From an uncultured Selenomonadales bacterium (GTDB taxonomy: Bacteria > Bacillota > Negativicutes > Selenomonadales > Selenomonadaceae): a stretch of DNA of 59,052 nucleotides. Each line of letters begins with the position of its first letter. The first letter of the stretch is position 1. Positions 1 to 59,052 of this stretch are shown here, piece by piece. The position numbers and the translations under genes are program-made. The notes under the pieces are model-generated. The model had not been told where the DNA came from. It saw only the letters and a program-made list of their open reading frames with translations, and searched no databases. The stretch is from NCBI GenBank assembly GCA_947165295.1, contig CAMUZU010000012.1:1-59052 (forward strand), read 5' to 3'.

Positions 1-66
1 GTCAAAGACGGTTACGGTCGAGTTCAACGCGCCTTTGAGATTAAAGACGTGCCGCTACGAAATTAA
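1..66 (+). CDS. C-terminal end of an unknown gene (partial)
   Basis: The first 66 bases read without interruption as 21 codons ending in LRN and a TAA stop. The upstream part lies outside the window, so no family can be named. The stop overlaps the stop of the convergent gene at 63-386: the shared TTAA supplies TAA on both strands. That tight convergent arrangement is the main reason to believe this short piece is real coding sequence. Confidence 0.45.
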   Translation, partial: VKDGYGRVQRAFEIKDVPLRN

Positions 67-386
67 TCTGCGCTCTTCGGTTCGACGGGCTTTGGCACCA
101 CGACTTTGGGCGGTTTGGCGGGCTTCGGTTCGACGGGCTTGGGCTCGTCTTCTTTTTTTGGCGGATTGTTGTTCTGCGGTTCGTCGGGGTCGGGCATGAC
201 CGTATCGCGGAACTTTGACCAAAAGTCCAGGTAACGTTGATCGAATTCGGGGCGAATCACCTTCACGCTTTGCCCGGTGACGAACATTTGATTATAACTT
301 GCGGCTTCGGCGGTCGAGAGGTCAACGATAAATATTGCGCTGACGACCGTCGCTGCCAATATTAAATTTTTCGCTAACCTTCTCAT
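63..386 (-). CDS. small secreted protein with a Pro/Lys-rich tail
   Basis: 107 residues. Residues 1-28 form a classical signal peptide: MRR, a hydrophobic core, then a cleavage-like AEA-AS. The mature part has a short folded-looking segment (about 30-65) followed by a low-complexity tail of repeated KPxEPKP units (about 70-105) that resembles a periplasm- or wall-spanning linker. An AAGGAA ribosome site lies about 10 bases before the ATG. It sits 26 bp downstream of the other small secreted gene at 413-718, so the two are probably co-transcribed. I do not recognise a family. The tail recalls TonB-like proline spacers, but there is no TonB domain. Confidence 0.7.
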   Translation of the reverse strand: MRRLAKNLILAATVVSAIFIVDLSTAEAASYNQMFVTGQSVKVIRPEFDQRYLDFWSKFRDTVMPDPDEPQNNNPPKKEDEPKPVEPKPAKPPKVVVPKPVEPKSAD

Positions 387-412
387 CGGAATTCATTCCT
401 TGTGGAAATTTT

Positions 413-718
413 TTATCTGTACGGCGCACGCGGGATAAATCTTCCGCGCCTGTCGTGACTTGGCTTCGGTCTGCTTGGGATAAAACGCGGCGTCGGTCTT
501 GTCGGCGTTCGCGGCGGCCAAACTTTCGCGGGTCTGTCCGAATGTCCGCCAATGTTTATCGGCGGGATAAACGGTCTGCGAAGTCTCGGCGGGCGCATGT
601 CTCGCAGTTCGACGAAAGTTTTTGTGTCGACGGTCAAGCTTGCCGCGTCGGCCGCGCCGCCGAACATTATAATCGCAACGGTTGAGATTGTCGCTAAGAA
701 TTTGGCGGCTTTTTTCAT
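413..718 (-). CDS. small secreted Arg/Pro-rich protein
   Basis: 101 residues from the ATG at 718. That start was chosen because it opens a signal peptide (MKKAAKFLATISTVAIIMFGG, cleavage near ADA-AS) and follows a GGAG site; the frame is open further upstream, but the extra residues look random. The mature protein is very basic and proline-rich, with repeated RPxPRFIPxRP-like motifs, so it may bind nucleic acid, LPS or peptidoglycan by charge. No known family is recognised. It lies upstream of, and in line with, the gene at 63-386. Confidence 0.65.
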   Translation of the reverse strand: MKKAAKFLATISTVAIIMFGGAADAASLTVDTKTFVELRDMRPPRLRRPFIPPINIGGHSDRPAKVWPPRTPTRPTPRFIPSRPKPSHDRRGRFIPRAPYR

Positions 719-741
719 TTGTGCGCGTCTCCAAAACGGCG

Positions 742-774
742 AAAAACGGAAAGTCGGCGTTTGGCTGACTTCCC
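742..774 (-). terminator. intrinsic terminator after the 32-residue peptide gene
   Basis: On the minus strand an 11-bp stem with one mismatch and a short loop (748-774) is followed by five T (742-746). It lies between the small peptide gene at 871-969 and the secreted gene starting at 718, so it could end the peptide transcript or attenuate read-through into the next genes. Confidence 0.55.
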
Positions 775-870
775 GCTGTTTGTTTTGCTTACGAAATTGA
801 CTTGTCATCGGGTCGGGGAGTTGCCGGCTCCCCGCAAAGATATTTAACGTGAGCCACTGCATTAACAAGT

Positions 871-969
871 TTACGCAACTTCCCGAATCAGGAAGACTGC
901 CAAAAGGCCGCCGACAATTTCTTTCGGAAGACCGAGGACAAGTCCAATAAGTGCCAGAATCAACAACAT
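871..969 (-). CDS. 32-residue hydrophobic peptide (toxin-like or membrane micropeptide)
   Basis: ATG at 969, TAA at 871-873. The product starts MLLILALIGLVLGLPKEIVG and continues GLLAVFLIREVA: two short hydrophobic stretches around a PKE turn, enough for one or two membrane passes. Support for expression: a GGAAGGAG ribosome site just upstream and a promoter at 1022-1050 (ATGACA, 17-bp spacer, TAAAAT). A GC-rich stem (815-833) and an intrinsic terminator (742-774) lie downstream. Size and composition resemble type I toxin peptides or small membrane regulators; no family match can be claimed. Confidence 0.55.
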   Translation of the reverse strand: MLLILALIGLVLGLPKEIVGGLLAVFLIREVA

Positions 970-1021
970 TTGAACCGTCTCCTTCCGTGTCGAACAAACT
1001 TACAGCCTTGATGTTGAAACG

Positions 1022-1050
1022 ATTTTACAAACTTCGCCCGTGTTTGTCAT
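1022..1050 (-). promoter_or_regulatory. sigma-70 type promoter for the 32-residue peptide
   Basis: On the minus strand, -35 ATGACA (1045-1050), 17-bp spacer, -10 TAAAAT (1022-1027), each 5 of 6 to consensus. The expected start near 1014 gives a leader of about 45 nt to the ATG at 969. Confidence 0.5.
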
Positions 1051-1180
1051 TAGCTGTGGATTAAATTTTGTCTGCGGCAAATGTCCCGTCACGGCGCGCT
1101 TTAACGGCGATAAAGTGCTTTATCTTCGGCAAGAAAACAAACATTTTCAACTCAACGGCGGAGTCATTCGGCAAGGTTTC

Positions 1181-1409
1181 AGTTCGTCGCGCCCGAAGTC
1201 AATCACGGTTTGCATGTGCCGTTGACGGTGTTGTCGTCGGCATTGTCTGCGGCAAGTTCATGAAGTTTAATCGTCGGCGAAACACACGCGATAATCGGCA
1301 GAGTCGTCAAAGTTCGTCGCGCCCGAAGTCAATCACGTTTTGCATGTGCCGTTGACGGCATTGTCTGCGGCAAGTTCATGAAGTTTAATCGTCGGCGAAG
1401 CACACGCGA
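1181..1409. repeat. tandem direct repeat, period about 130 bp
   Basis: The block 1181-1291 recurs at 1311-1409, opening with AGTTCGTCGCGCCCGAAGTC and ending with GTCGGCGAA(A/G)CACACGCGA. The second copy lacks a 13-bp piece after GTTGACGG. The surrounding 980-1670 stretch contains no convincing gene: short frames there have no ribosome site and no protein-like composition. Confidence 0.75.
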
Positions 1410-1674
1410 ATTTTCTTCGTCACACGCGGCGAACGTCGACATTTGACGCTCGTCGAACCTGCGCGACGATCGAATCCGAATTTGCCGTTGAACAAGACAA
1501 TTTCGTCGCACGAAAAGCTTGTGCGAAAGTCGTCTTGATGCACGACAAGCGACGTTAATATACGCAAATTGACCGCTTAGTCAAGATGTGTCGAATTCAC
1601 GAACGCAACGTTAAAGTTCCGTTAAAAAAGCGCACGGCAACAAGCTTTGACGCGGGCGCGAAGATTGACGGCTA

Positions 1675-1702
1675 TTGACACGACAGGGAAGTTGGTTATA
1701 AA
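1675..1702 (+). promoter_or_regulatory. strong sigma-70 promoter
   Basis: TTGACA (1675-1680), 16-bp spacer, TATAAA (1697-1702). Transcription should start near 1709. It faces the structured region at 1709-1937 and, beyond it, the large secreted-protein gene at 2109. Confidence 0.7.
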
Positions 1703-1708
1703 ATTGCC

Positions 1709-1937
1709 GCATTCAAGGGTACAAAAGTGCCTTTGACGCGCCGACACGGCCGACGAATTGATCAATCGTTCGCCTTGTCGAAGGACTCAGAGAGTTGAGT
1801 CCGACCGCTCCCATACAAGCCCTACCCGTGTTAATCTCGGTGCAGGATTTGATATTTCGACGCACGAAGTTTGAGCGGCTCGGAAATAAGGAGGTGACCA
1901 ATTAAAGCGTGATCGGCCGGTTTCGCTTCCTTTTTTT
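1709..1937 (+). ncRNA. candidate structured RNA of about 230 nt, class unknown
   Basis: A strong promoter and an intrinsic terminator bracket a stretch with successive stem-loops: AAGGGTAC/GTGCCTTT; CGACA.GGC...GCC.TGTCG; GGACTCA/TGAGTCC; and a long arm closed by CCGCTC/GAGCGG with an inner GTGC/GCAC. No open frame with a usable start is present. It could be a free small RNA or a leader that controls the downstream gene by premature termination. I compared it mentally with tmRNA, RNase P, SRP RNA and common riboswitch cores and saw no match; a 6S-like RNA cannot be excluded. Confidence 0.45.
1905..1937 (+). terminator. intrinsic terminator of the candidate RNA
   Basis: Stem AAGCG...CGCTT with inner wobble pairs around a GGCC loop (1905-1928), then CC and seven T (1931-1937). 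It lies 171 bp before the ATG at 2109, so read-through would be needed for the upstream promoter to serve that gene. Confidence 0.55.
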
Positions 1938-2108
1938 GCGAACCGTCAAAAAGGCGTCGTAAAACAATGTGCCCGCGTTTCCTTGCCCGTCGCGGCGTGA
2001 GGAACCGATTCAAGAGCGCGGCACAAGGCGGATGTCTTCGGTGTAGGGAAACGACATTCGGACTGCGACAGGTTTTATAACAAATTTTCTTTTGGAGGCA
2101 AATTCACT

Positions 2109-5100
2109 ATGACAGATACGTTTTTTGATCTGCAACGTTTCGCCGTGCTTGTCGGCGGCCAGAGCAGCTTCATTTGGCAGGACGGCGAACTTTTCGGCGC
2201 CGGTGCCAGCGCGGCTGTCGGCACGTCGAGCAACCCCGCTTACCTCGTTGCCAAAGACGGCGTTGCCGAAGCGGGCACGGGCACGGATGTTTATCTCAGC
2301 GGTGAAAAATCCTACTCGTTCTCTCTCGACGGCAAAGACGGCTGGTCGGCAAAACTCGGCAAAGACAACGTCGCACACGTGACCAACGGCGCAAGCGGCA
2401 TTGCTCTTGCGGGCTTGACGGGCTCGGATGCGGCTGTTTTGACAATCACCGGCGAATTCGCCGAAGACATTGGCGCGGACGTCACGACCACTGCGGAAAC
2501 CAAAGCAAGCCTCGCCGCCGACGGCACGTTGACTTTCGGCAAAGCTGTCGAAGGCGCGGCAATCAACCTCGGCGCGGGTGAAATTGCTGTTCTCAACAAA
2601 GGCGGCAACGATGTTGTCCTCAACAACGGCGCATTCAACGGCATTGACATCACAAAGAAAGCCACTTTGACTTCAAGCGACGGCACGGTTGCGCAAATCG
2701 TCACGGGCAACAACTCGATCACCATGTCCAACGGAAATATTGTGGACGTCAAAGCCGACAAAGACACCAACGCAACAATCGGCTCCGACCAAGTCATCGG
2801 CGGCGCAAAAGGCGTTACCATCAAAACTGCAGTCGGTTTCAACGTTCCTACTACCATCAACGGCACGACTTGGGACGAAATTACGGGCGGCGTCAGTTCG
2901 GTTGCGTTTGATTCGCTCGGCTCGGCGAAAATCGAAAACACGGGCGCAGTCGTCGTCACGGGTCAAGCAGGCGCAGTTGCCACGATTCAGAACCTCGACA
3001 CTGCGGGCGCAACCGTCAACGGCGTCAAAGTTGCCATGACGGAGCTTAACGAAGCCGAATCTGCCAACGTTGGTTTTGCGCTTGAAAACGGCGGCGTTTC
3101 TTCCGTCGACGTGAGCAAAGCTCTCGGAACAAACCTCGTCGCCTCGGGCGACCAATTGTTTGTCGTCAAAGCGGGCAACGCCGAACACATCGTTTCGACC
3201 GACGCAAGCTCCGTCACTTTCAACGCGACGGGCTCGCAAATCAATCTCGCTGTCGAAAAAGAAAAATCTTACGCTGCGGCGGGCGGCGGCAACGCACAGT
3301 TCCTCTTCGCGGAAAATGCAACGAACGTTTCGCTCAACAACACGACGGTTCAACTCGGCACGGCTGAAGGCGTCACCGCAACCGCCTCCGACGCGACCGC
3401 AGGCATCGAAAACCTCAACGGTCTCGACGTTGGCAGCAAAGTCAGCGTTGCGGGCGACTCCGACGGCTTCACCGCTGCATTTGACGCTGTCGAAGGCAAC
3501 GACGCGGTTGTCTTTGAAGTCAACAACGCTTCGATTCGTGCGGCGGGCATTGAAGGTCAGCAAGTCCAAATTTCCGTCAACGGCGCGGGCACCGAGGCTC
3601 TTGTCACCGGCATGAACACCACCGATCAAGTTTCCGTCGGCGGCACGGGCATTATTTATCACTTCAAAGATGCTACGAGCGACAACGCAGTCACCGCAAG
3701 CGCGGGCGAAGGCATGTACGTCACGCTCGACAGCACCGGCGGCATTGCGGACGCAATGGACGATGCCAACTACAAGAAACTCAAAGAAAACGACCAAGCC
3801 AAATGGGACGACATCGCTTCAATCGGCAACGACCAATACGTTCCCACCGTCACGGGCGACACCGTTCCCGCGAACCGTTCGGACGTTTACAATCAATTCT
3901 ACAACCTCAACACTTCCGACGCGGGTCAATCCACGCTTGCGGTCTTCTCCAATGAAGATTCGATCACGTTTGACACGGTTGCCAACCCGAACGGCATTAC
4001 CTTCACCGGCCGCGACAACACCAAGACGCTTGCCGAAAACGGTCATGTCACTTTGACGGCGGGCGCGGCAGTCGGCGCGGCTCCGATTAACATTCAGCGC
4101 AACGAAAGCGCGGCGGTTGTCGACGTTGTTGTCGACCTTCGCAACGCAACGCTTCCTTCCACGGTTGCAGTCGGCACGCTCGAAGACACGGTCAACGGCA
4201 ACGTCACCGCTTCGCACGCGATTTTCCTGAGCAACGCAGGCCCCGGCTACGTCGAAATCGGCAACTACGCCACGGGTCAAAACCAGATCTTCGCAGGCAC
4301 GGGCGGCGCGCAGATTCGTCACGACGGTCAACGTGCGACAATCGTCGGCAACACCGGCATTGACACCATCTGGGCAGGCAAGTACGACATCGTTGCAGGC
4401 GGCACGGGCGGCGACCAATTCTATGACAGCGCGGACTACACCATCACCGACTACAACGCGGCTGAAGGCGACGCTCTTATCGCGACGCGCTTGCACGGCA
4501 TTGAAGAAATCAACAAGAACAACATCAAGTACAACTACGACGCGGGCAACGAAGTCAGCTTCGGCGAAAGCCGCAACAGCTTCACAATCGGTCAAGACCA
4601 GAACGCGGCGCTCAACTTGAACGTTGCCATCATGGACACCGACGCTCGCATCATTGACAGCCGCAGTGTTGTCCTCGCGGGCGCAAACGGCGGCGCGGCG
4701 GACGCTTCAAGCCTCACTTCGGGCGCGCTCATCATTGCCGACGAATCCCGCAACGGCAATGCAGGCGACGCAGTTGTCGGTTCGGCTTACGCTGATGAAA
4801 TTTACATCGGTGCCAACGACGCGGTCAACGCGGGTGAGGGCAACGACTACATCACAATCGGCTCAATCTCCTCGACTTCGGGCGACGCCGGCGCAACCGT
4901 GTTCATGGGCGCGGGCAAAAACACCGTTTCGGGCTGGAGCTTCGGCTTCGACAAGAACGCGGGCAACACCCAACTTATCGCGGCGGAAGGCTTCGTCGGC
5001 TCGTTCGACAACGACCGCCTCTTGGTCACCGACGCCAACGGTTCGATGCTCTTTGACGATTCGGCAAAGACTTCCTATCACGGCGAATATGACGTTATCG

Positions 5101-6386
5101 TCAACGACACCAAGTACATGGCGATTCGTACCAACGACAGCAACAACGACAACCCCAACAGCTACGGCGATGTTACTTCCAACGACGACCTTGCCGACAT
5201 CTACATTGCTGAACGCGAAGGCGTTCTCTTGTTCGGCTCGGGTGTTACCGAAAACCTCGGCCTTGTTGACTTGACCAGCACCAAATACCAGAACATCTCC
5301 CGCGTGGTTCTTGCCAACAACAGCAAGGCCGTTGTCCTCGGTTCCGACCAGCGTGAAAGCGTTGCTCTCGGCGGCGACGCTGCTGCAGGCGCGAACAAGT
5401 ATGTCGACCTCGGCGCAGGCAACGACGTCATCATCTCCGGCGGCGACGGCACTGTCAGCGCAGGCCACGCGCTCTTCTTCGGCGTTGGCGACGGTCGCGA
5501 CACAATCCGCGGCTTCAGTCATTACCTCGGCGTTGACGCAGACCCCGACAAAGAGTATGCCGACATTCTCGTCCTTGACAACTACGAAGGCCTCTACACC
5601 GGCACGGGCGAAGACGGCGGCGCACGCATTGAATTCGTCACCGGCGGCGACGACAGCCGCGTCTTCCTGTACGAAGATGCAGGCATCAGCACCGACAACA
5701 TCTATCAGGTCAGAGTTAATCTGGAAACCAAACTCACCAAGATTGGTAACTCCAACGGCTCGAACGTCTTCACTTACAGCGACAAAGTTGACTACTACGT
5801 CGGTAGCTCCGCCGAAAACGCGGCAGATACCCTCGTCGTCGGCAACGATGTCGCCAACGTCAACATCTGGCTCGACGGCTCCAAAGGCGACGAAGCTGAC
5901 TTCCGCGACGAATACTATCGCGGCATTGCAGTCGTCGACGCGGGCGCGGAAACCAACACCAACGTCATGATTGCGGGCAACAGCCGCAACAACACGCTTA
6001 TCGCGGGCGGCGCAGGCACCTACAACGCTCTTTGGGGCGGCACGGGCGACAACGAGCTTATCGGCTCCACGGCCGGCGAAGACGTGTTCTTCTATGTCCG
6101 CAACGCAGGCGCCTACCTCCACGGCGACGACGAAGACATTACGGCCGTCGGCGGCAACGACCAAGTCTACAACTACGAAATTGACAACAACGACCTCGTC
6201 TGGCTCGGTGACACCAAACTCAGCGACATCACCAAGACCACAATCGAAGACAACGCCGTCACAATCGAGTTCAACACGGGCGGCAGCTTGACCGTCAACG
6301 GCACAAGCGATGTTCGCTTCGCTGTCGATGGCGGCACCGCGTCTTACGTTGCCAACAAGGAAAGCAAGACCTGGACTCAGGAGTAA
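2109..6386 (+). CDS. large RTX-like secreted or surface protein, FDLQRFA N-terminus
   Basis: 1425 residues. The start follows TTTTGGAGGC with good spacing. The N-terminus MTDTFFDLQRFA has no Sec signal peptide. The body is Ala/Gly/Asn/Asp/Thr-rich, acidic, and I saw no cysteine in it, which is typical of exported repeat proteins. RTX-like glycine/aspartate motifs appear near residues 764 (GGTGGDQF), 909 (GEGNDYITIG), 1097 (GAGNDVIISGGDG) and 1309 (GGTGDNELIG), consistent with calcium-bound beta-roll folds and type I secretion through a C-terminal signal. Residues 1-700 are beta-rich adhesin-like repeats. I recall FDLQRFA-like openings on other large Negativicute proteins, but cannot verify that here. 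No ABC exporter is in the window. Likely roles are surface layer, adhesin or biofilm matrix; a toxin is less likely, as no enzymatic domain is seen. Confidence 0.85.
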   Translation: MTDTFFDLQRFAVLVGGQSSFIWQDGELFGAGASAAVGTSSNPAYLVAKDGVAEAGTGTDVYLSGEKSYSFSLDGKDGWSAKLGKDNVAHVTNGASGIALAGLTGSDAAVLTITGEFAEDIGADVTTTAETKASLAADGTLTFGKAVEGAAINLGAGEIAVLNKGGNDVVLNNGAFNGIDITKKATLTSSDGTVAQIVTGNNSITMSNGNIVDVKADKDTNATIGSDQVIGGAKGVTIKTAVGFNVPTTINGTTWDEITGGVSSVAFDSLGSAKIENTGAVVVTGQAGAVATIQNLDTAGATVNGVKVAMTELNEAESANVGFALENGGVSSVDVSKALGTNLVASGDQLFVVKAGNAEHIVSTDASSVTFNATGSQINLAVEKEKSYAAAGGGNAQFLFAENATNVSLNNTTVQLGTAEGVTATASDATAGIENLNGLDVGSKVSVAGDSDGFTAAFDAVEGNDAVVFEVNNASIRAAGIEGQQVQISVNGAGTEALVTGMNTTDQVSVGGTGIIYHFKDATSDNAVTASAGEGMYVTLDSTGGIADAMDDANYKKLKENDQAKWDDIASIGNDQYVPTVTGDTVPANRSDVYNQFYNLNTSDAGQSTLAVFSNEDSITFDTVANPNGITFTGRDNTKTLAENGHVTLTAGAAVGAAPINIQRNESAAVVDVVVDLRNATLPSTVAVGTLEDTVNGNVTASHAIFLSNAGPGYVEIGNYATGQNQIFAGTGGAQIRHDGQRATIVGNTGIDTIWAGKYDIVAGGTGGDQFYDSADYTITDYNAAEGDALIATRLHGIEEINKNNIKYNYDAGNEVSFGESRNSFTIGQDQNAALNLNVAIMDTDARIIDSRSVVLAGANGGAADASSLTSGALIIADESRNGNAGDAVVGSAYADEIYIGANDAVNAGEGNDYITIGSISSTSGDAGATVFMGAGKNTVSGWSFGFDKNAGNTQLIAAEGFVGSFDNDRLLVTDANGSMLFDDSAKTSYHGEYDVIVNDTKYMAIRTNDSNNDNPNSYGDVTSNDDLADIYIAEREGVLLFGSGVTENLGLVDLTSTKYQNISRVVLANNSKAVVLGSDQRESVALGGDAAAGANKYVDLGAGNDVIISGGDGTVSAGHALFFGVGDGRDTIRGFSHYLGVDADPDKEYADILVLDNYEGLYTGTGEDGGARIEFVTGGDDSRVFLYEDAGISTDNIYQVRVNLETKLTKIGNSNGSNVFTYSDKVDYYVGSSAENAADTLVVGNDVANVNIWLDGSKGDEADFRDEYYRGIAVVDAGAETNTNVMIAGNSRNNTLIAGGAGTYNALWGGTGDNELIGSTAGEDVFFYVRNAGAYLHGDDEDITAVGGNDQVYNYEIDNNDLVWLGDTKLSDITKTTIEDNAVTIEFNTGGSLTVNGTSDVRFAVDGGTASYVANKESKTWTQE

Positions 6387-6411
6387 TCCTCGACGCACGA
6401 ACCACTTTTCG

Positions 6412-6584
6412 GGACGAGAATTCCGCTTGAGATTCTTCCCCAAATTTTAAGCGGCTCCCTCGTCCTGCGGATTTAACCCATTTGCAAAGCGCGTGCCGAA
6501 TCGAACCCGCGGCGTGCGCTCGGCAGCCAAAAGAAAACCTACACATGTACGGGAGCCTCTCCGCGTGAGGGGCTCTATTTTTTT
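6412..6584 (+). terminator. terminator region after the RTX-like gene
   Basis: Two structures. A long imperfect hairpin closes GGACGAG (6412-6418) with CTCGTCC (6459-6465) and has an inner CCGCTT/AAGCGG, but no T-run. A strong intrinsic terminator follows: GAGCCTCTC/GAGGGGCTC (6553-6575), then TATTTTTTT (6576-6584). The T-run ends two bases before the ribosome site of the next gene, so that gene needs its own promoter or partial read-through. Confidence 0.8.
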
Positions 6585-6601
6585 GCAAGGAGGAACTCGC
6601 G

Positions 6602-7447
6602 TTGAACAAATTCAAAGCGCACGCAAACAACGTCGCCTTGCCGCACACAATCTTCAGCCTGCCGTTCGCGTTGACAAGCGCATTCATGGCGACAAACGGT
6701 CACCCCGACGCGTGGACGGTCGTACTGATTTTGCTGGCGATAACGTCGGCTCGTTGGGCGGCAATCGCAATCGACAACCTCGCCGATTTGAAGTACGACA
6801 AACTTCAACCGCGCCTGTCGTATCGGGCAATGGTTCGCGGCGAAATTTCCAAAGGCGAAGCGTTAATCTTCGTCGCGCTGTGCATGGTCGTTTTGATTGT
6901 GACGGTCGCGCAACTGCCGCCGATATGTTTGAAGTTGTTGCCCGTCGCGGCGATACCTTTCGTCGTGTACCCGTTCACGAAACGATTTACGCCGTGGTGT
7001 CACCTGTTCTTGGGACTGGCAATCGCAATGGCTCCGGCCGGCGCGTGGGTCGCCCTCACCGAAGAAATTTCGTTGCCAATGGTGATTTTGTGCATTGCCG
7101 TCGCGTTGTGGATTGGTGCCTTCGATGCGGTTTACGGCGCACAGGACGAACGCTTCGACAAGTCGCAGAAACTTCACTCGCTGGCGACGCGTTACGGTCA
7201 AGCGGGCGCGCTGGCAATTGCGAAACTTTTGCACGTCGTGTCAATCGTCTGCTTCGTGGCGGTCGGACTGTTGCTCGACATGGGCGGACTTTATTTCGTC
7301 GGAGTTTTCGTCGCCGCAGTTGCATTGATTTATCAGCACGCGATTGTTCAACCCGGCGATTATCGCGAAGTAACTCAGGCATATTTCATGCGAAACGGCA
7401 TTGTCTCCGTCGCAATCTTCGTATTCACGTGGCTAAGCTACGATTGA
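6602..7447 (+). CDS. UbiA-family prenyltransferase
   Basis: 281 residues with a TTG start, chosen because AAGGAGG ends 8 bases upstream and the protein aligns from its first residues with UbiA enzymes. It is an integral membrane protein with about eight helices. The two Asp-rich motifs of the family are present: NLADLKYD near residue 59 and DAVYGAQDERFD near residue 175, which bind Mg-prenyl diphosphate. The family transfers a polyprenyl chain to an aromatic acceptor in quinone biosynthesis. The sequence resembles 4-hydroxybenzoate prenyltransferase-like members, including MqnP of the futalosine menaquinone route. Which acceptor is used cannot be told, and no other menaquinone gene is in the window. 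Confidence 0.85.
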   Translation: MNKFKAHANNVALPHTIFSLPFALTSAFMATNGHPDAWTVVLILLAITSARWAAIAIDNLADLKYDKLQPRLSYRAMVRGEISKGEALIFVALCMVVLIVTVAQLPPICLKLLPVAAIPFVVYPFTKRFTPWCHLFLGLAIAMAPAGAWVALTEEISLPMVILCIAVALWIGAFDAVYGAQDERFDKSQKLHSLATRYGQAGALAIAKLLHVVSIVCFVAVGLLLDMGGLYFVGVFVAAVALIYQHAIVQPGDYREVTQAYFMRNGIVSVAIFVFTWLSYD

Positions 7448-7462
7448 CTTCAAGATATTTTC

Positions 7463-7485
7463 AGCCGTCTTCGGGCGGCTTTTTT
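7463..7485 (+). terminator. intrinsic terminator after the prenyltransferase
   Basis: AGCCG (7463-7467), short loop, CGGCT (7476-7480), then five T. It sits 15 bp after the stop. Confidence 0.8.
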
Positions 7486-7608
7486 CGTTGGAGCGCGATT
7501 AATTTTTGATTAAGTTTCGTTTTCGCCTTATGGACAAGCCCGAAATTATCGATTAAAATAACGACACAGCAAAAAGCTTTCAGTCTTATTTCAGAGGAGT
7601 GGTGCCAC

Positions 7609-7857
7609 ATGAAAAACAAAATCACGGTCAACAAACTCAACGAGAAACTTCACTTTTATCTTATCTCGAACGGCAAGCGTTACTACTTGTTCACGCAGGA
7701 CTTTTCCAAGGGCGTCTATCAGTTTTTCAAAAGCGGGCGTTCCGAAGCCGAATTGCACAAGTACAACCTGTGGCGCAAAAATCCCCGTTTGGACAAGACG
7801 ATCGAAAAAATCCCGATGTACATGCGCTACGTGCTCAAAGAGGACAACGCCGCGTGA
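7609..7857 (+). CDS. small conserved-looking protein, unknown function
   Basis: 82 residues beginning MKNKITVNKLNEKLHFYLIS, basic and aromatic-rich, with no signal peptide or membrane segment. An AGAGGAG site lies 9 bases before the ATG, and an intrinsic terminator follows at 7881-7908, so it is a single-gene unit. The strand pattern KxHFYLISNGKRYYLFTQ looks like a small beta-rich domain. I do not recognise a family and assign no function. Confidence 0.7.
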   Translation: MKNKITVNKLNEKLHFYLISNGKRYYLFTQDFSKGVYQFFKSGRSEAELHKYNLWRKNPRLDKTIEKIPMYMRYVLKEDNAA

Positions 7858-7880
7858 CGACAACTTAACCGAAAAAAATC

Positions 7881-7908
7881 GCCCCCGTCAATCGACGAGG
7901 GTTTTTTT
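7881..7908 (+). terminator. intrinsic terminator
   Basis: CCCCCGTC/GACGAGGG stem with one mismatch (about 7882-7901), then seven T. It ends the 82-residue gene. Triple-hairpin element a begins 25 bp further on. Confidence 0.8.
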
Positions 7909-7932
7909 GTTGCCCGAAACGCAATCGAATAT

Positions 7933-8035
7933 CCGGCCGTCATGGATGACGGCCGCAACGCTTGCGCGTGATACAGGATGTATCACAGCAAGCGCAGTTT
8001 CTTTGGTTACTTTCTTTGCTGCCAAAGAAAGTAAC
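7933..8035 (+). repeat. triple-hairpin element, copy a
   Basis: Three consecutive stems: a GC palindrome CGGCCGTCA/TGACGGCCG with loop TGGA; GATAC/GTATC with loop AGGAT inside a longer stem; and GTTACTTTCTTT/AAAGAAAGTAAC. It is flanked by the 8-bp direct repeat GCAATCGA (7921-7928 and 8041-8048). The right copy is the last codons of the adjacent GT9 gene, whose stop codon lies 3 bp from the element. Confidence 0.9.
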
Positions 8036-8037
8036 GT

Positions 8038-9180
8038 TCAGCAATCGACGACGCGACATTGATAAGCTCCGTGCACACGCGGAATTTCTTTGGCGGGCTG
8101 ACCGTAAGCGTCCAAAAGCTCGAAGACGTACTTCATGACGACGGCGACGGGAATTTTCTTCATGCACGCCAAATTGTCGTCGCCTGCACGCGGACAGGTG
8201 TGTTGACCGCACGGGTGGCACGGTTCGGGCGACTTAATGAGAACGTCCTTCGCGTCGTAAGGATAAAATCCCGGCACGGGCGACGCGCCGAACATCGTCA
8301 CAATCGGAATGTTTCGCGCAACGCCAATGTGCATCGGACCCGAATCCGTCGTTAAGAACAGGACGCAGTTGTCCAGAAAGCCCGCAAGTATCGCCAAGCT
8401 GAATTCGCCCGTGAAAATCTTCAGCCGTTCGTCGGAGCCGTGACGCATCTTCGCGACGCAACTTGAAACAATTTCCGTGTCCATCGTGCCGCCAAGAAAC
8501 GCAACGCCGTAACCGCGCTCAATCAAAATGTCCGCGCACTCGGCGAAATACGAATCAAGCCAACGTTTGGTAAGCCAACTTGCGCCGATATTGAACGCAA
8601 CGACTTTGACGCCGTCCGAAAAGTTGTCGTGAAAAATTTTTTCGGCCTCGCGTGACGCCGCGTCCGAAATCCACATTTCAAGTCCGTTGTCGAAAATTTT
8701 TTCAACGCCGCAAGCTTCCCGCAGAACGTCGAAGTGCGAATGAACTTGATGTTGCGTGCCGGGCATGTATTGCGTCTTGAATCCGTGCTTGATGTGACGC
8801 GCTATCGACGGGTTCGGTAGGGTCTTCGTGAACAGCCACGAGAACAGCGGCTTCGAGTAGCCGACGATTTTTTTTGCGCCGCTGAACGCCGCCAACGCGC
8901 TTGCCCGTTCGTTGCGGTGAAGGTTGATGACCAGGTCGAATTTCTTTGCGCGAATCTTAAAGATAAATTTCGCGAACGTCCACAAGTGGTCGTCGACGCC
9001 TTTTTTGTCAAGCAAAATGCATTCGTCAAGATTTTCATTGCGGTCGACGAGGTCGGCAAGTTTTTTGTCGGCAAGCAAGGCGATATGGTCGTTCGGGAAA
9101 TTTTTTCGCAAGGTCGTCAATGCGGGCGTGACCAACATTAAATCGCCCAAGTGCATCAGGTTGATAACAAGAATTTTCAT
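8038..9180 (-). CDS. GT9-family (heptosyltransferase-like) glycosyltransferase
   Basis: 380 residues. The start at 9180 gives the family opening MKILVINLMHLGDLMLVTPA and follows GAGGAG. The C-terminal half carries TTDSGPMHIGVARNIPIVTMFG-type sequence, the GT9 nucleotide-sugar site. These enzymes add heptose or related sugars to the LPS core on the inner face of the cytoplasmic membrane. The ATG overlaps the TGA of the upstream NhaC gene (ATGA), so the two are translationally coupled although functionally unrelated. The final codons (VVDC) lie in the short direct repeat flanking element a. Late cysteines (CHPCGQHTC) are common in related bacterial members. The exact sugar is unknown. Confidence 0.85.
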   Translation of the reverse strand: MKILVINLMHLGDLMLVTPALTTLRKNFPNDHIALLADKKLADLVDRNENLDECILLDKKGVDDHLWTFAKFIFKIRAKKFDLVINLHRNERASALAAFSGAKKIVGYSKPLFSWLFTKTLPNPSIARHIKHGFKTQYMPGTQHQVHSHFDVLREACGVEKIFDNGLEMWISDAASREAEKIFHDNFSDGVKVVAFNIGASWLTKRWLDSYFAECADILIERGYGVAFLGGTMDTEIVSSCVAKMRHGSDERLKIFTGEFSLAILAGFLDNCVLFLTTDSGPMHIGVARNIPIVTMFGASPVPGFYPYDAKDVLIKSPEPCHPCGQHTCPRAGDDNLACMKKIPVAVVMKYVFELLDAYGQPAKEIPRVHGAYQCRVVDC

Positions 9181-10460
9181 GAACAGCTCCTCAAAGAACA
9201 CGCGGGCAACAGCCACAGATACCACGCCGCCAACACGCCGACGACGGGCGCGCCAATCAGCGTGAACGGCACGGCGCAGGCGATTGACCACGGCACGAGC
9301 GGCGACACGATTACTGCGGAATTTTCCAGGTGAAGCGCGAAGACTTCCGCACGAGGCTCCACTTTCGCGCACAGCTGGTGAGTCAACATTATCGACAGCG
9401 TTTGATTGCACGCGACCATTGCCGTGACGATTGACGCCGTCAACACGCTTGCGAACGGTGAAAATCTTTTGCCCGCCGCCGTGAAAGTTTTCTGCAGACC
9501 GTTAAGGAAACCCGTCGCCTTGAAAATGCCCGCGTAACAACTCGACAGACAAACAATCGCCGTGACGTTCGCCATTGAAACAATGCCGCCGCCGCTCAAG
9601 ATTCGCGCAAGTTCGCCGTCAGCGGGGACGAAGCCGATTACTGCAACTTTCAGCAGGTCGACGAGTGACGCGCCTTGATAACTTACCGCGACAATTGCGC
9701 ACGCCAAAATACTTGCGATCATCGTCAACTGCACGCGAATTCTAAACAGGCTCAGCACGACAATCAACACGGCGGGGACGAGCACGACGAAATTTATCTC
9801 GAACGCCCGGGCGAAGATTTCTTTCACGTTGACGCCCGCGCCGTCGCCCGTCAAGAAAATTCCCGCCGCAAGGTACAGCAAGCTTGCCAATGTCAACGGG
9901 ATTACCGACGTACGAATCATGTTGCCGAGGTTGCGGAAAATGTCCGTGCGAGTCAACGTCGCAACCAGAAGCGCGCTTGTCGACATGGGCGAACACCTGT
10001 CGCCGAAATACGCGCCCGACAAAATCGCTCCACCAGTCAACCACAGCGGCACGCCGAAACTTTCAGCCGTCGCCGCGCAAATGACGCCCATTGTCGCGCC
10101 CGTGCCGAAAGCCGTTCCCGTCAACACCGACACCAACGCGCACAGCCAAAACGACATCAGCAACATTATCGCGGGTGTGAAAAAGTCCGCCGTGTAAAAA
10201 ATTATCGCGCCGATAACGCCCGCCGCACGCCAATAAGCCGTAAGCACGCCGATTAACAGGAACGTCAGCAGCATCGTTTTTATCGGGCGCACGCCGTCAA
10301 GCCACATGTCGACAACTTTTCGCGGACGGTGTCCGACTTCAAGCGCGTAAGCCGAAAAGATTATCAGCCCGAAAGTCAACGCAAACAAAATCGGCACGCC
10401 CGTCGCCACACAAGCAACGAGCGTCGCCGAAAATATTCCGAGCAAAAAAAGTTCAGTCAT
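9177..10460 (-). CDS. Na+/H+ antiporter, NhaC family
   Basis: 427 residues, about ten to twelve hydrophobic helices, inner membrane. Family features include the central GTAFGTGATMGV and GDRCSPMSTSALL segments, whose polar and charged residues lie in otherwise buried helices and form the ion path. NhaC proteins exchange Na+ for H+; some members instead exchange organic acids such as malate and lactate, so the substrate is open. The gene overlaps the downstream GT9 gene by 4 bp and follows the pncB stop by 15 bp, suggesting a pncB-nhaC-GT9 transcription unit. A second, distinct NhaC-type gene is at 15292-16809. Confidence 0.85.
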   Translation of the reverse strand: MTELFLLGIFSATLVACVATGVPILFALTFGLIIFSAYALEVGHRPRKVVDMWLDGVRPIKTMLLTFLLIGVLTAYWRAAGVIGAIIFYTADFFTPAIMLLMSFWLCALVSVLTGTAFGTGATMGVICAATAESFGVPLWLTGGAILSGAYFGDRCSPMSTSALLVATLTRTDIFRNLGNMIRTSVIPLTLASLLYLAAGIFLTGDGAGVNVKEIFARAFEINFVVLVPAVLIVVLSLFRIRVQLTMIASILACAIVAVSYQGASLVDLLKVAVIGFVPADGELARILSGGGIVSMANVTAIVCLSSCYAGIFKATGFLNGLQKTFTAAGKRFSPFASVLTASIVTAMVACNQTLSIMLTHQLCAKVEPRAEVFALHLENSAVIVSPLVPWSIACAVPFTLIGAPVVGVLAAWYLWLLPACSLRSCS

Positions 10461-10475
10461 GACTTGTCGAGTGCG

Positions 10476-11936
10476 TTAATTGTCCATGTCCTGCCGCGTC
10501 TTGTGCAGCAGGCTCATCTTCATATCGTAGTAGTCGGGCGTCATGTCCAGATAATGGCGGTGCGGATTCTCGAAGCGCTGTTCTTCCTGCCAAATTTCGT
10601 TGGCAAGCTGATGTTTGACGTAATCGCGAATTTCATGCAACGTCGGCAAAGTCTCAACGCGCCGCCCGTCCTTGACGTAAAGCCGCGAAAGTTTCTTCGC
10701 CGTACAATGCTCGAACGAACGATTTTTCCACGGCTTGACGGGGTCGACGTAACGGAACGGCGCGCTCATGTCGACGGGCTCATCTTTAAGCGCAATCATG
10801 TCCGCGACGGCGTGACCTTGTTCGTCGTAGATGCGGTAAATGTCCTTCAAGCCGGGATTGGTGATTTTCTCGACGTTTTCGCTGACCTTGATTCGCGGGA
10901 CGAATTGACCACCTTCCTCGACGGCGACGATTTTGTACACCGCGCCGAAGACCGGTTCAGACTTCGCGGTAATCAGACGTTCGCCGACGCCGAATGAATC
11001 AATCGCCGCGCCTTGACTGAGCAGCGAAGTTATCGTGAATTCGTCCAAACTGTTCGACGCGATAATCTTGCAGTCCGTCAAGCCCGCCTCGTCCAACTGC
11101 TTGCGAATTTTCTTCGACAGATAAGCCAAGTCGCCCGAATCAATCCGCACGCCGCGCAGACGTTTGCCCAAAGGTTCCAAAACTTCTTTTGCGACGCGAA
11201 TTGCGTTGGGAATGCCGCTGTGAATCACGTCGTAAGTGTCGACAAGCAACGTCGCGGAGTCGGGATAAATTTCGGCGTAACGTTTGAACGCCTCGAATTC
11301 GTCGCGGAAATACATAACCCAGCTGTGCGCCATCGTGCCGTTTACGGGGATGTTGAACAGTTGACCCGCGCTGACCGTCGCCGTGCCGTTGACGCCGCCC
11401 AGAAACGCCGCACGTGCCCCGTAAGTCGCCGCGTCCATGTTGTGTGCACGTCGCGCCCCGAAGTCCGAAACGAATCGCCCGTTCGCCGCACGAACAATTC
11501 TGCGCGCCTTCGTGGCAATCAACGACTGGTGATTAATCTGCGCGAGAATGGCGGTTTCGACAAGTTGAGCGTCAATCAAGTTCGCCACGACCGTCAAGCA
11601 CGGCTCGTTCGGATACATAATCGTGCCTTCGGGGAACGCGTAAATGTCTCCGCGAAAGTGAAAGTCCTTCAAGCTGTCAAGAAAGTCCGCGTCGAAAATC
11701 TTTTGTTCGCGCAGATAATCGATGTCCTTGTCGCTGAAGTTCATGTTCTCGATGTACTCAATGACCTGCTCAAGTCCGGCGAAAATCGCGAAGCCGCCCG
11801 CGTCGGGGTTGCGACGATAAAACACGTCGAAGGCGACACGCACGTTTTCGCCGCCGCTGACGAAGTAGCCGTTCGCCATTGTCATTTCGTAAAAATCCAT
11901 CATCATGCTGATGTTGCGCTTGTCAAACTGCGACAT
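10476..11936 (-). CDS. pncB: nicotinate phosphoribosyltransferase
   Basis: 486 residues, the usual length for the long bacterial form. It converts nicotinate plus PRPP to nicotinate mononucleotide, the first step of NAD salvage (Preiss-Handler). The start at 11936 (MSQFDKRN) follows a GGAGGAA site; a 14-residue in-frame extension upstream was rejected because it runs through the leader hairpin. Recognisable segments are the N-terminal MMMDFYEMTMANGY, the HNMDAATYGARAAFLGG core with the phosphoribosylation histidine region, and VRIDSGDLAYLSKK, the PRPP-binding strand. It is first in a likely unit with nhaC and the GT9 gene. A terminator-like hairpin sits directly before its ribosome site. Confidence 0.92.
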   Translation of the reverse strand: MSQFDKRNISMMMDFYEMTMANGYFVSGGENVRVAFDVFYRRNPDAGGFAIFAGLEQVIEYIENMNFSDKDIDYLREQKIFDADFLDSLKDFHFRGDIYAFPEGTIMYPNEPCLTVVANLIDAQLVETAILAQINHQSLIATKARRIVRAANGRFVSDFGARRAHNMDAATYGARAAFLGGVNGTATVSAGQLFNIPVNGTMAHSWVMYFRDEFEAFKRYAEIYPDSATLLVDTYDVIHSGIPNAIRVAKEVLEPLGKRLRGVRIDSGDLAYLSKKIRKQLDEAGLTDCKIIASNSLDEFTITSLLSQGAAIDSFGVGERLITAKSEPVFGAVYKIVAVEEGGQFVPRIKVSENVEKITNPGLKDIYRIYDEQGHAVADMIALKDEPVDMSAPFRYVDPVKPWKNRSFEHCTAKKLSRLYVKDGRRVETLPTLHEIRDYVKHQLANEIWQEEQRFENPHRHYLDMTPDYYDMKMSLLHKTRQDMDN

Positions 11937-11952
11937 GAAAATTCCTCCGTAA

Positions 11953-11988
11953 CAAAAATAACCCGCTGAATAATTCAACGGGATTATT
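11953..11988 (-). terminator. terminator-like hairpin in the pncB leader
   Basis: On the minus strand a 9-bp stem CCCGTTGAA/TTCAGCGGG (one wobble) with loop TTA is extended by AATAA/TTATT and followed by a T-run. It ends about 20 bases upstream of the pncB start. It could terminate transcripts arriving from the kinase gene upstream, or act as an attenuator for pncB. Confidence 0.6.
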
Positions 11989-12055
11989 TCTGTCGTCGCG
12001 GCGAATTTCCTTCAAGAAATTTTGTCAACGGCAACAGACCGTCGCGAACGAAAAT

Positions 12056-12116
12056 CCGGCCGTCATGGATGACGGCCGCCGCCCGCGGGATTTTTTTGCG
12101 CCAAAAGAAAAGTAAC
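12056..12116 (+). repeat. triple-hairpin element, copy b (short)
   Basis: It carries the GC palindrome (CCGGCCGTCA/TGACGGCCG) and the AAAAGAAAAGTAAC end, but the middle hairpin and half of the last stem are missing. It lies 8 bp downstream of the hybrid kinase stop. CCGTCGCG on the left and CCGTCACG on the right form a possible imperfect flanking repeat. Confidence 0.75.
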
Positions 12117-12123
12117 ACAACCG

Positions 12124-14370
12124 TCACGCAGGCAAAATCTTCGCGAGCGTCTCAAGCATTTTCGGAATGTCAATCGGTTTGGCAATGTGCGCGTTCATGC
12201 CGGCGTTCAAGGCAGATTTAACGTCTTCGCTGAACGCGTTGGCCGTCATTGCGATAATCGGCAGGTTCGCAAGCGTCGGGTCGGCAAGTGCGCGGATTTT
12301 CTTCGTCGCGGCGTAACCGTCCATAATCGGCATTTGAATATCCATCAAAATCAAGTCGAAGTCGCCCGCCTTCGCCTCAGAAACTTTCTTGACCGCGTCG
12401 GCTCCGTCGGTTGCCGTGTCGACGATAAAACCTTCGCTTTCAAGCAGCATTTTGGCAATTTCGCGGTTGACCTCGATGTCGTCGACGAGCAGAATTTTCT
12501 TGCCCGCAAAGTCAATGTGAGCCGCCTGCTTGTTCTCTTCGGCAACGTCTTGAAGTTGGTCGGACAAGTTGAAGTTTACGTTGACGATAAACTCCGTGCC
12601 CTTGTTGAGTTCGGTTTCGACGCGAATTGTGCCACCCATGAGTTCAACGAAACTTTTCGTAATCGACATGCCCAAGCCCGTGCCTTGAATCTTGCTGACG
12701 GTCGACGTGCGTTCGCGTTCAAATGCCTCAAAAACTTTCGCGGCGAATTCTGGCGTCATGCCGATACCCGAATCTTTAACGCGCAGTTCGTAGTTGCCGA
12801 CGTTGTTTGAACTTTCGCCGAGCTGATTAAGCGTGACGGAAATTTTGCCGCCTTCGGGCGTGAACTTGAACGCGTTGCTCAACAGGTTCAGCAAAATTCG
12901 ATTCAAGCGGTTTTTGTCGCAGACAACGAACTTGTCATGAACGTTCGAGCTGTCGACGCTGAAGGAAATTTTCTTGCCCGCCATTTGCGTGGCGAACATG
13001 TCATAAACTTCGTCAAGCGTCGCGGACAAATTCGCAGGCGCAAGTTCAAGTTCCATTTTGCCCGACTCAATGCGGCTCATTTCAAGCACGTCGTTAATCA
13101 GCGCGAGCAGATGTTGACTGGACGCGTCGATTTTGTTCATGAAGTCGTAAATCTTGTCGGGAATGCCGTCGGGGCACGGAGAATTTTTGTACGACGGACA
13201 ATTTTCGCAGACGTGGTGAAGCTCCTTCGCCAAGTTCAGGTAGCCGATAATCGCGTTCATCGGCGTGCGGATGTCGTGGCTCATGTTCGACAGAAACTGC
13301 GACTTTGCACGGTTGCCGGCCTCCGCACGTTCTTTCGCGGCGATAAGTTGCGACTGCTGACGTTTAAGTTCTTCGCCCTGCTGCTTGATTGTCTCGAAGT
13401 TTTCTTGCAGGCGACGCGTGTATTCTTCCTGCGAACGCATGTATCGAACTTGCAGGAACGTGTAACCCAAAAGCAACACGACGAACAGCACGGACGCCAA
13501 AATCAGCGCGACGAGCCACGGACGGCTTGTCACCATTTCTTCAAGCGTGATGTTTTCGTAGCGGTTGATAATCCACTTTTTCGTTAGCGCGTCGAGGCGG
13601 CCTTCCTGTTGCATTTGAATCAGCACGGCGTTGACTTTGACGCGAAGTTGTGTATCTTCGGGGTGCATTGCCAACGTGCCGTAGACGTGTTGGACGGCGT
13701 AACTTGGAAAAACTCCGCTGATGTCGAGCTTTTCGACGAACGCGCCGCCGACTTGTATCGGGCAGATCACGAATTCGTATTCACCGCTTTTGAGCCCGTC
13801 GAACATTTTCTTGTAGGAGTGCACGTAAGAAATTTCGTCGTCAAGTCCAAGGCCGGGCATTTGGTGCAACGAAGCGACGCGACGGCCGTATAATTCAGCG
13901 ACGGAAGAAATTTCCTTGCGTCCGTAAACGACGTATTGCTTTTCGGTCGTCGGCAACGTGGCGATAATCGCGGGGTTGTTGATAATCAAGTCGCTTTCCA
14001 TGTTCATTATGATATCCGCGCCGCCGCCGAGAAAAATTTTGTTCGCGTCGTTCCAATCAATCAACGACATGTCCAAATTCATCTGCAGGCGATTGGCAAT
14101 TTCGTTCATCAACTCGACGTCGTAACCCTGATAGTTGCCGTCTTCGTCGACGTAAGAATACGGCGCATAATCGACGTCGGTGACCACGTGCAAAGTCTTC
14201 TTGAAGTTGTTCTTCGCGTGAAGTTCGACTTTGGGCGCGTCGCGAAAAATCCCCGACAAGTTCACGTAAATCCCCGCGAAAATCACCGCAAGAATTATCG
14301 GCAACGCGACGGCCGCCGTCACAAGCGAATTTTTTTTGTCGAAGAATTTGTTCGGAGCCTGCGTGTTCAT
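12124..14370 (-). CDS. hybrid sensor histidine kinase with periplasmic SBP3 domain and receiver
   Basis: 748 residues from the ATG at 14370, preceded by AAGGAGA. Order: membrane helix (about 15-42); periplasmic solute-binding-protein type 3 domain (about 59-275, opening TLHVVTDVDYAPYSYV); second helix (285-308); coiled coil (310-355); HisKA with phospho-acceptor His365 in SNMSHDIRTPMNAI; HATPase with DSGIGM and GTGLGM boxes; receiver with DDIEVNR, phospho-acceptor Asp677 in LMDIQMP, and the conserved Lys731. It should bind a small solute, perhaps an amino acid, outside the membrane and signal through an internal His-Asp relay. No output regulator is adjacent. Odd feature: a Cys-rich insertion in the HisKA hairpin loop (C388, C391, C399) that could bind metal or sense redox. 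Confidence 0.9.
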   Translation of the reverse strand: MNTQAPNKFFDKKNSLVTAAVALPIILAVIFAGIYVNLSGIFRDAPKVELHAKNNFKKTLHVVTDVDYAPYSYVDEDGNYQGYDVELMNEIANRLQMNLDMSLIDWNDANKIFLGGGADIIMNMESDLIINNPAIIATLPTTEKQYVVYGRKEISSVAELYGRRVASLHQMPGLGLDDEISYVHSYKKMFDGLKSGEYEFVICPIQVGGAFVEKLDISGVFPSYAVQHVYGTLAMHPEDTQLRVKVNAVLIQMQQEGRLDALTKKWIINRYENITLEEMVTSRPWLVALILASVLFVVLLLGYTFLQVRYMRSQEEYTRRLQENFETIKQQGEELKRQQSQLIAAKERAEAGNRAKSQFLSNMSHDIRTPMNAIIGYLNLAKELHHVCENCPSYKNSPCPDGIPDKIYDFMNKIDASSQHLLALINDVLEMSRIESGKMELELAPANLSATLDEVYDMFATQMAGKKISFSVDSSNVHDKFVVCDKNRLNRILLNLLSNAFKFTPEGGKISVTLNQLGESSNNVGNYELRVKDSGIGMTPEFAAKVFEAFERERTSTVSKIQGTGLGMSITKSFVELMGGTIRVETELNKGTEFIVNVNFNLSDQLQDVAEENKQAAHIDFAGKKILLVDDIEVNREIAKMLLESEGFIVDTATDGADAVKKVSEAKAGDFDLILMDIQMPIMDGYAATKKIRALADPTLANLPIIAMTANAFSEDVKSALNAGMNAHIAKPIDIPKMLETLAKILPA

Positions 14371-14751
14371 GAATTTATCTCCTTCAAGCGAGTGACCGAC
14401 CGAAAAGCTTTTGCCGCATATTTTACAGGAGTTTTCGCCGGCGGGCAAGTTAAAGCGTCGACGCGACTCAAAGTCTTTTTAATATAAGCGTAACATTTCG
14501 GTTAAAGTGTTTGTAATGAAACGCCGATATAACTTGCGGCAGACAAAAACAAGTCACCGAAAACAATCCAAACTTTTCGCGGGAACAGCCCACGACGTTT
14601 CAATCGGAATGACGGCGCAGCAGAAAGTTTCTGTGCGGCCACAAAGTCAGCTTCCGAGCCAACAAACGAATCTCCCGCCCATAGATAAAAAGCCTCGACA
14701 GCGCGTCGGGGCTTTTTGATTTGTGATACAATCTGCGCGGAGGTGAGTGAC
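14371..14751. other. divergent intergenic region, 381 bp, no gene seen
   Basis: It separates the minus-strand kinase from the plus-strand TIGR04076-like gene. Short frames exist on both strands (for example 14507-14719 +), but they lack ribosome sites and look random. The only clear signal is the terminator hairpin at 14687-14717, which implies some transcript ends here, possibly an unrecognised small RNA. A TACAAT -10-like box lies just before the gene at 14752. Confidence 0.5.
14687..14717. terminator. bidirectional intrinsic terminator
   Basis: AAAAAGCCTCGAC (14687-14699) pairs with GTCGGGGCTTTTT (14705-14717), with a T-rich tail in both directions. No gene on either strand ends just before it, so the transcript it terminates is not identified. 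Confidence 0.75.
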
Positions 14752-15066
14752 GTGAAGAAAGTTCGCATTACCGTCGTCAAGAAAGTTCGCCACGACGATT
14801 TGATTGCCCGCTACGAAAACCCGATTGAAAACGCCTGCGACATGGTTGAAGGTTCAATCTTCGTCGCCAACGGTTGGCAACGTCCCGACGGCTTCTGTTT
14901 GAGCGCGTGGGAAACTCTGTCGCCGTTCGTTATGGCTCTGTCGCACGGTGCCGAAAACTTTTATTCGGGCTGGATGAAAAATCCGAAGTCCGCTTTGCTT
15001 TCATGCAACGACGGCTTCCGACCGGTGAGCTTCCTGCTTGAAACACTCGACGAAGACGCTGACTGA
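14752..15066 (+). CDS. TIGR04076-like small protein
   Basis: 104 residues with a GTG start, chosen because GGAGG ends 8 bases before it and the family opening KKVRITVVKK follows directly. The pattern of an early basic strand, a GFCLSAWETLSPFVMALSHG core and a late CNDGFRPVSFLLE strand matches small proteins annotated as TIGR04076. Their function is not established to my knowledge. Here the early Cys (residue about 26) and the CNDG Cys are kept. It is a monocistronic unit followed by element c. Confidence 0.75.
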   Translation: MKKVRITVVKKVRHDDLIARYENPIENACDMVEGSIFVANGWQRPDGFCLSAWETLSPFVMALSHGAENFYSGWMKNPKSALLSCNDGFRPVSFLLETLDEDAD

Positions 15067-15079
15067 CCGCGACGAATAT

Positions 15080-15185
15080 CCGGCCGTCATGGATGACGGC
15101 CGCAACGCTTGCGCGTGATACAGGATGTATCACAGCAAGCGCGGTTTCTTTTGGTTACTTTTCTTTGCCGCCAAAGAAAAGTAAC
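15080..15185 (+). repeat. triple-hairpin element, copy c
   Basis: A full-length copy nearly identical to copy a, with all three stems. It is flanked by the 7-bp direct repeat CGACGAA (15070-15076 and 15191-15197). It lies between a plus-strand gene end and the promoter of the next plus-strand gene. Confidence 0.9.
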
Positions 15186-15220
15186 ACACACGACGAACCG
15201 TCAACCGCCGACAAAAAGTT

Positions 15221-15249
15221 TTGTGCTTTTGATAGCCGCGTGCTATAAT
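15221..15249 (+). promoter_or_regulatory. promoter of the NhaC-type antiporter gene
   Basis: TTGTGC (15221-15226), 17-bp spacer, perfect TATAAT (15244-15249). The start near 15256 gives a leader of about 36 nt to the ATG at 15292. Confidence 0.65.
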
Positions 15250-15291
15250 CTGCGCGCATAAAAACTTAACTCGAAGGAGGCAACTTTTCTG

Positions 15292-16809
15292 ATGGAGAAC
15301 TCTGCGCTGTCAATGCTCCCGCCGATAATCACGATAGTCCTTGCGCTTGCTACGAAGGAAGTTTACACGTCGCTGATTGTCGGGATTTTCACGGGCGCAA
15401 TGCTGTTCACGGGCGGCAACTTCCTCGAATCAATCGTAACGTTTTTTGACATCATGAGCGAAAAAGTCGGCGGCAACGTGAACATCTTGATTTTCCTGGT
15501 AATACTCGGAATTCTCGTCGCGATAATCAGCAAGTCGGGTGCCACGCGTGCTTACGGCGAATGGGCGCGTTCGGTCATTTCGGGCAAGCGAAGTGCGCTC
15601 GGCTTGACGGCGTTCCTCGGCATGTTGATATTCATCGATGACTACTTCAACTGCCTTACCGTCGGAACAATCATGCGCCCCGTCACCGACAAGTTCAAAA
15701 TCGCCCGCGCAAAACTCGCTTACGTCATCGACGCGACGGCGGCTCCGATTTGCATAATCGCGCCGGTGTCGAGTTGGGCGGCGGCCGTCGGTTCGTCACT
15801 GCCCGAAGGTTCGCTGATTGACGGCTTCTTGCTGTTCCTGCAGACGATACCGTTCAACCTGTACGCAATTTTGACGATGCTGTTCATGGTGTTCATTATC
15901 GTCACGGGACGCGACTTCGCGACAATGGGCGCGGCGGTTCGCAAGAACAATGAGCACTTCGAGATTCCCGCCGAATACAAAGACACCGTTGCCGAAGAAC
16001 AATCGACGAGCGGCAACGGAAAGATTGTCGACTTGATTCTGCCGCTGATTGTGCTTATCGGCGTGTGCATTTACGGCATGTTGTACACGGGCGGAATTCA
16101 CGACGGCAAGTCAATTTCCGACGCCTTCGCGGACTGCGACGCTTCAAAATCGTTGGCGTTGGGTTCGTTCATTGCGTTGATTTTCATTTCGATTCTGTAC
16201 CTGCCGCGCCGTGTCGTCAACTTCGCCGAATACTGCGAGTGTTACTCGACGGGCTTCAAAGCAATGGTTCCCGCGATTTTCATACTGTGCTTGGCGTGGA
16301 CGCTGTCGGGCATCTGCTCGGAAAATTACCTGAACTTGGGCGGCTACGTCGGCACAATCGTTCAAGCGCACACGTCGGTTGCAATGTTCCTGCCGGTGAT
16401 TTTCTTCCTCGTGTCGATAGCGTTGGCGTTCGCGACGGGCACAAGTTGGGGCACGTTCGGCATTTTGATTCCGATTGCAATTTCCGTGCTGGTCAACCTG
16501 CCGACCGAAACTGAGTCGAACTTGCTGGTGATTTGCATTGCGGCGATATTGGCGGGCTCCGTCGGCGGCGACCACGCGTCCCCGATTTCCGACACGACGA
16601 TTCTTGCTTCGGCGGGCGCGCAATGTCACCACATCGACCACGTTTCGACGCAGGTTCCTTACGTGATAACGGTGTCAAGCTGTTGCGTCGTCGGTTACCT
16701 TGTCGGCGGCATCACTCAAAGCGGTTGGCTCGCGCTTGCGACGGGTCTTGCGTGTCTTGCGTTGGTGATGATTGTCGTGCGTGCGAAAGTTCCCGCCGTC
16801 GACGTGTAA
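15292..16809 (+). CDS. Na+/H+ antiporter family protein (NhaC-type)
   Basis: 505 residues, about eleven to thirteen hydrophobic helices. GAAGGAGG precedes the ATG by 11 bases. The conserved FIDDYFNCLTVGTIMRPVTD segment (about residues 118-137) and AAPICIIAPVSSWAAAVG (about 148-165) mark the subfamily of NhaC-like transporters with buried acidic residues. The later GGDHASPISDTTILASAGA is the second inverted-repeat signature. Substrate may be Na+/H+ or an organic acid or amino acid; it cannot be fixed from sequence. The gap of 15 bp to the following PAS-GGDEF-EAL gene, which has its own GGAG site, points to co-transcription. Confidence 0.85.
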   Translation: MENSALSMLPPIITIVLALATKEVYTSLIVGIFTGAMLFTGGNFLESIVTFFDIMSEKVGGNVNILIFLVILGILVAIISKSGATRAYGEWARSVISGKRSALGLTAFLGMLIFIDDYFNCLTVGTIMRPVTDKFKIARAKLAYVIDATAAPICIIAPVSSWAAAVGSSLPEGSLIDGFLLFLQTIPFNLYAILTMLFMVFIIVTGRDFATMGAAVRKNNEHFEIPAEYKDTVAEEQSTSGNGKIVDLILPLIVLIGVCIYGMLYTGGIHDGKSISDAFADCDASKSLALGSFIALIFISILYLPRRVVNFAEYCECYSTGFKAMVPAIFILCLAWTLSGICSENYLNLGGYVGTIVQAHTSVAMFLPVIFFLVSIALAFATGTSWGTFGILIPIAISVLVNLPTETESNLLVICIAAILAGSVGGDHASPISDTTILASAGAQCHHIDHVSTQVPYVITVSSCCVVGYLVGGITQSGWLALATGLACLALVMIVVRAKVPAVDV

Positions 16810-16824
16810 AGGAGCCGGCCAATC

Positions 16825-18486
16825 ATGGACAAACAATCTGCGCGGAAGAAAATTCTTGACGACTGGTTCGACGCGTTCACCGTGCTCGGACGCGGCAATT
16901 ACGTTTTGGTTCGCGACGTGAAGGGCAACCTGTGTCGTTACAGCCCCGCCGCCGTGGAGATTTTCGGCTTGTCGGGCGAATACGTTCCCGCCGACGAAAT
17001 TGACTGGACGAACTGGATTCACCCCGAAGACCGCTTCCGCTACACGCACGCGCACAACAATCTTGTCGACGGCACATCCAAAAGTTACGACGCGACTTAC
17101 CGCACGCGCCTCAAGGACGGCTCGTATGCCGCGATTCGTTACGTCGGCACAAGCATTTTCGACGCGGACGGTGAGCCCGAAATTGTCGGCGGCTTGCTGA
17201 TTAACGAAGGCTTGACCGAAAACACCGACCCCGTCACGATTCTGCGCAACCGCTACGGTTTCTTCCGCGACATTGCGGCGGCAGTCGAACTCAATCGAAA
17301 ATGCGTCGTTGTGCTGTGCGGCATAACTCGCATGGACAGAGTCAACGAACAGCACGGCTACAACTTCGGCAACGCGCTCTTGCAGGAGGCGGCATGGTTT
17401 CTTCAAGAAGCTGTCGGGCAGGACGGCACGGTTTATCGCATGGACGGCGCGAAGTTCGCTTTCCTGACCGAAAGTCTGTCGCCCGAAGAAGTCGCCGTTC
17501 GCTACGAAAAGTTTCGTCGTGCCGCGCAAACCGGTTTGCCCGTCGAAAACGTTCGGCAAGTCTTGAACGTCGCGGGCGGCATGTTTTCGTTCACCGGCGG
17601 CAACGTCAACGAACACACGATTTATTCATGCCTGCTGTTCGCGTTCAACGACTCGAAAATTTATCACAACGGCAAACTCGTCAACTACAACGGCGCACGC
17701 GGCTTGAAAACGAACGAATCACTCGAAATGCTCGACGAAGTGCGCAACTGCATCTTGCTTGACTGCGAAAACTTTTCGTTGCGGTATCAGCCGATCTTCG
17801 ACGCGCAAACCGAAAAGCTCACGTCGATTGAAGCGTTGCTCTGTTGGCACAGCGACCGTTTCGGTGACGTGCCGCCGTCGGCTTATGTGCCCGTGCTCGA
17901 AAACGATTTCCTGTTTGAGGAGCTGGGTTATTGGATTCTTCGCCGCGCAATGGAGGACGGACGTCGCCTGCTCGCGAAAAATCCCGAACTGATTCTTAGC
18001 GTGAACATTTCGCCCGCGCAGATTGTCGACGACCTGTTGATTGAAGAAATTGACAAAATTTCGGAGGCGACGAAGTTCCCGCTGAACAACCTGTGCTTTG
18101 AACTGACGCAAAGTTGTCGACGCATTGAACCGTACATCTTGCGGCGAATTGTGCGTGCGCTCAAACGCAAGGGTATCCTGTGCTTGATTGACGACTTCGG
18201 CAGCGGCGTCGCGTCGATTGACTTCCTGCGCGACCTGTCGCCCGACTTCGTCAAGCTCGAAAAAAGTTACGTCACCGATATCCGCGACGAAAAGTCCGGC
18301 AACCTGCAAATCGTTCGCCACCTGTCGGAAATGTCGGTTGAACTCGGCACGAAAGTTTGTCTCAAGGGTATCGAAAACGCCGCGATTCGCGAACTCATCC
18401 GAAAGTTCCCCGTCACCAACGTGCAGGGTCACTTCTGGGCGGAAGCAATGTCGCTCGACGAAATCGAACAAAAATTTTTGCCGTGA
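16825..18486 (+). CDS. PAS-GGDEF-EAL protein with degenerate catalytic sites
   Basis: 553 residues, no signal peptide or membrane helix, so cytosolic. PAS domain (about 15-135, with IHPEDR), GGDEF-like domain (about 140-285) and EAL domain (about 300-545). The diguanylate cyclase signature is replaced by RMDGAKFAF, so cyclase activity is not expected. The EAL domain keeps EALLCW (336), NIS, ELT, DDFGSG (456) and QGHF, but where active enzymes have AEGVE it has LKGIE (513-517), with Lys at a catalytic glutamate position. It may therefore bind c-di-GMP or a partner rather than hydrolyse it. Co-transcription with the upstream transporter suggests a sensory or regulatory role there. Confidence 0.88.
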   Translation: MDKQSARKKILDDWFDAFTVLGRGNYVLVRDVKGNLCRYSPAAVEIFGLSGEYVPADEIDWTNWIHPEDRFRYTHAHNNLVDGTSKSYDATYRTRLKDGSYAAIRYVGTSIFDADGEPEIVGGLLINEGLTENTDPVTILRNRYGFFRDIAAAVELNRKCVVVLCGITRMDRVNEQHGYNFGNALLQEAAWFLQEAVGQDGTVYRMDGAKFAFLTESLSPEEVAVRYEKFRRAAQTGLPVENVRQVLNVAGGMFSFTGGNVNEHTIYSCLLFAFNDSKIYHNGKLVNYNGARGLKTNESLEMLDEVRNCILLDCENFSLRYQPIFDAQTEKLTSIEALLCWHSDRFGDVPPSAYVPVLENDFLFEELGYWILRRAMEDGRRLLAKNPELILSVNISPAQIVDDLLIEEIDKISEATKFPLNNLCFELTQSCRRIEPYILRRIVRALKRKGILCLIDDFGSGVASIDFLRDLSPDFVKLEKSYVTDIRDEKSGNLQIVRHLSEMSVELGTKVCLKGIENAAIRELIRKFPVTNVQGHFWAEAMSLDEIEQKFLP

Positions 18487-18573
18487 ACGCCGTCCGCAGT
18501 GTTGTCGCGTGCGATTGTGTGATATAATCGCGCAAACCAACGGAATGATGTCTTTGTTAAGGAGGCAACCATC

Positions 18574-19356
18574 ATGGCGAACACAATCAACACCAACTAC
18601 CTGACGCAGTTCAAGACGTTCGACAAGCGTCCGACGACCGCGAACAAAACTGCCGTCACCGACGCCGCCAAAAACTTCGCGGGCGCAGATTCAACCGTCG
18701 AAATTTCAAGCGCAGGTCTCGACGCCCTGTCGAAGCTCAAAAGCGACACCGTCGACGAACAAACCGGCGGCGGCATTGGCGACGAAAGCAAGCTGTCCGA
18801 CAAGGCGAAAGGTTTCCTCGAAAACCTGCGCAAGAAGTACGGCGACTACGACTTCGTCATCTCCAACGACCTCGACGCGGCTGAAACTGTCGGCGGCACG
18901 AAGGAATATTCCGTCATGCTCACCGTCGACGAACTCGAACGCATGGCCGACGACGAAGAGTACGCCGCCAAAGTCATGGGTCAAGTCAAAGACGCGACCG
19001 CCACGCTTAAAGACTTGTCCGAAAAAGATCTCGGCGAAGGCGTGCAATTCTCGCAGCTGAGCATTTCGTTTGACGACCAAGGCAATCAAAAACTTTTCGC
19101 GTCGCTCGAAAAGATGACCGCCGACCAGAAGGAACGCCTTGACGCCGCACGCGAAAAACGCGCCGAAGAACAAAAATCCGCCGAAGCTCAAGCCAAAGCC
19201 GACGACAAGTCTTTGGACGACGAAGCCGACACCGAAGAACTTTTCGCGATAACCTTCAAGAGCGCGGACGTCGAAGCCGACAACGCCGACGACCTGCTGT
19301 CGAAAATTTTCAGCATCAAGTGGGACGAAATCGAAGACGAAACCGCCTACTTTTAA
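18574..19356 (+). CDS. DUF6033-like cytosolic protein
   Basis: 260 residues; TAAGGAGG precedes the ATG, and a TATAAT box lies at 18523-18528. The core KAKGFLENLRKKYGDYDFVI (about 75-94) followed by YSVMLTVDELERMADDEEYA (about 110-130) resembles proteins annotated DUF6033, whose function is unknown. The N-terminus is low-complexity (Thr/Asn), the middle is amphipathic, and residues 170-215 form a charged probable coiled coil rich in Ala/Glu/Lys. Highly acidic, no signal peptide. The stop codon TAA lies inside a 17-bp palindrome of the second repeat family (19347-19363). Confidence 0.75.
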   Translation: MANTINTNYLTQFKTFDKRPTTANKTAVTDAAKNFAGADSTVEISSAGLDALSKLKSDTVDEQTGGGIGDESKLSDKAKGFLENLRKKYGDYDFVISNDLDAAETVGGTKEYSVMLTVDELERMADDEEYAAKVMGQVKDATATLKDLSEKDLGEGVQFSQLSISFDDQGNQKLFASLEKMTADQKERLDAAREKRAEEQKSAEAQAKADDKSLDDEADTEELFAITFKSADVEADNADDLLSKIFSIKWDEIEDETAYF

Positions 19357-19382
19357 AAAGTAGCAAACAGTTGTCGCGACGT
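19347..19382 (+). repeat. 17-bp palindrome family, copy C, overlapping a stop codon
   Basis: CTACTTTT-A-AAAAGTAG (19347-19363) followed by the tail CAAACAGTTGTCGCGA, which is also found after copy D at 57527. The TAA stop of the DUF6033-like gene is inside the palindrome. Confidence 0.75.
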
Positions 19383-19478
19383 GACGTTATGACAGTTCCG
19401 ACGTTGTCGCCGCGAATTGAACAGTGAAGAAATTTATCATGTACGCCGCACATTGACGCGGTCTGAACAAAAAAAATC

Positions 19479-19522
19479 GGCACTCGCCAATCGGACGCTT
19501 TGTCCGTGACGGGTGCCTTTTT
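19479..19522. terminator. bidirectional terminator between convergent genes
   Basis: GGCACTCG...CGGGTGCC outer stem with inner GGAC/GTCC (19479-19517), then five T on the plus strand and an eight-T run on the minus strand (complement of 19469-19476). It serves the DUF6033-like gene and the small secreted gene at 19537. Confidence 0.8.
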
Positions 19523-19536
19523 CGTGTTGTAGGTGA

Positions 19537-19830
19537 TTACTCGCCTGTAAGCTTGTGCCACTGTTGAATCCATTGACCGTTTTGGTAAATGTAGTGTGTG
19601 ACTGCCACAAGTTTCCAATTGTGATTCTTGTCGAATTCGTTGAAATTTCCCGAATCTGCTCTTTGACCTGCTTTGTAAACCTTGGTGTATTCCGCGCCGC
19701 AATGATAGCATTTGTAGTGCAGTTCATCGGCAACATCACCGTTTCTGTATGCCTGTGCCTGCGACGGGACGACGAGTTGACCGACGACGACGCCGAGAAT
19801 CAACGCCGCCGCGAGTAAAAATTTTTTCAT
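19537..19830 (-). CDS. small secreted CxxC protein (paralogue 1)
   Basis: 97 residues from the ATG at 19830. Signal peptide MKKFLLAAALILGVVVGQLV with cleavage at QA-YR. The mature domain starts with ELHYKCYHCGAEYTKVY, a CxxC knuckle, and ends in a Trp-rich segment (QNGQWIQQWHKL). The leader (GAAAGGTGGTGACATC before the ATG) and signal peptide are nearly identical to those of the next gene upstream, so these genes arose by duplication of the 5' part. Third and last of a tandem set of three. The envelope function is unknown. Confidence 0.75.
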   Translation of the reverse strand: MKKFLLAAALILGVVVGQLVVPSQAQAYRNGDVADELHYKCYHCGAEYTKVYKAGQRADSGNFNEFDKNHNWKLVAVTHYIYQNGQWIQQWHKLTGE

Positions 19831-19862
19831 GATGTCACCACCTTTCAACGCGACAAAGAAAA

Positions 19863-20210
19863 TCATCTGTACTGATTGGCGGTCTCCACGATTTTCATCA
19901 CGCTGGTACCCTCAATCGGTGTAGGATAGTCAAACTCGCTAAGCCCCATCAGTTGGCACCACACGCCGTCTTTGCGAATAAAATACCAAGGACGGCGCGA
20001 TTCCTCGTCGTCGAATGCTATCTTTACCGAAAAGCCGCTGTAGCCTTTGAAAGTTATATCGCGAATTGTCTCAGTCAGAATATAAACTCTCTTATCGCCG
20101 TAGTCATTCATTCCGACGTAAACTCTCTGCGCTTGTGCCTGCGACGGGACGACGATTTGACTGACGACGACGCCCAGAATCAACGCTGCAACTGCGAAAA
20201 ATTTTTTCAT
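19863..20210 (-). CDS. small secreted protein (paralogous signal peptide, distinct body)
   Basis: 115 residues from the ATG at 20210 after GAAAGGAGGTGACATC. The signal peptide MKKFFAVAALILGVVVSQIV...QAQA is almost the same as in the 97-residue neighbour, but the mature part has no CxxC and reads as a beta-rich domain (VYVGMNDYGDKRVYILTETI, then KIAFDDEESRRPWYF). Leader and signal peptide thus look like a mobile or shuffled 5' module joined to different bodies. I do not recognise the domain. Confidence 0.72.
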   Translation of the reverse strand: MKKFFAVAALILGVVVSQIVVPSQAQAQRVYVGMNDYGDKRVYILTETIRDITFKGYSGFSVKIAFDDEESRRPWYFIRKDGVWCQLMGLSEFDYPTPIEGTSVMKIVETANQYR

Positions 20211-20238
20211 GATGTCACCTCCTTTCAATGTTTACAAA

Positions 20239-20275
20239 GAAATTTTTCGGCAATGTATCACCTTCTTTCAACGCG
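20239..20275 (-). pseudogene. remnant of a fourth copy of the shared leader
   Basis: On the minus strand GCGTTGAAAGAAGGTGATAC and the following bases through CCGAAAAATTTC match, with several changes, the leader and first codons shared by the three secreted genes (GTTGAAAGGAGGTGACATC, then ATGAAAAAATTTTTC). It leads into only a 12-codon frame, so it looks like the 5' stub of a deleted paralogue. Confidence 0.45.
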
Positions 20276-20299
20276 AAGAATCGACCGTGCCGCGAGACA

Positions 20300-20500
20300 T
20301 TACGTTTTGAACCAAATGTGCTTGCCGTCGCTGCTGACCTTGCAACCGTCTTTCGGCGGCTGATGTTGTCCCGCCATGTGGCGCGTCTTGCCGCACTGCG
20401 AACATTTCCAATCGGAGAAATTGCCCGCCGCTTGAGCCGCAGGAAACGCCAACGCCGCAATGAAAGCGACAATCGCCGCCGCTGCGAAAAATTTTTTCAT
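20300..20500 (-). CDS. small secreted CxxC protein (paralogue 2)
   Basis: 66 residues from the ATG at 20500 after GAAAGGAGATGACATC. Signal peptide MKKFFAAAAIVAFIAALAFP with cleavage at QAA-GN. The mature 40 residues contain WKCSQCGKTRHM, a CxxC knuckle like that of the 97-residue protein, then a basic tail ending KHIWFKT. It is first in the tandem set and lies behind the promoter at 20586-20613. Function unknown; a small metal-binding or redox envelope protein is possible. Confidence 0.72.
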   Translation of the reverse strand: MKKFFAAAAIVAFIAALAFPAAQAAGNFSDWKCSQCGKTRHMAGQHQPPKDGCKVSSDGKHIWFKT

Positions 20501-20585
20501 GATGTCATCTCCTTTCAGCGCGACGAAATCGAAATCTTGTATGCAGTGAGCATCACCTCCGCAGAAAAAATTGTTATGTCGTGTA

Positions 20586-20613
20586 TCATTATAATTGTTT
20601 TTTTTTGTGTCAA
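20586..20613 (-). promoter_or_regulatory. promoter of the small secreted protein cluster
   Basis: On the minus strand TTGACA (20608-20613) is followed by an A9 tract, then TATAAT (20588-20593, spacer 14) or TAATGA (20586-20591, spacer 16). The A-tract between the boxes is unusual and may bend the DNA. Confidence 0.55.
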
Positions 20614-20638
20614 TTACCATAGCGAAATTTTTCGCAAC

Positions 20639-20664
20639 AAAAAACGCCCCGACAATTCGGGACG
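20639..20664 (-). terminator. terminator of uvrC
   Basis: CGTCCCGA/TCGGGGCG stem (20645-20664) followed on the minus strand by six T, 11 bp after the uvrC stop. Confidence 0.8.
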
Positions 20665-20674
20665 CCGTGAAGAT

Positions 20675-22459
20675 TTATTCGGTTGACGCGGCTTGAGCCT
20701 CGAAGAATTTTTTCAACGCTTCGGCGACTGTGCAATTCATGCCGGGCACGGCGGCAAGTTCGTCGACCGTCGCGGATTTTATGTTCGCGATTGAGCCGAA
20801 GGTTTTTAAAAGCTCCGTGCGACGCTTGACGCCGATACCCGCCACGCTGTCCAGTTCGGATTTCAAGTTGCGCGCCCGCCGAAGTTTGCGGTGGTAAGTT
20901 ATCGCGAAACGGTGAGCCTCGTCGCGAATTCGTTGCATGAGTTTTAACGCTTGAGAGTCACGCGGTAATTCAACGGGCGTCGACGAACCTTCGACGAAAA
21001 TCAGCTCGAATTGTTTGGCGAGTCCGACGACGGGCACTTGATGACCCGCGCCGCGAATTATTTCCAACGCGGAACTGAGCTGACCTTGTCCGCCGTCAAT
21101 GACGATTAAATCGGGCAACGCGTCCGCCGAAAGTTTTTCGTAGCGTCGGGCGGTGACTTCGCGCATCGACAAAAAATCGTCGGGCTTGCCTTCAGCTGAG
21201 CGGATTTTGAAGCGGCGATAATTTTTTTTGTCGGGCGCGCCGTCGAAGAAACTGACCATCGACGCGACGGTTTGCGAACCTTGCATGTGCGAGATGTCGA
21301 AACATTCCATGCGTCGCGGCAGTTTCGGCAGGCGAAGAAATTTTTTCAGCTCCTCGAGCGCGCCGACCGTTTGAGCGTCTTTGAGTTGTCGTCGCGCAGA
21401 TTCTTCCGCCAAAAACTTTCGTGCGTTCTCGACCGCCATGTCGACCAAAGATTTTTTCACGCCGCGTTTCGGGACGATTAACTTTGCGCCGAGCCACTGC
21501 TCCAAAAGTTTGGCGTCGTCTACTTCGGCGGGCAACAGAATTTCCGTCGCGGACAGTTGCGCACGTGAATAATATTGCTTGACGAATTCGGCGACAATCT
21601 GCGCGTCGGTTTCGTCGTCGGTGCCAGTGAGCGGAAAGTTTTCGCGACCGGTGACTTTGCCGTCGCGAACGAAAAAAATCTGCGCGCAAGTTTGACCGTC
21701 AAGCCGCGCCAATCCAATCGCGTCAACGTCGCCCGCGTCGGTGACGATTTTTTGTTTGGCGGTGACCGTGCGAATCGCCGTCAAAATGTCGCGCAACCTT
21801 GCCGCAGTCTCGAAGTTGAGCGACTCTGCCGCTTCGTTCATGCGTGCGGAAATGTCGCGTTCGACGTCGGCGGTGTGCCCGTCAAGAAATTTTTCCGCCG
21901 CCTTGACAAGTTGCGTATAATCTTCGCGGGAAATTTTTTCGACGCAGGGAGCCGCGCAACGCTTGATGTGATATTCCAAACACGGACGCTTCGGGAACGT
22001 TCGGCACGTGCGCAACGGGAAAATTTTCCGCAACAGTTGCAACGTCTCCTTGACCGCAAGGCCGCTCGTGTAAGGTCCGAAGTATCGCGAACCGTCATGA
22101 ATCACGCGCCGCGTCAAAAAAATTCGCGGGAAGTCTTCGGCAGTCACGCGCAAGTACGGATAAGTTTTATCGTCTTTCAAGCTGATGTTGTAGCGCGGGC
22201 GGTGCTTCTTGATCAAGTTGCATTCAAGAATCAACGCTTCGACTTCCGTGCCCGTGACAATCGTCTCGAAGTCGACAATTTTGGCGACCATAGCCCGAAC
22301 TTTCGCGCCGTGATTCTTGTTCGCTTGGAAGTATTGGCGGACGCGATTTTTCAGCACGCGGGCTTTGCCGACGTAAATAATTTTGCCGCGAGCGTCGCGC
22401 ATGATGTAAACACCCGGCGCATTCGGCAAGGTTTTAAGTTTCTCTTCGACAACGTTCAA
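20675..22459 (-). CDS. uvrC: excinuclease ABC subunit C
   Basis: 594 residues, normal UvrC length. UvrC makes both incisions around bulky DNA lesions in the UvrABC repair complex. GIY-YIG nuclease domain at the N-terminus (APGVYIMRDARGKIIYVGKA), Cys-rich region with CRTFPKRPCLEYHIKRC, UVR motif around 200-235, RNase H-like C-terminal nuclease with FDISHMQGS and DGGQGQL, then helix-hairpin-helix repeats (SVAGIGVKRRTELLKTFG). The start is taken as TTG at 22459, because AAGGTGA lies 7 bases upstream and translation from there matches the family; the upstream frame would run into rnhA. It is divergent from rnhA with 24 bp between starts. Confidence 0.93.
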   Translation of the reverse strand: MNVVEEKLKTLPNAPGVYIMRDARGKIIYVGKARVLKNRVRQYFQANKNHGAKVRAMVAKIVDFETIVTGTEVEALILECNLIKKHRPRYNISLKDDKTYPYLRVTAEDFPRIFLTRRVIHDGSRYFGPYTSGLAVKETLQLLRKIFPLRTCRTFPKRPCLEYHIKRCAAPCVEKISREDYTQLVKAAEKFLDGHTADVERDISARMNEAAESLNFETAARLRDILTAIRTVTAKQKIVTDAGDVDAIGLARLDGQTCAQIFFVRDGKVTGRENFPLTGTDDETDAQIVAEFVKQYYSRAQLSATEILLPAEVDDAKLLEQWLGAKLIVPKRGVKKSLVDMAVENARKFLAEESARRQLKDAQTVGALEELKKFLRLPKLPRRMECFDISHMQGSQTVASMVSFFDGAPDKKNYRRFKIRSAEGKPDDFLSMREVTARRYEKLSADALPDLIVIDGGQGQLSSALEIIRGAGHQVPVVGLAKQFELIFVEGSSTPVELPRDSQALKLMQRIRDEAHRFAITYHRKLRRARNLKSELDSVAGIGVKRRTELLKTFGSIANIKSATVDELAAVPGMNCTVAEALKKFFEAQAASTE

Positions 22460-22483
22460 ATGAATCACCTTCGGGAGGTCAAC

Positions 22484-23014
22484 ATGATTTACAGAATTTA
22501 TACCGACGGCTCGTGTTTGGGCAACCCCGGCGCGGGCGGCTGGGCGGCCGTTATCGTCGACACGGACAATCGACGCGAAGAAATTTTCGGCGGCGACGCG
22601 CACACGACAAACAATCGCATGGAGTTGACGGCGGCCATTCGCGCTCTGGAAAAAATTTCTGCCGACGACACGGTCGAACTGTTCACCGACAGCAGCTACC
22701 TGAAGAACGCCTTCACCAACGGCTGGCTTGCCAAGTGGAAGCGCAACGGCTGGAAGACCGCCAATAAAAAACCCGTGCTCAATCGCGACTTGTGGCTTGA
22801 ACTTGACGCGCTGATTTCAAGCCGAACCGTAACATTTCATTGGGTCAAAGGCCACGCGGGACATTTCTACAACGAACGTTGCGATGCGTTGGCGCGAAGT
22901 TGTGCCGCCCGCATGAAGTCACAGCCGCCGCCGGTTGAAGTGCCGCGTATCGAACGCCCGAAAGTCAAGCCCGAAGAAAACTTGCCGCCGCGTGGTCAAC
23001 TGAGCTTGTTTTAA
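22484..23014 (+). CDS. rnhA: ribonuclease HI with C-terminal clamp-binding-like tail
   Basis: 176 residues; GGGAGG precedes the ATG. It cleaves RNA in RNA-DNA hybrids. Catalytic residues are all present: D8 (YTDGSCLGNPG), E47 (RMELTAAI), D69 (FTDSSYL), D134 (RCDALA), plus the conserved H124 region (VKGHAGH). Typical RNase HI ends near residue 145-155. Here a proline/charge-rich linker (about 146-170) is followed by GQLSLF at the very C-terminus, which fits the bacterial sliding-clamp (DnaN) binding consensus QL(S/D)LF. The tether would put the nuclease on the clamp for removal of RNA primers or R-loops at forks. The enzyme call is certain; clamp binding is inferred. Confidence 0.95.
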   Translation: MIYRIYTDGSCLGNPGAGGWAAVIVDTDNRREEIFGGDAHTTNNRMELTAAIRALEKISADDTVELFTDSSYLKNAFTNGWLAKWKRNGWKTANKKPVLNRDLWLELDALISSRTVTFHWVKGHAGHFYNERCDALARSCAARMKSQPPPVEVPRIERPKVKPEENLPPRGQLSLF

Positions 23015-23028
23015 CCGCGACGGAATAT

Positions 23029-23203
23029 CCGGCCGTCATGGATGACGGCCGCCCGCAGTTGAAACAGGATGTTTCACCTGCGGGCACGCGAGTCACGGCT
23101 AACGACAACGCAAGAGTCAACAACCCTGTGCTCCACGCAGTGGCGCTCCACGCGCAGTGGCGGCTTTCTTTGCTACTTTCTTTCGCCGCTCGAAAGAAAG
23201 TAG
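23029..23203 (+). repeat. triple-hairpin element, copy d (expanded)
   Basis: The GC palindrome, then a middle hairpin with changed arms but the same loop (GAAAC-AGGAT-GTTTC), then about 70 extra bases containing a short inner repeat (CTCCACGC.CAGTGGCG), then the CTACTTTCTTTCG/CGAAAGAAAGTAG stem. It lies just after rnhA. I see no clear flanking duplication. Confidence 0.85.
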
Positions 23204-23270
23204 TCCACAAACACAAAATTAACGAACATGTTCAATCGAAGCAACGAACCGCAACGTCAACAAGCAACCG

Positions 23271-24227
23271 TCAAAACACGCCAAGCGTCTTGAACAGCAA
23301 GACCCAACAAAACATCGTCAAGCACGACAGAGCCGACGTAAACACCACGCAGTTGCCCGCAAGGTCGGAGTCGCCGCCCATTTGCTGAGCCATTGCGAAC
23401 GAGACAACCGCGCACGGCGACGCGAAAATTGCCACGAGCGTCACGAATTCAATCCCGCGAAAACCGAAAACGTAAGCCGCCGTAAACAACATCACTGCCG
23501 GCACGAGAATCAATCGCCCGAAGATTGCGCCCAAAAGTTGACGGCGGTGTTCGTGCGTGGAGCCGAGCTTGAACGACGCGCCCAAAATTATCAACGCAAC
23601 GGGTGTCGTCGCCGCAGAAATTTGCCCAATCGGTTTGAGCACGGGTTTTGGAACTTCGACGCCCAAAATCAAAAGCGTTGCGCCCGCGATTGCGCCGAGA
23701 ATCATCGGGTTTTTGAACACGTCTTTGATTATCGGCACGGGTGCGAATTTTCCGTTGCGAAAAGTTTCCAGCGCGAAGACCGCCAAAATATTGTAAATCG
23801 GCACGATAACCGCGATCATCATCGTCGATACCGCAATGTTTTCGTCGCCGAAAATGTTCGCGACAATCGGCACGCCCATTAAAACGAAGTTGCTGCGGAA
23901 AATCGCCTGCACGATAACGCCGCGCCTTCGATTGTCCGGTTCAATTCGCGGCACGAAAATCATCAGCAACGCGAAAATCGTCAGCACGCCCAATGCGCCG
24001 AACAACATCAGCTTCGGGCGAAAACTCGTCGCCAAGTCCGTCGTGTAAATCGAGTAAAACATCATGCAACAGAAAAACACGCGGAAGACCATGCGGTTCA
24101 TGTGATTGAGTTCTTCGTCGGTCAGCCACCTGCGCACCTTCACGAACGCGCCGATTGCCATCAAGCAAAACATCGGGACGACCGCGCTAACTGCCACGAC
24201 GAAATTGTAAAACATTTGCTCGTTCAA
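23271..24227 (-). CDS. AEC-family (auxin efflux carrier-like) transporter
   Basis: 318 residues, ten hydrophobic helices in two bundles of five, inner membrane. The central polar segment RSNFVLMGVPIVANIFGDEN and the late SPCAVVSFAMAQQMGGD are AEC hallmarks. Bacterial members export or exchange small organic acids such as malate or malonate; the substrate is not predictable. The TTG at 24227 is preferred as start because GGAGG lies 9 bases before it, whereas the next ATG (24215) is 21 bases away from that site. It stands alone between element d and a terminator. Confidence 0.85.
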   Translation of the reverse strand: MNEQMFYNFVVAVSAVVPMFCLMAIGAFVKVRRWLTDEELNHMNRMVFRVFFCCMMFYSIYTTDLATSFRPKLMLFGALGVLTIFALLMIFVPRIEPDNRRRGVIVQAIFRSNFVLMGVPIVANIFGDENIAVSTMMIAVIVPIYNILAVFALETFRNGKFAPVPIIKDVFKNPMILGAIAGATLLILGVEVPKPVLKPIGQISAATTPVALIILGASFKLGSTHEHRRQLLGAIFGRLILVPAVMLFTAAYVFGFRGIEFVTLVAIFASPCAVVSFAMAQQMGGDSDLAGNCVVFTSALSCLTMFCWVLLFKTLGVF

Positions 24228-24262
24228 GATCTTCAACCTCCGCAGACATTGTATCACGTCAC

Positions 24263-24298
24263 AAAAAAAATCGCCCGCCGTGTCGACGGGTTTTTTTT
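24263..24298. terminator. bidirectional intrinsic terminator
   Basis: CCCGCCG/CGACGGG stem (24274-24290) flanked by A8 on the left and T8 on the right. On the minus strand it ends the interrupted secreted-protein gene upstream. Confidence 0.75.
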
Positions 24299-24319
24299 GA
24301 TTGCGGTAACCTGCGCGAA

Positions 24320-24712
24320 TCATCTGCTCAACGCGGCACTTTTCATCTTGTAGTAAATTTCTTTGGAAGTTTTACCCCACGTTACATAATCGCCAAGAGG
24401 TTTGCCGTCTCTGTAAATGTTGCCCGTGCTGTAGTCTTCGCGAAAATTTTCAATATTTTTGCCGCTGATGCTCAAATCTCAGCCTCTGATAACCACGTCA
24501 ATCACATTGAATTCAAAGCGTGCGTTGTTGTCGGCAATGATATGAATCAAACTGAGGTCGTAATACGAGATAAGTTTACTTCCAGCCGCGAAAATCAAGT
24601 TGTTGTAGTTGTCCCAGTACGAAAAGCCCGCGTCGTCTTTGAGAATTTCGGCGTGCGCGGAACTTGTCACGAGTAACAGGCACGCGCAGATTGTCAAAAT
24701 AAATTTTCGCAT
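24320..24712 (-). pseudogene. secreted-protein gene interrupted by one in-frame TGA
   Basis: The frame begins with a GAAAGGAG site and ATG at 24712, with signal peptide MRKFILTICACLLLVTSSAHA. It runs to codon 78, where TGA (24479-24481) interrupts it. Beyond the stop the same frame continues for 52 more sensible codons (DLSISGKNIENFREDYSTGN ... KSAALSR) to a second TGA at 24320-24322. The composition does not change across the stop, and VIRG-stop-DLSISGKN would be mended by a single base change (for example GGA to TGA). The full protein would be 130 residues and exported. Most likely a recent nonsense mutation; a sequencing error or programmed readthrough is possible. I see no selenocysteine-insertion-like hairpin just after the TGA. 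Confidence 0.7.
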
Positions 24713-24737
24713 AACAAATCTCCTTTCGCGGCGAACG

Positions 24738-25688
24738 TCAAAGCCAATCTTCCGGCACGACGTAATCGGTCAACATGCGCTTGTACTTCGCCAAAAATTC
24801 TTCGTAACGCGGCAAAAGCTTCAACTGTCCGCTTTCGACCGCGTAATTCAGCACGTCGCCAATCGACCAATCGGGATGCTCGGCTTCAATCGCGTCCGTG
24901 ACGGCGAATTCAAAGTCCTCCGACTCGTCGATAACTCCAAAGCACGGATACGAATACGGAAAATATTTGTCGGTCAACAAAGCGTCGAAAATTCTTTTGA
25001 GCATGTCGGCAAGTTCGTCGCGGTTGAGGTATTCGCACAAGGTAACTTTCTGCCAAACAAGTTCGACGACAAAGCGAAGTTGCCCGTCCGTCCACGGCTT
25101 GAACGACAGCTTGAAGTCAACGTGTCCGTCGTCGCGAAGAATTTCCGTTTCGGCAAAATCGTCGCCGCCACGAACAGCGTTGAAGAATTTCACCAGCGCG
25201 GGCAACGGGTCATCCAAAAGTTCGTCGAAGTAAAAGTTGTAAGCCTGCGCATCTTTCATGACGACCAAAGTTATTTCGCCGCCCGCAACGCCGCCGTATT
25301 CGACGGTCAACGAATCGTTTTCGCGCCAACGTTTGAGCTTATCGACTTCGCGAAAGTATTGCGTCCTGTCGAAGACGAATTCGCCGACAGACTTTGAGTC
25401 GTCTTCGTAGAGAAAATCTGTCCAAACGACGGTATCCGCGCCGACTTCGACGGTGACGAAAACAGGACAACACAGCGTCGCACCGCAACCGCAACCGATA
25501 ATCGGGACGGCTTCGACTTTGTATTTCGCGGACAAGTTTTCGTGCAGTTCGGTAACAGGAATCGACGCGTGTTCAACGAAAAAATTTTCAAACAGCGGTT
25601 GCCCGTTGACGTAAATGTCCGCGACCGCCGTCGGAATTTTGTCGCCGTTGTATTTAAATGCGCTCAACCGAAATTCAATCGTGTCCAT
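24738..25688 (-). CDS. 316-residue cytosolic protein of unknown function
   Basis: It starts MDTIEFRLSAFKYNGDKIPT. The N-terminal half (1-110) is beta-rich and contains a Cys cluster IIGCGCGATLCCPVFV (about 62-77) that could bind metal; the second half is alpha/beta and acidic. No signal peptide or membrane segment. It starts 3 bp after the RtcB stop, so it is co-transcribed with, and perhaps translationally coupled to, the RNA ligase. A link with RNA repair is possible, but only by context. The modest gap of 25 bp to the interrupted secreted gene downstream suggests the same transcript. Confidence 0.7.
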   Translation of the reverse strand: MDTIEFRLSAFKYNGDKIPTAVADIYVNGQPLFENFFVEHASIPVTELHENLSAKYKVEAVPIIGCGCGATLCCPVFVTVEVGADTVVWTDFLYEDDSKSVGEFVFDRTQYFREVDKLKRWRENDSLTVEYGGVAGGEITLVVMKDAQAYNFYFDELLDDPLPALVKFFNAVRGGDDFAETEILRDDGHVDFKLSFKPWTDGQLRFVVELVWQKVTLCEYLNRDELADMLKRIFDALLTDKYFPYSYPCFGVIDESEDFEFAVTDAIEAEHPDWSIGDVLNYAVESGQLKLLPRYEEFLAKYKRMLTDYVVPEDWL

Positions 25689-25691
25689 GAT

Positions 25692-26897
25692 TCAACCCGC
25701 CTTGAAGTTGTAAACCGGCTTCATGACTTCGACAATGTCGACCGTGTCGCCGATAACGTCGATAATGTCATCGAGCGACTTGTAAGCTTGCGGACATTCG
25801 TCGAGCGTGCCTTCGCTGACCGAGGTTGTGTAAATGCCCGCCATTGAACTTTGGTAATCGTCCATGCTGAGCTGAACTTTGGCTTGACTGCGTGACATGA
25901 TTCGACCGGCTCCGTGCGGCGCGCTGAAGTTCCAATCCGAATTGCCTTTGCCGACCGCGAGAACCGAGCCGTCGCGCATGTTAATCGGAATAAGGACGCG
26001 TTCGCCTTCGTGCGCGGCAATGGCACCTTTGCGGATAATCAGTTCGCCGACGTCAATGTAATTGTGAATCGTGTGGAAGGCGTCGACCGCCGTCAAGCCC
26101 GACTTGCCAAGCAAAATCTTCGCAATGAGTTCGCGGTTTTGTCGCGCAAAAGTTTGGCAAAGTTCCATGTCGTGCAAGTACTGATGAAAATATTTCCCGT
26201 GAACGTAACATAAATCGTCGGGCATTGACGCCTTGCGACCGCGATAATCTTTTTCAAGTTCGGCGAGCTTCGACTTAATTTCAGTCTTGCGACCGAGCGA
26301 CTTGTACACGGCGATAATTTCGTCGCGCTGAGCAAAATACTTATCCTTGCCGCAAGCCAAGTCAATCGCGAGCCGCTGATAAATTTCGGCAACTTGCTTG
26401 CCCAAATTGCGTGAACCCGTGTGAATCACCAAATAATTCGTGCCGTCTTCGGAACGGTCAATTTCGATGAAGTGGTTGCCGCCGCCGAGCGTTCCGAGAC
26501 TGCGTTCAAGCCGCCGCGAATCTTTCAGACTGCGGAAACAATTCAAATCGCTCAACGTGAAGTGCTCCTGCCGAAAGTCCCAAGTGTTCTTGCCCGACGG
26601 GATGTAATGAGCCGCTTCGTCGACGCGTGCGAAGTCAATTTCCGTTTCCGCCAACTTGACGGTGTACATGCCGCAACCGATGTCGACGCCGACGATATTC
26701 GGAACGGCCTTGTCGGTGACGGTCATTGTCGTGCCGATTGTGCAACCTTTGCCGGCGTGCACGTCGGGCATGATTCGGATTTTGCTGCCAGCGGTGAATT
26801 CGTAATTGCACATGCGGCGAATCTGTTCACGAGCCTCGTCCTCGATAACTTTGGCAAACGAAATTGCCGTGTTGAACTTGCCTTGAATCTGTTCCAA
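25692..26897 (-). CDS. rtcB: RtcB-family RNA ligase
   Basis: 401 residues, a length typical of the shorter bacterial RtcB group. RtcB joins 2',3'-cyclic phosphate (or 3'-phosphate) RNA ends to 5'-OH ends using GTP and Mn2+. Motifs visible: VGVDIGCGMY (metal-binding Asp/Cys), LGTLGGGNHFIEI, VIHTGSRNLGKQ, and FSAPHGAGRIMSRSQA with the guanylylated-His region. The TTG at 26897 is preferred as start because AAGGAG lies 9 bases upstream; the open frame further upstream only translates repeat element e. No RtcA, RtcR or archease is nearby. Confidence 0.9.
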   Translation of the reverse strand: MEQIQGKFNTAISFAKVIEDEAREQIRRMCNYEFTAGSKIRIMPDVHAGKGCTIGTTMTVTDKAVPNIVGVDIGCGMYTVKLAETEIDFARVDEAAHYIPSGKNTWDFRQEHFTLSDLNCFRSLKDSRRLERSLGTLGGGNHFIEIDRSEDGTNYLVIHTGSRNLGKQVAEIYQRLAIDLACGKDKYFAQRDEIIAVYKSLGRKTEIKSKLAELEKDYRGRKASMPDDLCYVHGKYFHQYLHDMELCQTFARQNRELIAKILLGKSGLTAVDAFHTIHNYIDVGELIIRKGAIAAHEGERVLIPINMRDGSVLAVGKGNSDWNFSAPHGAGRIMSRSQAKVQLSMDDYQSSMAGIYTTSVSEGTLDECPQAYKSLDDIIDVIGDTVDIVEVMKPVYNFKAG

Positions 26898-26938
26898 AGT
26901 GACACGCTCCTTTCGACCGTGATAAGCAACGCGAATAT

Positions 26939-27039
26939 CCGGCCGACAGGACGTCGGCCGCCGCCCGCGGTTGAAACAGGATGTTTCACCTGCGGGCTGT
27001 TTTCTTTTGCTACTTTTCTTTTGCGCCAAAAGAAAAGTA
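26939..27039 (+). repeat. triple-hairpin element, copy e
   Basis: Variant arms: CGGCCGAC/GTCGGCCG with loop AGGAC, GAAAC/GTTTC with loop AGGAT, and CTACTTTTCTTTTG/CAAAAGAAAAGTAG. The arm changes are compensated, showing that structure is conserved. It lies between corA and rtcB, and its right end is 2 bp from the corA stop. Confidence 0.9.
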
Positions 27040-27041
27040 GA

Positions 27042-28010
27042 TCAGCCCCAGAACATGTGTTTGCGCCAAAAGACAATCGCCGCACAAATCGACGCGAGCA
27101 AAGCAATCGCAATGACAATGACGAATCCGAAAGTGTTTTCGGCAAGAGGCACGGGCACGTTCATTCCGAAAAAACTTGCGATAACCGTCGGCACGGCAAT
27201 AATAATCGTCATTGCCGCAAGAAATTTCATGACCATGTTTTGGTTGTTTGAAATTATCGACGAAAAAATGTCCGCCATCTGCGACAGAATCTGGCTGTAC
27301 ATCTCGACCATTTCGCGTGCCTGCTTGTTTTCGATGATGACGTCTTCAAGTAAGTCTTCGTCCTCCTCGAAAATTTCAAGGATGCCTTCGACGGAACGAT
27401 TGTTGCGCAGACGCAAAAGTTTCTCGAAGACCGCGTCGTTTGACCGCAAAGCCGCGTTGAAATAAGTCAAGCCGCGTTGCAACTCCATGAGCCGCAGTAT
27501 GTCCGCATTGCGCATTGACTTGCGTAACTGTTCCTCGATTTCGTCGGACAACTTGTTGATCTGCCGCAGGTACCGCAGATAAAACGTCGCCGACCGATAC
27601 AGAATCTCGAACAGAAACCGCGTGCGCTTGTACGTGTGGAAAAGCCGCGCCGTGCGTTGGTTGAAGCTTGACATTACGGGCGTTTCTTCCAGGCAAACCG
27701 TGATTATGAATTGTTTCGTCAAGATGATTGACAGCGGCAACGTGTCGTAACTTTCTTCTTCGTAAACAATCGGGACGTTCGTCAAAATCATGACCGAATC
27801 GCCCTCCGAATCCAAATGCGAGCGTTCTTCTTCGTCGAGTGCGGCGCGCAAAAAATCCGGCTCAACCTGCGTGAGTGAGCTGACTTCGCGCAGTTCATAC
27901 GGCGTCGGGTCGACGATGTTTATCCACGAGCCTTTCTGCAACGTTTTTAGCGTCAACTTTTCCAAGTGCCCCGACTCTTGCGATTTGTAGACCTCAACCA
28001 ACGGTATCAC
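27042..28010 (-). CDS. corA: CorA-family magnesium/metal ion transporter
   Basis: 322 residues. A large N-terminal cytosolic domain with long helices is followed by two C-terminal membrane helices; the pore signature GMNVPVP follows the first, and the chain ends in a basic KHMFWG. It forms a pentameric Mg2+ (or Co2+/Ni2+) channel. The start is uncertain: GTG at 28010 (MIPLVEVYK) has only a weak upstream site, while the TTG three codons later has AGGTGA at about 5 bases. The gene is isolated between elements e and f. Confidence 0.9.
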   Translation of the reverse strand: MIPLVEVYKSQESGHLEKLTLKTLQKGSWINIVDPTPYELREVSSLTQVEPDFLRAALDEEERSHLDSEGDSVMILTNVPIVYEEESYDTLPLSIILTKQFIITVCLEETPVMSSFNQRTARLFHTYKRTRFLFEILYRSATFYLRYLRQINKLSDEIEEQLRKSMRNADILRLMELQRGLTYFNAALRSNDAVFEKLLRLRNNRSVEGILEIFEEDEDLLEDVIIENKQAREMVEMYSQILSQMADIFSSIISNNQNMVMKFLAAMTIIIAVPTVIASFFGMNVPVPLAENTFGFVIVIAIALLASICAAIVFWRKHMFWG

Positions 28011-28099
28011 CTGCCATTTCGTTCGCGTTATGGAAAATTCATAATACCGCCGCCCGCGTTTGTCAATACTTCGCGAAAAATTTTTGTCGTTGCGGTTGG

Positions 28100-28228
28100 G
28101 TTACTTTCTTTCGGCGGCGAAAGAAAGTAACCAAAGAAAGCCGCGCCTGCTACGACGCATCCTGCGTCGTGCGACAGGCGGGCGGAAGCGCGCTGGCAAG
28201 CTTTCGCGCCGTCATCCATGACGGCCGG
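28100..28228 (-). repeat. triple-hairpin element, copy f (inverted)
   Basis: An inverse-orientation copy: GTTACTTTCTTTCG/CGAAAGAAAGTAAC, then ACGACGC/GCGTCGT with loop ATCCT, then a spacer and the GTCATCCATGAC palindrome. It is flanked by CGTTGC(G/A)GTTG (28088-28098 and 28236-28246). The dnaE promoter begins 22 bp to the right. Confidence 0.88.
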
Positions 28229-28250
28229 AAGTTCGCGTTGCAGTTGCGCA

Positions 28251-28279
28251 TTGCAGTTCAGCCGCCGCTCTGATATAAT
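28251..28279 (+). promoter_or_regulatory. promoter of dnaE
   Basis: TTGCAG (28251-28256), 17-bp spacer, perfect TATAAT (28274-28279). GGAAGGAGG follows at 28298-28306, directly before the dnaE reading frame. Confidence 0.7.
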
Positions 28280-28311
28280 CGCGCAGAAATTTTTCGCGGA
28301 AGGAGGCGTTT

Positions 28312-31300
28312 GTCACGGAAACAAACTTTGCACACCTGCACGTTCACACCGAATACAGCTTGCTTGACGGCGCGGCGCGTATCGGCGAACTGCTCGACGC
28401 GGCAAAAAGTTTCGGCATGACAAGTTTGGCGATAACCGACCACGGCACAATGTACGGCATCATCGATTTTTACAAGGCGGCGGTCAAACGCGGTATCAAG
28501 CCGATTGTCGGTTGCGAAGTTTACGTTGCCCCGACAAGCCGACACCTGCGCGAGGACGTCAACGGCGTGAAATATTTTCATCTCGTGTTGCTTGCCGAAA
28601 ACGACACGGGTTATCGCAACTTGCTCAAGCTTGCGTCGGCGGCGGCGTTGGAAGGTTTTTATTATCGCCCGCGTGTCGACAAGGAACTTTTGCGTGCGCA
28701 CCACGAAGGCTTAATTGCGCTGTCGGCGTGCGTGGCGGGCGAAATTCCCCGTGCGATTTTGCAGAACGACTTTTCGCGTGCGGCTGAACTTGTCCGCGAA
28801 TACGTCGACATCTTCGGGCGCGATAATTTTTTTCTGGAAGTTCAAAATCACGGGCTCGACGAAGAGTTTAAAGTTCGTGACGCGCTCAAAAGAATTTCCG
28901 CTGAATTGAACGTGCCGCTTGTCGCAACGAACGATTCGCATTACGTGCGCCGCTCCGACGCCGAATTTCACGACCTGCTTTTGTGTTTGCAGACGAACAA
29001 GACGCTTAACGACGCGCACCGCATGAGATTTTCGTCCGACGATTACTTTTTAAAGTCACCCGCCGAAATGCGCGAACTTTTTGCCGACATGCCCGAAGCC
29101 TGCGACAACACGCTCAAGATTGCCGACCGTTGTAACGTGACGATTGAGTTCGGCAAGTTTCAAATGCCCGAATTCCCGTTGCCCGACAAATACACCGACG
29201 CCGCGACGTATCTGCGCGACCTGTGCAACGAAAAACTTTCCGCCCGCTACGAAAACGTCACCGCCGAAATTCGCGACCGTTTGAACCGTGAGCTGGAAAT
29301 TATTCACGGCATGGGTTACGACGGATATTTTTTGATTGTGTACGACTTCATCAACTTTGCGCGGCGGAAAAAAATTCCCGTGGGACCCGGACGCGGCTCG
29401 GCGGCGGGAAGTCTCGTCGCTTACGTGCTGGAAATTACCGAACTCGATCCGCTCAAATTCAACTTGCTGTTTGAAAGATTTTTGAATCCCGAACGCGTCA
29501 CGCTGCCCGACATTGACGTTGACTTGTGTTACATTCGCCGCGACGAAGTTATCGATTACGTGCGCGAACGCTACGGCGCGGACAAAGTTTCGCAGATTGC
29601 GACCTTCGGGACAATGGCGGCAAAAGCTTCGATTCGCGACGTCGTGCGCGTGTTGGACTTGAATTTCAAAGTTGGCACGCGGCTTATCGGCATGATTCCA
29701 AACGTGCTGAACATCACGCTTGACGACGCGCTCAACAAGTCAAATGCACTTCGCGGCGAATACGAAACCAATCCCGAATCAAGAAAAATTCTGGACTTCG
29801 CACGCAAACTCGAAGGACTTCCGCGACATCTTTCCGTGCACGCGGCGGGCGTCGTCATTTCGCAAAAACCGCTTGTCGAAGTCGTTCCGTTGCAGAAGTC
29901 AAACGACGTGCTCGTCACGCAGTACGACAAAGACAAAGTCGAAGAACTCGGGCTGCTCAAAATGGACTTCCTCGGACTGCGCACGTTGACGATTATGCAA
30001 GAAACGTTCGACAACATCCGCCGAACACGCGGCGTGAACTTGACGGCGGCTGACATCCCGCTCGTCGACGAATTGACCGCCAAAATGCTTTGCGACGGGC
30101 GAACGGGCGCGGTGTTTCAAATGGAGTCGCCCGGCATGACAAGCCTTGTCAAAGACCTGCAACCCGAAAGTTTCGAGGACTTAATTCCCACCGTCGCGCT
30201 GTATCGACCGGGGCCGCTCGGCTCGGGCATGGTTGAAGACTTTATCGCGGGACGACACGGCCGCAAAGTCACCAATTACCTGCACCCGAAACTTGAACCG
30301 ATTCTGCGCGAAACCTTCGGCGTCATTCTGTATCAAGAACAAGTCATGCAGATCGTTCAGACTTTGGCGGGCTTCACGCTCGGTCAAGCGGACATCCTTC
30401 GCCGCGCAATGGGCAAGAAGAAAGCCGACATCCTGCTCGCGCAGAAAGAAAACTTCCTGCACGGCTGCGCGACAAACAACGTCGACCGCACGCTTGCCGA
30501 AAAGATTTTCGAGTTGCTGACTCACTTCGCGGATTACGGCTTCAACAAGTCACACTCGGCGGCTTACGCTTTGCTTGCTTGGCAGACGGCTTACCTGAAG
30601 GCGCATTTCCCCGCCGAATACATGGCGGCGATTTTGTCGGCAACTTCGGACGCGGACAAGCTTGCTACGTACATTGAACTTTCGCACGGCATGGGCATAA
30701 ACGTTTTGCCGCCCGACATCAATTCAAGCGCGGCGCATTTTTCCGTTGACGGCTCGGCGATTCGCTTCGGTTTGGCGTCGGTTAAAACTGTCGGCGAACT
30801 CGCAACCGAAAACATCGTTGCCGAACGTGAACGCGGCGGCAAGTTCGAGTCGCTCGAAGATTTTTGCGGACGCATGGACTTGAAGAGTTGTCCGAAACGC
30901 AGTATCGAAAAGCTTATCATGTGCGGTGCCTTCGACAGCGTGGACACGCGGCGAACGGCTCTGCTTGCAATGCTCGACACTGCCATTGCGTCGGGCTTGA
31001 AGCGGCAGTTCAATCGCAGGCACGGCGTGATGACTTTGTTCGGCGACGACGAAGTCAAGTTGCCCGTGCCGAAAGTTGACGAAAGCCCGAAGACCGTAAT
31101 TCTCGGCTGGGAAAAAGACATTCTCGGCTTTTACGTTTCGGGTCACCCGCTCGACGACTTCCGCGAAAAGTTTTCGGGACTCACGACAAGCGCGGACATT
31201 CGCGGCGGGCAACTTGTCGGCAGGCGCGTCAAAGTCGGCGGGCTCGTCACGAAGTTGCAACCAATCACGACCAAGCGCGGCGACTTGATGGCGTTCATGG

Positions 31301-31695
31301 AGCTGGAGGACTTCGGCGGCAAAGTTGACGTGACGCTCTTCACGAAAGTTTTTTACGAAACGCGTGAAGTTGCCGTGCTCAACGAAATTGTCGTCGTCGG
31401 CGGCCGCGTCGACAACAACAACAACAACGACACATTTCAGCTTGTGGCGGACTCGGTCATTGCGGCTCAAGATTACGCGCCCGATTTTTATTTGACTGTG
31501 CCCGCGCAGCTTGACACGCCCGCGACGATTGACGCGCTCGAAAAAATTTGTTCGGCTCACGTCGGCAACAGGGCTGTCGTCGTCAAGCGAAGCTCTCGAC
31601 GTTGGCAACGAATGCCGTACAAAGTTTCGGACACGCCCGAAGTTCGCGCCGCATTGAAAAGCTTGCTCGGCGAAGAAAATTTCCGCACGTATTGA
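28312..31695 (+). CDS. dnaE: DNA polymerase III alpha subunit
   Basis: 1127 residues if started at 28312. Main replicative polymerase or partner of PolC. PHP domain at the N-terminus (FAHLHVHTEYSLLDGAARI), polymerase palm/fingers with GPGRGSAAGSLVAY and the catalytic PDIDVDL, tandem HhH region, and C-terminal OB fold (VGGLVTKLQPITTKRGD). Odd start: in this frame there is no ATG, GTG or TTG between the ribosome site (ends 28306) and a TTG at 28360, which would delete the HLHVH metal motif. GTC at 28312 (5 bases after GGAGG) or ACG at 28315 are the best-placed codons, so a non-standard start or a changed base (GTG to GTC) is likely. A palindrome-family element follows the stop. Confidence 0.93.
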   Translation, partial: VTETNFAHLHVHTEYSLLDGAARIGELLDAAKSFGMTSLAITDHGTMYGIIDFYKAAVKRGIKPIVGCEVYVAPTSRHLREDVNGVKYFHLVLLAENDTGYRNLLKLASAAALEGFYYRPRVDKELLRAHHEGLIALSACVAGEIPRAILQNDFSRAAELVREYVDIFGRDNFFLEVQNHGLDEEFKVRDALKRISAELNVPLVATNDSHYVRRSDAEFHDLLLCLQTNKTLNDAHRMRFSSDDYFLKSPAEMRELFADMPEACDNTLKIADRCNVTIEFGKFQMPEFPLPDKYTDAATYLRDLCNEKLSARYENVTAEIRDRLNRELEIIHGMGYDGYFLIVYDFINFARRKKIPVGPGRGSAAGSLVAYVLEITELDPLKFNLLFERFLNPERVTLPDIDVDLCYIRRDEVIDYVRERYGADKVSQIATFGTMAAKASIRDVVRVLDLNFKVGTRLIGMIPNVLNITLDDALNKSNALRGEYETNPESRKILDFARKLEGLPRHLSVHAAGVVISQKPLVEVVPLQKSNDVLVTQYDKDKVEELGLLKMDFLGLRTLTIMQETFDNIRRTRGVNLTAADIPLVDELTAKMLCDGRTGAVFQMESPGMTSLVKDLQPESFEDLIPTVALYRPGPLGSGMVEDFIAGRHGRKVTNYLHPKLEPILRETFGVILYQEQVMQIVQTLAGFTLGQADILRRAMGKKKADILLAQKENFLHGCATNNVDRTLAEKIFELLTHFADYGFNKSHSAAYALLAWQTAYLKAHFPAEYMAAILSATSDADKLATYIELSHGMGINVLPPDINSSAAHFSVDGSAIRFGLASVKTVGELATENIVAERERGGKFESLEDFCGRMDLKSCPKRSIEKLIMCGAFDSVDTRRTALLAMLDTAIASGLKRQFNRRHGVMTLFGDDEVKLPVPKVDESPKTVILGWEKDILGFYVSGHPLDDFREKFSGLTTSADIRGGQLVGRRVKVGGLVTKLQPITTKRGDLMAFMELEDFGGKVDVTLFTKVFYETREVAVLNEIVVVGGRVDNNNNNDTFQLVADSVIAAQDYAPDFYLTVPAQLDTPATIDALEKICSAHVGNRAVVVKRSSRRWQRMPYKVSDTPEVRAALKSLLGEENFRTY

Positions 31696-31713
31696 CGATT
31701 GACGTTGCCCGCG

Positions 31714-31750
31714 GCCACTTTAAAAGTGGCGGAACGGTTGGTGTGACCCG
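31714..31750 (+). repeat. 17-bp palindrome family, copy B
   Basis: GCCACTTT-A-AAAGTGGC (31714-31730) then the tail GGAACGGTTGGTGTGA. An imperfect 16-bp repeat of the dnaE stop region, TTTCCGCACGTATTGA, lies on either side (31680-31695; 31823-31838 with TG for CA). Confidence 0.75.
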
Positions 31751-31847
31751 CGACCGCCCGATTAACCAAACGTCGACGAAAAACTGTCAGCCGTGAAGCT
31801 CGACGTTGTCCGCGACGATTTATTTCCGTGCGTATTGAGGAGGAACC

Positions 31848-33122
31848 ATGAAAAAATTTTTGGCAGTCATGACGTTGACCGCGCTGATGTTCGTCGGCGC
31901 ACAGGCCGCCCCCGAAGGTCGAATGCCCGCTTCGGAACTGATGCACCTCGACAGAGTGCCGCAAGGCGAAGTTGCCCAACCGCTGCAAACTTTGACAAGC
32001 GAAAATTCGGGACTCAACCCCGGCTACTCCGTCACGCCGATACAAAACACGCGCCCCGTTGACCCGAACGACGTTTTGCCGAACGTCACGGCGACTTCCG
32101 CGATTGTGATTGAGGCGTCGACGGGACATGTGCTGTACGAACGCAACGCCGATGCCCGCATGTTCCCCGCAAGCACCACGAAAATGATGACGCTGATAAC
32201 CGCTCTGGAGAGCAAGCCGCTTGACGACATTGTCACGGTCGGACCAGGAGCTTACAACGCGGAAGGTTCAACGCTGTGGCTTGACGTGAACGAAAAAATT
32301 CCGCTCGGCGAACTGCTTTACGGCATGATGTTGATTTCGGGCAACGACGGCGCGATTGCCATTGCCGAACACGTCGACGGGACTGTCGCTCAATTCGCCG
32401 AACACATGACGCGGCGCGCTCACGAACTCGGCGCGGTGAACACGAACTTTACCAACGCGAACGGCTTGCCCGACTCGAATCATTACACGACGGCGCGGGA
32501 CTTGGCGATTATGACGAAGCACGGTTTCAGCTTGCCGAACTTTGAAACAATCTGCGCGGCGAAGGAAGTTTCGTTCCCGTGGATTCACGACGACACGAAA
32601 CTTTACCGCAACGAAAATCAAATGCTGTGGCTGTATCGCGGAGCAAACGGTGTCAAGACGGGTTACACGGACGCGGCGGGACGTTGCTTAATCAGCGCGG
32701 CGAAACAAAACGGCGTGCAGTTAATTGCGGTCGTCTTGGACAGCCTGTATATCTGGAACGATTCGATTATGTTGCTCGATTACGGCTTCGGGCGCGTGTC
32801 CAGTCAAACGCTGATTAAGTCGGGCGAAGTCGTCAAGACGTTGCCGATAATTTCGGGTCGCCGCAAGTCAATGCCCGTCAAGACAGCGGGCGAAATTGTC
32901 ATGCCGGTTTTTGCGGGCGACGAAAACGCTTACGACATTGTTTACGACTTGCCGAACGAATTAAGCGCGCCGATAACTGCGGGCGAAACGATTGGCAAAA
33001 TTCGCGTGACGTTGCCCGACGGTCGCGAGGCGGCTTCGGTCGACGTGGTGACGACGGCGGACGTTGAGCAGAAGTCGTTCTTCCGCCTGCTGCTCGACAA
33101 GTTCAAAAGTTTATTTGCATGA
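31848..33122 (+). CDS. D-alanyl-D-alanine carboxypeptidase (peptidase S11)
   Basis: 424 residues; GAGGAGG precedes the ATG. Signal peptide MKKFLAVMTLTALMFVGAQA. After a 60-residue Pro-rich stretch comes the penicillin-binding domain with all three motifs: S109-T-T-K112, S164-G-N166 and K270-T-G272. A C-terminal beta domain (PBP5-like, about 345-405) and a final amphipathic helix (FFRLLLDKFKSLFA) anchor it to the outer face of the cytoplasmic membrane. It trims the terminal D-Ala from peptidoglycan stem peptides. Resembles DacA/DacF of Firmicutes. Confidence 0.93.
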   Translation: MKKFLAVMTLTALMFVGAQAAPEGRMPASELMHLDRVPQGEVAQPLQTLTSENSGLNPGYSVTPIQNTRPVDPNDVLPNVTATSAIVIEASTGHVLYERNADARMFPASTTKMMTLITALESKPLDDIVTVGPGAYNAEGSTLWLDVNEKIPLGELLYGMMLISGNDGAIAIAEHVDGTVAQFAEHMTRRAHELGAVNTNFTNANGLPDSNHYTTARDLAIMTKHGFSLPNFETICAAKEVSFPWIHDDTKLYRNENQMLWLYRGANGVKTGYTDAAGRCLISAAKQNGVQLIAVVLDSLYIWNDSIMLLDYGFGRVSSQTLIKSGEVVKTLPIISGRRKSMPVKTAGEIVMPVFAGDENAYDIVYDLPNELSAPITAGETIGKIRVTLPDGREAASVDVVTTADVEQKSFFRLLLDKFKSLFA

Positions 33123-33125
33123 GAT

Positions 33126-33229
33126 CTACTTTTCTTTTGGCGCAAAAGAAAAGTAGCAAAAGAAAACAGCCTGCGATGATACATCCTGTATCATGGCGCA
33201 GGCATTGCGGCCGACGTCCTGTCGGCCGG
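33126..33229 (-). repeat. triple-hairpin element, copy g (inverted)
   Basis: CTACTTTTCTTTTG/CAAAAGAAAAGTAG, then GATAC/GTATC with loop ATCCT, then CGGCCGAC/GTCGGCCG. It starts 4 bp after the carboxypeptidase stop. A weak flanking match (TT(T/C)GCAT) is at 33114-33120 and 33233-33239. Confidence 0.88.
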
Positions 33230-33259
33230 ATTTTCGCATTGACGTTGGGAGGTCTTTAC

Positions 33260-33664
33260 ATGAGCGAAAGAATTGCATTGGCGAACGAACTGCACCGCAA
33301 AGGTTACAGCTGTTCGCAGTCGGTGGCGGTCGCTTGCAGTGACTTGGTCGACGTGCCGAAAGAAGTTTTGTTCCGTGCAACCGAAGGTTTCGGCGCGGGC
33401 ATGGGCACAATGGACGGCGTTTGCGGCGCGTTGACGGGCGGGCTGTTGATTGCCGGCTTGAAAAACAGCACGGGCAACCTTGACAACCCGAAGTCCAAAG
33501 CGTCGACGATGAAGTTGTCCAAAGCAATGTTGACGAACTTCCGCGACAAATGCGGCGCGATTATCTGTCGCGAACTCAAAGGCGTCGACACGGGCAAGAT
33601 GCTTTGTTCGTGCCCCGACTGCATTCGTCACGGCGTCGAAGTTGTCGAGGAGCAGTTGACTTGA
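33260..33664 (+). CDS. C_GCAxxG_C_C family protein
   Basis: 134 residues; GGGAGG lies 7 bases before the ATG. The family pattern is clear: CSQSVAVAC near the start, GFGAGMGTMDGVCGALTGGLLIAGL in the middle, and CGAIICRELKG then CSCPDC near the end. The conserved cysteines are thought to form redox-active disulfides or bind a cofactor; the family is common in anaerobes and its reaction is not established. No signal peptide, so cytosolic. The stop is followed one base later by the ATG of the lipase gene, implying co-translation, although the lipase is exported. Confidence 0.88.
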   Translation: MSERIALANELHRKGYSCSQSVAVACSDLVDVPKEVLFRATEGFGAGMGTMDGVCGALTGGLLIAGLKNSTGNLDNPKSKASTMKLSKAMLTNFRDKCGAIICRELKGVDTGKMLCSCPDCIRHGVEVVEEQLT

Positions 33665-33665
33665 C

Positions 33666-34937
33666 ATGCGCAAGATAATTTTAATCGCGTTGATTGTCCT
33701 GCTCAACTTCGCGACGTGCGCGGCGACCGACGAAGACGAACTCAACGCGGCGGAAATTCGTTTGGTGTGCGCGGTCTGTTCACTCGGAGCTTACAGCGGC
33801 GACGAAAGTTTTCTATTTCGCTCAATGCTTACCTCACGCGGCTGGAATATTGAAAAGCTGTCGAAACAACATTCCCGCGCCGACGCGAAAGTTTTCCTCG
33901 TCAGCAAAGACAACGTGAAGATTTTGACCGTCGCGGGCACGGAGTCGCTTAAAGATTTTGAAGTTGACTTCCGCGCAGGTCGCGTGCCGCTCAATGACAA
34001 CGTGCCAATCGACGATTCGGTCAAACGTCCCGGCGATACAATTTTCGTGCACAGAGGCTTCCGCGATTATGCCGACGTGGTTTTGGGCGACGGGCTTTTT
34101 GAACGTCTGAAAACTTCGTTGGCAACCAATCCGAACGAAAAACTTTACTTGACCGGCCACAGTCTCGGCGGGTCGGTCGCGATTGTCATGGGCTTGAGGC
34201 TTATCGATGCGGGCGTCGACAAAAACCGTTTCGCCGTCGTCACCTTCGGTTCACCGGCTGTCGGCAGCAAGGCGTTGGCGAAAAGTTACGAAGACAAACT
34301 CGACTTGACCCGCGTCGTCATGAAAGGCGACGAGATAAGCAAGGCAACGCGCACGCTCGGTTTCGCGGACTTCGGCGAAGTGGTTAAGTGCGATTCCGTC
34401 GACGGCGAACAATCCGAACACAGCATGGCGGGTTACCTCGACAGCATGATTCGCGATTATTACGACGCGGGCGGCAGTTTCAGTTACGAAGCTCCAAACA
34501 AAATCAACGCGTCGATTTACGTCGCGCCCGTGCAGATTGAAAAAGATCACTTCCGCAGAGCCGACGCGAAACTTATCGTCAACGCGATTAACGACAGCTT
34601 GACCAACCATTTCGCGCAGTTGACGTTCGCCAAGCCCGTAAGCGTCAACATCGACGAAAAGCAGGTGTTCGAGTCGGACTTCGGCGAATACATCAAAGCG
34701 GGTCGCGACGCCGGTTGCAAGTACACGCTGGTTCGGATTCTGCGCGCAAAAAAAATTCGTGCCGCTCGTTCGGGTGAACGACTCGTCACGCTGGAAGAAA
34801 TTATTTTCGACGCAAACGGTTTCCCGCTGTCAATGCAAACGTCGGGCACGTCGACGGAAAATGTGACGTTGCTTGAGGCGGCACTCACCGCGCAAGAAAC
34901 TTTGGCGTCCGAGGCGAAGAACGTCTTCACGAAATGA
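33666..34937 (+). CDS. secreted class 3 lipase-like protein
   Basis: 423 residues. Signal peptide MRKIILIALIVLLNFATCAA; the Cys at about 18 could be a lipobox, but the context is weak. The alpha/beta-hydrolase nucleophile elbow is LTGHSLGGSVA with catalytic Ser166, as in Lipase_3 (Pfam PF01764). Catalytic Asp and His should follow in the FGSPAVGSKA and SEHSMAGYLDSM regions. Residues about 280-420 form an extra C-terminal domain not needed for catalysis, unknown to me. Likely hydrolyses acyl esters in the periplasm or at the surface. Its 3' end overlaps convergent hisS by 11 bp. Confidence 0.82.
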   Translation: MRKIILIALIVLLNFATCAATDEDELNAAEIRLVCAVCSLGAYSGDESFLFRSMLTSRGWNIEKLSKQHSRADAKVFLVSKDNVKILTVAGTESLKDFEVDFRAGRVPLNDNVPIDDSVKRPGDTIFVHRGFRDYADVVLGDGLFERLKTSLATNPNEKLYLTGHSLGGSVAIVMGLRLIDAGVDKNRFAVVTFGSPAVGSKALAKSYEDKLDLTRVVMKGDEISKATRTLGFADFGEVVKCDSVDGEQSEHSMAGYLDSMIRDYYDAGGSFSYEAPNKINASIYVAPVQIEKDHFRRADAKLIVNAINDSLTNHFAQLTFAKPVSVNIDEKQVFESDFGEYIKAGRDAGCKYTLVRILRAKKIRAARSGERLVTLEEIIFDANGFPLSMQTSGTSTENVTLLEAALTAQETLASEAKNVFTK

Positions 34938-36180
34938 TTTTGTCGGGGACTTGAGCGACGGGGATTGACTCCTGCGCGGAAGTCTCCAAATTTTTTACGG
35001 TCACGGTCGAGTTTGCAACTTCGTCTTCGCCGACGATTAACGCAAACTTCGCGCCCGACTTCGCCGCTTGTTTCATTTGGGCTTTCAAGCTTTTGCGCCC
35101 GAAGTCCATTGCCGCCGAAATGTTTTGTCGACGCAGATCCGTCAGCAATTTGAACGCGTACACTTGAGCCGCTTCGCCGCCCGCCACGACGAACGCGGTA
35201 ATTTTTTTTGTCGGCGCGGGTGACAAACCTTGCAAGTCCAACGCAAGCAGAATTCGTTCAAGCCCCGCCGCGAAACCTACTGCAGGTGTCGGATCGCCGC
35301 CGATTTCGCGAATCAAGCCGTCGTAACGTCCGCCGCCCGCAACCGCCGATTGTGCACCGAGTGGCGCGTACTGAATTTCAAACGCGGTCTTCGTGTAATA
35401 ATCCAGCCCGCGCACAAGTCGAGGGTCAATCGCGAAGTCGACGCCCGCCGCAGTGAGCAAAGTTTTCACGCCCGCAAAATGTTCGCGGCATTCGTCGCAA
35501 AGGCACGTTTCAATCTTCGGCGCGTCCTCCATGAAGTCTTTCAGGCCGTCAACTTTGCAGTCGAGAATTCGCAGCGGATTTTTCGTCAACCGACGCCGAC
35601 AATCGCCGCAAAGTTCGTCCGCCTCCGCAGTGAAATATTCGGTGAGTTTTTGACGATAAATCGGTCGACACGCGGGACAGCCGACGGTGTTAATCTTGAG
35701 CTTCAGGTCGGTCAAGCCCAAAGAGTTCAGAAATTCCCACGCCAACAAAATTATCTCCGCGTCGACGGCGGGATTTTTTTCGCCCAAAGCTTCGACGCCG
35801 AATTGATGAAATTCGCGCAAACGTCCCGCCTGCGGTCTGTCGTAGCGAAACATCGAGCCGACGTAAAACAGCTTGACAAGCCCGGCGTTGGCATAAAGTT
35901 TGTTCTGCAGGTAAGCACGCACAACCGACGCGGTGTTTTCGGGTCGCAACGTAATCGAACGGTCGCCGCGGTCGGTGAAGGTGTACATCTCCTTGTCGAC
36001 AACGTCCGTGCCTTCGCCGATGCCGCGTTGAAAAAGTTCCGTGTGTTCAAAAGTCGGCGTGCGAATTTCCTCGTAACCGTAAAGCCCGCACAGTTCGCGG
36101 ATTTTTTTTTCGAGCAAAAGCCAACCCGCGATTTGGTCGGGCAAAATATCTTTGGTGCCTCTCGGCGCATTTGTCAGCAA
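34927..36180 (-). CDS. hisS: histidyl-tRNA synthetase
   Basis: 417 residues, normal length. Class II motifs: motif 1 region EIRTPTFEHTELFQRGIGEGTD, motif 2 FRYDRPQAGRLREFHQFGVE, the His-specific LVRGLDYYTKTAFEI, and motif 3 GFAAGLERI; C-terminal anticodon-binding domain from about 325. A zinc-like Cys set (CPAC, CGDC, CLCDEC) lies in the insertion domain. TTG start, 8 bases after GAGGAGG. It is last in the fur-hemZ-PARG-threonine aldolase-phzF-hisS run, 13 bp after phzF. Confidence 0.95.
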   Translation of the reverse strand: MLTNAPRGTKDILPDQIAGWLLLEKKIRELCGLYGYEEIRTPTFEHTELFQRGIGEGTDVVDKEMYTFTDRGDRSITLRPENTASVVRAYLQNKLYANAGLVKLFYVGSMFRYDRPQAGRLREFHQFGVEALGEKNPAVDAEIILLAWEFLNSLGLTDLKLKINTVGCPACRPIYRQKLTEYFTAEADELCGDCRRRLTKNPLRILDCKVDGLKDFMEDAPKIETCLCDECREHFAGVKTLLTAAGVDFAIDPRLVRGLDYYTKTAFEIQYAPLGAQSAVAGGGRYDGLIREIGGDPTPAVGFAAGLERILLALDLQGLSPAPTKKITAFVVAGGEAAQVYAFKLLTDLRRQNISAAMDFGRKSLKAQMKQAAKSGAKFALIVGEDEVANSTVTVKNLETSAQESIPVAQVPDKIIS

Positions 36181-36193
36181 AGTTTCAACCTCC

Positions 36194-36967
36194 TCAAATG
36201 TTCAGCTCCGCGACGGAAAACAACGCCGCGTTGCCCGAAATTTTGACGCGTTCGCCCGCAACTTCACAATGCAAAATTCCGCCGCGAGCCGACGCTTGAC
36301 GCGCAAGAAGTTTCGGCTTGCCAAGTTTGTTCGCCCAATACGGCGCGATTAAACAATGCGTCGAACCCGTCACGGGGTCTTCGGTGATTTTTATTTTCGG
36401 CGCGAAAATTCTGGACACGCAGTCGAATTCGTCACCTGCGGCAGTCACCGCCTGCGTGAGCCCGTCAAGTTTTGTCAACGCGTCCATGTCGGGCGAAAGA
36501 TTTTCAACTGTCGCGGCGTCGTCCAAAACCATGAGCAAGTCGCGGGCAAGGTAAGCTTCGCGAACTTCGGCGTGCACGGCGGCGGACATTTCCGCAGTGA
36601 CGGGAATTTTCTTCGGCACGTAAGCGGGAAAATTCATCTCGAACAAGTCGCCCTTGCGCGTGACGAAAAATCTGCCGCTCAACGTGTCGAACTCAACTGC
36701 GGACAAACTTTTGTCAATCTGCGTCATGAGCACGAACGCGGTCGCAAGCGTGGCGTGTCCGCAAAAATCAATCTCCGTCGAAGGCGTGAACCAGCGCAGG
36801 CGAAAGATTTCACCGTCGCGCACGACGAAGGCCGTTTCCGACAAATTGTTTTCGCGGGCAATGTTTTGCATCAAACTTTCGGGCGGGAACTTTTCGACGA
36901 CGCAAACCGCCGCAGGGTTGCCGCCGAAAATTTTTTCAGTGAACGCGTCGACGATAAACTGTCGCAT
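36194..36967 (-). CDS. PhzF-family isomerase/epimerase-like protein
   Basis: 257 residues, GGAGG before the ATG. Opens MRQFIVDAFTEKIFGGNPAA and contains the catalytic-Glu region NNLSETAFV, then the domain-closing IDFCGHATLA and EDPVTGSTHC. Two similar halves form the diaminopimelate-epimerase-like fold. Family members catalyse isomerisations; only PhzF itself is tied to phenazines, and no phenazine genes are present, so the substrate is unknown. It sits between threonine aldolase and hisS with short gaps. Confidence 0.88.
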   Translation of the reverse strand: MRQFIVDAFTEKIFGGNPAAVCVVEKFPPESLMQNIARENNLSETAFVVRDGEIFRLRWFTPSTEIDFCGHATLATAFVLMTQIDKSLSAVEFDTLSGRFFVTRKGDLFEMNFPAYVPKKIPVTAEMSAAVHAEVREAYLARDLLMVLDDAATVENLSPDMDALTKLDGLTQAVTAAGDEFDCVSRIFAPKIKITEDPVTGSTHCLIAPYWANKLGKPKLLARQASARGGILHCEVAGERVKISGNAALFSVAELNI

Positions 36968-36979
36968 GTCAAACCTCCG

Positions 36980-38032
36980 TCAAACAAATTTAAGCCGGCG
37001 CAGTTCGTTGAGCAGCACGTCGACTTCGTTGTCTTTGGTCGCCCAACTCGTCACCAGGCGGATAACCACTTTTTCGGCGGAAAATCTTTCCCACGTGCGG
37101 AACTCGATGTGTTCGGACAGTTTGCGCGCCTGCGTTTCGGTCAGCGTGAAGAAAATCAAATTCGTGAAGTTGTCGACGTAAAGCTCGAAGCCTTGTTTCT
37201 TGATTTCGGCGCGAATTTTGTCCGCCATATCGATGCCGCGTCGCCCGATCTTCAGATACAGCCCGTCGTTGAACAGCGTGTAAAACTGCACGCCCAAGAT
37301 TCGACCTTTGGCAAGAAGTGCGCCGTGTTGCCGAATTGTCGTGACGAAATGCGGAATGTAATTCTTGCGCATGACGACCGCCTCGCCGAAGAACGCGCCG
37401 CATTTCGTGCCGCCGATACAAAAAACGTCCGCAAGTTCGTAAAGATTTTTCAGCGTGACGTTGTTTATCGGGTAAGCCAACGCGTAAGCAAGCCGCGCCC
37501 CGTCGACGTAAAGCGCAAGATTTTTTTCGCGGCAAACTGTGCTGAGTTTGCGCAATTCGTCAAGCGTGTACAGCGTGCCGTATTCTGTCGGCTGCGAAAT
37601 GTACACCATGCCGGGCACAACCATGTGTTCGTGCAGTTCGTTTTCGTAAAATTGTTCGACGAAGATTTTCACGTCGTTGGCGGAAATTTTCCCGTCGACG
37701 TGCGGTATCGTCAAAACCTTGTGACCGGTTGCCTCAATCGCTCCCGCCTCGCGCAGGTTGATATGTCCGCTTTCGGCGGCAATGACGCCTTGATACGACT
37801 TGAGCAACGCGCTGATGACGACGAAATTTGCCTGCGTGCCGCCGACCATAAAGAAAATATCGGCGTCGGGTGAACCGCACAGTTCGCGGATTTTTTGACG
37901 TGCCGCCTCGGAAAATTCGTCTTTGCCGAAGCCCGCCGTCTTAAGCAGATTCGTGCGCGTCAAGTTTGAAATAATCGTGTGGTGCGCGCCTTCCTCGTAG
38001 TCCGACGCGAAAGAAGTTTTTTTCTCGTTCAT
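36980..38032 (-). CDS. low-specificity threonine aldolase / beta-eliminating lyase family
   Basis: 350 residues, PLP fold type I. D178 (YVDGARLAYA) contacts the PLP ring nitrogen and K210 (CIGGTKCG) forms the Schiff base. The family cleaves L-threonine or allo-threonine to glycine and acetaldehyde. The ATG overlaps the TGA of the upstream PARG-like gene (ATGA), so the two are coupled. Confidence 0.88.
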   Translation of the reverse strand: MNEKKTSFASDYEEGAHHTIISNLTRTNLLKTAGFGKDEFSEAARQKIRELCGSPDADIFFMVGGTQANFVVISALLKSYQGVIAAESGHINLREAGAIEATGHKVLTIPHVDGKISANDVKIFVEQFYENELHEHMVVPGMVYISQPTEYGTLYTLDELRKLSTVCREKNLALYVDGARLAYALAYPINNVTLKNLYELADVFCIGGTKCGAFFGEAVVMRKNYIPHFVTTIRQHGALLAKGRILGVQFYTLFNDGLYLKIGRRGIDMADKIRAEIKKQGFELYVDNFTNLIFFTLTETQARKLSEHIEFRTWERFSAEKVVIRLVTSWATKDNEVDVLLNELRRLKFV

Positions 38033-38889
38033 GATGGCTCCTCAACTAAAATCTTTTTGAACACCTCGAAGTTGGTAAGCTCGTGCGGGCGACAGTAAAT
38101 CGCGAACACGACTTCCTTAAAGCAACCGTCGAATTCGGGCAGAACTTTTTTGAACGCACGGGCGACGACTTCGGGATTGTTTTGGAATGCTCCGCAACCG
38201 AATGCGCCCGTCACGAAAATTTCCGCGCCTTCGTGAGCGACGACCGTGAACATGTGCCGCAAACGCCGTTCATGCAGAGCGAACAATTCTTCGTCGGAAA
38301 TGTGCGCAGTTTGTGAGTGACCGGGATTGTAAGCGTTATTCGGGCGTTCCCGCAAATTCGGCGCGGCGACAGTCACAACGTCGACGGTCTCCCACTTGTC
38401 ACGCGGCAGGCGTGCGGGCTTGTCCACGTCGCTTTTGCAGATGACAATTTCGGGCGTGTAAATGCAGGCGTCGTCGTACAATGAATCGCCACGTTCGCGG
38501 TTGACCTTGTAATAACGTCGCCAATTTTCGTCCGTGTTGAGCGCGGGATAAAGCGTCGAACAGCGGCATAGAGCCTCCTCCTGCGCACGCGAACCATGTT
38601 TGACGCCGCCGCCGGGATTGGTTGCCGACGCGAAGTTGTGCACGGCAATTCGCGCTTCGGGCTGTCTGCGTTGAGTGAAAACAGCCGCCTCGAACGAACG
38701 TTTGCGCAGGACTGTTATCGTCGTCTTGTTGAATTTCTTCGGCGGCAACGGCGGATAATCTTGCGCACCGTAAAAGACCGTCTCGTCAATGGAAATGTGC
38801 ACGGCTTCGCGCAGGAACTCGTCCGTCTTGTAAAAGTTCTGCGTGTCCGTGAAAACGTCAATCATCTCGTCTTTCGTCACTAAAGCCAT
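38029..38889 (-). CDS. TIGR02452-type poly(ADP-ribose) glycohydrolase-like protein
   Basis: 286 residues. The start at 38889 follows GGAGGT. The catalytic signature of bacterial-type PARG (macrodomain fold) is intact: GGG at 93-95 and QEE at 103-105 in NPGGGVKHGSRAQEEAL. Further macrodomain strands include VVTVAAPNLRE and GAEIFVTGAFGCGAFQNNP. It should remove ADP-ribose chains or bind ADP-ribose derivatives. Its start lies 32 bp inside the 3' end of hemZ and its stop overlaps the threonine aldolase start. No ADP-ribosyltransferase is seen nearby. Confidence 0.88.
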   Translation of the reverse strand: MALVTKDEMIDVFTDTQNFYKTDEFLREAVHISIDETVFYGAQDYPPLPPKKFNKTTITVLRKRSFEAAVFTQRRQPEARIAVHNFASATNPGGGVKHGSRAQEEALCRCSTLYPALNTDENWRRYYKVNRERGDSLYDDACIYTPEIVICKSDVDKPARLPRDKWETVDVVTVAAPNLRERPNNAYNPGHSQTAHISDEELFALHERRLRHMFTVVAHEGAEIFVTGAFGCGAFQNNPEVVARAFKKVLPEFDGCFKEVVFAIYCRPHELTNFEVFKKILVEEPS

Positions 38890-40432
38890 CAGTTTTACCT
38901 CCGTTCGCGGCCGTGTCGACGGGCTGATAAACCGCCGCAAGAGCCGCCTCGCGCCCGGCAATGTATCTGTCAAGGTCGCGCATGTAAGTCGTCAAATCTT
39001 TTGCGTTAAAAGCGGTGTGCAGGTGAACTTCGCTTCGGTCGGGCACCTTCGTCGACGCCGCAGAACCGACGCCGATAATCGTTTGCCGCTCGCCCATGAT
39101 CTGCACGTTGTAAACGCCTTCGCCGCCGCGTTTGCACCAGCCGACGTTTTCAATCTGCCCGCCCATGTTGCTTTGTCGGTACAGGTAATACGGCAGAAAA
39201 CCTTCGCCGCGCAGAACTTTATCCGCGAACGTCGACATGCGTTGAACTTCGGCGTCACACGGCAGGCGGAAATCTTCAAGCGTGTTGAGTTCGTCGGAAA
39301 GAAGTTTCTGCATTGTCGAACCGCGTTTAATCGCCAGCGCGTGAATCGTCACGTCGTCGGGTTTGAGCGCAAGAACTTTCGTCAAGCTGTCTTGGAAGTC
39401 CGACAAATTTTCGCCCGGCAAGCCCGCAATTAAGTCCGTGTTAATCAGCCAATCGCCCGCAGTTCGCAAGTCGCAAAAAGCCCGCGTCACGTCGTCGACG
39501 GTGTGTGCGCGCCCGATAAAGTCAAGCGTGCGTTGTTGCATTGTCTGCGGATTGACGCTGATTCGCGTGACGGGAAAATTCTTCAGCGCGGAAATTTTTT
39601 CGGCGGTGATTGTGTCGGGTCGCCCGCACTCGACGGTAACTTCCTTGACGCTGTCCGTGTAAAAGCCGTCGAAAACTTTGCTCAGCATCTCGACGAAAAA
39701 TTTTTCGGGCAACGCGGTTGGTGTGCCGCCGCCGACGTAAATCGATTGAACCTTCAAGCCGTAACGTTTAATCGCGTCCGCCGCCGCCGAAATGTCGCGG
39801 GTCAACGCCTCCATGAACGCGGCAACTTTTTCGTCCGCGGGCAACACGAACGACGGGAACGAACAATACAGGCAACGCGTCTTGCAGAACGGAATGCCGA
39901 CGTACACGCCGACGGTTTGCGCGTCGCTTGACTTGAGTATCGGCAGTTGACGCAATGCCACTTCGGTCAACAGAGCCGCCTTGTCGCGGTCGGTTAAAAA
40001 ATCCGCGCAGATTCGCCGAAAGATTTTGTCGCGGTCAATGACGCCGTGACTTGTGACGCCGAAGCCGAGTTCAAGCCACCGCTGAATAATTTTCGTAGGA
40101 CGCACGCCGTGCAAAATTCCGTAAGGCACCGCGTCAAGCCCGAAGTTGTCGACGAGCAGGACGTAAAGATTTCTTTTGACGAGGCGATTAATTTCCGCGC
40201 CGAGCCGTTCGTCACTGCGAGCCGTCGAACTTTTGCGGAAGAACTTCGCCGCGCCTTCGGTGACGATTTTAATACGCGTGACGACTCGATTGCCCGTGAC
40301 TTCGTTGAAAATTTCCAGCGCGTCAAAATCCGCCGCGTCCGCACGTTTGACGACGTTGAGCGAACGAAGCACTTCGCCGACGATTTTGTCGAAGCCGCCG
40401 AAGACGTTCAAAACTTTTACCGTGCCCCGCAA
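38858..40432 (-). CDS. hemZ: HemZ, anaerobic coproporphyrinogen III dehydrogenase-like radical SAM enzyme
   Basis: 524 residues. The radical SAM cluster motif is C183-x3-C187-x2-C190 (GIPFCKTRCLYCSFPS), preceded by an N-terminal domain of about 170 residues typical of HemZ, with VPYGILHGVRPTKI. Family role: oxygen-independent oxidation of coproporphyrinogen III in haem synthesis, or a related porphyrin reaction. TTG start 8 bases after GGGAGG. It lies 19 bp after fur, so iron or peroxide status may control it. The last about 20 residues are charged and low-complexity. Confidence 0.88.
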   Translation of the reverse strand: MRGTVKVLNVFGGFDKIVGEVLRSLNVVKRADAADFDALEIFNEVTGNRVVTRIKIVTEGAAKFFRKSSTARSDERLGAEINRLVKRNLYVLLVDNFGLDAVPYGILHGVRPTKIIQRWLELGFGVTSHGVIDRDKIFRRICADFLTDRDKAALLTEVALRQLPILKSSDAQTVGVYVGIPFCKTRCLYCSFPSFVLPADEKVAAFMEALTRDISAAADAIKRYGLKVQSIYVGGGTPTALPEKFFVEMLSKVFDGFYTDSVKEVTVECGRPDTITAEKISALKNFPVTRISVNPQTMQQRTLDFIGRAHTVDDVTRAFCDLRTAGDWLINTDLIAGLPGENLSDFQDSLTKVLALKPDDVTIHALAIKRGSTMQKLLSDELNTLEDFRLPCDAEVQRMSTFADKVLRGEGFLPYYLYRQSNMGGQIENVGWCKRGGEGVYNVQIMGERQTIIGVGSAASTKVPDRSEVHLHTAFNAKDLTTYMRDLDRYIAGREAALAAVYQPVDTAANGGKTDGFSDERRDD

Positions 40433-40451
40433 ACAAATCGCCTCCCGTGCG

Positions 40452-40910
40452 TCAAGTGCTCTGTTGACAGTCTTTGCAGTAGCCGAAAAATTTTACTTCG
40501 TGGTTGAGAATTTGAAAGCCGGACTTGCGCGAAATGACTTCTTCAAGTTCGTCGAGCAAGTCTTCGTCGAATTCGATGACTTTCTTGCATTTGACGCAAA
40601 TCAAGTGGTGGTGGTGGTGAACGTTCGGGTCGGCGGTGTTGAGTTCGTAGCGTGCGCAACCGTCGCCGAAGTCAATTTGCACGAGGATGCCCAAGTTGCT
40701 CAGCAGGTCGAGTGCGCGATAAACCGTCGCCAAGCCGATCTCCGATTCCTTTTCGCGCAACAAACCGTAAACGTCTTCGGCGCTCAGATGTTCGGGGTGG
40801 TCGACAAAAATTTGCAGAATCTCTTTGCGTTGCGGCGTCATTTTGTAACCGCGTTCGTACAGCTTGCCGCGCAGGTCTTTCAGGGAAAACAGTTGGTGAT
40901 TGTCGCTCAT
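40452..40910 (-). CDS. Fur-family transcriptional regulator
   Basis: 152 residues, GGAGGG 7 bases before the ATG. Winged helix with LYERGYKMTPQRKEILQIF and recognition helix IGLATVYRALDLLSNLG. Metal-binding NVHHHHHLICVKC (H98-102, C105, C108) and the C-terminal YCKDC (C145, C148) suggest a structural Zn plus a regulatory metal. It could be Fur, PerR or Zur; the sequence alone does not decide. First gene of a six-gene run that includes hemZ. TATAAT at 40943-40948 (minus strand) is its likely -10 box. Confidence 0.92.
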   Translation of the reverse strand: MSDNHQLFSLKDLRGKLYERGYKMTPQRKEILQIFVDHPEHLSAEDVYGLLREKESEIGLATVYRALDLLSNLGILVQIDFGDGCARYELNTADPNVHHHHHLICVKCKKVIEFDEDLLDELEEVISRKSGFQILNHEVKFFGYCKDCQQST

Positions 40911-40962
40911 GGATTGTTCCCTCCAAAATTCAAGTCGCGACGATTATAACAGTTATCCGCGC

Positions 40963-40990
40963 AAAAAAAAATCCCCGCGTTGACGGGGAC
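40963..40990 (-). terminator. terminator of the recO unit
   Basis: On the minus strand CCCCG/CGGGG with a 6-nt loop (40973-40988), then A and nine T. It separates the aminotransferase-DUF502-recO unit from fur. Confidence 0.8.
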
Positions 40991-40994
40991 TTTA

Positions 40995-41012
40995 TCAAAA
41001 TTTCAGAGCTTC
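40995..41012. repeat. left 18-bp direct repeat flanking element h
   Basis: TCAAAATTTCAGAGCTTC here and TCAAAGTTTCAGAGCTTC at 41134-41151 differ at one base. Both read on the minus strand as the end of RecO (EALK, then F or L, then TGA). They bracket exactly the 121 bp that contain element h. Confidence 0.85.
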
Positions 41013-41022
41013 ACAACAGTAA

Positions 41023-41125
41023 CCGGCCGACAGGACGTCGGCCGCGTCGCCTGCGCCATGATACAGGATGTATCATCGCAGGCTGCTTTCTTTGGTTACT
41101 TTCTTTCGCGCCGAAAGAAAGTAAC
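41023..41125 (+). repeat. triple-hairpin element, copy h
   Basis: CGGCCGAC/GTCGGCCG with loop AGGAC, TGATAC/GTATCA with loop AGGAT, and GTTACTTTCTTTCG/CGAAAGAAAGTAAC. It lies between 18-bp direct repeats derived from the recO 3' end, the best evidence in the window that this element inserts with target duplication. Confidence 0.92.
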
Positions 41126-41138
41126 GTAACACGTCAAA

Positions 41139-41231
41139 GTTTCAGAGCTTCGAGTTCGCGAATAAAGTTAACGGACTTCAAGCCGCTACCCAAGACCGAG
41201 TGAACATAGTCGACAAAAAAATTTTCCGCCG
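41139..41231 (-). pseudogene. duplicated 3' end of recO (fragment)
   Basis: About 93 bp matching 41319-41411 at an offset of exactly 180 bp with three mismatches. It would encode the last 31 or so RecO residues and a TGA stop. It has no start and lies downstream of the real recO stop, separated by palindrome copy A and its tail. Confidence 0.88.
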
Positions 41232-41267
41232 GTCGCTTTAAAAGCGACGGAACAGTTGGTGTGAACC
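41232..41267 (+). repeat. 17-bp palindrome family, copy A
   Basis: GTCGCTTT-A-AAAGCGAC (41232-41248) then GGAACAGTTGGTGTGAACC. It starts at the exact edge of the duplicated recO fragment, and its tail (to about 41318) ends where the true recO copy begins. Confidence 0.85.
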
Positions 41268-41313
41268 GTAATGTTTTCGTCGCAAAAAATTTTCTCTTCG
41301 ACGGAGATGTTCG

Positions 41314-42060
41314 TTACAGTTTCAGAGCTTCGAGTTCGCGAATAAAGTTGACGGACTTCAAGGCGCTGCCCAAGACCGAGTGAACATAGTCGACAAAAAA
41401 ATTTTCCGCCGCGTCCAGTTGCTTAGAGTTGAATTGTAACTTCGTGTCGGCGCGCCAATCGAACTCAAGCATCGTCGCAAAAGTTTTTCGCAGACCGACG
41501 GGATACGGGCGACTTTCCGTGGCGAAGTCGACACACGCGTTGCACACAGCTCCGCCGTCAATCAAACTTATCGCCGCGTCGCCGACAATTTCCCGTCCGC
41601 AATGAACGCAACGACTGAAGTTGAGTTGCACGCCGCTTGTTTCCATGAATTGGCAGGCTCCGACCAGCGCAATAATTTTTGGCGTCCGTGTGCTGAGCGC
41701 GGGCAACGAATTCATCAGCAGGTTAAAAGTTTCGACGTCGGCTTGTCGCGGCAAAGTCATGCGATTGACAATTTCAAAGAACAACGACGCGTAAGCCAAT
41801 CGATTTAAATCCCGCGTGATGTCGTAGAAGTGCAGGACGTCCGCTTCGCGCAGTGTGTCAACTTGCGTGCCGTGCGACAGTTCCGCCGAAATGTGGTTGA
41901 ACATTTGTGTCGCGCCCGACAGCGGACTTCGCGCCCGTCGACAGCCGTAAGCGTTGACTTCGAGCTTGCCGAATTCTTTGGTGAACAGCGTAACCACTCT
42001 GTTTGCGTCGCCGAAATCGTCCGTCTTGAGCACGACGGCTTCAACGTTGAATGTTTCCAT
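41314..42060 (-). CDS. recO: DNA repair protein RecO
   Basis: 248 residues, normal length. RecO loads RecA onto SSB-coated DNA with RecR. N-terminal OB fold (VEAVVLKTDDFGDANRVVTLFTKEFG), helical core and zinc finger CVHCGR...CNAC (about 161-185). The ATG at 42060 follows GGAGG by 7 bases. The 5' end (25 bp) and 3' end (about 93 bp and 18 bp) are each duplicated next to the gene, in association with hairpin elements. The gene itself appears intact. Confidence 0.93.
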   Translation of the reverse strand: METFNVEAVVLKTDDFGDANRVVTLFTKEFGKLEVNAYGCRRARSPLSGATQMFNHISAELSHGTQVDTLREADVLHFYDITRDLNRLAYASLFFEIVNRMTLPRQADVETFNLLMNSLPALSTRTPKIIALVGACQFMETSGVQLNFSRCVHCGREIVGDAAISLIDGGAVCNACVDFATESRPYPVGLRKTFATMLEFDWRADTKLQFNSKQLDAAENFFVDYVHSVLGSALKSVNFIRELEALKL

Positions 42061-42065
42061 GATTC
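42041..42065. repeat. 25-bp direct repeat, recO copy
   Basis: A 25-bp sequence starting TCAACGTTGAATGTTTCCAT is found perfectly at 42041-42065 and 42176-42200. This copy holds the recO start codon. The other copy forms the end of the DUF502 gene. Confidence 0.95.
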
Positions 42066-42158
42066 AGCCTCCGAACTTCACTGAGACGGTTTTGTCAACG
42101 TCGGACACGCGGCGAATCGGTTGCGGTAATGATAACGTTGCGGCGCGAAAATTCTTCC

Positions 42159-42175
42159 CCCGCTTTTAAAGCGGG
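42159..42175 (-). repeat. 17-bp palindrome family, copy E
   Basis: CCCGCTTT-T-AAAGCGGG. It abuts the 25-bp duplicate at 42176. Together with the adjoining 93 bp it makes up the 110-bp insert between the two direct repeats. That insert also supplies the GGAGG ribosome site now used by recO. Confidence 0.88.
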
Positions 42176-42808
42176 TCAACGTTGAATGTTTCCATGATTC
42201 GCCAACTTGTCTGCGGGGACGTGCGCGGTTATCGTGCCCGCCGTCAAAATGAATTGCAACGCGTCCTGCGGCAACATGTTCAGCGGGATAACGTCCGACT
42301 TCTTCACGAAAAAATTCATGCCCGCCGTCATGTTCATGCTCCACGGCATGTAAACGCAAACATAATCGTCGCCGAGCCGCTGTTTGACCGCTTCGGGCAC
42401 CGTCAACAGCAGAAAGCCGATAACGTAACTTTGATTGTACGGCACGAGCACGACGCTTTTAAACATCGTGTCGGACTGCAGCACGGCTTTGGACACCTGC
42501 TTGACCGATTTATAAATGACTTTGACGACGGGAATTTTATTCAGCAGCGACTCAAAGAATCCGAGAATTTTTTCCGAAAAATAATTGCCGCTCAACACGC
42601 CGACAAGCCAAATGCCGACCAAAACAATCAGCAAGCCGAGGCCGGGAAATTTCACGGGCATGTAACGGCTGATTAATCGCTCCGTCAACTCGAACAGCCA
42701 CACCACGACGAAAACCGTTATCGCGGGCGGAATGACAATCAACAGCCCCTTGAAGAAACTGCTTGAGATCTGTTCGGTGAAGGACTTCGGTTTGTCTTTA
42801 TCGTTCAT
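42176..42808 (-). CDS. DUF502-family membrane protein
   Basis: 210 residues. Two N-terminal membrane helices (about 18-40 and 57-77) are followed by a soluble domain containing IPVVKVIYKSVKQVSKAV and SYVIGFLLLTVPEAV, characteristic of DUF502. Function unknown. The start lies inside the end of the aminotransferase gene (11-bp overlap, GGAG site). The last codons NHGNIQR-stop are a shifted reading of the 25-bp sequence that also contains the recO start, which implies the two genes once overlapped. Confidence 0.88.
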   Translation of the reverse strand: MNDKDKPKSFTEQISSSFFKGLLIVIPPAITVFVVVWLFELTERLISRYMPVKFPGLGLLIVLVGIWLVGVLSGNYFSEKILGFFESLLNKIPVVKVIYKSVKQVSKAVLQSDTMFKSVVLVPYNQSYVIGFLLLTVPEAVKQRLGDDYVCVYMPWSMNMTAGMNFFVKKSDVIPLNMLPQDALQFILTAGTITAHVPADKLANHGNIQR

Positions 42809-44096
42809 GGTGTTGCTCCGTCAAAATCAGTTCAATCGCGTTCAAAACGTCGTCAATGTCGCGAGCGGTTATTACAAGCGGCGGTTGGAACGCAAGCACG
42901 TTTCGCCCGACGCCGTTCTTGCCGACGATAAAGCCGCGGTCTTTGAGTGCCTCCAAAAGTTCGTCGAGTTCGCGGAAGGCGGGCGACTTGTCCGCGTGAA
43001 CGAATTCCGCGCCGACCATCAAGCCGATGCCGCGCACGTCGCCGATAATCGGGAACTTCGACTGCAACATTTTTAAGCCGTTGATAAGTTGTTCGCCGCG
43101 AACTTTGGCATTGTCGGCAAGTTTGTTTTCGGCAATGAAGTCGAGCACCGCAAGTCCCGCCGTCGACGAAACGGGGTTGCCGCCGAGAGTCGACGCGCCG
43201 GGTCGCGTGTACGTGTCGGCAATTTTTTTCGTGGAGATGAACGCGCTTATCGGTTGACCGTTGCCCAAAGCTTTTGCGACGCTCATAATGTCGGGCACAA
43301 CGTCGAAGTTTTCAATCGCGAACATTTTGCCCGTGCGTGCAAAGCCGGTTTGAACTTCGTCGGCAATGAGCAGCGCGCCGTATTTGTCGAGAATTTCTTT
43401 GACGCGCTTGAAGTAACCTTTCGGCGGCACGACGATACCCGCGTTGCCCTGAATCGGTTCGGCAATCAACGCGGCGGGACGTCCTGAAGTCGCCGTCTGA
43501 ATAATCGTTTCAACTTTGTTCGCGCAGGCAAGGTCGCACGTGTCGGGATTTTTTCCCAGCGGACAACGGTAGCAGTACGGATTGGGCGCGAAGTTAATTC
43601 CGCCGACGGGATTCGGGTCGGTGCGCCACATGCCGATACCCGTCAAGCTCATTGTCAATTTCGTGCGCCCGTGCAGACCGCTTTGCAACGCGATAAACTC
43701 CGAGCTGTGCGTGTAAATCGACGCGAGCAAAAGTGCGCCTTCGTTGGCTTCGGTGCCCGTCGAGCAGAAAAAACTTTTCTGCAAGTCGCCCGGCGTGACT
43801 TGAGCCAAACGTTCGGCAAGGTTGACAAAATTCTCCGTCAGGTAAATGTTGCACACGTGCTGAAGAGTTTTAATCTGCTCAATCATGCGCGACGTGATGA
43901 ACGGGTTGCAGTGGCCGCAGTTGATGACCGAAACGCCCGCATAACAGTCGAGATATTTTTTGCCTGCGTCATCGAACAGATATTGCATGTCACCGCGAAC
44001 GAATTGCGGCGGGTCGCTGTAAAAATGTCCCAGGCACGGCATGATGTATTCGCGCTTCTTCGCCAAAATGTTTTCGGCACCGATGTATTGTTGCAT
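42798..44096 (-). CDS. class III (PLP-dependent) aminotransferase
   Basis: 432 residues. The start at 44096 (MQQYIGAE) follows GGAG by 9 bases; an upstream ATG at 44111 is inside that site. Fold type I motifs: CSTGTEANEGALLLA (phosphate-binding), the ADEVQTGFARTG segment with the PLP-contacting Asp, and the lysine in SVAKALGNGQP (aligned Schiff-base Lys). A Cys-rich insertion CYRCPLGKNPDTCDLAC is shared with AGXT2-like or omega-amino-acid aminotransferases. The substrate pair is not certain (alanine-glyoxylate or omega-amino acid types are plausible). First gene of the aminotransferase-DUF502-recO unit. Confidence 0.85.
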   Translation of the reverse strand: MQQYIGAENILAKKREYIMPCLGHFYSDPPQFVRGDMQYLFDDAGKKYLDCYAGVSVINCGHCNPFITSRMIEQIKTLQHVCNIYLTENFVNLAERLAQVTPGDLQKSFFCSTGTEANEGALLLASIYTHSSEFIALQSGLHGRTKLTMSLTGIGMWRTDPNPVGGINFAPNPYCYRCPLGKNPDTCDLACANKVETIIQTATSGRPAALIAEPIQGNAGIVVPPKGYFKRVKEILDKYGALLIADEVQTGFARTGKMFAIENFDVVPDIMSVAKALGNGQPISAFISTKKIADTYTRPGASTLGGNPVSSTAGLAVLDFIAENKLADNAKVRGEQLINGLKMLQSKFPIIGDVRGIGLMVGAEFVHADKSPAFRELDELLEALKDRGFIVGKNGVGRNVLAFQPPLVITARDIDDVLNAIELILTEQHHER

Positions 44097-44199
44097 GTCA
44101 ATCAACTCCATAAAATTTTCAAAAGCGTAACACACGGCGAATCAAATATCAAGCGCGTCATTTGTCGACGGCGACGGAATTTGCCCGACTCACGGACAC

Positions 44200-44227
44200 A
44201 AAAAAAAACTCTCGCACGACGCGGGAG
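44200..44227 (-). terminator. terminator of the MBL-fold gene
   Basis: On the minus strand CTCCCGC/GCGAGAG (44209-44227), then a run of eight or nine T (complement of A-run at 44200-44207). It ends the gene at 44248. Confidence 0.78.
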
Positions 44228-44247
44228 GAAATTTTTTCGCAAGCTTG

Positions 44248-45087
44248 TCAAAGAATTATTTCGTGCGGAACAACGTCGGGGTCGTGATTCGCCAAAGACT
44301 CAACGCAATTGTCCGACAAACTCATTTCGCGAATCCACAGCAACGACTTAAACGCAAGCTCTTCGTCCAAAGCCGTGCCGGGCGGAATCAGTTCTTGCCA
44401 CGACTTCGACGCATAACCGCCGTCCGAAAACAACAGGACGAATTTGCCGCCGCCGTTGAGTTTGACCGTCGTCAAGCCGCTTGTGTGGCCGGGAATGTTC
44501 ACGAGTTCAACACTGCCGTCGCCGAACAGATCGAAACTTTTGCCGACGGGACCGACGCCCGTGTTTTGAAAATTAAACGTCTTGAAGTTGACGCCGTCCC
44601 ACATGCTTGACACGTAGCGAATCGGATACTTTTCGGTATCTTGAAGTTCCGCCGCGCTCACGAGAATTTTTTTCGCGCCGGTCAAAGACTTCAAGCCGCT
44701 TGCGTGGTCGGTGTGCAGGTGCGTCATTATGACGAAGTCCAAATCTTCGGGCGCAATGTCAAGTTCGGCAAGCTGTTCGACAATCGATTGCCCCGCAGGC
44801 AACACGCCTTGATTCAGCAGGAAATGCGCAAAGCCCATGTGCTTGACCTGCGCACGACGATTGTATTCGCCTTGCGGGCTGATGTCGCGGTGCCAGCCCG
44901 TGTCAACGAGAATTTTATAATTGCCGTGCTCAATCAGATACGCCGAAACGGGCAACCAAATTCGATTTCGCCGCCCGTACAGCGACAGCAACGACAGCTG
45001 AAACGGGTTGGGATTTTTCGCCCGGTCTTTGAACGGCAGCGCGTGCGACACGTAAACTTTGCCCGTATGAAACACGCGGATTTTCAC
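44248..45087 (-). CDS. MBL-fold hydrolase, AHL-lactonase-like
   Basis: 279 residues with a GTG start after GAGGTGATTGGC. Metal site HxHxDH = H123-x-H125-x-D127-H128 in THLHTDHASGL, with further ligands in NIPGHTSGL and FSDGGYA. Overall arrangement resembles the N-acyl-homoserine lactonase-like group of metallo-beta-lactamase-fold enzymes; many such proteins hydrolyse other lactones or esters, so quorum quenching is only a possibility. The longer upstream frame translates repeat-rich intergenic DNA and was discarded. Monocistronic. Confidence 0.85.
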   Translation of the reverse strand: MKIRVFHTGKVYVSHALPFKDRAKNPNPFQLSLLSLYGRRNRIWLPVSAYLIEHGNYKILVDTGWHRDISPQGEYNRRAQVKHMGFAHFLLNQGVLPAGQSIVEQLAELDIAPEDLDFVIMTHLHTDHASGLKSLTGAKKILVSAAELQDTEKYPIRYVSSMWDGVNFKTFNFQNTGVGPVGKSFDLFGDGSVELVNIPGHTSGLTTVKLNGGGKFVLLFSDGGYASKSWQELIPPGTALDEELAFKSLLWIREMSLSDNCVESLANHDPDVVPHEIIL

Positions 45088-45432
45088 GCCAATCACCTCG
45101 CAAATTTTTTGAAAGCGTAACACACTGCGAATCAATTGGCAAGCGCGGCGATAAAGTTGCGGGCAACGTTTGTTGCTGACGTGTCGGTTGCACTCGTAAT
45201 TCACACTTTGACCTCGACGCGAACGAATTGGTGACCAACGTTTTTGTCGTGACGCAAGCGGCGGTTGCCCTCGTCGTCGTTTTGTCGACGCGGCGATAAA
45301 GTGCAGATGATACCAATCGTTCCGTTGCTTTTGAAGTGACCGCGAATCAACCGGCAAGCGCGACGTTTCCATAAAATTTTTGTGCCGTCGGTATGCATTT
45401 AAAAGTATACAAGAATACAACCGTTTCGCGTA
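45088..45432. other. repeat-rich divergent intergenic region
   Basis: No gene seen. Short degenerate repeats of the form GCGAATCAA-N4-CAAGCGCG occur near 45124-45148 and 45340-45362, with a weaker match at 44137 beyond the neighbouring gene. An inverted degenerate copy F of the palindrome-family element lies at about 45312-45340 (CCAATCGTTCCGTTGCTTTT). Confidence 0.5.
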
Positions 45433-45461
45433 TTTACATACCGTTTCGTTATGGTTATAAT
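45421..45461 (+). promoter_or_regulatory. amtB promoter with paired octamers
   Basis: -35 TTTACA (45433-45438), 17-bp spacer, -10 TATAAT (45456-45461). The octamer CCGTTTCG occurs at 45421-45428 and again at 45441-45448, 20 bp apart (two helical turns), on either side of the -35 box. This is a good candidate operator for a nitrogen-responsive regulator. Confidence 0.65.
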
Positions 45462-45504
45462 CGCGCCGTCAGCTGATAAAGATTTTTTGTAAGGTGTGAT
45501 TATC

Positions 45505-46806
45505 ATGAACAGCGGAGACACGGCTTGGGTTCTCGTAAGCGCGGCGTTGGTTTTCATTATGACGCCGTCGGTCGCGCTCTTTTACGGCGGCATGGTTCGC
45601 AGCAAAAACGTTTTGGCGACGATAATGCAGTCGCTGTTCGTCCTGGGCATGGTGTCGGTTGAGTTTATCTTAATCGGCTACACGTTGGCTTTCGGCGCGG
45701 ACGTGAACGGCTTAATCGGCGATCTGTCGAAGGTCGGCTTGTCGGGCGTCGGCTACAACCTGCTTGACGGCACGGCGATTCCCGAATTGGCTTTCGTCGC
45801 GTTCCAGTGCATGTTTGCGGCGTTGACTCCCGCGCTGATAACGGGCGCATTTGCCGAACGAATGAAGTTCAAAGGCTTCGCGCTTTTGATGCTTCTGTGG
45901 GCGATTTTCATTTACAACCCGATGGCGCATTGGGTTTGGGGCGGCGGCTTCCTGGCACAACTCGGCGCGTTGGACTTCGCGGGCGGGCTGGTGATTCACA
46001 TCTTGAGCGGCGTGAGCGGCTTGACGATTTGTATCCTGCTGGGCAAGCGGCGCGGCTACGGCAAGTCGGCAATGGTTCCGCACAACATCCCCATGACGGT
46101 TCTCGGCGCGGCGGGACTTTACGTCGGCTGGTTCGGCTTCAACGCGGGTTCTGCTCTCGGCGCGAACGAATTGGCGGCAAATGCTTTCGTCGTGACGCAC
46201 GCGGCGGCTGCGGCGGGACTGCTCGGTTGGGTGTTGCCCGAATGGCTTCGTTCAGGCAAGCCGACGATTCTCGGTGCCGTGTCGGGATTGGTCGCGGGTC
46301 TCGTCGCGATAACTCCTGCGGCAGGTTACGTGACTGTTCTGCCAAGCGTCGCAATCGGTTTAATCGGCGGCGGCATCTGTTACGCGGCGGTTGCGCTCGT
46401 CAAAGAGAAATTCGGCTACGACGATTCGCTTGACGCTTTCGGCGTGCACGGTATCGGCGGCATGTGGGGCGCGGTTGCCACGGGACTTTGGGCGACGACG
46501 GCTGTCAATCCCGACGGTGCCAACGGTCTTTTCTACGGCGAAACGAATTTGTTCTTCGCGCAGATAATTTCAATCGGCGTCGCTGTGATTTTCGCGGTTG
46601 TCGGTTCGACGGTGCTGTACAAAGTTGTCGACGCGATAACTTCACTGCGTGCGGACGACGACGAGGAAATTACCGGACTCGACTTGACCGAACACGGCGA
46701 ACGCGGCTACAACGTCGGACTGTTCGCGGGCACGCCAAATTTTTTCGGTGACGATTCGCCCGCCGTCTCGACGCAACTCACTTTAAGCGGAGGTTTGAAG
46801 TCGTGA
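45505..46806 (+). CDS. amtB: ammonium transporter
   Basis: 433 residues, eleven membrane helices, inner membrane trimer. Start at 45505 after AAGGTG. Conserved pore segments are present: FYGGMVRSKNVL, AHWVWGGGFL, the twin-His helices with FVVTHAAAAAGLLGW and the later DAFGVHGIGGMWGA. It conducts ammonia/ammonium and is normally gated by P-II, whose gene follows with a GTGA start/stop overlap. The 3' end encodes a cytosolic tail of about 50 residues. Confidence 0.95.
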   Translation: MNSGDTAWVLVSAALVFIMTPSVALFYGGMVRSKNVLATIMQSLFVLGMVSVEFILIGYTLAFGADVNGLIGDLSKVGLSGVGYNLLDGTAIPELAFVAFQCMFAALTPALITGAFAERMKFKGFALLMLLWAIFIYNPMAHWVWGGGFLAQLGALDFAGGLVIHILSGVSGLTICILLGKRRGYGKSAMVPHNIPMTVLGAAGLYVGWFGFNAGSALGANELAANAFVVTHAAAAAGLLGWVLPEWLRSGKPTILGAVSGLVAGLVAITPAAGYVTVLPSVAIGLIGGGICYAAVALVKEKFGYDDSLDAFGVHGIGGMWGAVATGLWATTAVNPDGANGLFYGETNLFFAQIISIGVAVIFAVVGSTVLYKVVDAITSLRADDDEEITGLDLTEHGERGYNVGLFAGTPNFFGDDSPAVSTQLTLSGGLKS

Positions 46807-47168
46807 AAATTACAAAAATCGACATCATCACCCGCCCGTCGAAACTCGAAGACTTGAAGGACGCGCTGAACGAAATCGGCGTGCACGGCATGACTGTCAG
46901 CCAAGTTTACGGTTGCGGCACGCAAAAAGGTCACCGCGAAGTTTATCGCGGGCGCGAATACGAAGTTAATCTCGTCCCGAAGATCAAGCTTGAAACGGTC
47001 GTGTGCGAAGTTCCCGTTGAAAAAGTTTTGGCTGTCGCGCAGAAAGTTTTGCGTACGGGCGAATTCGGCGACGGAAAAATCTTCGTCTGCGAACTTGCCG
47101 ACGCCGTCAGAATTCGCACGGGACAGCGCGGCGTTGAAGCGATTATGGACATCCCCGGCGAAAATTAA
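46803..47168 (+). CDS. P-II nitrogen regulatory protein
   Basis: 121 residues with a GTG start that overlaps the amtB TGA; GGAGG lies upstream. Ferredoxin-like trimer subunit with T-loop HREVYRGREYEVNLVPK (Y48 and Y53) and the C-terminal ATP/2-oxoglutarate site TGQRGVEAI. It senses 2-oxoglutarate and ATP/ADP and gates AmtB; genetic coupling to amtB suggests the GlnK role. The sequence cannot separate GlnB from GlnK with certainty. Confidence 0.95.
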   Translation: MKITKIDIITRPSKLEDLKDALNEIGVHGMTVSQVYGCGTQKGHREVYRGREYEVNLVPKIKLETVVCEVPVEKVLAVAQKVLRTGEFGDGKIFVCELADAVRIRTGQRGVEAIMDIPGEN

Positions 47169-47183
47169 TTGGAGGTTACCGAA

Positions 47184-49067
47184 ATGAAAGATTTGCTGTA
47201 CACCATTAAGGCGAACACTCCCAAAGACGAAATCATCACGCGGCTCAAAGAACACCCCGAAATCAAATTCGTGTCGCTCGTCGGCATTGACTTGGCGGGC
47301 AACGACACCGACGAAAAAATTCCCGTGCGCCTGTTCATCAAGGACATCGACGAATTCTACGCGGGCACGGCGGTTCAGACGGACGGATCAAGCGTCGTGT
47401 TGCCGGGTATTGCCACGCTCAACAACGCGAAAGTTGACATGCCCGTCGACCCGAACGTCAACTGGTTTGTCGATTACAATTTCGAGTACTTCGACGACGA
47501 AACGAATAAGCCGATTGGCACGCTGCGAATTCCAAGCTTTTTGATTCACGAAGGCAAGCGCGTCGATTCGCGAGCTGTGTTGACGGACACGCTGTCTTTC
47601 GTCAAGCGCGAACTGCTCGACTTGTTCCACGCCCGCCCGACGATTGACGGTCTCGAAGTCAACGGCACCGACATCACCGACATCAGCTTTACTTCCGCGA
47701 CGGAGCTTGAGTTTTGGGTCAAGACGCCGCTTGAAGAAGCCGCAATCGAAGAGATGAGCGCGTCGCAGGTCATGCAGGAGCAGTACTGGGAACGCACGCA
47801 CGGAGCTGTTCGTTGCGCGCTGGAGAAATGTGTCGTCGAACTTGACAAATACGGCTTGCAAGTCGAAATGGGTCACAAAGAAGTTGGCGGTCTCAAAGCG
47901 CAGATTGACGAGTCGGGGCACCTTACCCACGTTTGCGAACAACTCGAAATCGATTGGAAGTTCGCCGACGCCGTTCAAGCCGCCGATAACGAAATGTTCG
48001 TGCGCACAATCGTCAAAGAAATTTTCCGCGCCGAAGGTCTCGAAGTCAGTTTCAAAGCCAAACCGATGATCGGGCTTGCGGGCAACGGCGAACACACGCA
48101 CATTGGGCTTGCCGCCGTCACTTCCGACGGGAAAATTCACAACCTCTTCGCCGCGAAAAATCCTTACGAAGACTTCATGAGCGCAGTCGGCTACGGCGCG
48201 ATTATGGGCTTGCTGAAAAATTACGAAGTCATCAACCCGTTCGTCAGCGCAACGAACGATTCGCTCAACCGTCTCAAACCCGGCTTCGAGGCACCCGTTT
48301 GTATCGTGACTTCGCTGGGGCACACGCCGAAAATTCCGAGCCGCAACCGCACGATTCTTGCGGGGCTGATTCGTGACTTGAAAAACCCGATGGCGACGCG
48401 CTTTGAACTTCGTGCCTGCAACCCGTACACGAACACTTACCTTGTGCTTGCGGCGGCGTATTCGGCGATTCTTGACGGCATTCGTGCGACGGTTGACCGT
48501 TCGTCGATTGACCTGCTCACCGAACTGAGCAAGAAGGCCGGCCAAGACGGTTTCTATCTGGAAAAGTCACGCGCTTACCGCAGCGAAGAAGACGTGTTCG
48601 AGGACTTCACCGCCGAAGAACGCGATAATCTTTTCGGCGCGCCGCCCGCAACCGTTTGGGAAAACATGGCCGCGTTCGAGAAATATCCCGCGAAAGTCAA
48701 AGTCATCACCGCCGGCGGAGCACTTCGCCCGCAGATTATCAAGTCGTTCCGCGAAGGCGCGTTGCTTCGTTGGAAGACCGAGTTAATCGCACGGATTCTG
48801 CCCGAAATGCGCGACGTTGTCCGCAAGGCGCACCGAATCGAAACGGACTTCCGCACCGACCAGGATTCGTACAACTGGAACAAAATCAAGGCCGTGCGCG
48901 AATTCCTTGCCAAAGATTCGATCGACAAAAAATCGCTGTTCACGCGGCTGACCAAAGCTTTGACCGACGGCGACTTTGCCACGGCTTCCAAACTGCAAGT
49001 CGAGATGTACGACAAAGTCGAGGAACTCAAATCGCTCTACGCCGACTACGCGAAAAACATGTTCTGA
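47184..49067 (+). CDS. glnA: glutamine synthetase, long (627-residue) form
   Basis: The start at 47184 follows TTGGAGG. Catalytic core: TDGSSVVLPGIA (beta-grasp side), ATELEFWVKTPLEE (metal Glu), ADNEMFVRTIVKE, GNGEHTHIGLA (ATP/ammonium region), and PSRNRTILAG with FELRACNPYTNTYLVLAAAYSA. It is much longer than type I GS (about 440-470 residues). The extra C-terminal 150 residues are helical (ALLRWKTELIARILPEMRD ... EELKSLYADYAKNMF). The type III signature sequences I know were not seen, so I call it an extended GlnA-like enzyme found in Firmicutes. It condenses ammonium with glutamate. 15 bp after the P-II gene. Confidence 0.9.
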   Translation: MKDLLYTIKANTPKDEIITRLKEHPEIKFVSLVGIDLAGNDTDEKIPVRLFIKDIDEFYAGTAVQTDGSSVVLPGIATLNNAKVDMPVDPNVNWFVDYNFEYFDDETNKPIGTLRIPSFLIHEGKRVDSRAVLTDTLSFVKRELLDLFHARPTIDGLEVNGTDITDISFTSATELEFWVKTPLEEAAIEEMSASQVMQEQYWERTHGAVRCALEKCVVELDKYGLQVEMGHKEVGGLKAQIDESGHLTHVCEQLEIDWKFADAVQAADNEMFVRTIVKEIFRAEGLEVSFKAKPMIGLAGNGEHTHIGLAAVTSDGKIHNLFAAKNPYEDFMSAVGYGAIMGLLKNYEVINPFVSATNDSLNRLKPGFEAPVCIVTSLGHTPKIPSRNRTILAGLIRDLKNPMATRFELRACNPYTNTYLVLAAAYSAILDGIRATVDRSSIDLLTELSKKAGQDGFYLEKSRAYRSEEDVFEDFTAEERDNLFGAPPATVWENMAAFEKYPAKVKVITAGGALRPQIIKSFREGALLRWKTELIARILPEMRDVVRKAHRIETDFRTDQDSYNWNKIKAVREFLAKDSIDKKSLFTRLTKALTDGDFATASKLQVEMYDKVEELKSLYADYAKNMF

Positions 49068-49076
49068 TAAACTTAC

Positions 49077-49109
49077 GGGGCAGCGAGTCGCGAACTTTCT
49101 GCCCTTTTT
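49077..49109 (+). terminator. intrinsic terminator between glnA and the glutamate synthase genes
   Basis: GGGCAG/CTGCCC stem (49078-49104) with a long loop, then five T. It could uncouple glutamine synthetase from the glutamate synthase genes, or attenuate expression. Confidence 0.6.
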
Positions 49110-49125
49110 GATTGGAGTGATTGAC

Positions 49126-50226
49126 ATGTGCCGAATCGGAGCCGTAAAAAGCAAAAAGCCCGTTTACCCGTCGACGGCACTGCGGTTGATGTTGCCGCAA
49201 CAGGAAGGCCACGACAATTCGGGTTTCGCCATGGTCATGCAGGACTTGTCGGGCGTGTTCGCGCTGTACAAAGACAAACCGCTGTTGTCAATGGCCTGCA
49301 CCAAACAGGGAGCGCGTCTCGTCGAAGATTACATGTCCGCAAAAAATTTCGTCAAAATGGCGGAGTGGTTGCCCGTCCCGAACAAGCAAAAAGGCTTGGA
49401 CATTCAGACGATGCCTTACTACATTTTCCGCAACTACGATTATCCCGAACACTACGACGACGCCGAAAGCCGCGAAGCTCTGCTGTTGGACACGCGCCTT
49501 GCTCTGCGGAAGATTTTGACCGAGTCGAATCAAGGCTACGTCTATTCTTTTTGGCCGGACGTGTTGACGCTCAAGGAGATTGGCGACCCGCGTGACATTG
49601 CGACGTACTTCCGCCTTTGGGACGACAACGAAACTTTGCTCGCGAAAAACATAATCGTTCAGTGCCGACAGAACACCAATTACAAAATCGTTCGTTACGC
49701 GGCGCACCCGTTTTTCCTGCAGGGCTACACACTCTGCGCGAACGGCGAAAACACTTTCTACACGAAGAACAAGGAGTTCCAGAAAAATCTTCACCGCGGA
49801 TACATCGGCTTCGAGTCGGATTCGCAAAATTTCTTGTATACGTTGCATTACGTCCTGCACGAGCTGAAATGGCCGCTTGCGTATTACAAGCACGTCATAA
49901 CGCCGCTGCCTTTTGCCGAAATTGCCGAACGTCCCGACAAAGAAATTCTGCTGTCGATTCGCCAATCGCTTGCGCATTTGGAAATCAACGGCCCCAACAC
50001 GATAATCGCGGGCTTGCCTGATGGGCGCATGATGACTTGTTGCGACTCGAAAAAGTTGCGACCCGTGGTTGTCGGCGGCGACGACACGACCGTTGCAATT
50101 TCTTCCGAAGTGTGCGGCATCAACGAGATTTTGCCCGACAGAAATTCCGAGCGCGACATTTACCCCGACGAGCGCGAAGTTGTCGTTATCGGCAACGATT
50201 TGGAGGTGACGAGATGGAAGCAGTGA
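49126..50226 (+). CDS. glutamate synthase, class II glutamine amidotransferase subunit
   Basis: 366 residues, starting MCRIGAVKSK: Cys2 becomes the N-terminal nucleophile (Ntn) after removal of Met. The amidotransferase domain hydrolyses glutamine to glutamate and ammonia for delivery to the FMN subunit. Signature HDNSGFAMV (about 29-37) aligns with the family's Asn/Gly oxyanion loop. This domain is part of one large GltB chain in most bacteria; here it is a separate protein, as in archaeal-type or anaerobe glutamate synthases. Its last 13 bp overlap the next gene. Confidence 0.88.
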   Translation: MCRIGAVKSKKPVYPSTALRLMLPQQEGHDNSGFAMVMQDLSGVFALYKDKPLLSMACTKQGARLVEDYMSAKNFVKMAEWLPVPNKQKGLDIQTMPYYIFRNYDYPEHYDDAESREALLLDTRLALRKILTESNQGYVYSFWPDVLTLKEIGDPRDIATYFRLWDDNETLLAKNIIVQCRQNTNYKIVRYAAHPFFLQGYTLCANGENTFYTKNKEFQKNLHRGYIGFESDSQNFLYTLHYVLHELKWPLAYYKHVITPLPFAEIAERPDKEILLSIRQSLAHLEINGPNTIIAGLPDGRMMTCCDSKKLRPVVVGGDDTTVAISSEVCGINEILPDRNSERDIYPDEREVVVIGNDLEVTRWKQ

Positions 50227-51839
50227 AAGTTCAAGACATCGCCGTCAACGATCTGCCCTGGAAAATCGAATACAACGCCGAACGTTGCACCATGTGCGGC
50301 AGTTGCGTCGCGTCGTGCACTTTCCGCGCAATCAAGGTTGAAGTTCAGCGAAAGTCCGTCACGCTCTCCGAAGCGAATCAGCCCGTGCCCGTTCACCGTC
50401 AACTTGCCGTGCCCGTAATCAAGCAGGTTGCCGACGTCAACTGCGCGTGTCGAGGTTGCGGTATGTGCGAAAAAGTTTGTCCGAACAACGCGATTCGTGC
50501 CGTGCGAAATGTCGACAACCGCAGAAACTTGCTGTTCAATCGCCCGATTAAACGCGGCGGCCGAACGAACTTGAACGCGCAACGCACGCTCGACAAAATC
50601 ATCGTCGGGCGAATTTCGCAAATGACCGACCCGTCGCTTGATTCGATTCGCCACACGTTCGACATACGTTCGCCGCTGGGACGCGTCCTGTCGCCCAAAG
50701 AATTGCCCGTGCAAACCGACGGCGGCAAACTCGTCATGACGAAAAAAAATCCGCCCGTGCGCTGGATTTACCCGCTGATTTTTTCGGACATGTCAATCGG
50801 CGCGCTGTCAACCCGTGCTTGGGAAGCTGTCGCAATGGCGGCGGCTTACCTGAACGAACGTTGCAACTTGCCCGTGCGAATGAGTTCCGGCGAAGGCGGA
50901 ATGCCCGTCAAACTTTTGGAGTCGGAGTATCTCAAGTACTTCATCATACAAATTGCGTCGGGACATTTCGGCTGGAACCGAATCATCAAAGCAATGCCGC
51001 GCATGAAGGTTGACCCCGCAGGCGTCTTGATAAAAATCGGACAAGGCGCAAAACCCGGCGACGGCGGTTTACTTCAGGCGGAAAAAGTTGCTCCACACGT
51101 GCAGGCAATTCGCGGCGTGCCGAAAGCAACGTTGTCATCTCCGCCGAATCACCAGGGGCTTTACTCAATCGAAGAGTCCGTGCAGAAGATGCACCTGTCG
51201 TTGAACGCGGCGTTCGGCTTCCGTGTGCCCGTCGCCATAAAATGTGCGGCCTCGTCAACGTCGGTGTCGGTGTACAACAACTTACTGCGCGACCCGTACA
51301 AAATTTGCGGCGGATTTTTCATCGACGGAATTCAAGGCGGCACGGGCGCGGCCAACGAAATTTCGCTCGACCACACGGGTCACCCCGTCGTGTCGAAAAT
51401 TCGCGACTGCTACAACGCGGCGGTTGAGCAAGGCTCGCAAGGTCAAATTCCGCTTTACGGCGGCGGCGGTATCGGCTTGACGGGCAACGCGGCGGCGGAC
51501 GCCTTCAAAATGATTTGCCTCGGTGCCAACGGCGTTTTCTGCGGCAAGATTTTGATTCAACTGCTCGGCTGTGTCGGCAACGAAAACGGCCGCTGCAACG
51601 CCTGCAACACGGGCAAATGTCCGACGGGAATTTGTACGCAGAATCCGCGACTCGTCAAGCGGCTCGACGTTGACCGTGGCGCTCAAAGAATTGTCGATTA
51701 CGTGCTTGCCTTCGACTTGGAGTTGCGCAAGTTGATGGCTCCAATCGGCAACAGTTCCCTGCCCGTCGGAAGAAGCGACGCGCTCGTTTCCACCGACAAA
51801 GCCATTGCCGACAAGCTCGGAATTCAATACGTTTGCTGA
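50214..51839 (+). CDS. glutamate synthase, FMN subunit with N-terminal ferredoxin domain
   Basis: 541 residues; GGAGG before the ATG. Two 4Fe-4S motifs at the N-terminus (CTMCGSCVASC about 23-33, and CACRGCGMCEKVC about 78-90). The glutamate synthase TIM barrel follows, with SGEGGMPVKL, KIGQGAKPGDGGLL, SPPNHQGLYSIEE and GTGAANEISLDHTG (FMN and 2-oxoglutarate binding), then the 3Fe-4S type Cys cluster CNACNTGKCPTGIC. It converts 2-oxoglutarate plus channelled ammonia to glutamate. The ferredoxin domain would pass electrons from the flavin subunit. Confidence 0.93.
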   Translation: MEAVKVQDIAVNDLPWKIEYNAERCTMCGSCVASCTFRAIKVEVQRKSVTLSEANQPVPVHRQLAVPVIKQVADVNCACRGCGMCEKVCPNNAIRAVRNVDNRRNLLFNRPIKRGGRTNLNAQRTLDKIIVGRISQMTDPSLDSIRHTFDIRSPLGRVLSPKELPVQTDGGKLVMTKKNPPVRWIYPLIFSDMSIGALSTRAWEAVAMAAAYLNERCNLPVRMSSGEGGMPVKLLESEYLKYFIIQIASGHFGWNRIIKAMPRMKVDPAGVLIKIGQGAKPGDGGLLQAEKVAPHVQAIRGVPKATLSSPPNHQGLYSIEESVQKMHLSLNAAFGFRVPVAIKCAASSTSVSVYNNLLRDPYKICGGFFIDGIQGGTGAANEISLDHTGHPVVSKIRDCYNAAVEQGSQGQIPLYGGGGIGLTGNAAADAFKMICLGANGVFCGKILIQLLGCVGNENGRCNACNTGKCPTGICTQNPRLVKRLDVDRGAQRIVDYVLAFDLELRKLMAPIGNSSLPVGRSDALVSTDKAIADKLGIQYVC

Positions 51840-51851
51840 GCAGGTCAAAAA

Positions 51852-52502
51852 ATGAACACATACAAAATCATCAACGAAAAAAATTGGAGCCGTGCCGCTC
51901 ACTGCGCAGTTTTCAGAAATTGTGTTGAGCCGAACTTTTGCGTGACGTTTGAAGTTGACGTGACAAATTTCCGCAGGAAAGTCAAGGCGCAAAATTTGTC
52001 GTTCACGCTGTCGATGGTGTATGCGGTTTGCAAATGCGGCAACGCGATTGAAAATTTTCGCTACAGATTTGCCGACGGCGCGATTGTGCTGTTCGACAAA
52101 ATCGACACGGCTTTTACTTGGCTCAACGCCGAAACCGAGTTGTTTAAAGTCGTCAACGTGCCGCTGACGGATAACCTTCGCAGTTACGTCGAACTTGCCA
52201 AAGAAACTGCCGACAATCAGGACGAATATTTCACCGCGCCTTTGGGCAACGATGTTTTTCAATGTTCGCCGCTGTCGTGGCTGACATACACGCACATTTC
52301 GCACACCATTTCCGGCAAGAAAGACAATGCAACGCCGCTGTTCGATTGGGGAAAATTTCGCGCCGTCAACGGAAAATTATTGATGCCGCTGTCGGTTCAA
52401 GTTCATCATTCGTTTGTTGACGGCTTGCACGTCGGAAAATTTGCGGACGAACTTCAAACTTACTTGAACGGCTGTGATTTGGGAGATGTTACCACATGTT
52501 GA
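51852..52502 (+). CDS. chloramphenicol acetyltransferase-like (CAT fold) protein
   Basis: 216 residues, the length of a CAT trimer subunit. The catalytic motif is intact, HHSFVDGLHVGKF near residues 180-192 (HHxxxDG), and SFTLSMVYAVCKCGNAI matches the CAT N-terminal region. Known relatives acetylate chloramphenicol with acetyl-CoA, but many homologues have other or unknown substrates, and the location inside the glutamate synthase genes argues for a metabolic substrate. The ribosome site is weak (GAGCAGG); the end overlaps the next start by 7 bp. Confidence 0.85.
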   Translation: MNTYKIINEKNWSRAAHCAVFRNCVEPNFCVTFEVDVTNFRRKVKAQNLSFTLSMVYAVCKCGNAIENFRYRFADGAIVLFDKIDTAFTWLNAETELFKVVNVPLTDNLRSYVELAKETADNQDEYFTAPLGNDVFQCSPLSWLTYTHISHTISGKKDNATPLFDWGKFRAVNGKLLMPLSVQVHHSFVDGLHVGKFADELQTYLNGCDLGDVTTC

Positions 52503-54826
52503 AGATTGACACGATAAAACACAACGAACGCATGTCGACGCAAGACCTGTTGCTTGAAATTGAGGCGGCAGTCAAGGCGGGCGAAACCGAATTCGACATT
52601 GCGGCTTCGGGTCAACACAATATCGGCGGCGCAGTTTGGAATTCGGACGGTCGCACGCTGAAATTTCACGTCACAAACGCCGGTCAACGCGTCGGCTCAA
52701 TGTGTCTGCCCAACACCGAAATTGTCGTTGAAGGCTCCACTTCCGCTGACGTCGGCTGGCTCAATTCGGGCGGCTTGATAACCGTCAAAGGCGACGCGGG
52801 CGACACGGCCGGCCACTGCTCAAGCGGCGGCAAAATTTATATCGGCGGACGCGCAGGCACGCGCACGGGTTCGCTCATGAAACACGACCCGCTTTACGAA
52901 GAGCCGGAACTGTGGATTTTGAAAAACGTCGGAAGTTTTTCGTTCGAGTTCATGGGCGGCGGACGTGCGGTTGTCTGCGGCGTCGACTGCGACGAATTTT
53001 CTTCCGTGCTGGGCGAACGCGCTTGTGTCGGCATGGTCGGCGGCGTCGTTTACGTGCGCGGGAAAATTTCCGATTATCCCGACGACATCTTGTGCCTTGA
53101 ACTTGACGCGCAGGACGTTGCGTTTCTCAAAGGCGGCATGAATCATTTTTTGAACGCGATCGAGAAATCCGAACTCATCGCCGAGCTTAGCGATTGGCGC
53201 GAGTGGAAGAAACTTCGCCCGTTGACTTTCGACGAGAAGAAGCCGCAAGTTCTGCCTGACTTGGCCGACTTCCGCAAAAATGCTTGGATTCGCGGCGGAC
53301 TTTTCAGCGACGTTGCCGAAGACGACTTCAACGTTTTGAACACGGTCAACCGCGGGCTGTATCGGTTGCGCGTGCCGAGCTGGGACAACGCGAAGTTTGC
53401 CGCGCCGTGCCAATTTTTCTGTCCGACGGGCATTCCGACTCAAAAGCGGCTTGCTTTGTTGCGTCAAGGCAAAATCGACGACGCGTTAAAACTTGTGCTG
53501 GAGTACACGCCGTTTCCCGCGTCGGTTTGCGGCACGCTCTGCCCGAATCCTTGCATGGAAGGTTGCACGCGCTCCACGATTGACGAGGCGATTAAAATCG
53601 GCGAACTTGGTCTGCAGTCGGCGAACCTCGAAGTTGCTCCGCCCGAAATTTCAACCGGCAAGCAAGTCGCGATTATCGGCGGCGGCGTCGCGGGATTGTC
53701 GGCTGCCTGGCAACTTGTGCGTCGCGGTCACACGGTCACGGTCTTTGACGACGCGGCTCAAATCGGCGGCAAACTTGCGCAAGTCATTCCGCATTCACGT
53801 CTGCCGCAGGAAATTCTTCAAGCTGAACTTGCCCGCATTGAAAAAATCGGCGTCAAGTTCGTGACGAATTGCAAAGTCGACGCGGCGAAGTTCAATCAAC
53901 TCTGCGACGAAAGCGACGCGGTGTTAATCGCTGTCGGCGGCCACAAAGCGCGTTACTTCCCGTGGGACGGCGCGGAACTTTTAACTTTCGGCGTCGAGTT
54001 TCTCAAGTCGATCAATCGCGGCGAAACTCCGCACGTCGGCAAAAACGTCGTGGTTATCGGCGGCGGCAATTCCGGCATGGACGTTGCCACTTCCGCTTAC
54101 GAACAGGGCGCGGAAAATGTCGTTGTCGTCGACGTGGTTAAGCCGGCCGCGTTCGCGAAGGAAATTCGTCGGCTTGAAAATTTCGGCGGGCGAATCGTTT
54201 GGCCGTTCGTGACAAAAAAAATCACCGCCGACGGAATTTTTTCCGACGACGGCAGATTTATTGCGGCCGACCAAGTTATCGTGTCGATTGGCGAAGCTCC
54301 CGTGCTTGACTTCCTGCCCGACGGTGTCAAAAAATTTCGTGACACGTGGCTCATTGCCGACGGTGAACGAAAAATTTTGCCGAAAGTTTTCGCGGCGGGC
54401 GACGTTATCAAACCCGGCAGGTTGACTGACGCTATCGGCGACGCAAGGTTGACCGCGCTTATGATTGACCAATTTCTTCGCGGCGAAAAAATTTCTCCGT
54501 TGCCGAAGAAAGCAATTGTTCCGCCCGCGAGCCTGTCAAAAAAATTTTTCGAGAAATGTCATCATTGCGAGTTGCCCGACCCGTTGCATGAGCATTTGCG
54601 TTGCGTAAGTTGCGGCACGTGTCGCGACTGCAAGATGTGTTTGAATTCGTGTCCCGAAAAGGCGATTGACCGCATTGAACTTGACGACGGCTCATGGCAA
54701 TACGTTTCCGACGCGTCGAAGTGCATCGGCTGCGGAATTTGCGCGGGCGTGTGTCCGTGCGGCGTGTGGACTCTCAAAGACAATCCCGACGAAATTCACA
54801 TGTACAGGCTCTACGACGCCGTTTGA
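52496..54826 (+). CDS. glutamate synthase GXGXG domain fused to FAD/NAD oxidoreductase and ferredoxin
   Basis: 776 residues. Residues 1-240: GXGXG beta-helix domain that is normally the C-terminus of GltB (repeats of GGLITVKGDAGD, GGKIYIGGRAG). About 300-370: GltD-type 4Fe-4S region (CQFFCPTG, CGTLCPNPCMEGC). FAD site IIGGGVAGLSAAW near 391, NAD(P)H site VIGGGNSGMDVA near 519, ATGD-like FAAGDVIKPGRLTDAI. C-terminus: two further ferredoxin clusters (CVSCGTCRDCKMCLNSC, CIGCGICAGVC). It links NAD(P)H oxidation to the FMN subunit. The fusion joins parts of GltB and GltD. Confidence 0.93.
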   Translation: MLKIDTIKHNERMSTQDLLLEIEAAVKAGETEFDIAASGQHNIGGAVWNSDGRTLKFHVTNAGQRVGSMCLPNTEIVVEGSTSADVGWLNSGGLITVKGDAGDTAGHCSSGGKIYIGGRAGTRTGSLMKHDPLYEEPELWILKNVGSFSFEFMGGGRAVVCGVDCDEFSSVLGERACVGMVGGVVYVRGKISDYPDDILCLELDAQDVAFLKGGMNHFLNAIEKSELIAELSDWREWKKLRPLTFDEKKPQVLPDLADFRKNAWIRGGLFSDVAEDDFNVLNTVNRGLYRLRVPSWDNAKFAAPCQFFCPTGIPTQKRLALLRQGKIDDALKLVLEYTPFPASVCGTLCPNPCMEGCTRSTIDEAIKIGELGLQSANLEVAPPEISTGKQVAIIGGGVAGLSAAWQLVRRGHTVTVFDDAAQIGGKLAQVIPHSRLPQEILQAELARIEKIGVKFVTNCKVDAAKFNQLCDESDAVLIAVGGHKARYFPWDGAELLTFGVEFLKSINRGETPHVGKNVVVIGGGNSGMDVATSAYEQGAENVVVVDVVKPAAFAKEIRRLENFGGRIVWPFVTKKITADGIFSDDGRFIAADQVIVSIGEAPVLDFLPDGVKKFRDTWLIADGERKILPKVFAAGDVIKPGRLTDAIGDARLTALMIDQFLRGEKISPLPKKAIVPPASLSKKFFEKCHHCELPDPLHEHLRCVSCGTCRDCKMCLNSCPEKAIDRIELDDGSWQYVSDASKCIGCGICAGVCPCGVWTLKDNPDEIHMYRLYDAV

Positions 54827-54866
54827 CACGCAAAAAAAAATCGGCTTAACCGAAGATGTTCAGTTT

Positions 54867-54942
<76 letters not shown>

Positions 54943-54952
54943 AACGCGTGTG

Positions 54953-54981
54953 ATTATAAACCTGCGCGTTTGCAAAGTCAA
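54953..54981 (-). promoter_or_regulatory. promoter of tRNA-Ala
   Basis: On the minus strand TTGACT (54976-54981), 17-bp spacer, TATAAT (54953-54958). It lies directly upstream of the tRNA. Confidence 0.8.
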
Positions 54982-54983
54982 GC

Positions 54984-55020
54984 AAAAAAATTACCGCCCG
55001 AAGTTTCGAGCGGGTAATTT
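54984..55020 (-). terminator. terminator of the DUF362 gene
   Basis: ATTACCCGCTCGAA/TCGGGCGGTAAT stem followed on the minus strand by seven T. It overlaps the first copy of the repeat at 55006. Confidence 0.75.
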
Positions 55021-55124
55021 GTCGGCGGATTCGATTCGTGACGTCCGCAAATGGTTCGTCGGCTTGAACGTCGCGGCTTTTCGAGCAGGTGACTTGTCGG
55101 CGGATTCGATTCGTGACGTTCGCA
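55006..55124. repeat. 44-bp direct repeat, period 75 bp
   Basis: 55006-55049 and 55081-55124 share TTGTCGGCGGATTCGATTCG and flanks, with a few mismatches in the first third. The region 54943-55192 contains no gene. Confidence 0.8.
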
Positions 55125-55192
55125 CAAAGTCAAAAAAAATTGCGTCACTCGAAACGTCCGAGCGGCGCAAAAATTTTTTTGCAGGTAAAAGT

Positions 55193-56131
55193 TTATTCGA
55201 CTTCGATCAGTTCGTACTGCGGGTTGCCCATGCCTTTTTCCGCCATTGCAGAAAGTTGACGCAAGCCGTGACGCGATTCGATGCGTTCTTTCATGTCGTG
55301 GCTGTCGGCGGCGGCGTAAATCATGTCCGCGCAGGCCTGGTCGACGGCTAAAATGTCCGTAGAAACCGCAATGCCGATGTCTTTCATTGTCGGTTCAGCG
55401 GCGGTGACGCCCGCACAGTCACAGTCGACGCTGATTCGACGCATGACGTTCAAAAAGACGATATGCTTGCCGAAGTGGTCACAAGTCGCCTTCGCGCTGT
55501 CCGCCATAAGTTCCATGAAATATTCTTTGTCCGGCCATTCGAGGAAATTTTCGGGCACGTTGTCGGGGTCGACGCCGTGAACTTGCGCCTTGCCGAGATG
55601 TCCCGACGCGTTGCCGATACCGATATTTTTCATTGAGCCGCCGAAACCGCCCATTGCGTGACCTTTAAAATGCGTCAACACAATCAGCGAATCGTAGTCG
55701 GCAAGGTGTGCGCCCATTGCAACTTCCTTGAGGTGGAAGCCGTTTTTCACGGGGAAGTTGACGGTTTTGTCGCCTTCGTCCATGATGTCGACGGGGCAGA
55801 AAGTCCAGCCGTTGACCTTGAGCGTTTCGCGGTGGCCTTCGTCGGTGTAGCGATCGCCTTCGTAAAGCGTGTTGCATTCGACGATTGCCGAATTGGGAAC
55901 TTGCGCCTGAAACTCTTTGACAATGTCACGCGGCAAAATGTTGGGACCGTGTTTTTCGCCCGTGTGAAGTTTGATTGCGACTTTACCGTAAATGTTTTCG
56001 TTGATGAGCTTGTACAGCTTGATGAGATGCGCCGCGTCGATTGTCTTTGTGAAGTAAACTTTTGCCGCCGTGCCCGAATAATTTTCGCCAGTGACGTTTT
56101 TCGAGCCGACGACGGGAGCTTGTTTTGCCAT
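55193..56131 (-). CDS. DUF362-domain protein, possible Fe-S protein
   Basis: 312 residues from the ATG at 56131 after GAGGAGG. The DUF362 core includes VAIKLHTGEKHGPNILP, LTHFKGHAMGGFGGSMKNIGIG and VSTDILAVDQACADMIY. Cysteines at CDCAGVTAAEP and elsewhere could hold a cluster, but there is no full ferredoxin motif. Related proteins are common in anaerobes and function is not established. A single-gene unit; the frame upstream of the ATG is non-coding. Confidence 0.85.
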   Translation of the reverse strand: MAKQAPVVGSKNVTGENYSGTAAKVYFTKTIDAAHLIKLYKLINENIYGKVAIKLHTGEKHGPNILPRDIVKEFQAQVPNSAIVECNTLYEGDRYTDEGHRETLKVNGWTFCPVDIMDEGDKTVNFPVKNGFHLKEVAMGAHLADYDSLIVLTHFKGHAMGGFGGSMKNIGIGNASGHLGKAQVHGVDPDNVPENFLEWPDKEYFMELMADSAKATCDHFGKHIVFLNVMRRISVDCDCAGVTAAEPTMKDIGIAVSTDILAVDQACADMIYAAADSHDMKERIESRHGLRQLSAMAEKGMGNPQYELIEVE

Positions 56132-56227
56132 TGAAGTTGTCCTCCTCGTTCGTAAATTAACCCCGCGCAGGGGATTTGTCGCCTTGATAATATGCCTTCG
56201 AGTCAACTTAAGTCAAGCCGCGTTTAT

Positions 56228-56244
56228 CTACTTTTCTTTTGGCG
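56228..56244 (-). repeat. truncated half-hairpin of the triple-hairpin family
   Basis: CTACTTTTCTTTTGGCG matches the first arm of the stem seen in copies e and g but has no partner arm. Copy i begins 7 bp further on, which suggests that one element inserted into or replaced an older one. Confidence 0.6.
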
Positions 56245-56250
56245 TGTTGT

Positions 56251-56353
56251 GTTACTTTCTTTCGGCGCGAAAGAAAGTAACCAAAGAAAGCAGCCCGACG
56301 GACTCCGCGTCACGCGTCGTACGTCGGGCGCGGCCGTCATCCATGACGGCCGG
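56251..56353 (-). repeat. triple-hairpin element, copy i (inverted)
   Basis: GTTACTTTCTTTCG/CGAAAGAAAGTAAC, a middle hairpin with diverged arms (CCCGACG...CGTCGGG), then the GTCATCCATGAC palindrome. Confidence 0.82.
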
Positions 56354-56373
56354 TGTTACCGTTGCTGTTGCCG

Positions 56374-56407
56374 AAAAAAAATCCCCGCCCGAACGTGCGA
56401 GCAGGGT
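56374..56407 (-). terminator. terminator of the ribosomal protein operon
   Basis: On the minus strand CCCTGCTCG/CGGGCGGGG (9 pairs with wobbles, 56383-56407), then A and eight T. It follows rplL. Confidence 0.82.
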
Positions 56408-56429
56408 GTATAAGAATTCATACGCTTGC

Positions 56430-56804
56430 TTATTTGATTTCGACGGTCGCGCCGACTTCTTCGAGTTTGGCTTTGAGAGCTTCGGCGTCGGCTTTGGAAA
56501 TTTTTTCTTTGACGGGAGCGGGAGCGCCGTCGACGAGAGCTTTCGCTTCTTTGAGGCCGAGACCCGTGGCTTCGCGGACAGCTTTGATGACTTTGATTTT
56601 TTCCTGACCGACGCTGGCGAGCACGACGTCGAATTCAGTTTTTTCTTCTTCAGCTTCAGCCGCCGCACCTGCAGGAGCCGCCGCCGCAACAGCAACGGGA
56701 GCCGCCGCGCTGACACCGAATTTTTCTTCCATAGCCTTGACGAGTTCGCTGAGTTCGAGAACCGTCATGCTTTCAATCGCTTGCATAATTTCTTCTTTAG
56801 TCAT
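56430..56804 (-). CDS. rplL: 50S ribosomal protein L7/L12
   Basis: 124 residues. N-terminal dimerisation domain ([20 protein letters not shown]), Ala/Glu hinge (about 35-55), and C-terminal factor-binding domain with [20 protein letters not shown]. It forms the flexible stalk that recruits translation GTPases. Standard position after rplJ (34-bp gap, AGGT site). Confidence 0.97.
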
Positions 56805-56838
56805 TGTGTTTAACCTCCAAGTTCAAACTTCACGCGGA

Positions 56839-57396
56839 TTAAGCCGCTTCTTTTTCTTTCTTTTCGCGAATCGCATCGACGACGCCGACGAAATTGCGAA
56901 TGACAGCCGACAACACGCCGACGCAGTTTGCAATCGGAGCGTTCATGCTGCCCAAAAGTTTGGCAACGAGTTCTTCGCGGCTCGGCAAATTCGCCAGAGC
57001 TTTGACGCCTTTGCTGTCAATAACTTTGCCTTCGACCATGCCGACTTTAATCGTCAAAATGCCTTTGTCTTCGAGTTTGTTTTTCTTCATGAAGTCGCAG
57101 ATAATTTTGGCGGGAGCGACGGCGTCTTCGGTCGAAAAAGCCATTGCGGTTGTGCCTTCGAGATGCGCGTCAAGACCTTCGATGCCCGCCGCTTTCGCCG
57201 CGATACGGAGCATTGTGTTCTTGACGACTTTGTATTTGACACCCGCCGCACGAAGTTCGCGACGGAGTTGCGTGTCGGTGGCAACGTTGAGAGCGTTGTA
57301 ACTTGTCAAAACGACGCCTTTTGAAGTCGTGAGCCAACCTTGAATTTCGGCGACGACGGCTTCTTTCTTGGGCGTCACCTTGCTTGTAACTGCCAT
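56839..57396 (-). CDS. rplJ: 50S ribosomal protein L10
   Basis: 185 residues with a charged C-terminal tail (REKKEKEAA). It anchors L7/L12 dimers to the stalk base and usually represses its own operon by binding its leader. GGGAGGTG precedes the ATG. It is separated from rplA by 237 bp that hold a leader hairpin and a repeat element. Confidence 0.96.
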   Translation of the reverse strand: MAVTSKVTPKKEAVVAEIQGWLTTSKGVVLTSYNALNVATDTQLRRELRAAGVKYKVVKNTMLRIAAKAAGIEGLDAHLEGTTAMAFSTEDAVAPAKIICDFMKKNKLEDKGILTIKVGMVEGKVIDSKGVKALANLPSREELVAKLLGSMNAPIANCVGVLSAVIRNFVGVVDAIREKKEKEAA

Positions 57397-57423
57397 TAAA
57401 ATTTCACCTCCCTGAGCGAAATG

Positions 57424-57452
57424 AAAAATCCTTCGACCACGCAGACCGAAGG
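57424..57452 (-). promoter_or_regulatory. attenuator-like hairpin in the rplJ leader
   Basis: On the minus strand CCTTCG/CGAAGG (57430-57452) is followed by ATTTTTC about 25 bases before the rplJ ribosome site. Upstream leader sequence (to about 57515) can form alternative pairings. L10 autoregulation by such leaders is known in other bacteria; the match here is positional and structural only. Confidence 0.45.
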
Positions 57453-57526
57453 AAATTTTAACGGTAAAGTTTCTTCGACCTGAGCAAGTGCTTTAATCGG
57501 CGCGCCGAACTTGCTTTCTGTGGTCA

Positions 57527-57564
57527 GCACTTTTAAAAAGTGCCCAAACAGTTGTCGCGATTTA
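57527..57564 (+). repeat. 17-bp palindrome family, copy D
   Basis: GCACTTTT-A-AAAAGTGC (57527-57543) then CCAAACAGTTGTCGCGA, the same tail as copy C at 19347. It lies inside the ribosomal operon between rplA and rplJ. Confidence 0.75.
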
Positions 57565-57633
57565 ACGTTGCGAAAGTTTCAGCTTGTTCGCCGCGTTCCA
57601 GCGTGACAAAAATTTTTGCGATTTTGATTGCGA

Positions 57634-58314
57634 TTAAATCTGAATCGGGACGCCGGGACCCATTGTCGCCGCCAAATTGATTGAGCGGATGTATTGCCCC
57701 TTCGCCGCCGCAGGTTTGACGCGAATCAGCGTGTCAAGCAACGTTTGATAGTTTTCGCGGAGTTTGACGTCCTCGAAAGATTTTTTGCCGATCGGGCAGT
57801 GGACGTTGCCCTGCTTGTCCGTGCGGTACTCGACTTTACCTGCCTTCTGTTCGGCGATTGCTTTGGCAATGTCGGTGGTGACGGTGCCGAGTTTCGGGTT
57901 GGGCATGAGTCCGCGGGGACCCAACAGTTTACCGAGACGACCGATGATGCGCATCATGTCGGGCGTGGCGACTGCGACGTCGAAGTCAAACCAGCCGCCT
58001 TGAATCTTGGCAACCAAATCGTCCGAGCCGACATAATCTGCGCCGGCGGCTTCGGCTTCCTGAGCTTTTTCGCCCGCAACGAAAGCCAAAACTTTTTTCG
58101 TCTTGCCAATGCCGTGCGGCAGGACAATCGCGCCGCGAACCTGTTGGTCGGCATATTTCGGGTCAACGCCGAGGCGAACATGCATTTCGATTGTTTCGTC
58201 GAACTTCGCCGTGGCGGTTTTCTTCACGAGTTCAACTGCTTCGTCGGCGGAATAAAATTTGCCGTCTTCGACGAGAGCCTGAGCTTCGCGGAAACGTTTG
58301 CTTTGCTTTGCCAT
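57634..58314 (-). CDS. rplA: 50S ribosomal protein L1
   Basis: 226 residues, normal length. Contains [15 protein letters not shown] and MGPGVPIQI at the C-terminus. It binds 23S rRNA at the E-site stalk and often regulates the L11-L1 mRNA. GAGGAGG lies before the ATG. Confidence 0.97.
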
Positions 58315-58365
58315 TAAAAATTTCCTCCTCGCGGTGCAAGCGATAAAATCTCCCGCGTTGAAAAA

Positions 58366-58791
58366 TTACGCAACAATTTCAATGCCCATGCTGCGTGCCG
58401 TGCCTTCAATCATGCGCGTTGCCGCCTCGACATCAGCCGCGTTAAGATCTTTCATCTTAAGTTCGGCAATTTCGCGAGCTTTGGCGCGGGGCAGTTTGGC
58501 GACTTTGTTCTTGTTCGGCTCACCCGAAGCTTTTTCGATACCCGCCGCTTTTTTGAGCAGAATCGCTGCGGGCGGAGTTTTGGTGATGAACGTGAACGAG
58601 CGGTCTTCGTAAACGGAAATCTCGACGGGGATAATCAAACCCGCCTGAGACGCCGTGCGGTCGTTGAACTCCTTGACGAACGCCATAATGTTGACGCCTG
58701 CTTGACCGAGCGCGGGGCCGACGGGCGGCGCGGGCGTGGCTTTGCCGGCGGGAACCTGCAGTTTGACGACCTTGGTGACTTTCTTTGCCAT
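58366..58791 (-). CDS. rplK: 50S ribosomal protein L11
   Basis: 141 residues from the ATG at 58791 ([20 protein letters not shown]) after AAAGGAGG. N-terminal domain [17 protein letters not shown] and C-terminal rRNA-binding helix region. Part of the GTPase centre. An imperfect stem-loop (about 58817-58859) and triple-hairpin element j lie in its leader, between nusG and rplK. Confidence 0.97.
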
Positions 58792-58859
58792 GAAAACACC
58801 TCCTTTCGGTGTGCTATCACAACGCGACGTTACAGCGGTTGACAAAACCGTCACGTTGT

Positions 58860-58965
58860 CCGGCCGTCACGGATGACGGCCGCTCCGCCTGCGCGTGATA
58901 CAGGATGTATCACAGCAGGCGCGGCTTTCTTTGGTTACTTTCTTTCGCCGCCGAAAGAAAGTAAC
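58860..58965 (+). repeat. triple-hairpin element, copy j
   Basis: GTCACGGATGAC palindrome inside GGCC arms, GATAC/GTATC with loop AGGAT, and GTTACTTTCTTTCG/CGAAAGAAAGTAAC. It is inserted between nusG and rplK, which are usually adjacent in one operon. Confidence 0.9.
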
Positions 58966-58978
58966 ATGAATACATGCG

Positions 58979-59052
58979 TTAAATTTTCTCAACTTGGCTG
59001 ACGTCCAAATCGACGGGCATGTCTTCAACGAGAACTTTAAGCCGCTGTTTTT
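58979..59052 (-). CDS. nusG: transcription termination/antitermination protein NusG (C-terminal end, partial)
   Basis: The last 23 codons plus stop read KQRLKVLVEDMPVDLDVSQV, then EKI: the KOW-domain end of NusG (family ending PVELxFxQVEKI-like). The gene continues beyond the window. Position upstream of rplK agrees with the conserved nusG-rplK-rplA-rplJ-rplL order. Confidence 0.85.
   Translation of the reverse strand, partial: KQRLKVLVEDMPVDLDVSQVEKI

Follow-up and report, generated by a model that had tools for sequence, protein, structure and literature searches.

A dispersed hairpin element of Selenomonadaceae and its probable insertion, with target duplication, at the overlap of DUF502 and recO

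To our knowledge, the spread of short REP-like repeats in bacteria is largely unproven. In eukaryotes, SINE and LINE insertions present target duplications of variable length and one constant end. For the element described here the nearest precedent found is YPAL/RU-2 of Yersinia, described as a small non-coding palindromic insertion element of 168 bp that lacks the usual TA termini and has duplications of 3-26 bp (PMC2229807). The bacterial MITEs Correia, RUP and ERIC are described as non-autonomous elements of less than 200 bp (PMC2229807). A survey of REP sequences distinguishes GTAG and CGTC families, the CGTC family being without a dedicated transposase, and its main text does not contain the word "duplicat" (PMC3733652).

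We analysed a stretch of 59,052 nucleotides from an uncultured Selenomonadales bacterium (the window), which is contig C12 of genome G000 and carries copies of a dispersed element, family 1. Compared by description, this element resembles YPAL/RU-2 as a small non-coding palindromic insertion with variable target duplications, but its clean duplications reach 94 bp instead of 3-26 bp and its inserts are mostly of 50-130 bp instead of 168 bp, with a constant hairpin end that mostly adjoins the repeat. With REP/REPIN and RAYT systems it shares short, high-copy palindromes, some of them in composites; in contrast to these, no GTAG or CGTC tetranucleotide was found as a foot at one end of the sampled heads, the element-rich genomes have no Y1 match, and the target duplications are long. 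Like bacterial MITEs, family 1 is non-autonomous and shorter than 200 bp, and its presence or absence varies between relatives, but the window insert has no terminal inverted repeats and the duplications of the family are not of a fixed short length. The comparison with SINE and LINE insertions is limited by the failure to find a reverse transcriptase gene in the richest genomes, by an RNA intermediate that is putative only, and by a far-end truncation that is here a candidate. Among the titles and abstracts of open-licence papers, we found no description of this family or of long variable duplications in Selenomonadaceae. We rate the family as belonging, in general kind, to the small non-autonomous palindromic insertions, and as new in its different ends, its longer duplications and the lack of a mobiliser among our findings.

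The junction on which the analysis is centred lies in a minus-strand series of genes in the order aminotransferase (PF00202), DUF502 (PF04367, 4.9e-27), recO (RecO_N/RecO_C, TIGR00613) and fur (PF01475). The sequence TCAACGTTGAATGTTTCCATGATTC is present twice, with 100% identity and a start-to-start spacing of 135, and the plus-strand end of the DNA between the two copies is CCCGCTTTTAAAGCGGG (42159-42175). The features of the junction are the following.

42176..42808, minus strand: DUF502 gene, intact by reading frame and PF04367
42176..42200, minus strand: direct repeat copy 1 (F1), with the last codons of DUF502 and its TGA; adjoins the head hairpin
42159..42175, minus strand: head hairpin of 17 bp, CCCGCTTTAAAAGCGGG, the constant end of the element
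42096..42175, minus strand: part of the insert homologous to other G000 copies, with the head, the linker GGAAGAATT and the second stem-loop region
42066..42175, minus strand: insert of 110 bp, missing from G054, G050 and G078
42066..42095, minus strand: insert tail of 30 bp, without homology to other sampled copies
42041..42065, minus strand: direct repeat copy 2 (F2), with the recO ATG and first codons
41314..42060, minus strand: recO gene, intact by reading frame, RecO_N/RecO_C and TIGR00613

The perfect 25-bp repeat around a 110-bp insert, reported in a preliminary description of this DNA, was recovered with the same coordinates and identity, and both of its reading frames were also found: the recO protein begins METFNVEA from the ATG inside the one copy, and the other copy, read in a different frame, encodes the C-terminal ...ANHGNIQR* of DUF502 (NHGNIQR and the TGA in that description). 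The window has five family-1 heads (19347, 31714, 41232, 42159 and 57527), in agreement with the name copy E given there to the 17-bp palindrome. Its proposal that the insert brought the GGAGG site of recO holds in part: GGAGG (42068-42072, minus strand, 7 nt ahead of the ATG) is inside the insert, but it lies in the last 30 bp, past the homology that spans 80 of the 110 bp, where membership of the element is not demonstrable. This tail has no significant similarity to the DUF502 flank, and a search of the window with Rfam at gathering thresholds gave one tRNA and no other match.

Direct repeats were scored when their right edge lay no more than 3 bases from the start of a head, with 14 as the threshold. 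The window repeat scores 25, and at least 14 was reached at 10 of 500 random anchors in G000, which are probably real duplications in this repeat-rich genome. By estimate, a perfect 25-mer recurring this close is not expected in random sequence. An original duplication longer than 25 bp was considered and rejected: the 30 nt before each copy align at chance level (843 of 5000 random 30-mers were as good), and the duplication is therefore taken as 25 bp.

The same junction was then compared within the genus, where recO was found in 62 of 66 genomes and 30 loci were examined; the compared relatives that bear names are uncultured Selenomonadaceae or Selenomonadales assemblies, many of them from ruminant guts. 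DUF502 and recO overlap by 20 bp in eight loci (G054, G050, G078, G058, G045, G044, G056 and G041), by 1 bp in seven and by 5 bp in one, while 11 loci, the window included, have a gap of 15-423 bp and DUF502 was not found in three. Outside the 30-locus count, G015 is a ninth genome with the 20-bp overlap. The closest relative found by recO score, G054 (94% amino-acid identity in DUF502, 90% in recO), has a single copy and the 20-bp overlap at this place (ggcgaatcATGGAAACATTCATAACTGA followed by agcc; GGCGAATC ATGGAAACATTCATAACTGA AGCC). Since relatives have a single copy with the overlap, the overlap is, judged from the sequences, ancestral, and the state of the window, an insertion with 25 bp duplicated, is derived. 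An alignment of this junction in relatives had been set beforehand as the test of an ancestral overlap of about 20 bp, duplicated by an insertion that left both proteins intact; the insert-free junction of G054, with one copy and overlapping frames, and the whole DUF502 and recO genes of the window bear out this history.

The same description had named, as a case against insertion, relatives that carry both copies without the palindrome. G016 (recO 85%) literally touches this case, with a degenerate old overlap copy at the DUF502 end (NGNIKS*) and the recO start 258 bp further on; its copies are degenerate and its 258-bp insert is a different one, which contains a DUF4405-like gene and no family-1 head. 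Because the nearer relative G054 is empty, we take G016 as an independent event. A small gene also lies between DUF502 and recO in G020 (L057) and G068 (L058), and by eye it resembles that of G016 (L043/L002). The junction of G014 (L055/L003) lies in a pure tandem duplication with a period of about 168 bp and without the element; in G021 several recO starts form a small array, spaced by an element with another head, GAGCAACGTGACGTTG; and G068, read by eye against G020, has an extra insert beginning GCAACGTGACGTTGC between copies of about 28 bp. In the genus, the DUF502-recO junction has repeatedly served as a landing site, though not always for this element.

Two further places near this junction differ between the window and its relatives.

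41132..41231, no strand: second event, repeat copy 1 (100 bp, 95%), which duplicates the recO 3' end in part
41232..41311, plus strand: second event, insert of 80 bp with the head GTCGCTTTAAAAGCGAC at 41232-41248, bracketed by the 100-bp repeat
41312..41411, no strand: second event, repeat copy 2, the real recO 3' end
42774..42807, no strand: empty site of a family-1 insertion at the DUF502 start, filled in G050 and G078

The recO 3' end, present in two copies in the window, is single in each of G016, G050 and G078. G054 has one recO 3' end beside fur, but its assembly breaks inside recO and no weight is put on it there. A second partial recO 3' end beside recO was also observed at G068:C15:38059-38202, G014:C10:9641-9736 and G024:C107:6379-6525. 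G050 and G078 have in common a family-1 insertion at the DUF502 start, with identical boundaries in both, and the window and G054 have one copy; G016 also has one copy, with changed upstream sequence, and could be a deletion remnant. Relatives carry, in addition, intergenic inserts of imperfect short-period repeats (TTCCTAACTCC, AAGCTTAAAGCT, GCATTACGCATT) at places where the window has no insert or a different one (L156 at about 14653 and 16229, L160 at about 1012 and 2553, L092 at about 5351, L155 at about 9020).

In G000, at least 46 other places match the 110-bp insert in part at E<=10, and 43 of these do so at E<=0.001; the count is a lower bound, with 40 of 113 first-look candidates scored. 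Copies of the family consist of a hairpin head, usually N5-TTTAAAA-N5', followed by GGAACAGTT or similar and, in many, by a second stem-loop; body subtypes occur. Sampled heads begin CCCGC, GTCGC, GCCGC, GCCAC, CTACT, GCACT or GGTTAC and then run into GGAAC, GAAC or AAAC. In an alignment of 17 copies, which had passed a filter requiring a stem of at least 4 so that pairing is partly built in, five of the seven head-stem pairs were changed on both sides and 98.3% of the cells were paired, and two-sided change was seen in none of the seven outer pairs and one of the four inner pairs of the second stem. When copies were searched by the body only, the head 17-mer paired at six or more of the seven outer positions in 13 of 13 (G000), 13 of 13 (G010) and 4 of 4 (G054) copies, compared to 8, 8 and 10 of 2000 random places, and four to six different heads occurred among the body-found copies of G000 and G010. 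On the head-first strand, paired columns contain 14 G.T against 4 A.C, with a single pair accounting for six of the 14.

The head pattern, with up to two mismatches, was counted 93 times in G000, 176 times in G054 and 209 times in G010, and not at all in 28 of the 66 genus genomes. Outside the genus, 196 genomes of a 200-genome class sample have at most one match each, and all 15 matches listed carry two mismatches, at about the level of the reversed control. By local GC skew, the heads divide between the replication strands as 6:4, 7:8 and 2:1, small counts with low power to reveal a bias. The three other heads of the window are as follows.

19347..19363, plus strand: family-1 head CTACTTTTAAAAAGTAG; repeats do not exceed the control level
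31714..31730, plus strand: family-1 head GCCACTTTAAAAGTGGC; repeats do not exceed the control level
57527..57543, plus strand: family-1 head GCACTTTTAAAAAGTGC; repeats do not exceed the control level

Direct repeats scoring at least 14 adjoin 18 of 35 copies in G000 (360 kb), 13 of 35 in G010 (400 kb) and 6 of 24 in G054 (362 kb), whereas 3 of 500 random anchors in G010 and 10 of 500 in G054 reach this score. The repeat boundary falls exactly at the head in 11 of the 18, 8 of the 13 and 3 of the 6. Cases with another head nearby (3, 4 and 1 in G000, G010 and G054) or with an element-end-like motif in the repeat (4, 0 and 2) were dropped, a filter not applied to the random-anchor controls, which left 11, 9 and 3 clean cases (23 in all). 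Their repeats measure 18-94, 14-86 and 14-52 bp, 14-94 bp overall; 15/23 (8, 6 and 1) have an exact boundary and 8/23 one that is off by 1-3 bases. Perfect clean repeats are found at L223 (26 and 30 bp), L250 (31 and 52 bp) and L079 (21 bp). The longest repeats (102, 127 and 139 bp) are all among the dropped cases; the 139-bp one was rejected as a clean duplication, an older, decayed copy seeming to precede it. In a separate count of 52 distinct copies, arrays included, 26 have repeats and 16 an exact boundary. Tandem F-E-F-E-F arrays of element and flank were observed in G000 at L081:11878-12170 and 3737-4060 and at L082:10565-11000.

No repeat scoring 14 was found at the other copies, 17 of 35 in G000, 22 of 35 in G010 and 18 of 24 in G054, and some of these may be old. 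At 22474 and 28030 the window is empty and G054 is filled with family-1 inserts, with duplications, by eye, of about 5 and 9 bp; the lower end of the length range is therefore small, and a copy with no detected repeat is not necessarily old.

For 24 of 35 inserts, homology to other copies stops at 21-119 bp and, with a tolerance of 3 bp, does not reach beyond the insert; for the remaining 11 it passes the insert end, from arrays, shared tails or an over-long repeat. On these alignments the far end is not fixed. Two repeat-flanked inserts, of 51 and 58 bp, are without the CGCCGCG end of the second stem-loop and are the best truncation candidates. A 41-bp insert, with another head upstream, and a 50-bp insert, with an element-end motif in its repeat, were rejected as truncated copies. 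At the head side, CG directly precedes GCC or GTC heads in 12/15 (G000), 10/20 (G010) and 6/10 (G054) cases, and GA directly precedes CCC heads in 12/16, 7/10 and 4/8, six of the twelve G000 cases being one nested composite, against background frequencies of 0.11-0.12 for CG and 0.06-0.07 for GA. CG stands before CCC heads in 4/16, 1/10 and 3/8.

A second dispersed family, of about 110-125 bp, has up to three hairpins, whose stems vary from copy to copy (heads of the type GTTACTTTCTTT..AAAGAAAGTAAC, inner TGATACAGGATGTATCA, GGCCGTCAT..ATGACGGCC). Its copies in the window are:

7905-8039, family 2
12040-12115, family 2
15064-15186, family 2
23013-23203, family 2
26927-27043, family 2
28100-28235, family 2
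33123-33241, family 2
41023-41138, family 2
56238-56381, family 2
58844-58966, family 2

Repeats scoring at least 12 adjoin 5 of 49 sampled family-2 copies, with 16-30 bp and a boundary 7-11 bp before the hairpin, and one of the five coincides with the repeat of a family-1 case. Six composites in the sample, with family 1 nested in family 2 (L073, L077, L078:12000, L079:17454, L086:10167 and L088:10062), resemble each other closely and have apparently spread as one unit; their repeats are of 7 bp only, at control level.

The filled and empty junctions, together with the head-anchored repeats of other copies, make it very probable that a dispersed element was inserted, with target duplication, at the DUF502/recO overlap. 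Set against this reading are the repeat-less copies, the clean cases whose boundary lies 1-3 bases off the head (8/23), the two filled and empty sites with duplications of only about 5 and 9 bp, the duplications of the junction without the element in G016 and G014, and the failure to find a mobilising enzyme among the RVT_1, Y1_Tnp and Cas1 families. With bins that are 98% (G054), 89% (G010) and 80% (G000) complete, in which enzyme genes could be missed, RVT_1 (PF00078) was not found in G000, G054, G010, G078 and G016 (G050 has two matches, and 21 of 66 genus genomes are positive), nor Y1_Tnp (PF01797) in G000, G054, G010, G050, G078 and G016 (7 of 66 match, 6 over the cut-off), nor Cas1 (PF01867) in G000, G054, G010, G078, G050, G016 and G023 (it was found in G048, G045 and G058).

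How the element would be inserted is a more tentative matter. Tandem duplication of a resident element would not yield F-element-F with a single element; a one-step staggered insertion fits, and so does a template switch that returns upstream. We give slightly less than even chances to a copy-type insertion, in which one strand of the target would open next to the head, often after CG or GA, and the opposite strand at a variable distance from there; the element would be copied in from the head onward, and gap filling would convert the stagger F to F-element-F. The template may be RNA (retroposition) or DNA (template switching, or a single-stranded DNA copy).

Template switching, in which a stalled 3' end would jump to an element head, copy part of it, return upstream and re-synthesise F, is possible, although we lean against it. 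It requires no dedicated enzyme, CG or GA would serve as a 2-bp microhomology, both being enriched before heads compared to background, in many inserts a stretch without a match separates the end of the homology from the second copy of the repeat, and the pure tandem duplication of G014 lies at the same junction. Alone, it leaves unexplained the frequent switch at the head and the 93, 176 and 209 heads of G000, G054 and G010 next to none in 28 of 66 genomes. A dedicated route unlike known bacterial transposition, copying from the hairpin head with a stagger of about 5 to about 100 bp, in the manner of eukaryotic target-primed retroposition but lacking a recognisable reverse transcriptase, is doubtful.

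Target-primed retroposition is marked by a constant end together with a stagger of variable length. SINE-like retroposition, where an RNA ending at the head hairpin would be reverse-transcribed at a nicked target to give variable duplications, agrees with both marks as observed here, with the two inserts of 51 and 58 bp and with the lack of terminal inverted repeats in the window insert. We nevertheless consider it unlikely: RVT_1 was not found in five of the genomes, the excess of G.T over A.C is on the head-first strand and not on the strand needed as RNA, and truncation is only a candidate feature, with homology passing the insert end in 11/35 and body subtypes among the copies.

Single-strand transposition of the REP type by a Y1 (HUH) transposase would account for the hairpin, which the window insert has at one end only, and for the high copy number, but this chemistry is not known to leave a target duplication and Y1_Tnp was not found in the six genomes named above, which makes it very unlikely. 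Little credence is due to a non-autonomous transposon of the classical type, a MITE mobilised by a DDE transposase: the element is short, dispersed, non-coding and flanked by target duplications, but their unfixed length in the 23 clean cases contradicts this reading, which would call for a transposase without a fixed stagger, and none of four inverted pairs joins both ends of the window insert. It is equally improbable that the junction was simply duplicated locally in tandem, as seen in G014, and gained the element later or by divergence; against this stand the dispersed matches of the insert in G000, the fact that E-F in tandem does not yield F-E-F with one E, and the recurrence of head-anchored repeats in three genomes. 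An artefact of metagenome-bin assembly, suggested by named relatives that are all MAGs or uncultured assemblies, has a negligible probability, as the separate assemblies G050 and G078 share one insertion with the same boundaries and the same pattern is present in G000, G010 and G054.

The insertion with target duplication has left footprints that are unusually legible: close relatives offer both filled and empty sites, the boundaries are sharp and some duplications are perfect, and the steps of cutting and copying are therefore directly testable. It is also a route to place DNA between overlapping genes with neither of them broken, which bears on the evolution of operon junctions and spacers. 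As an insertion near the end of a gene keeps one complete copy of that end where the gene needs it, a long duplication explains the survival of such insertions in dense operons.
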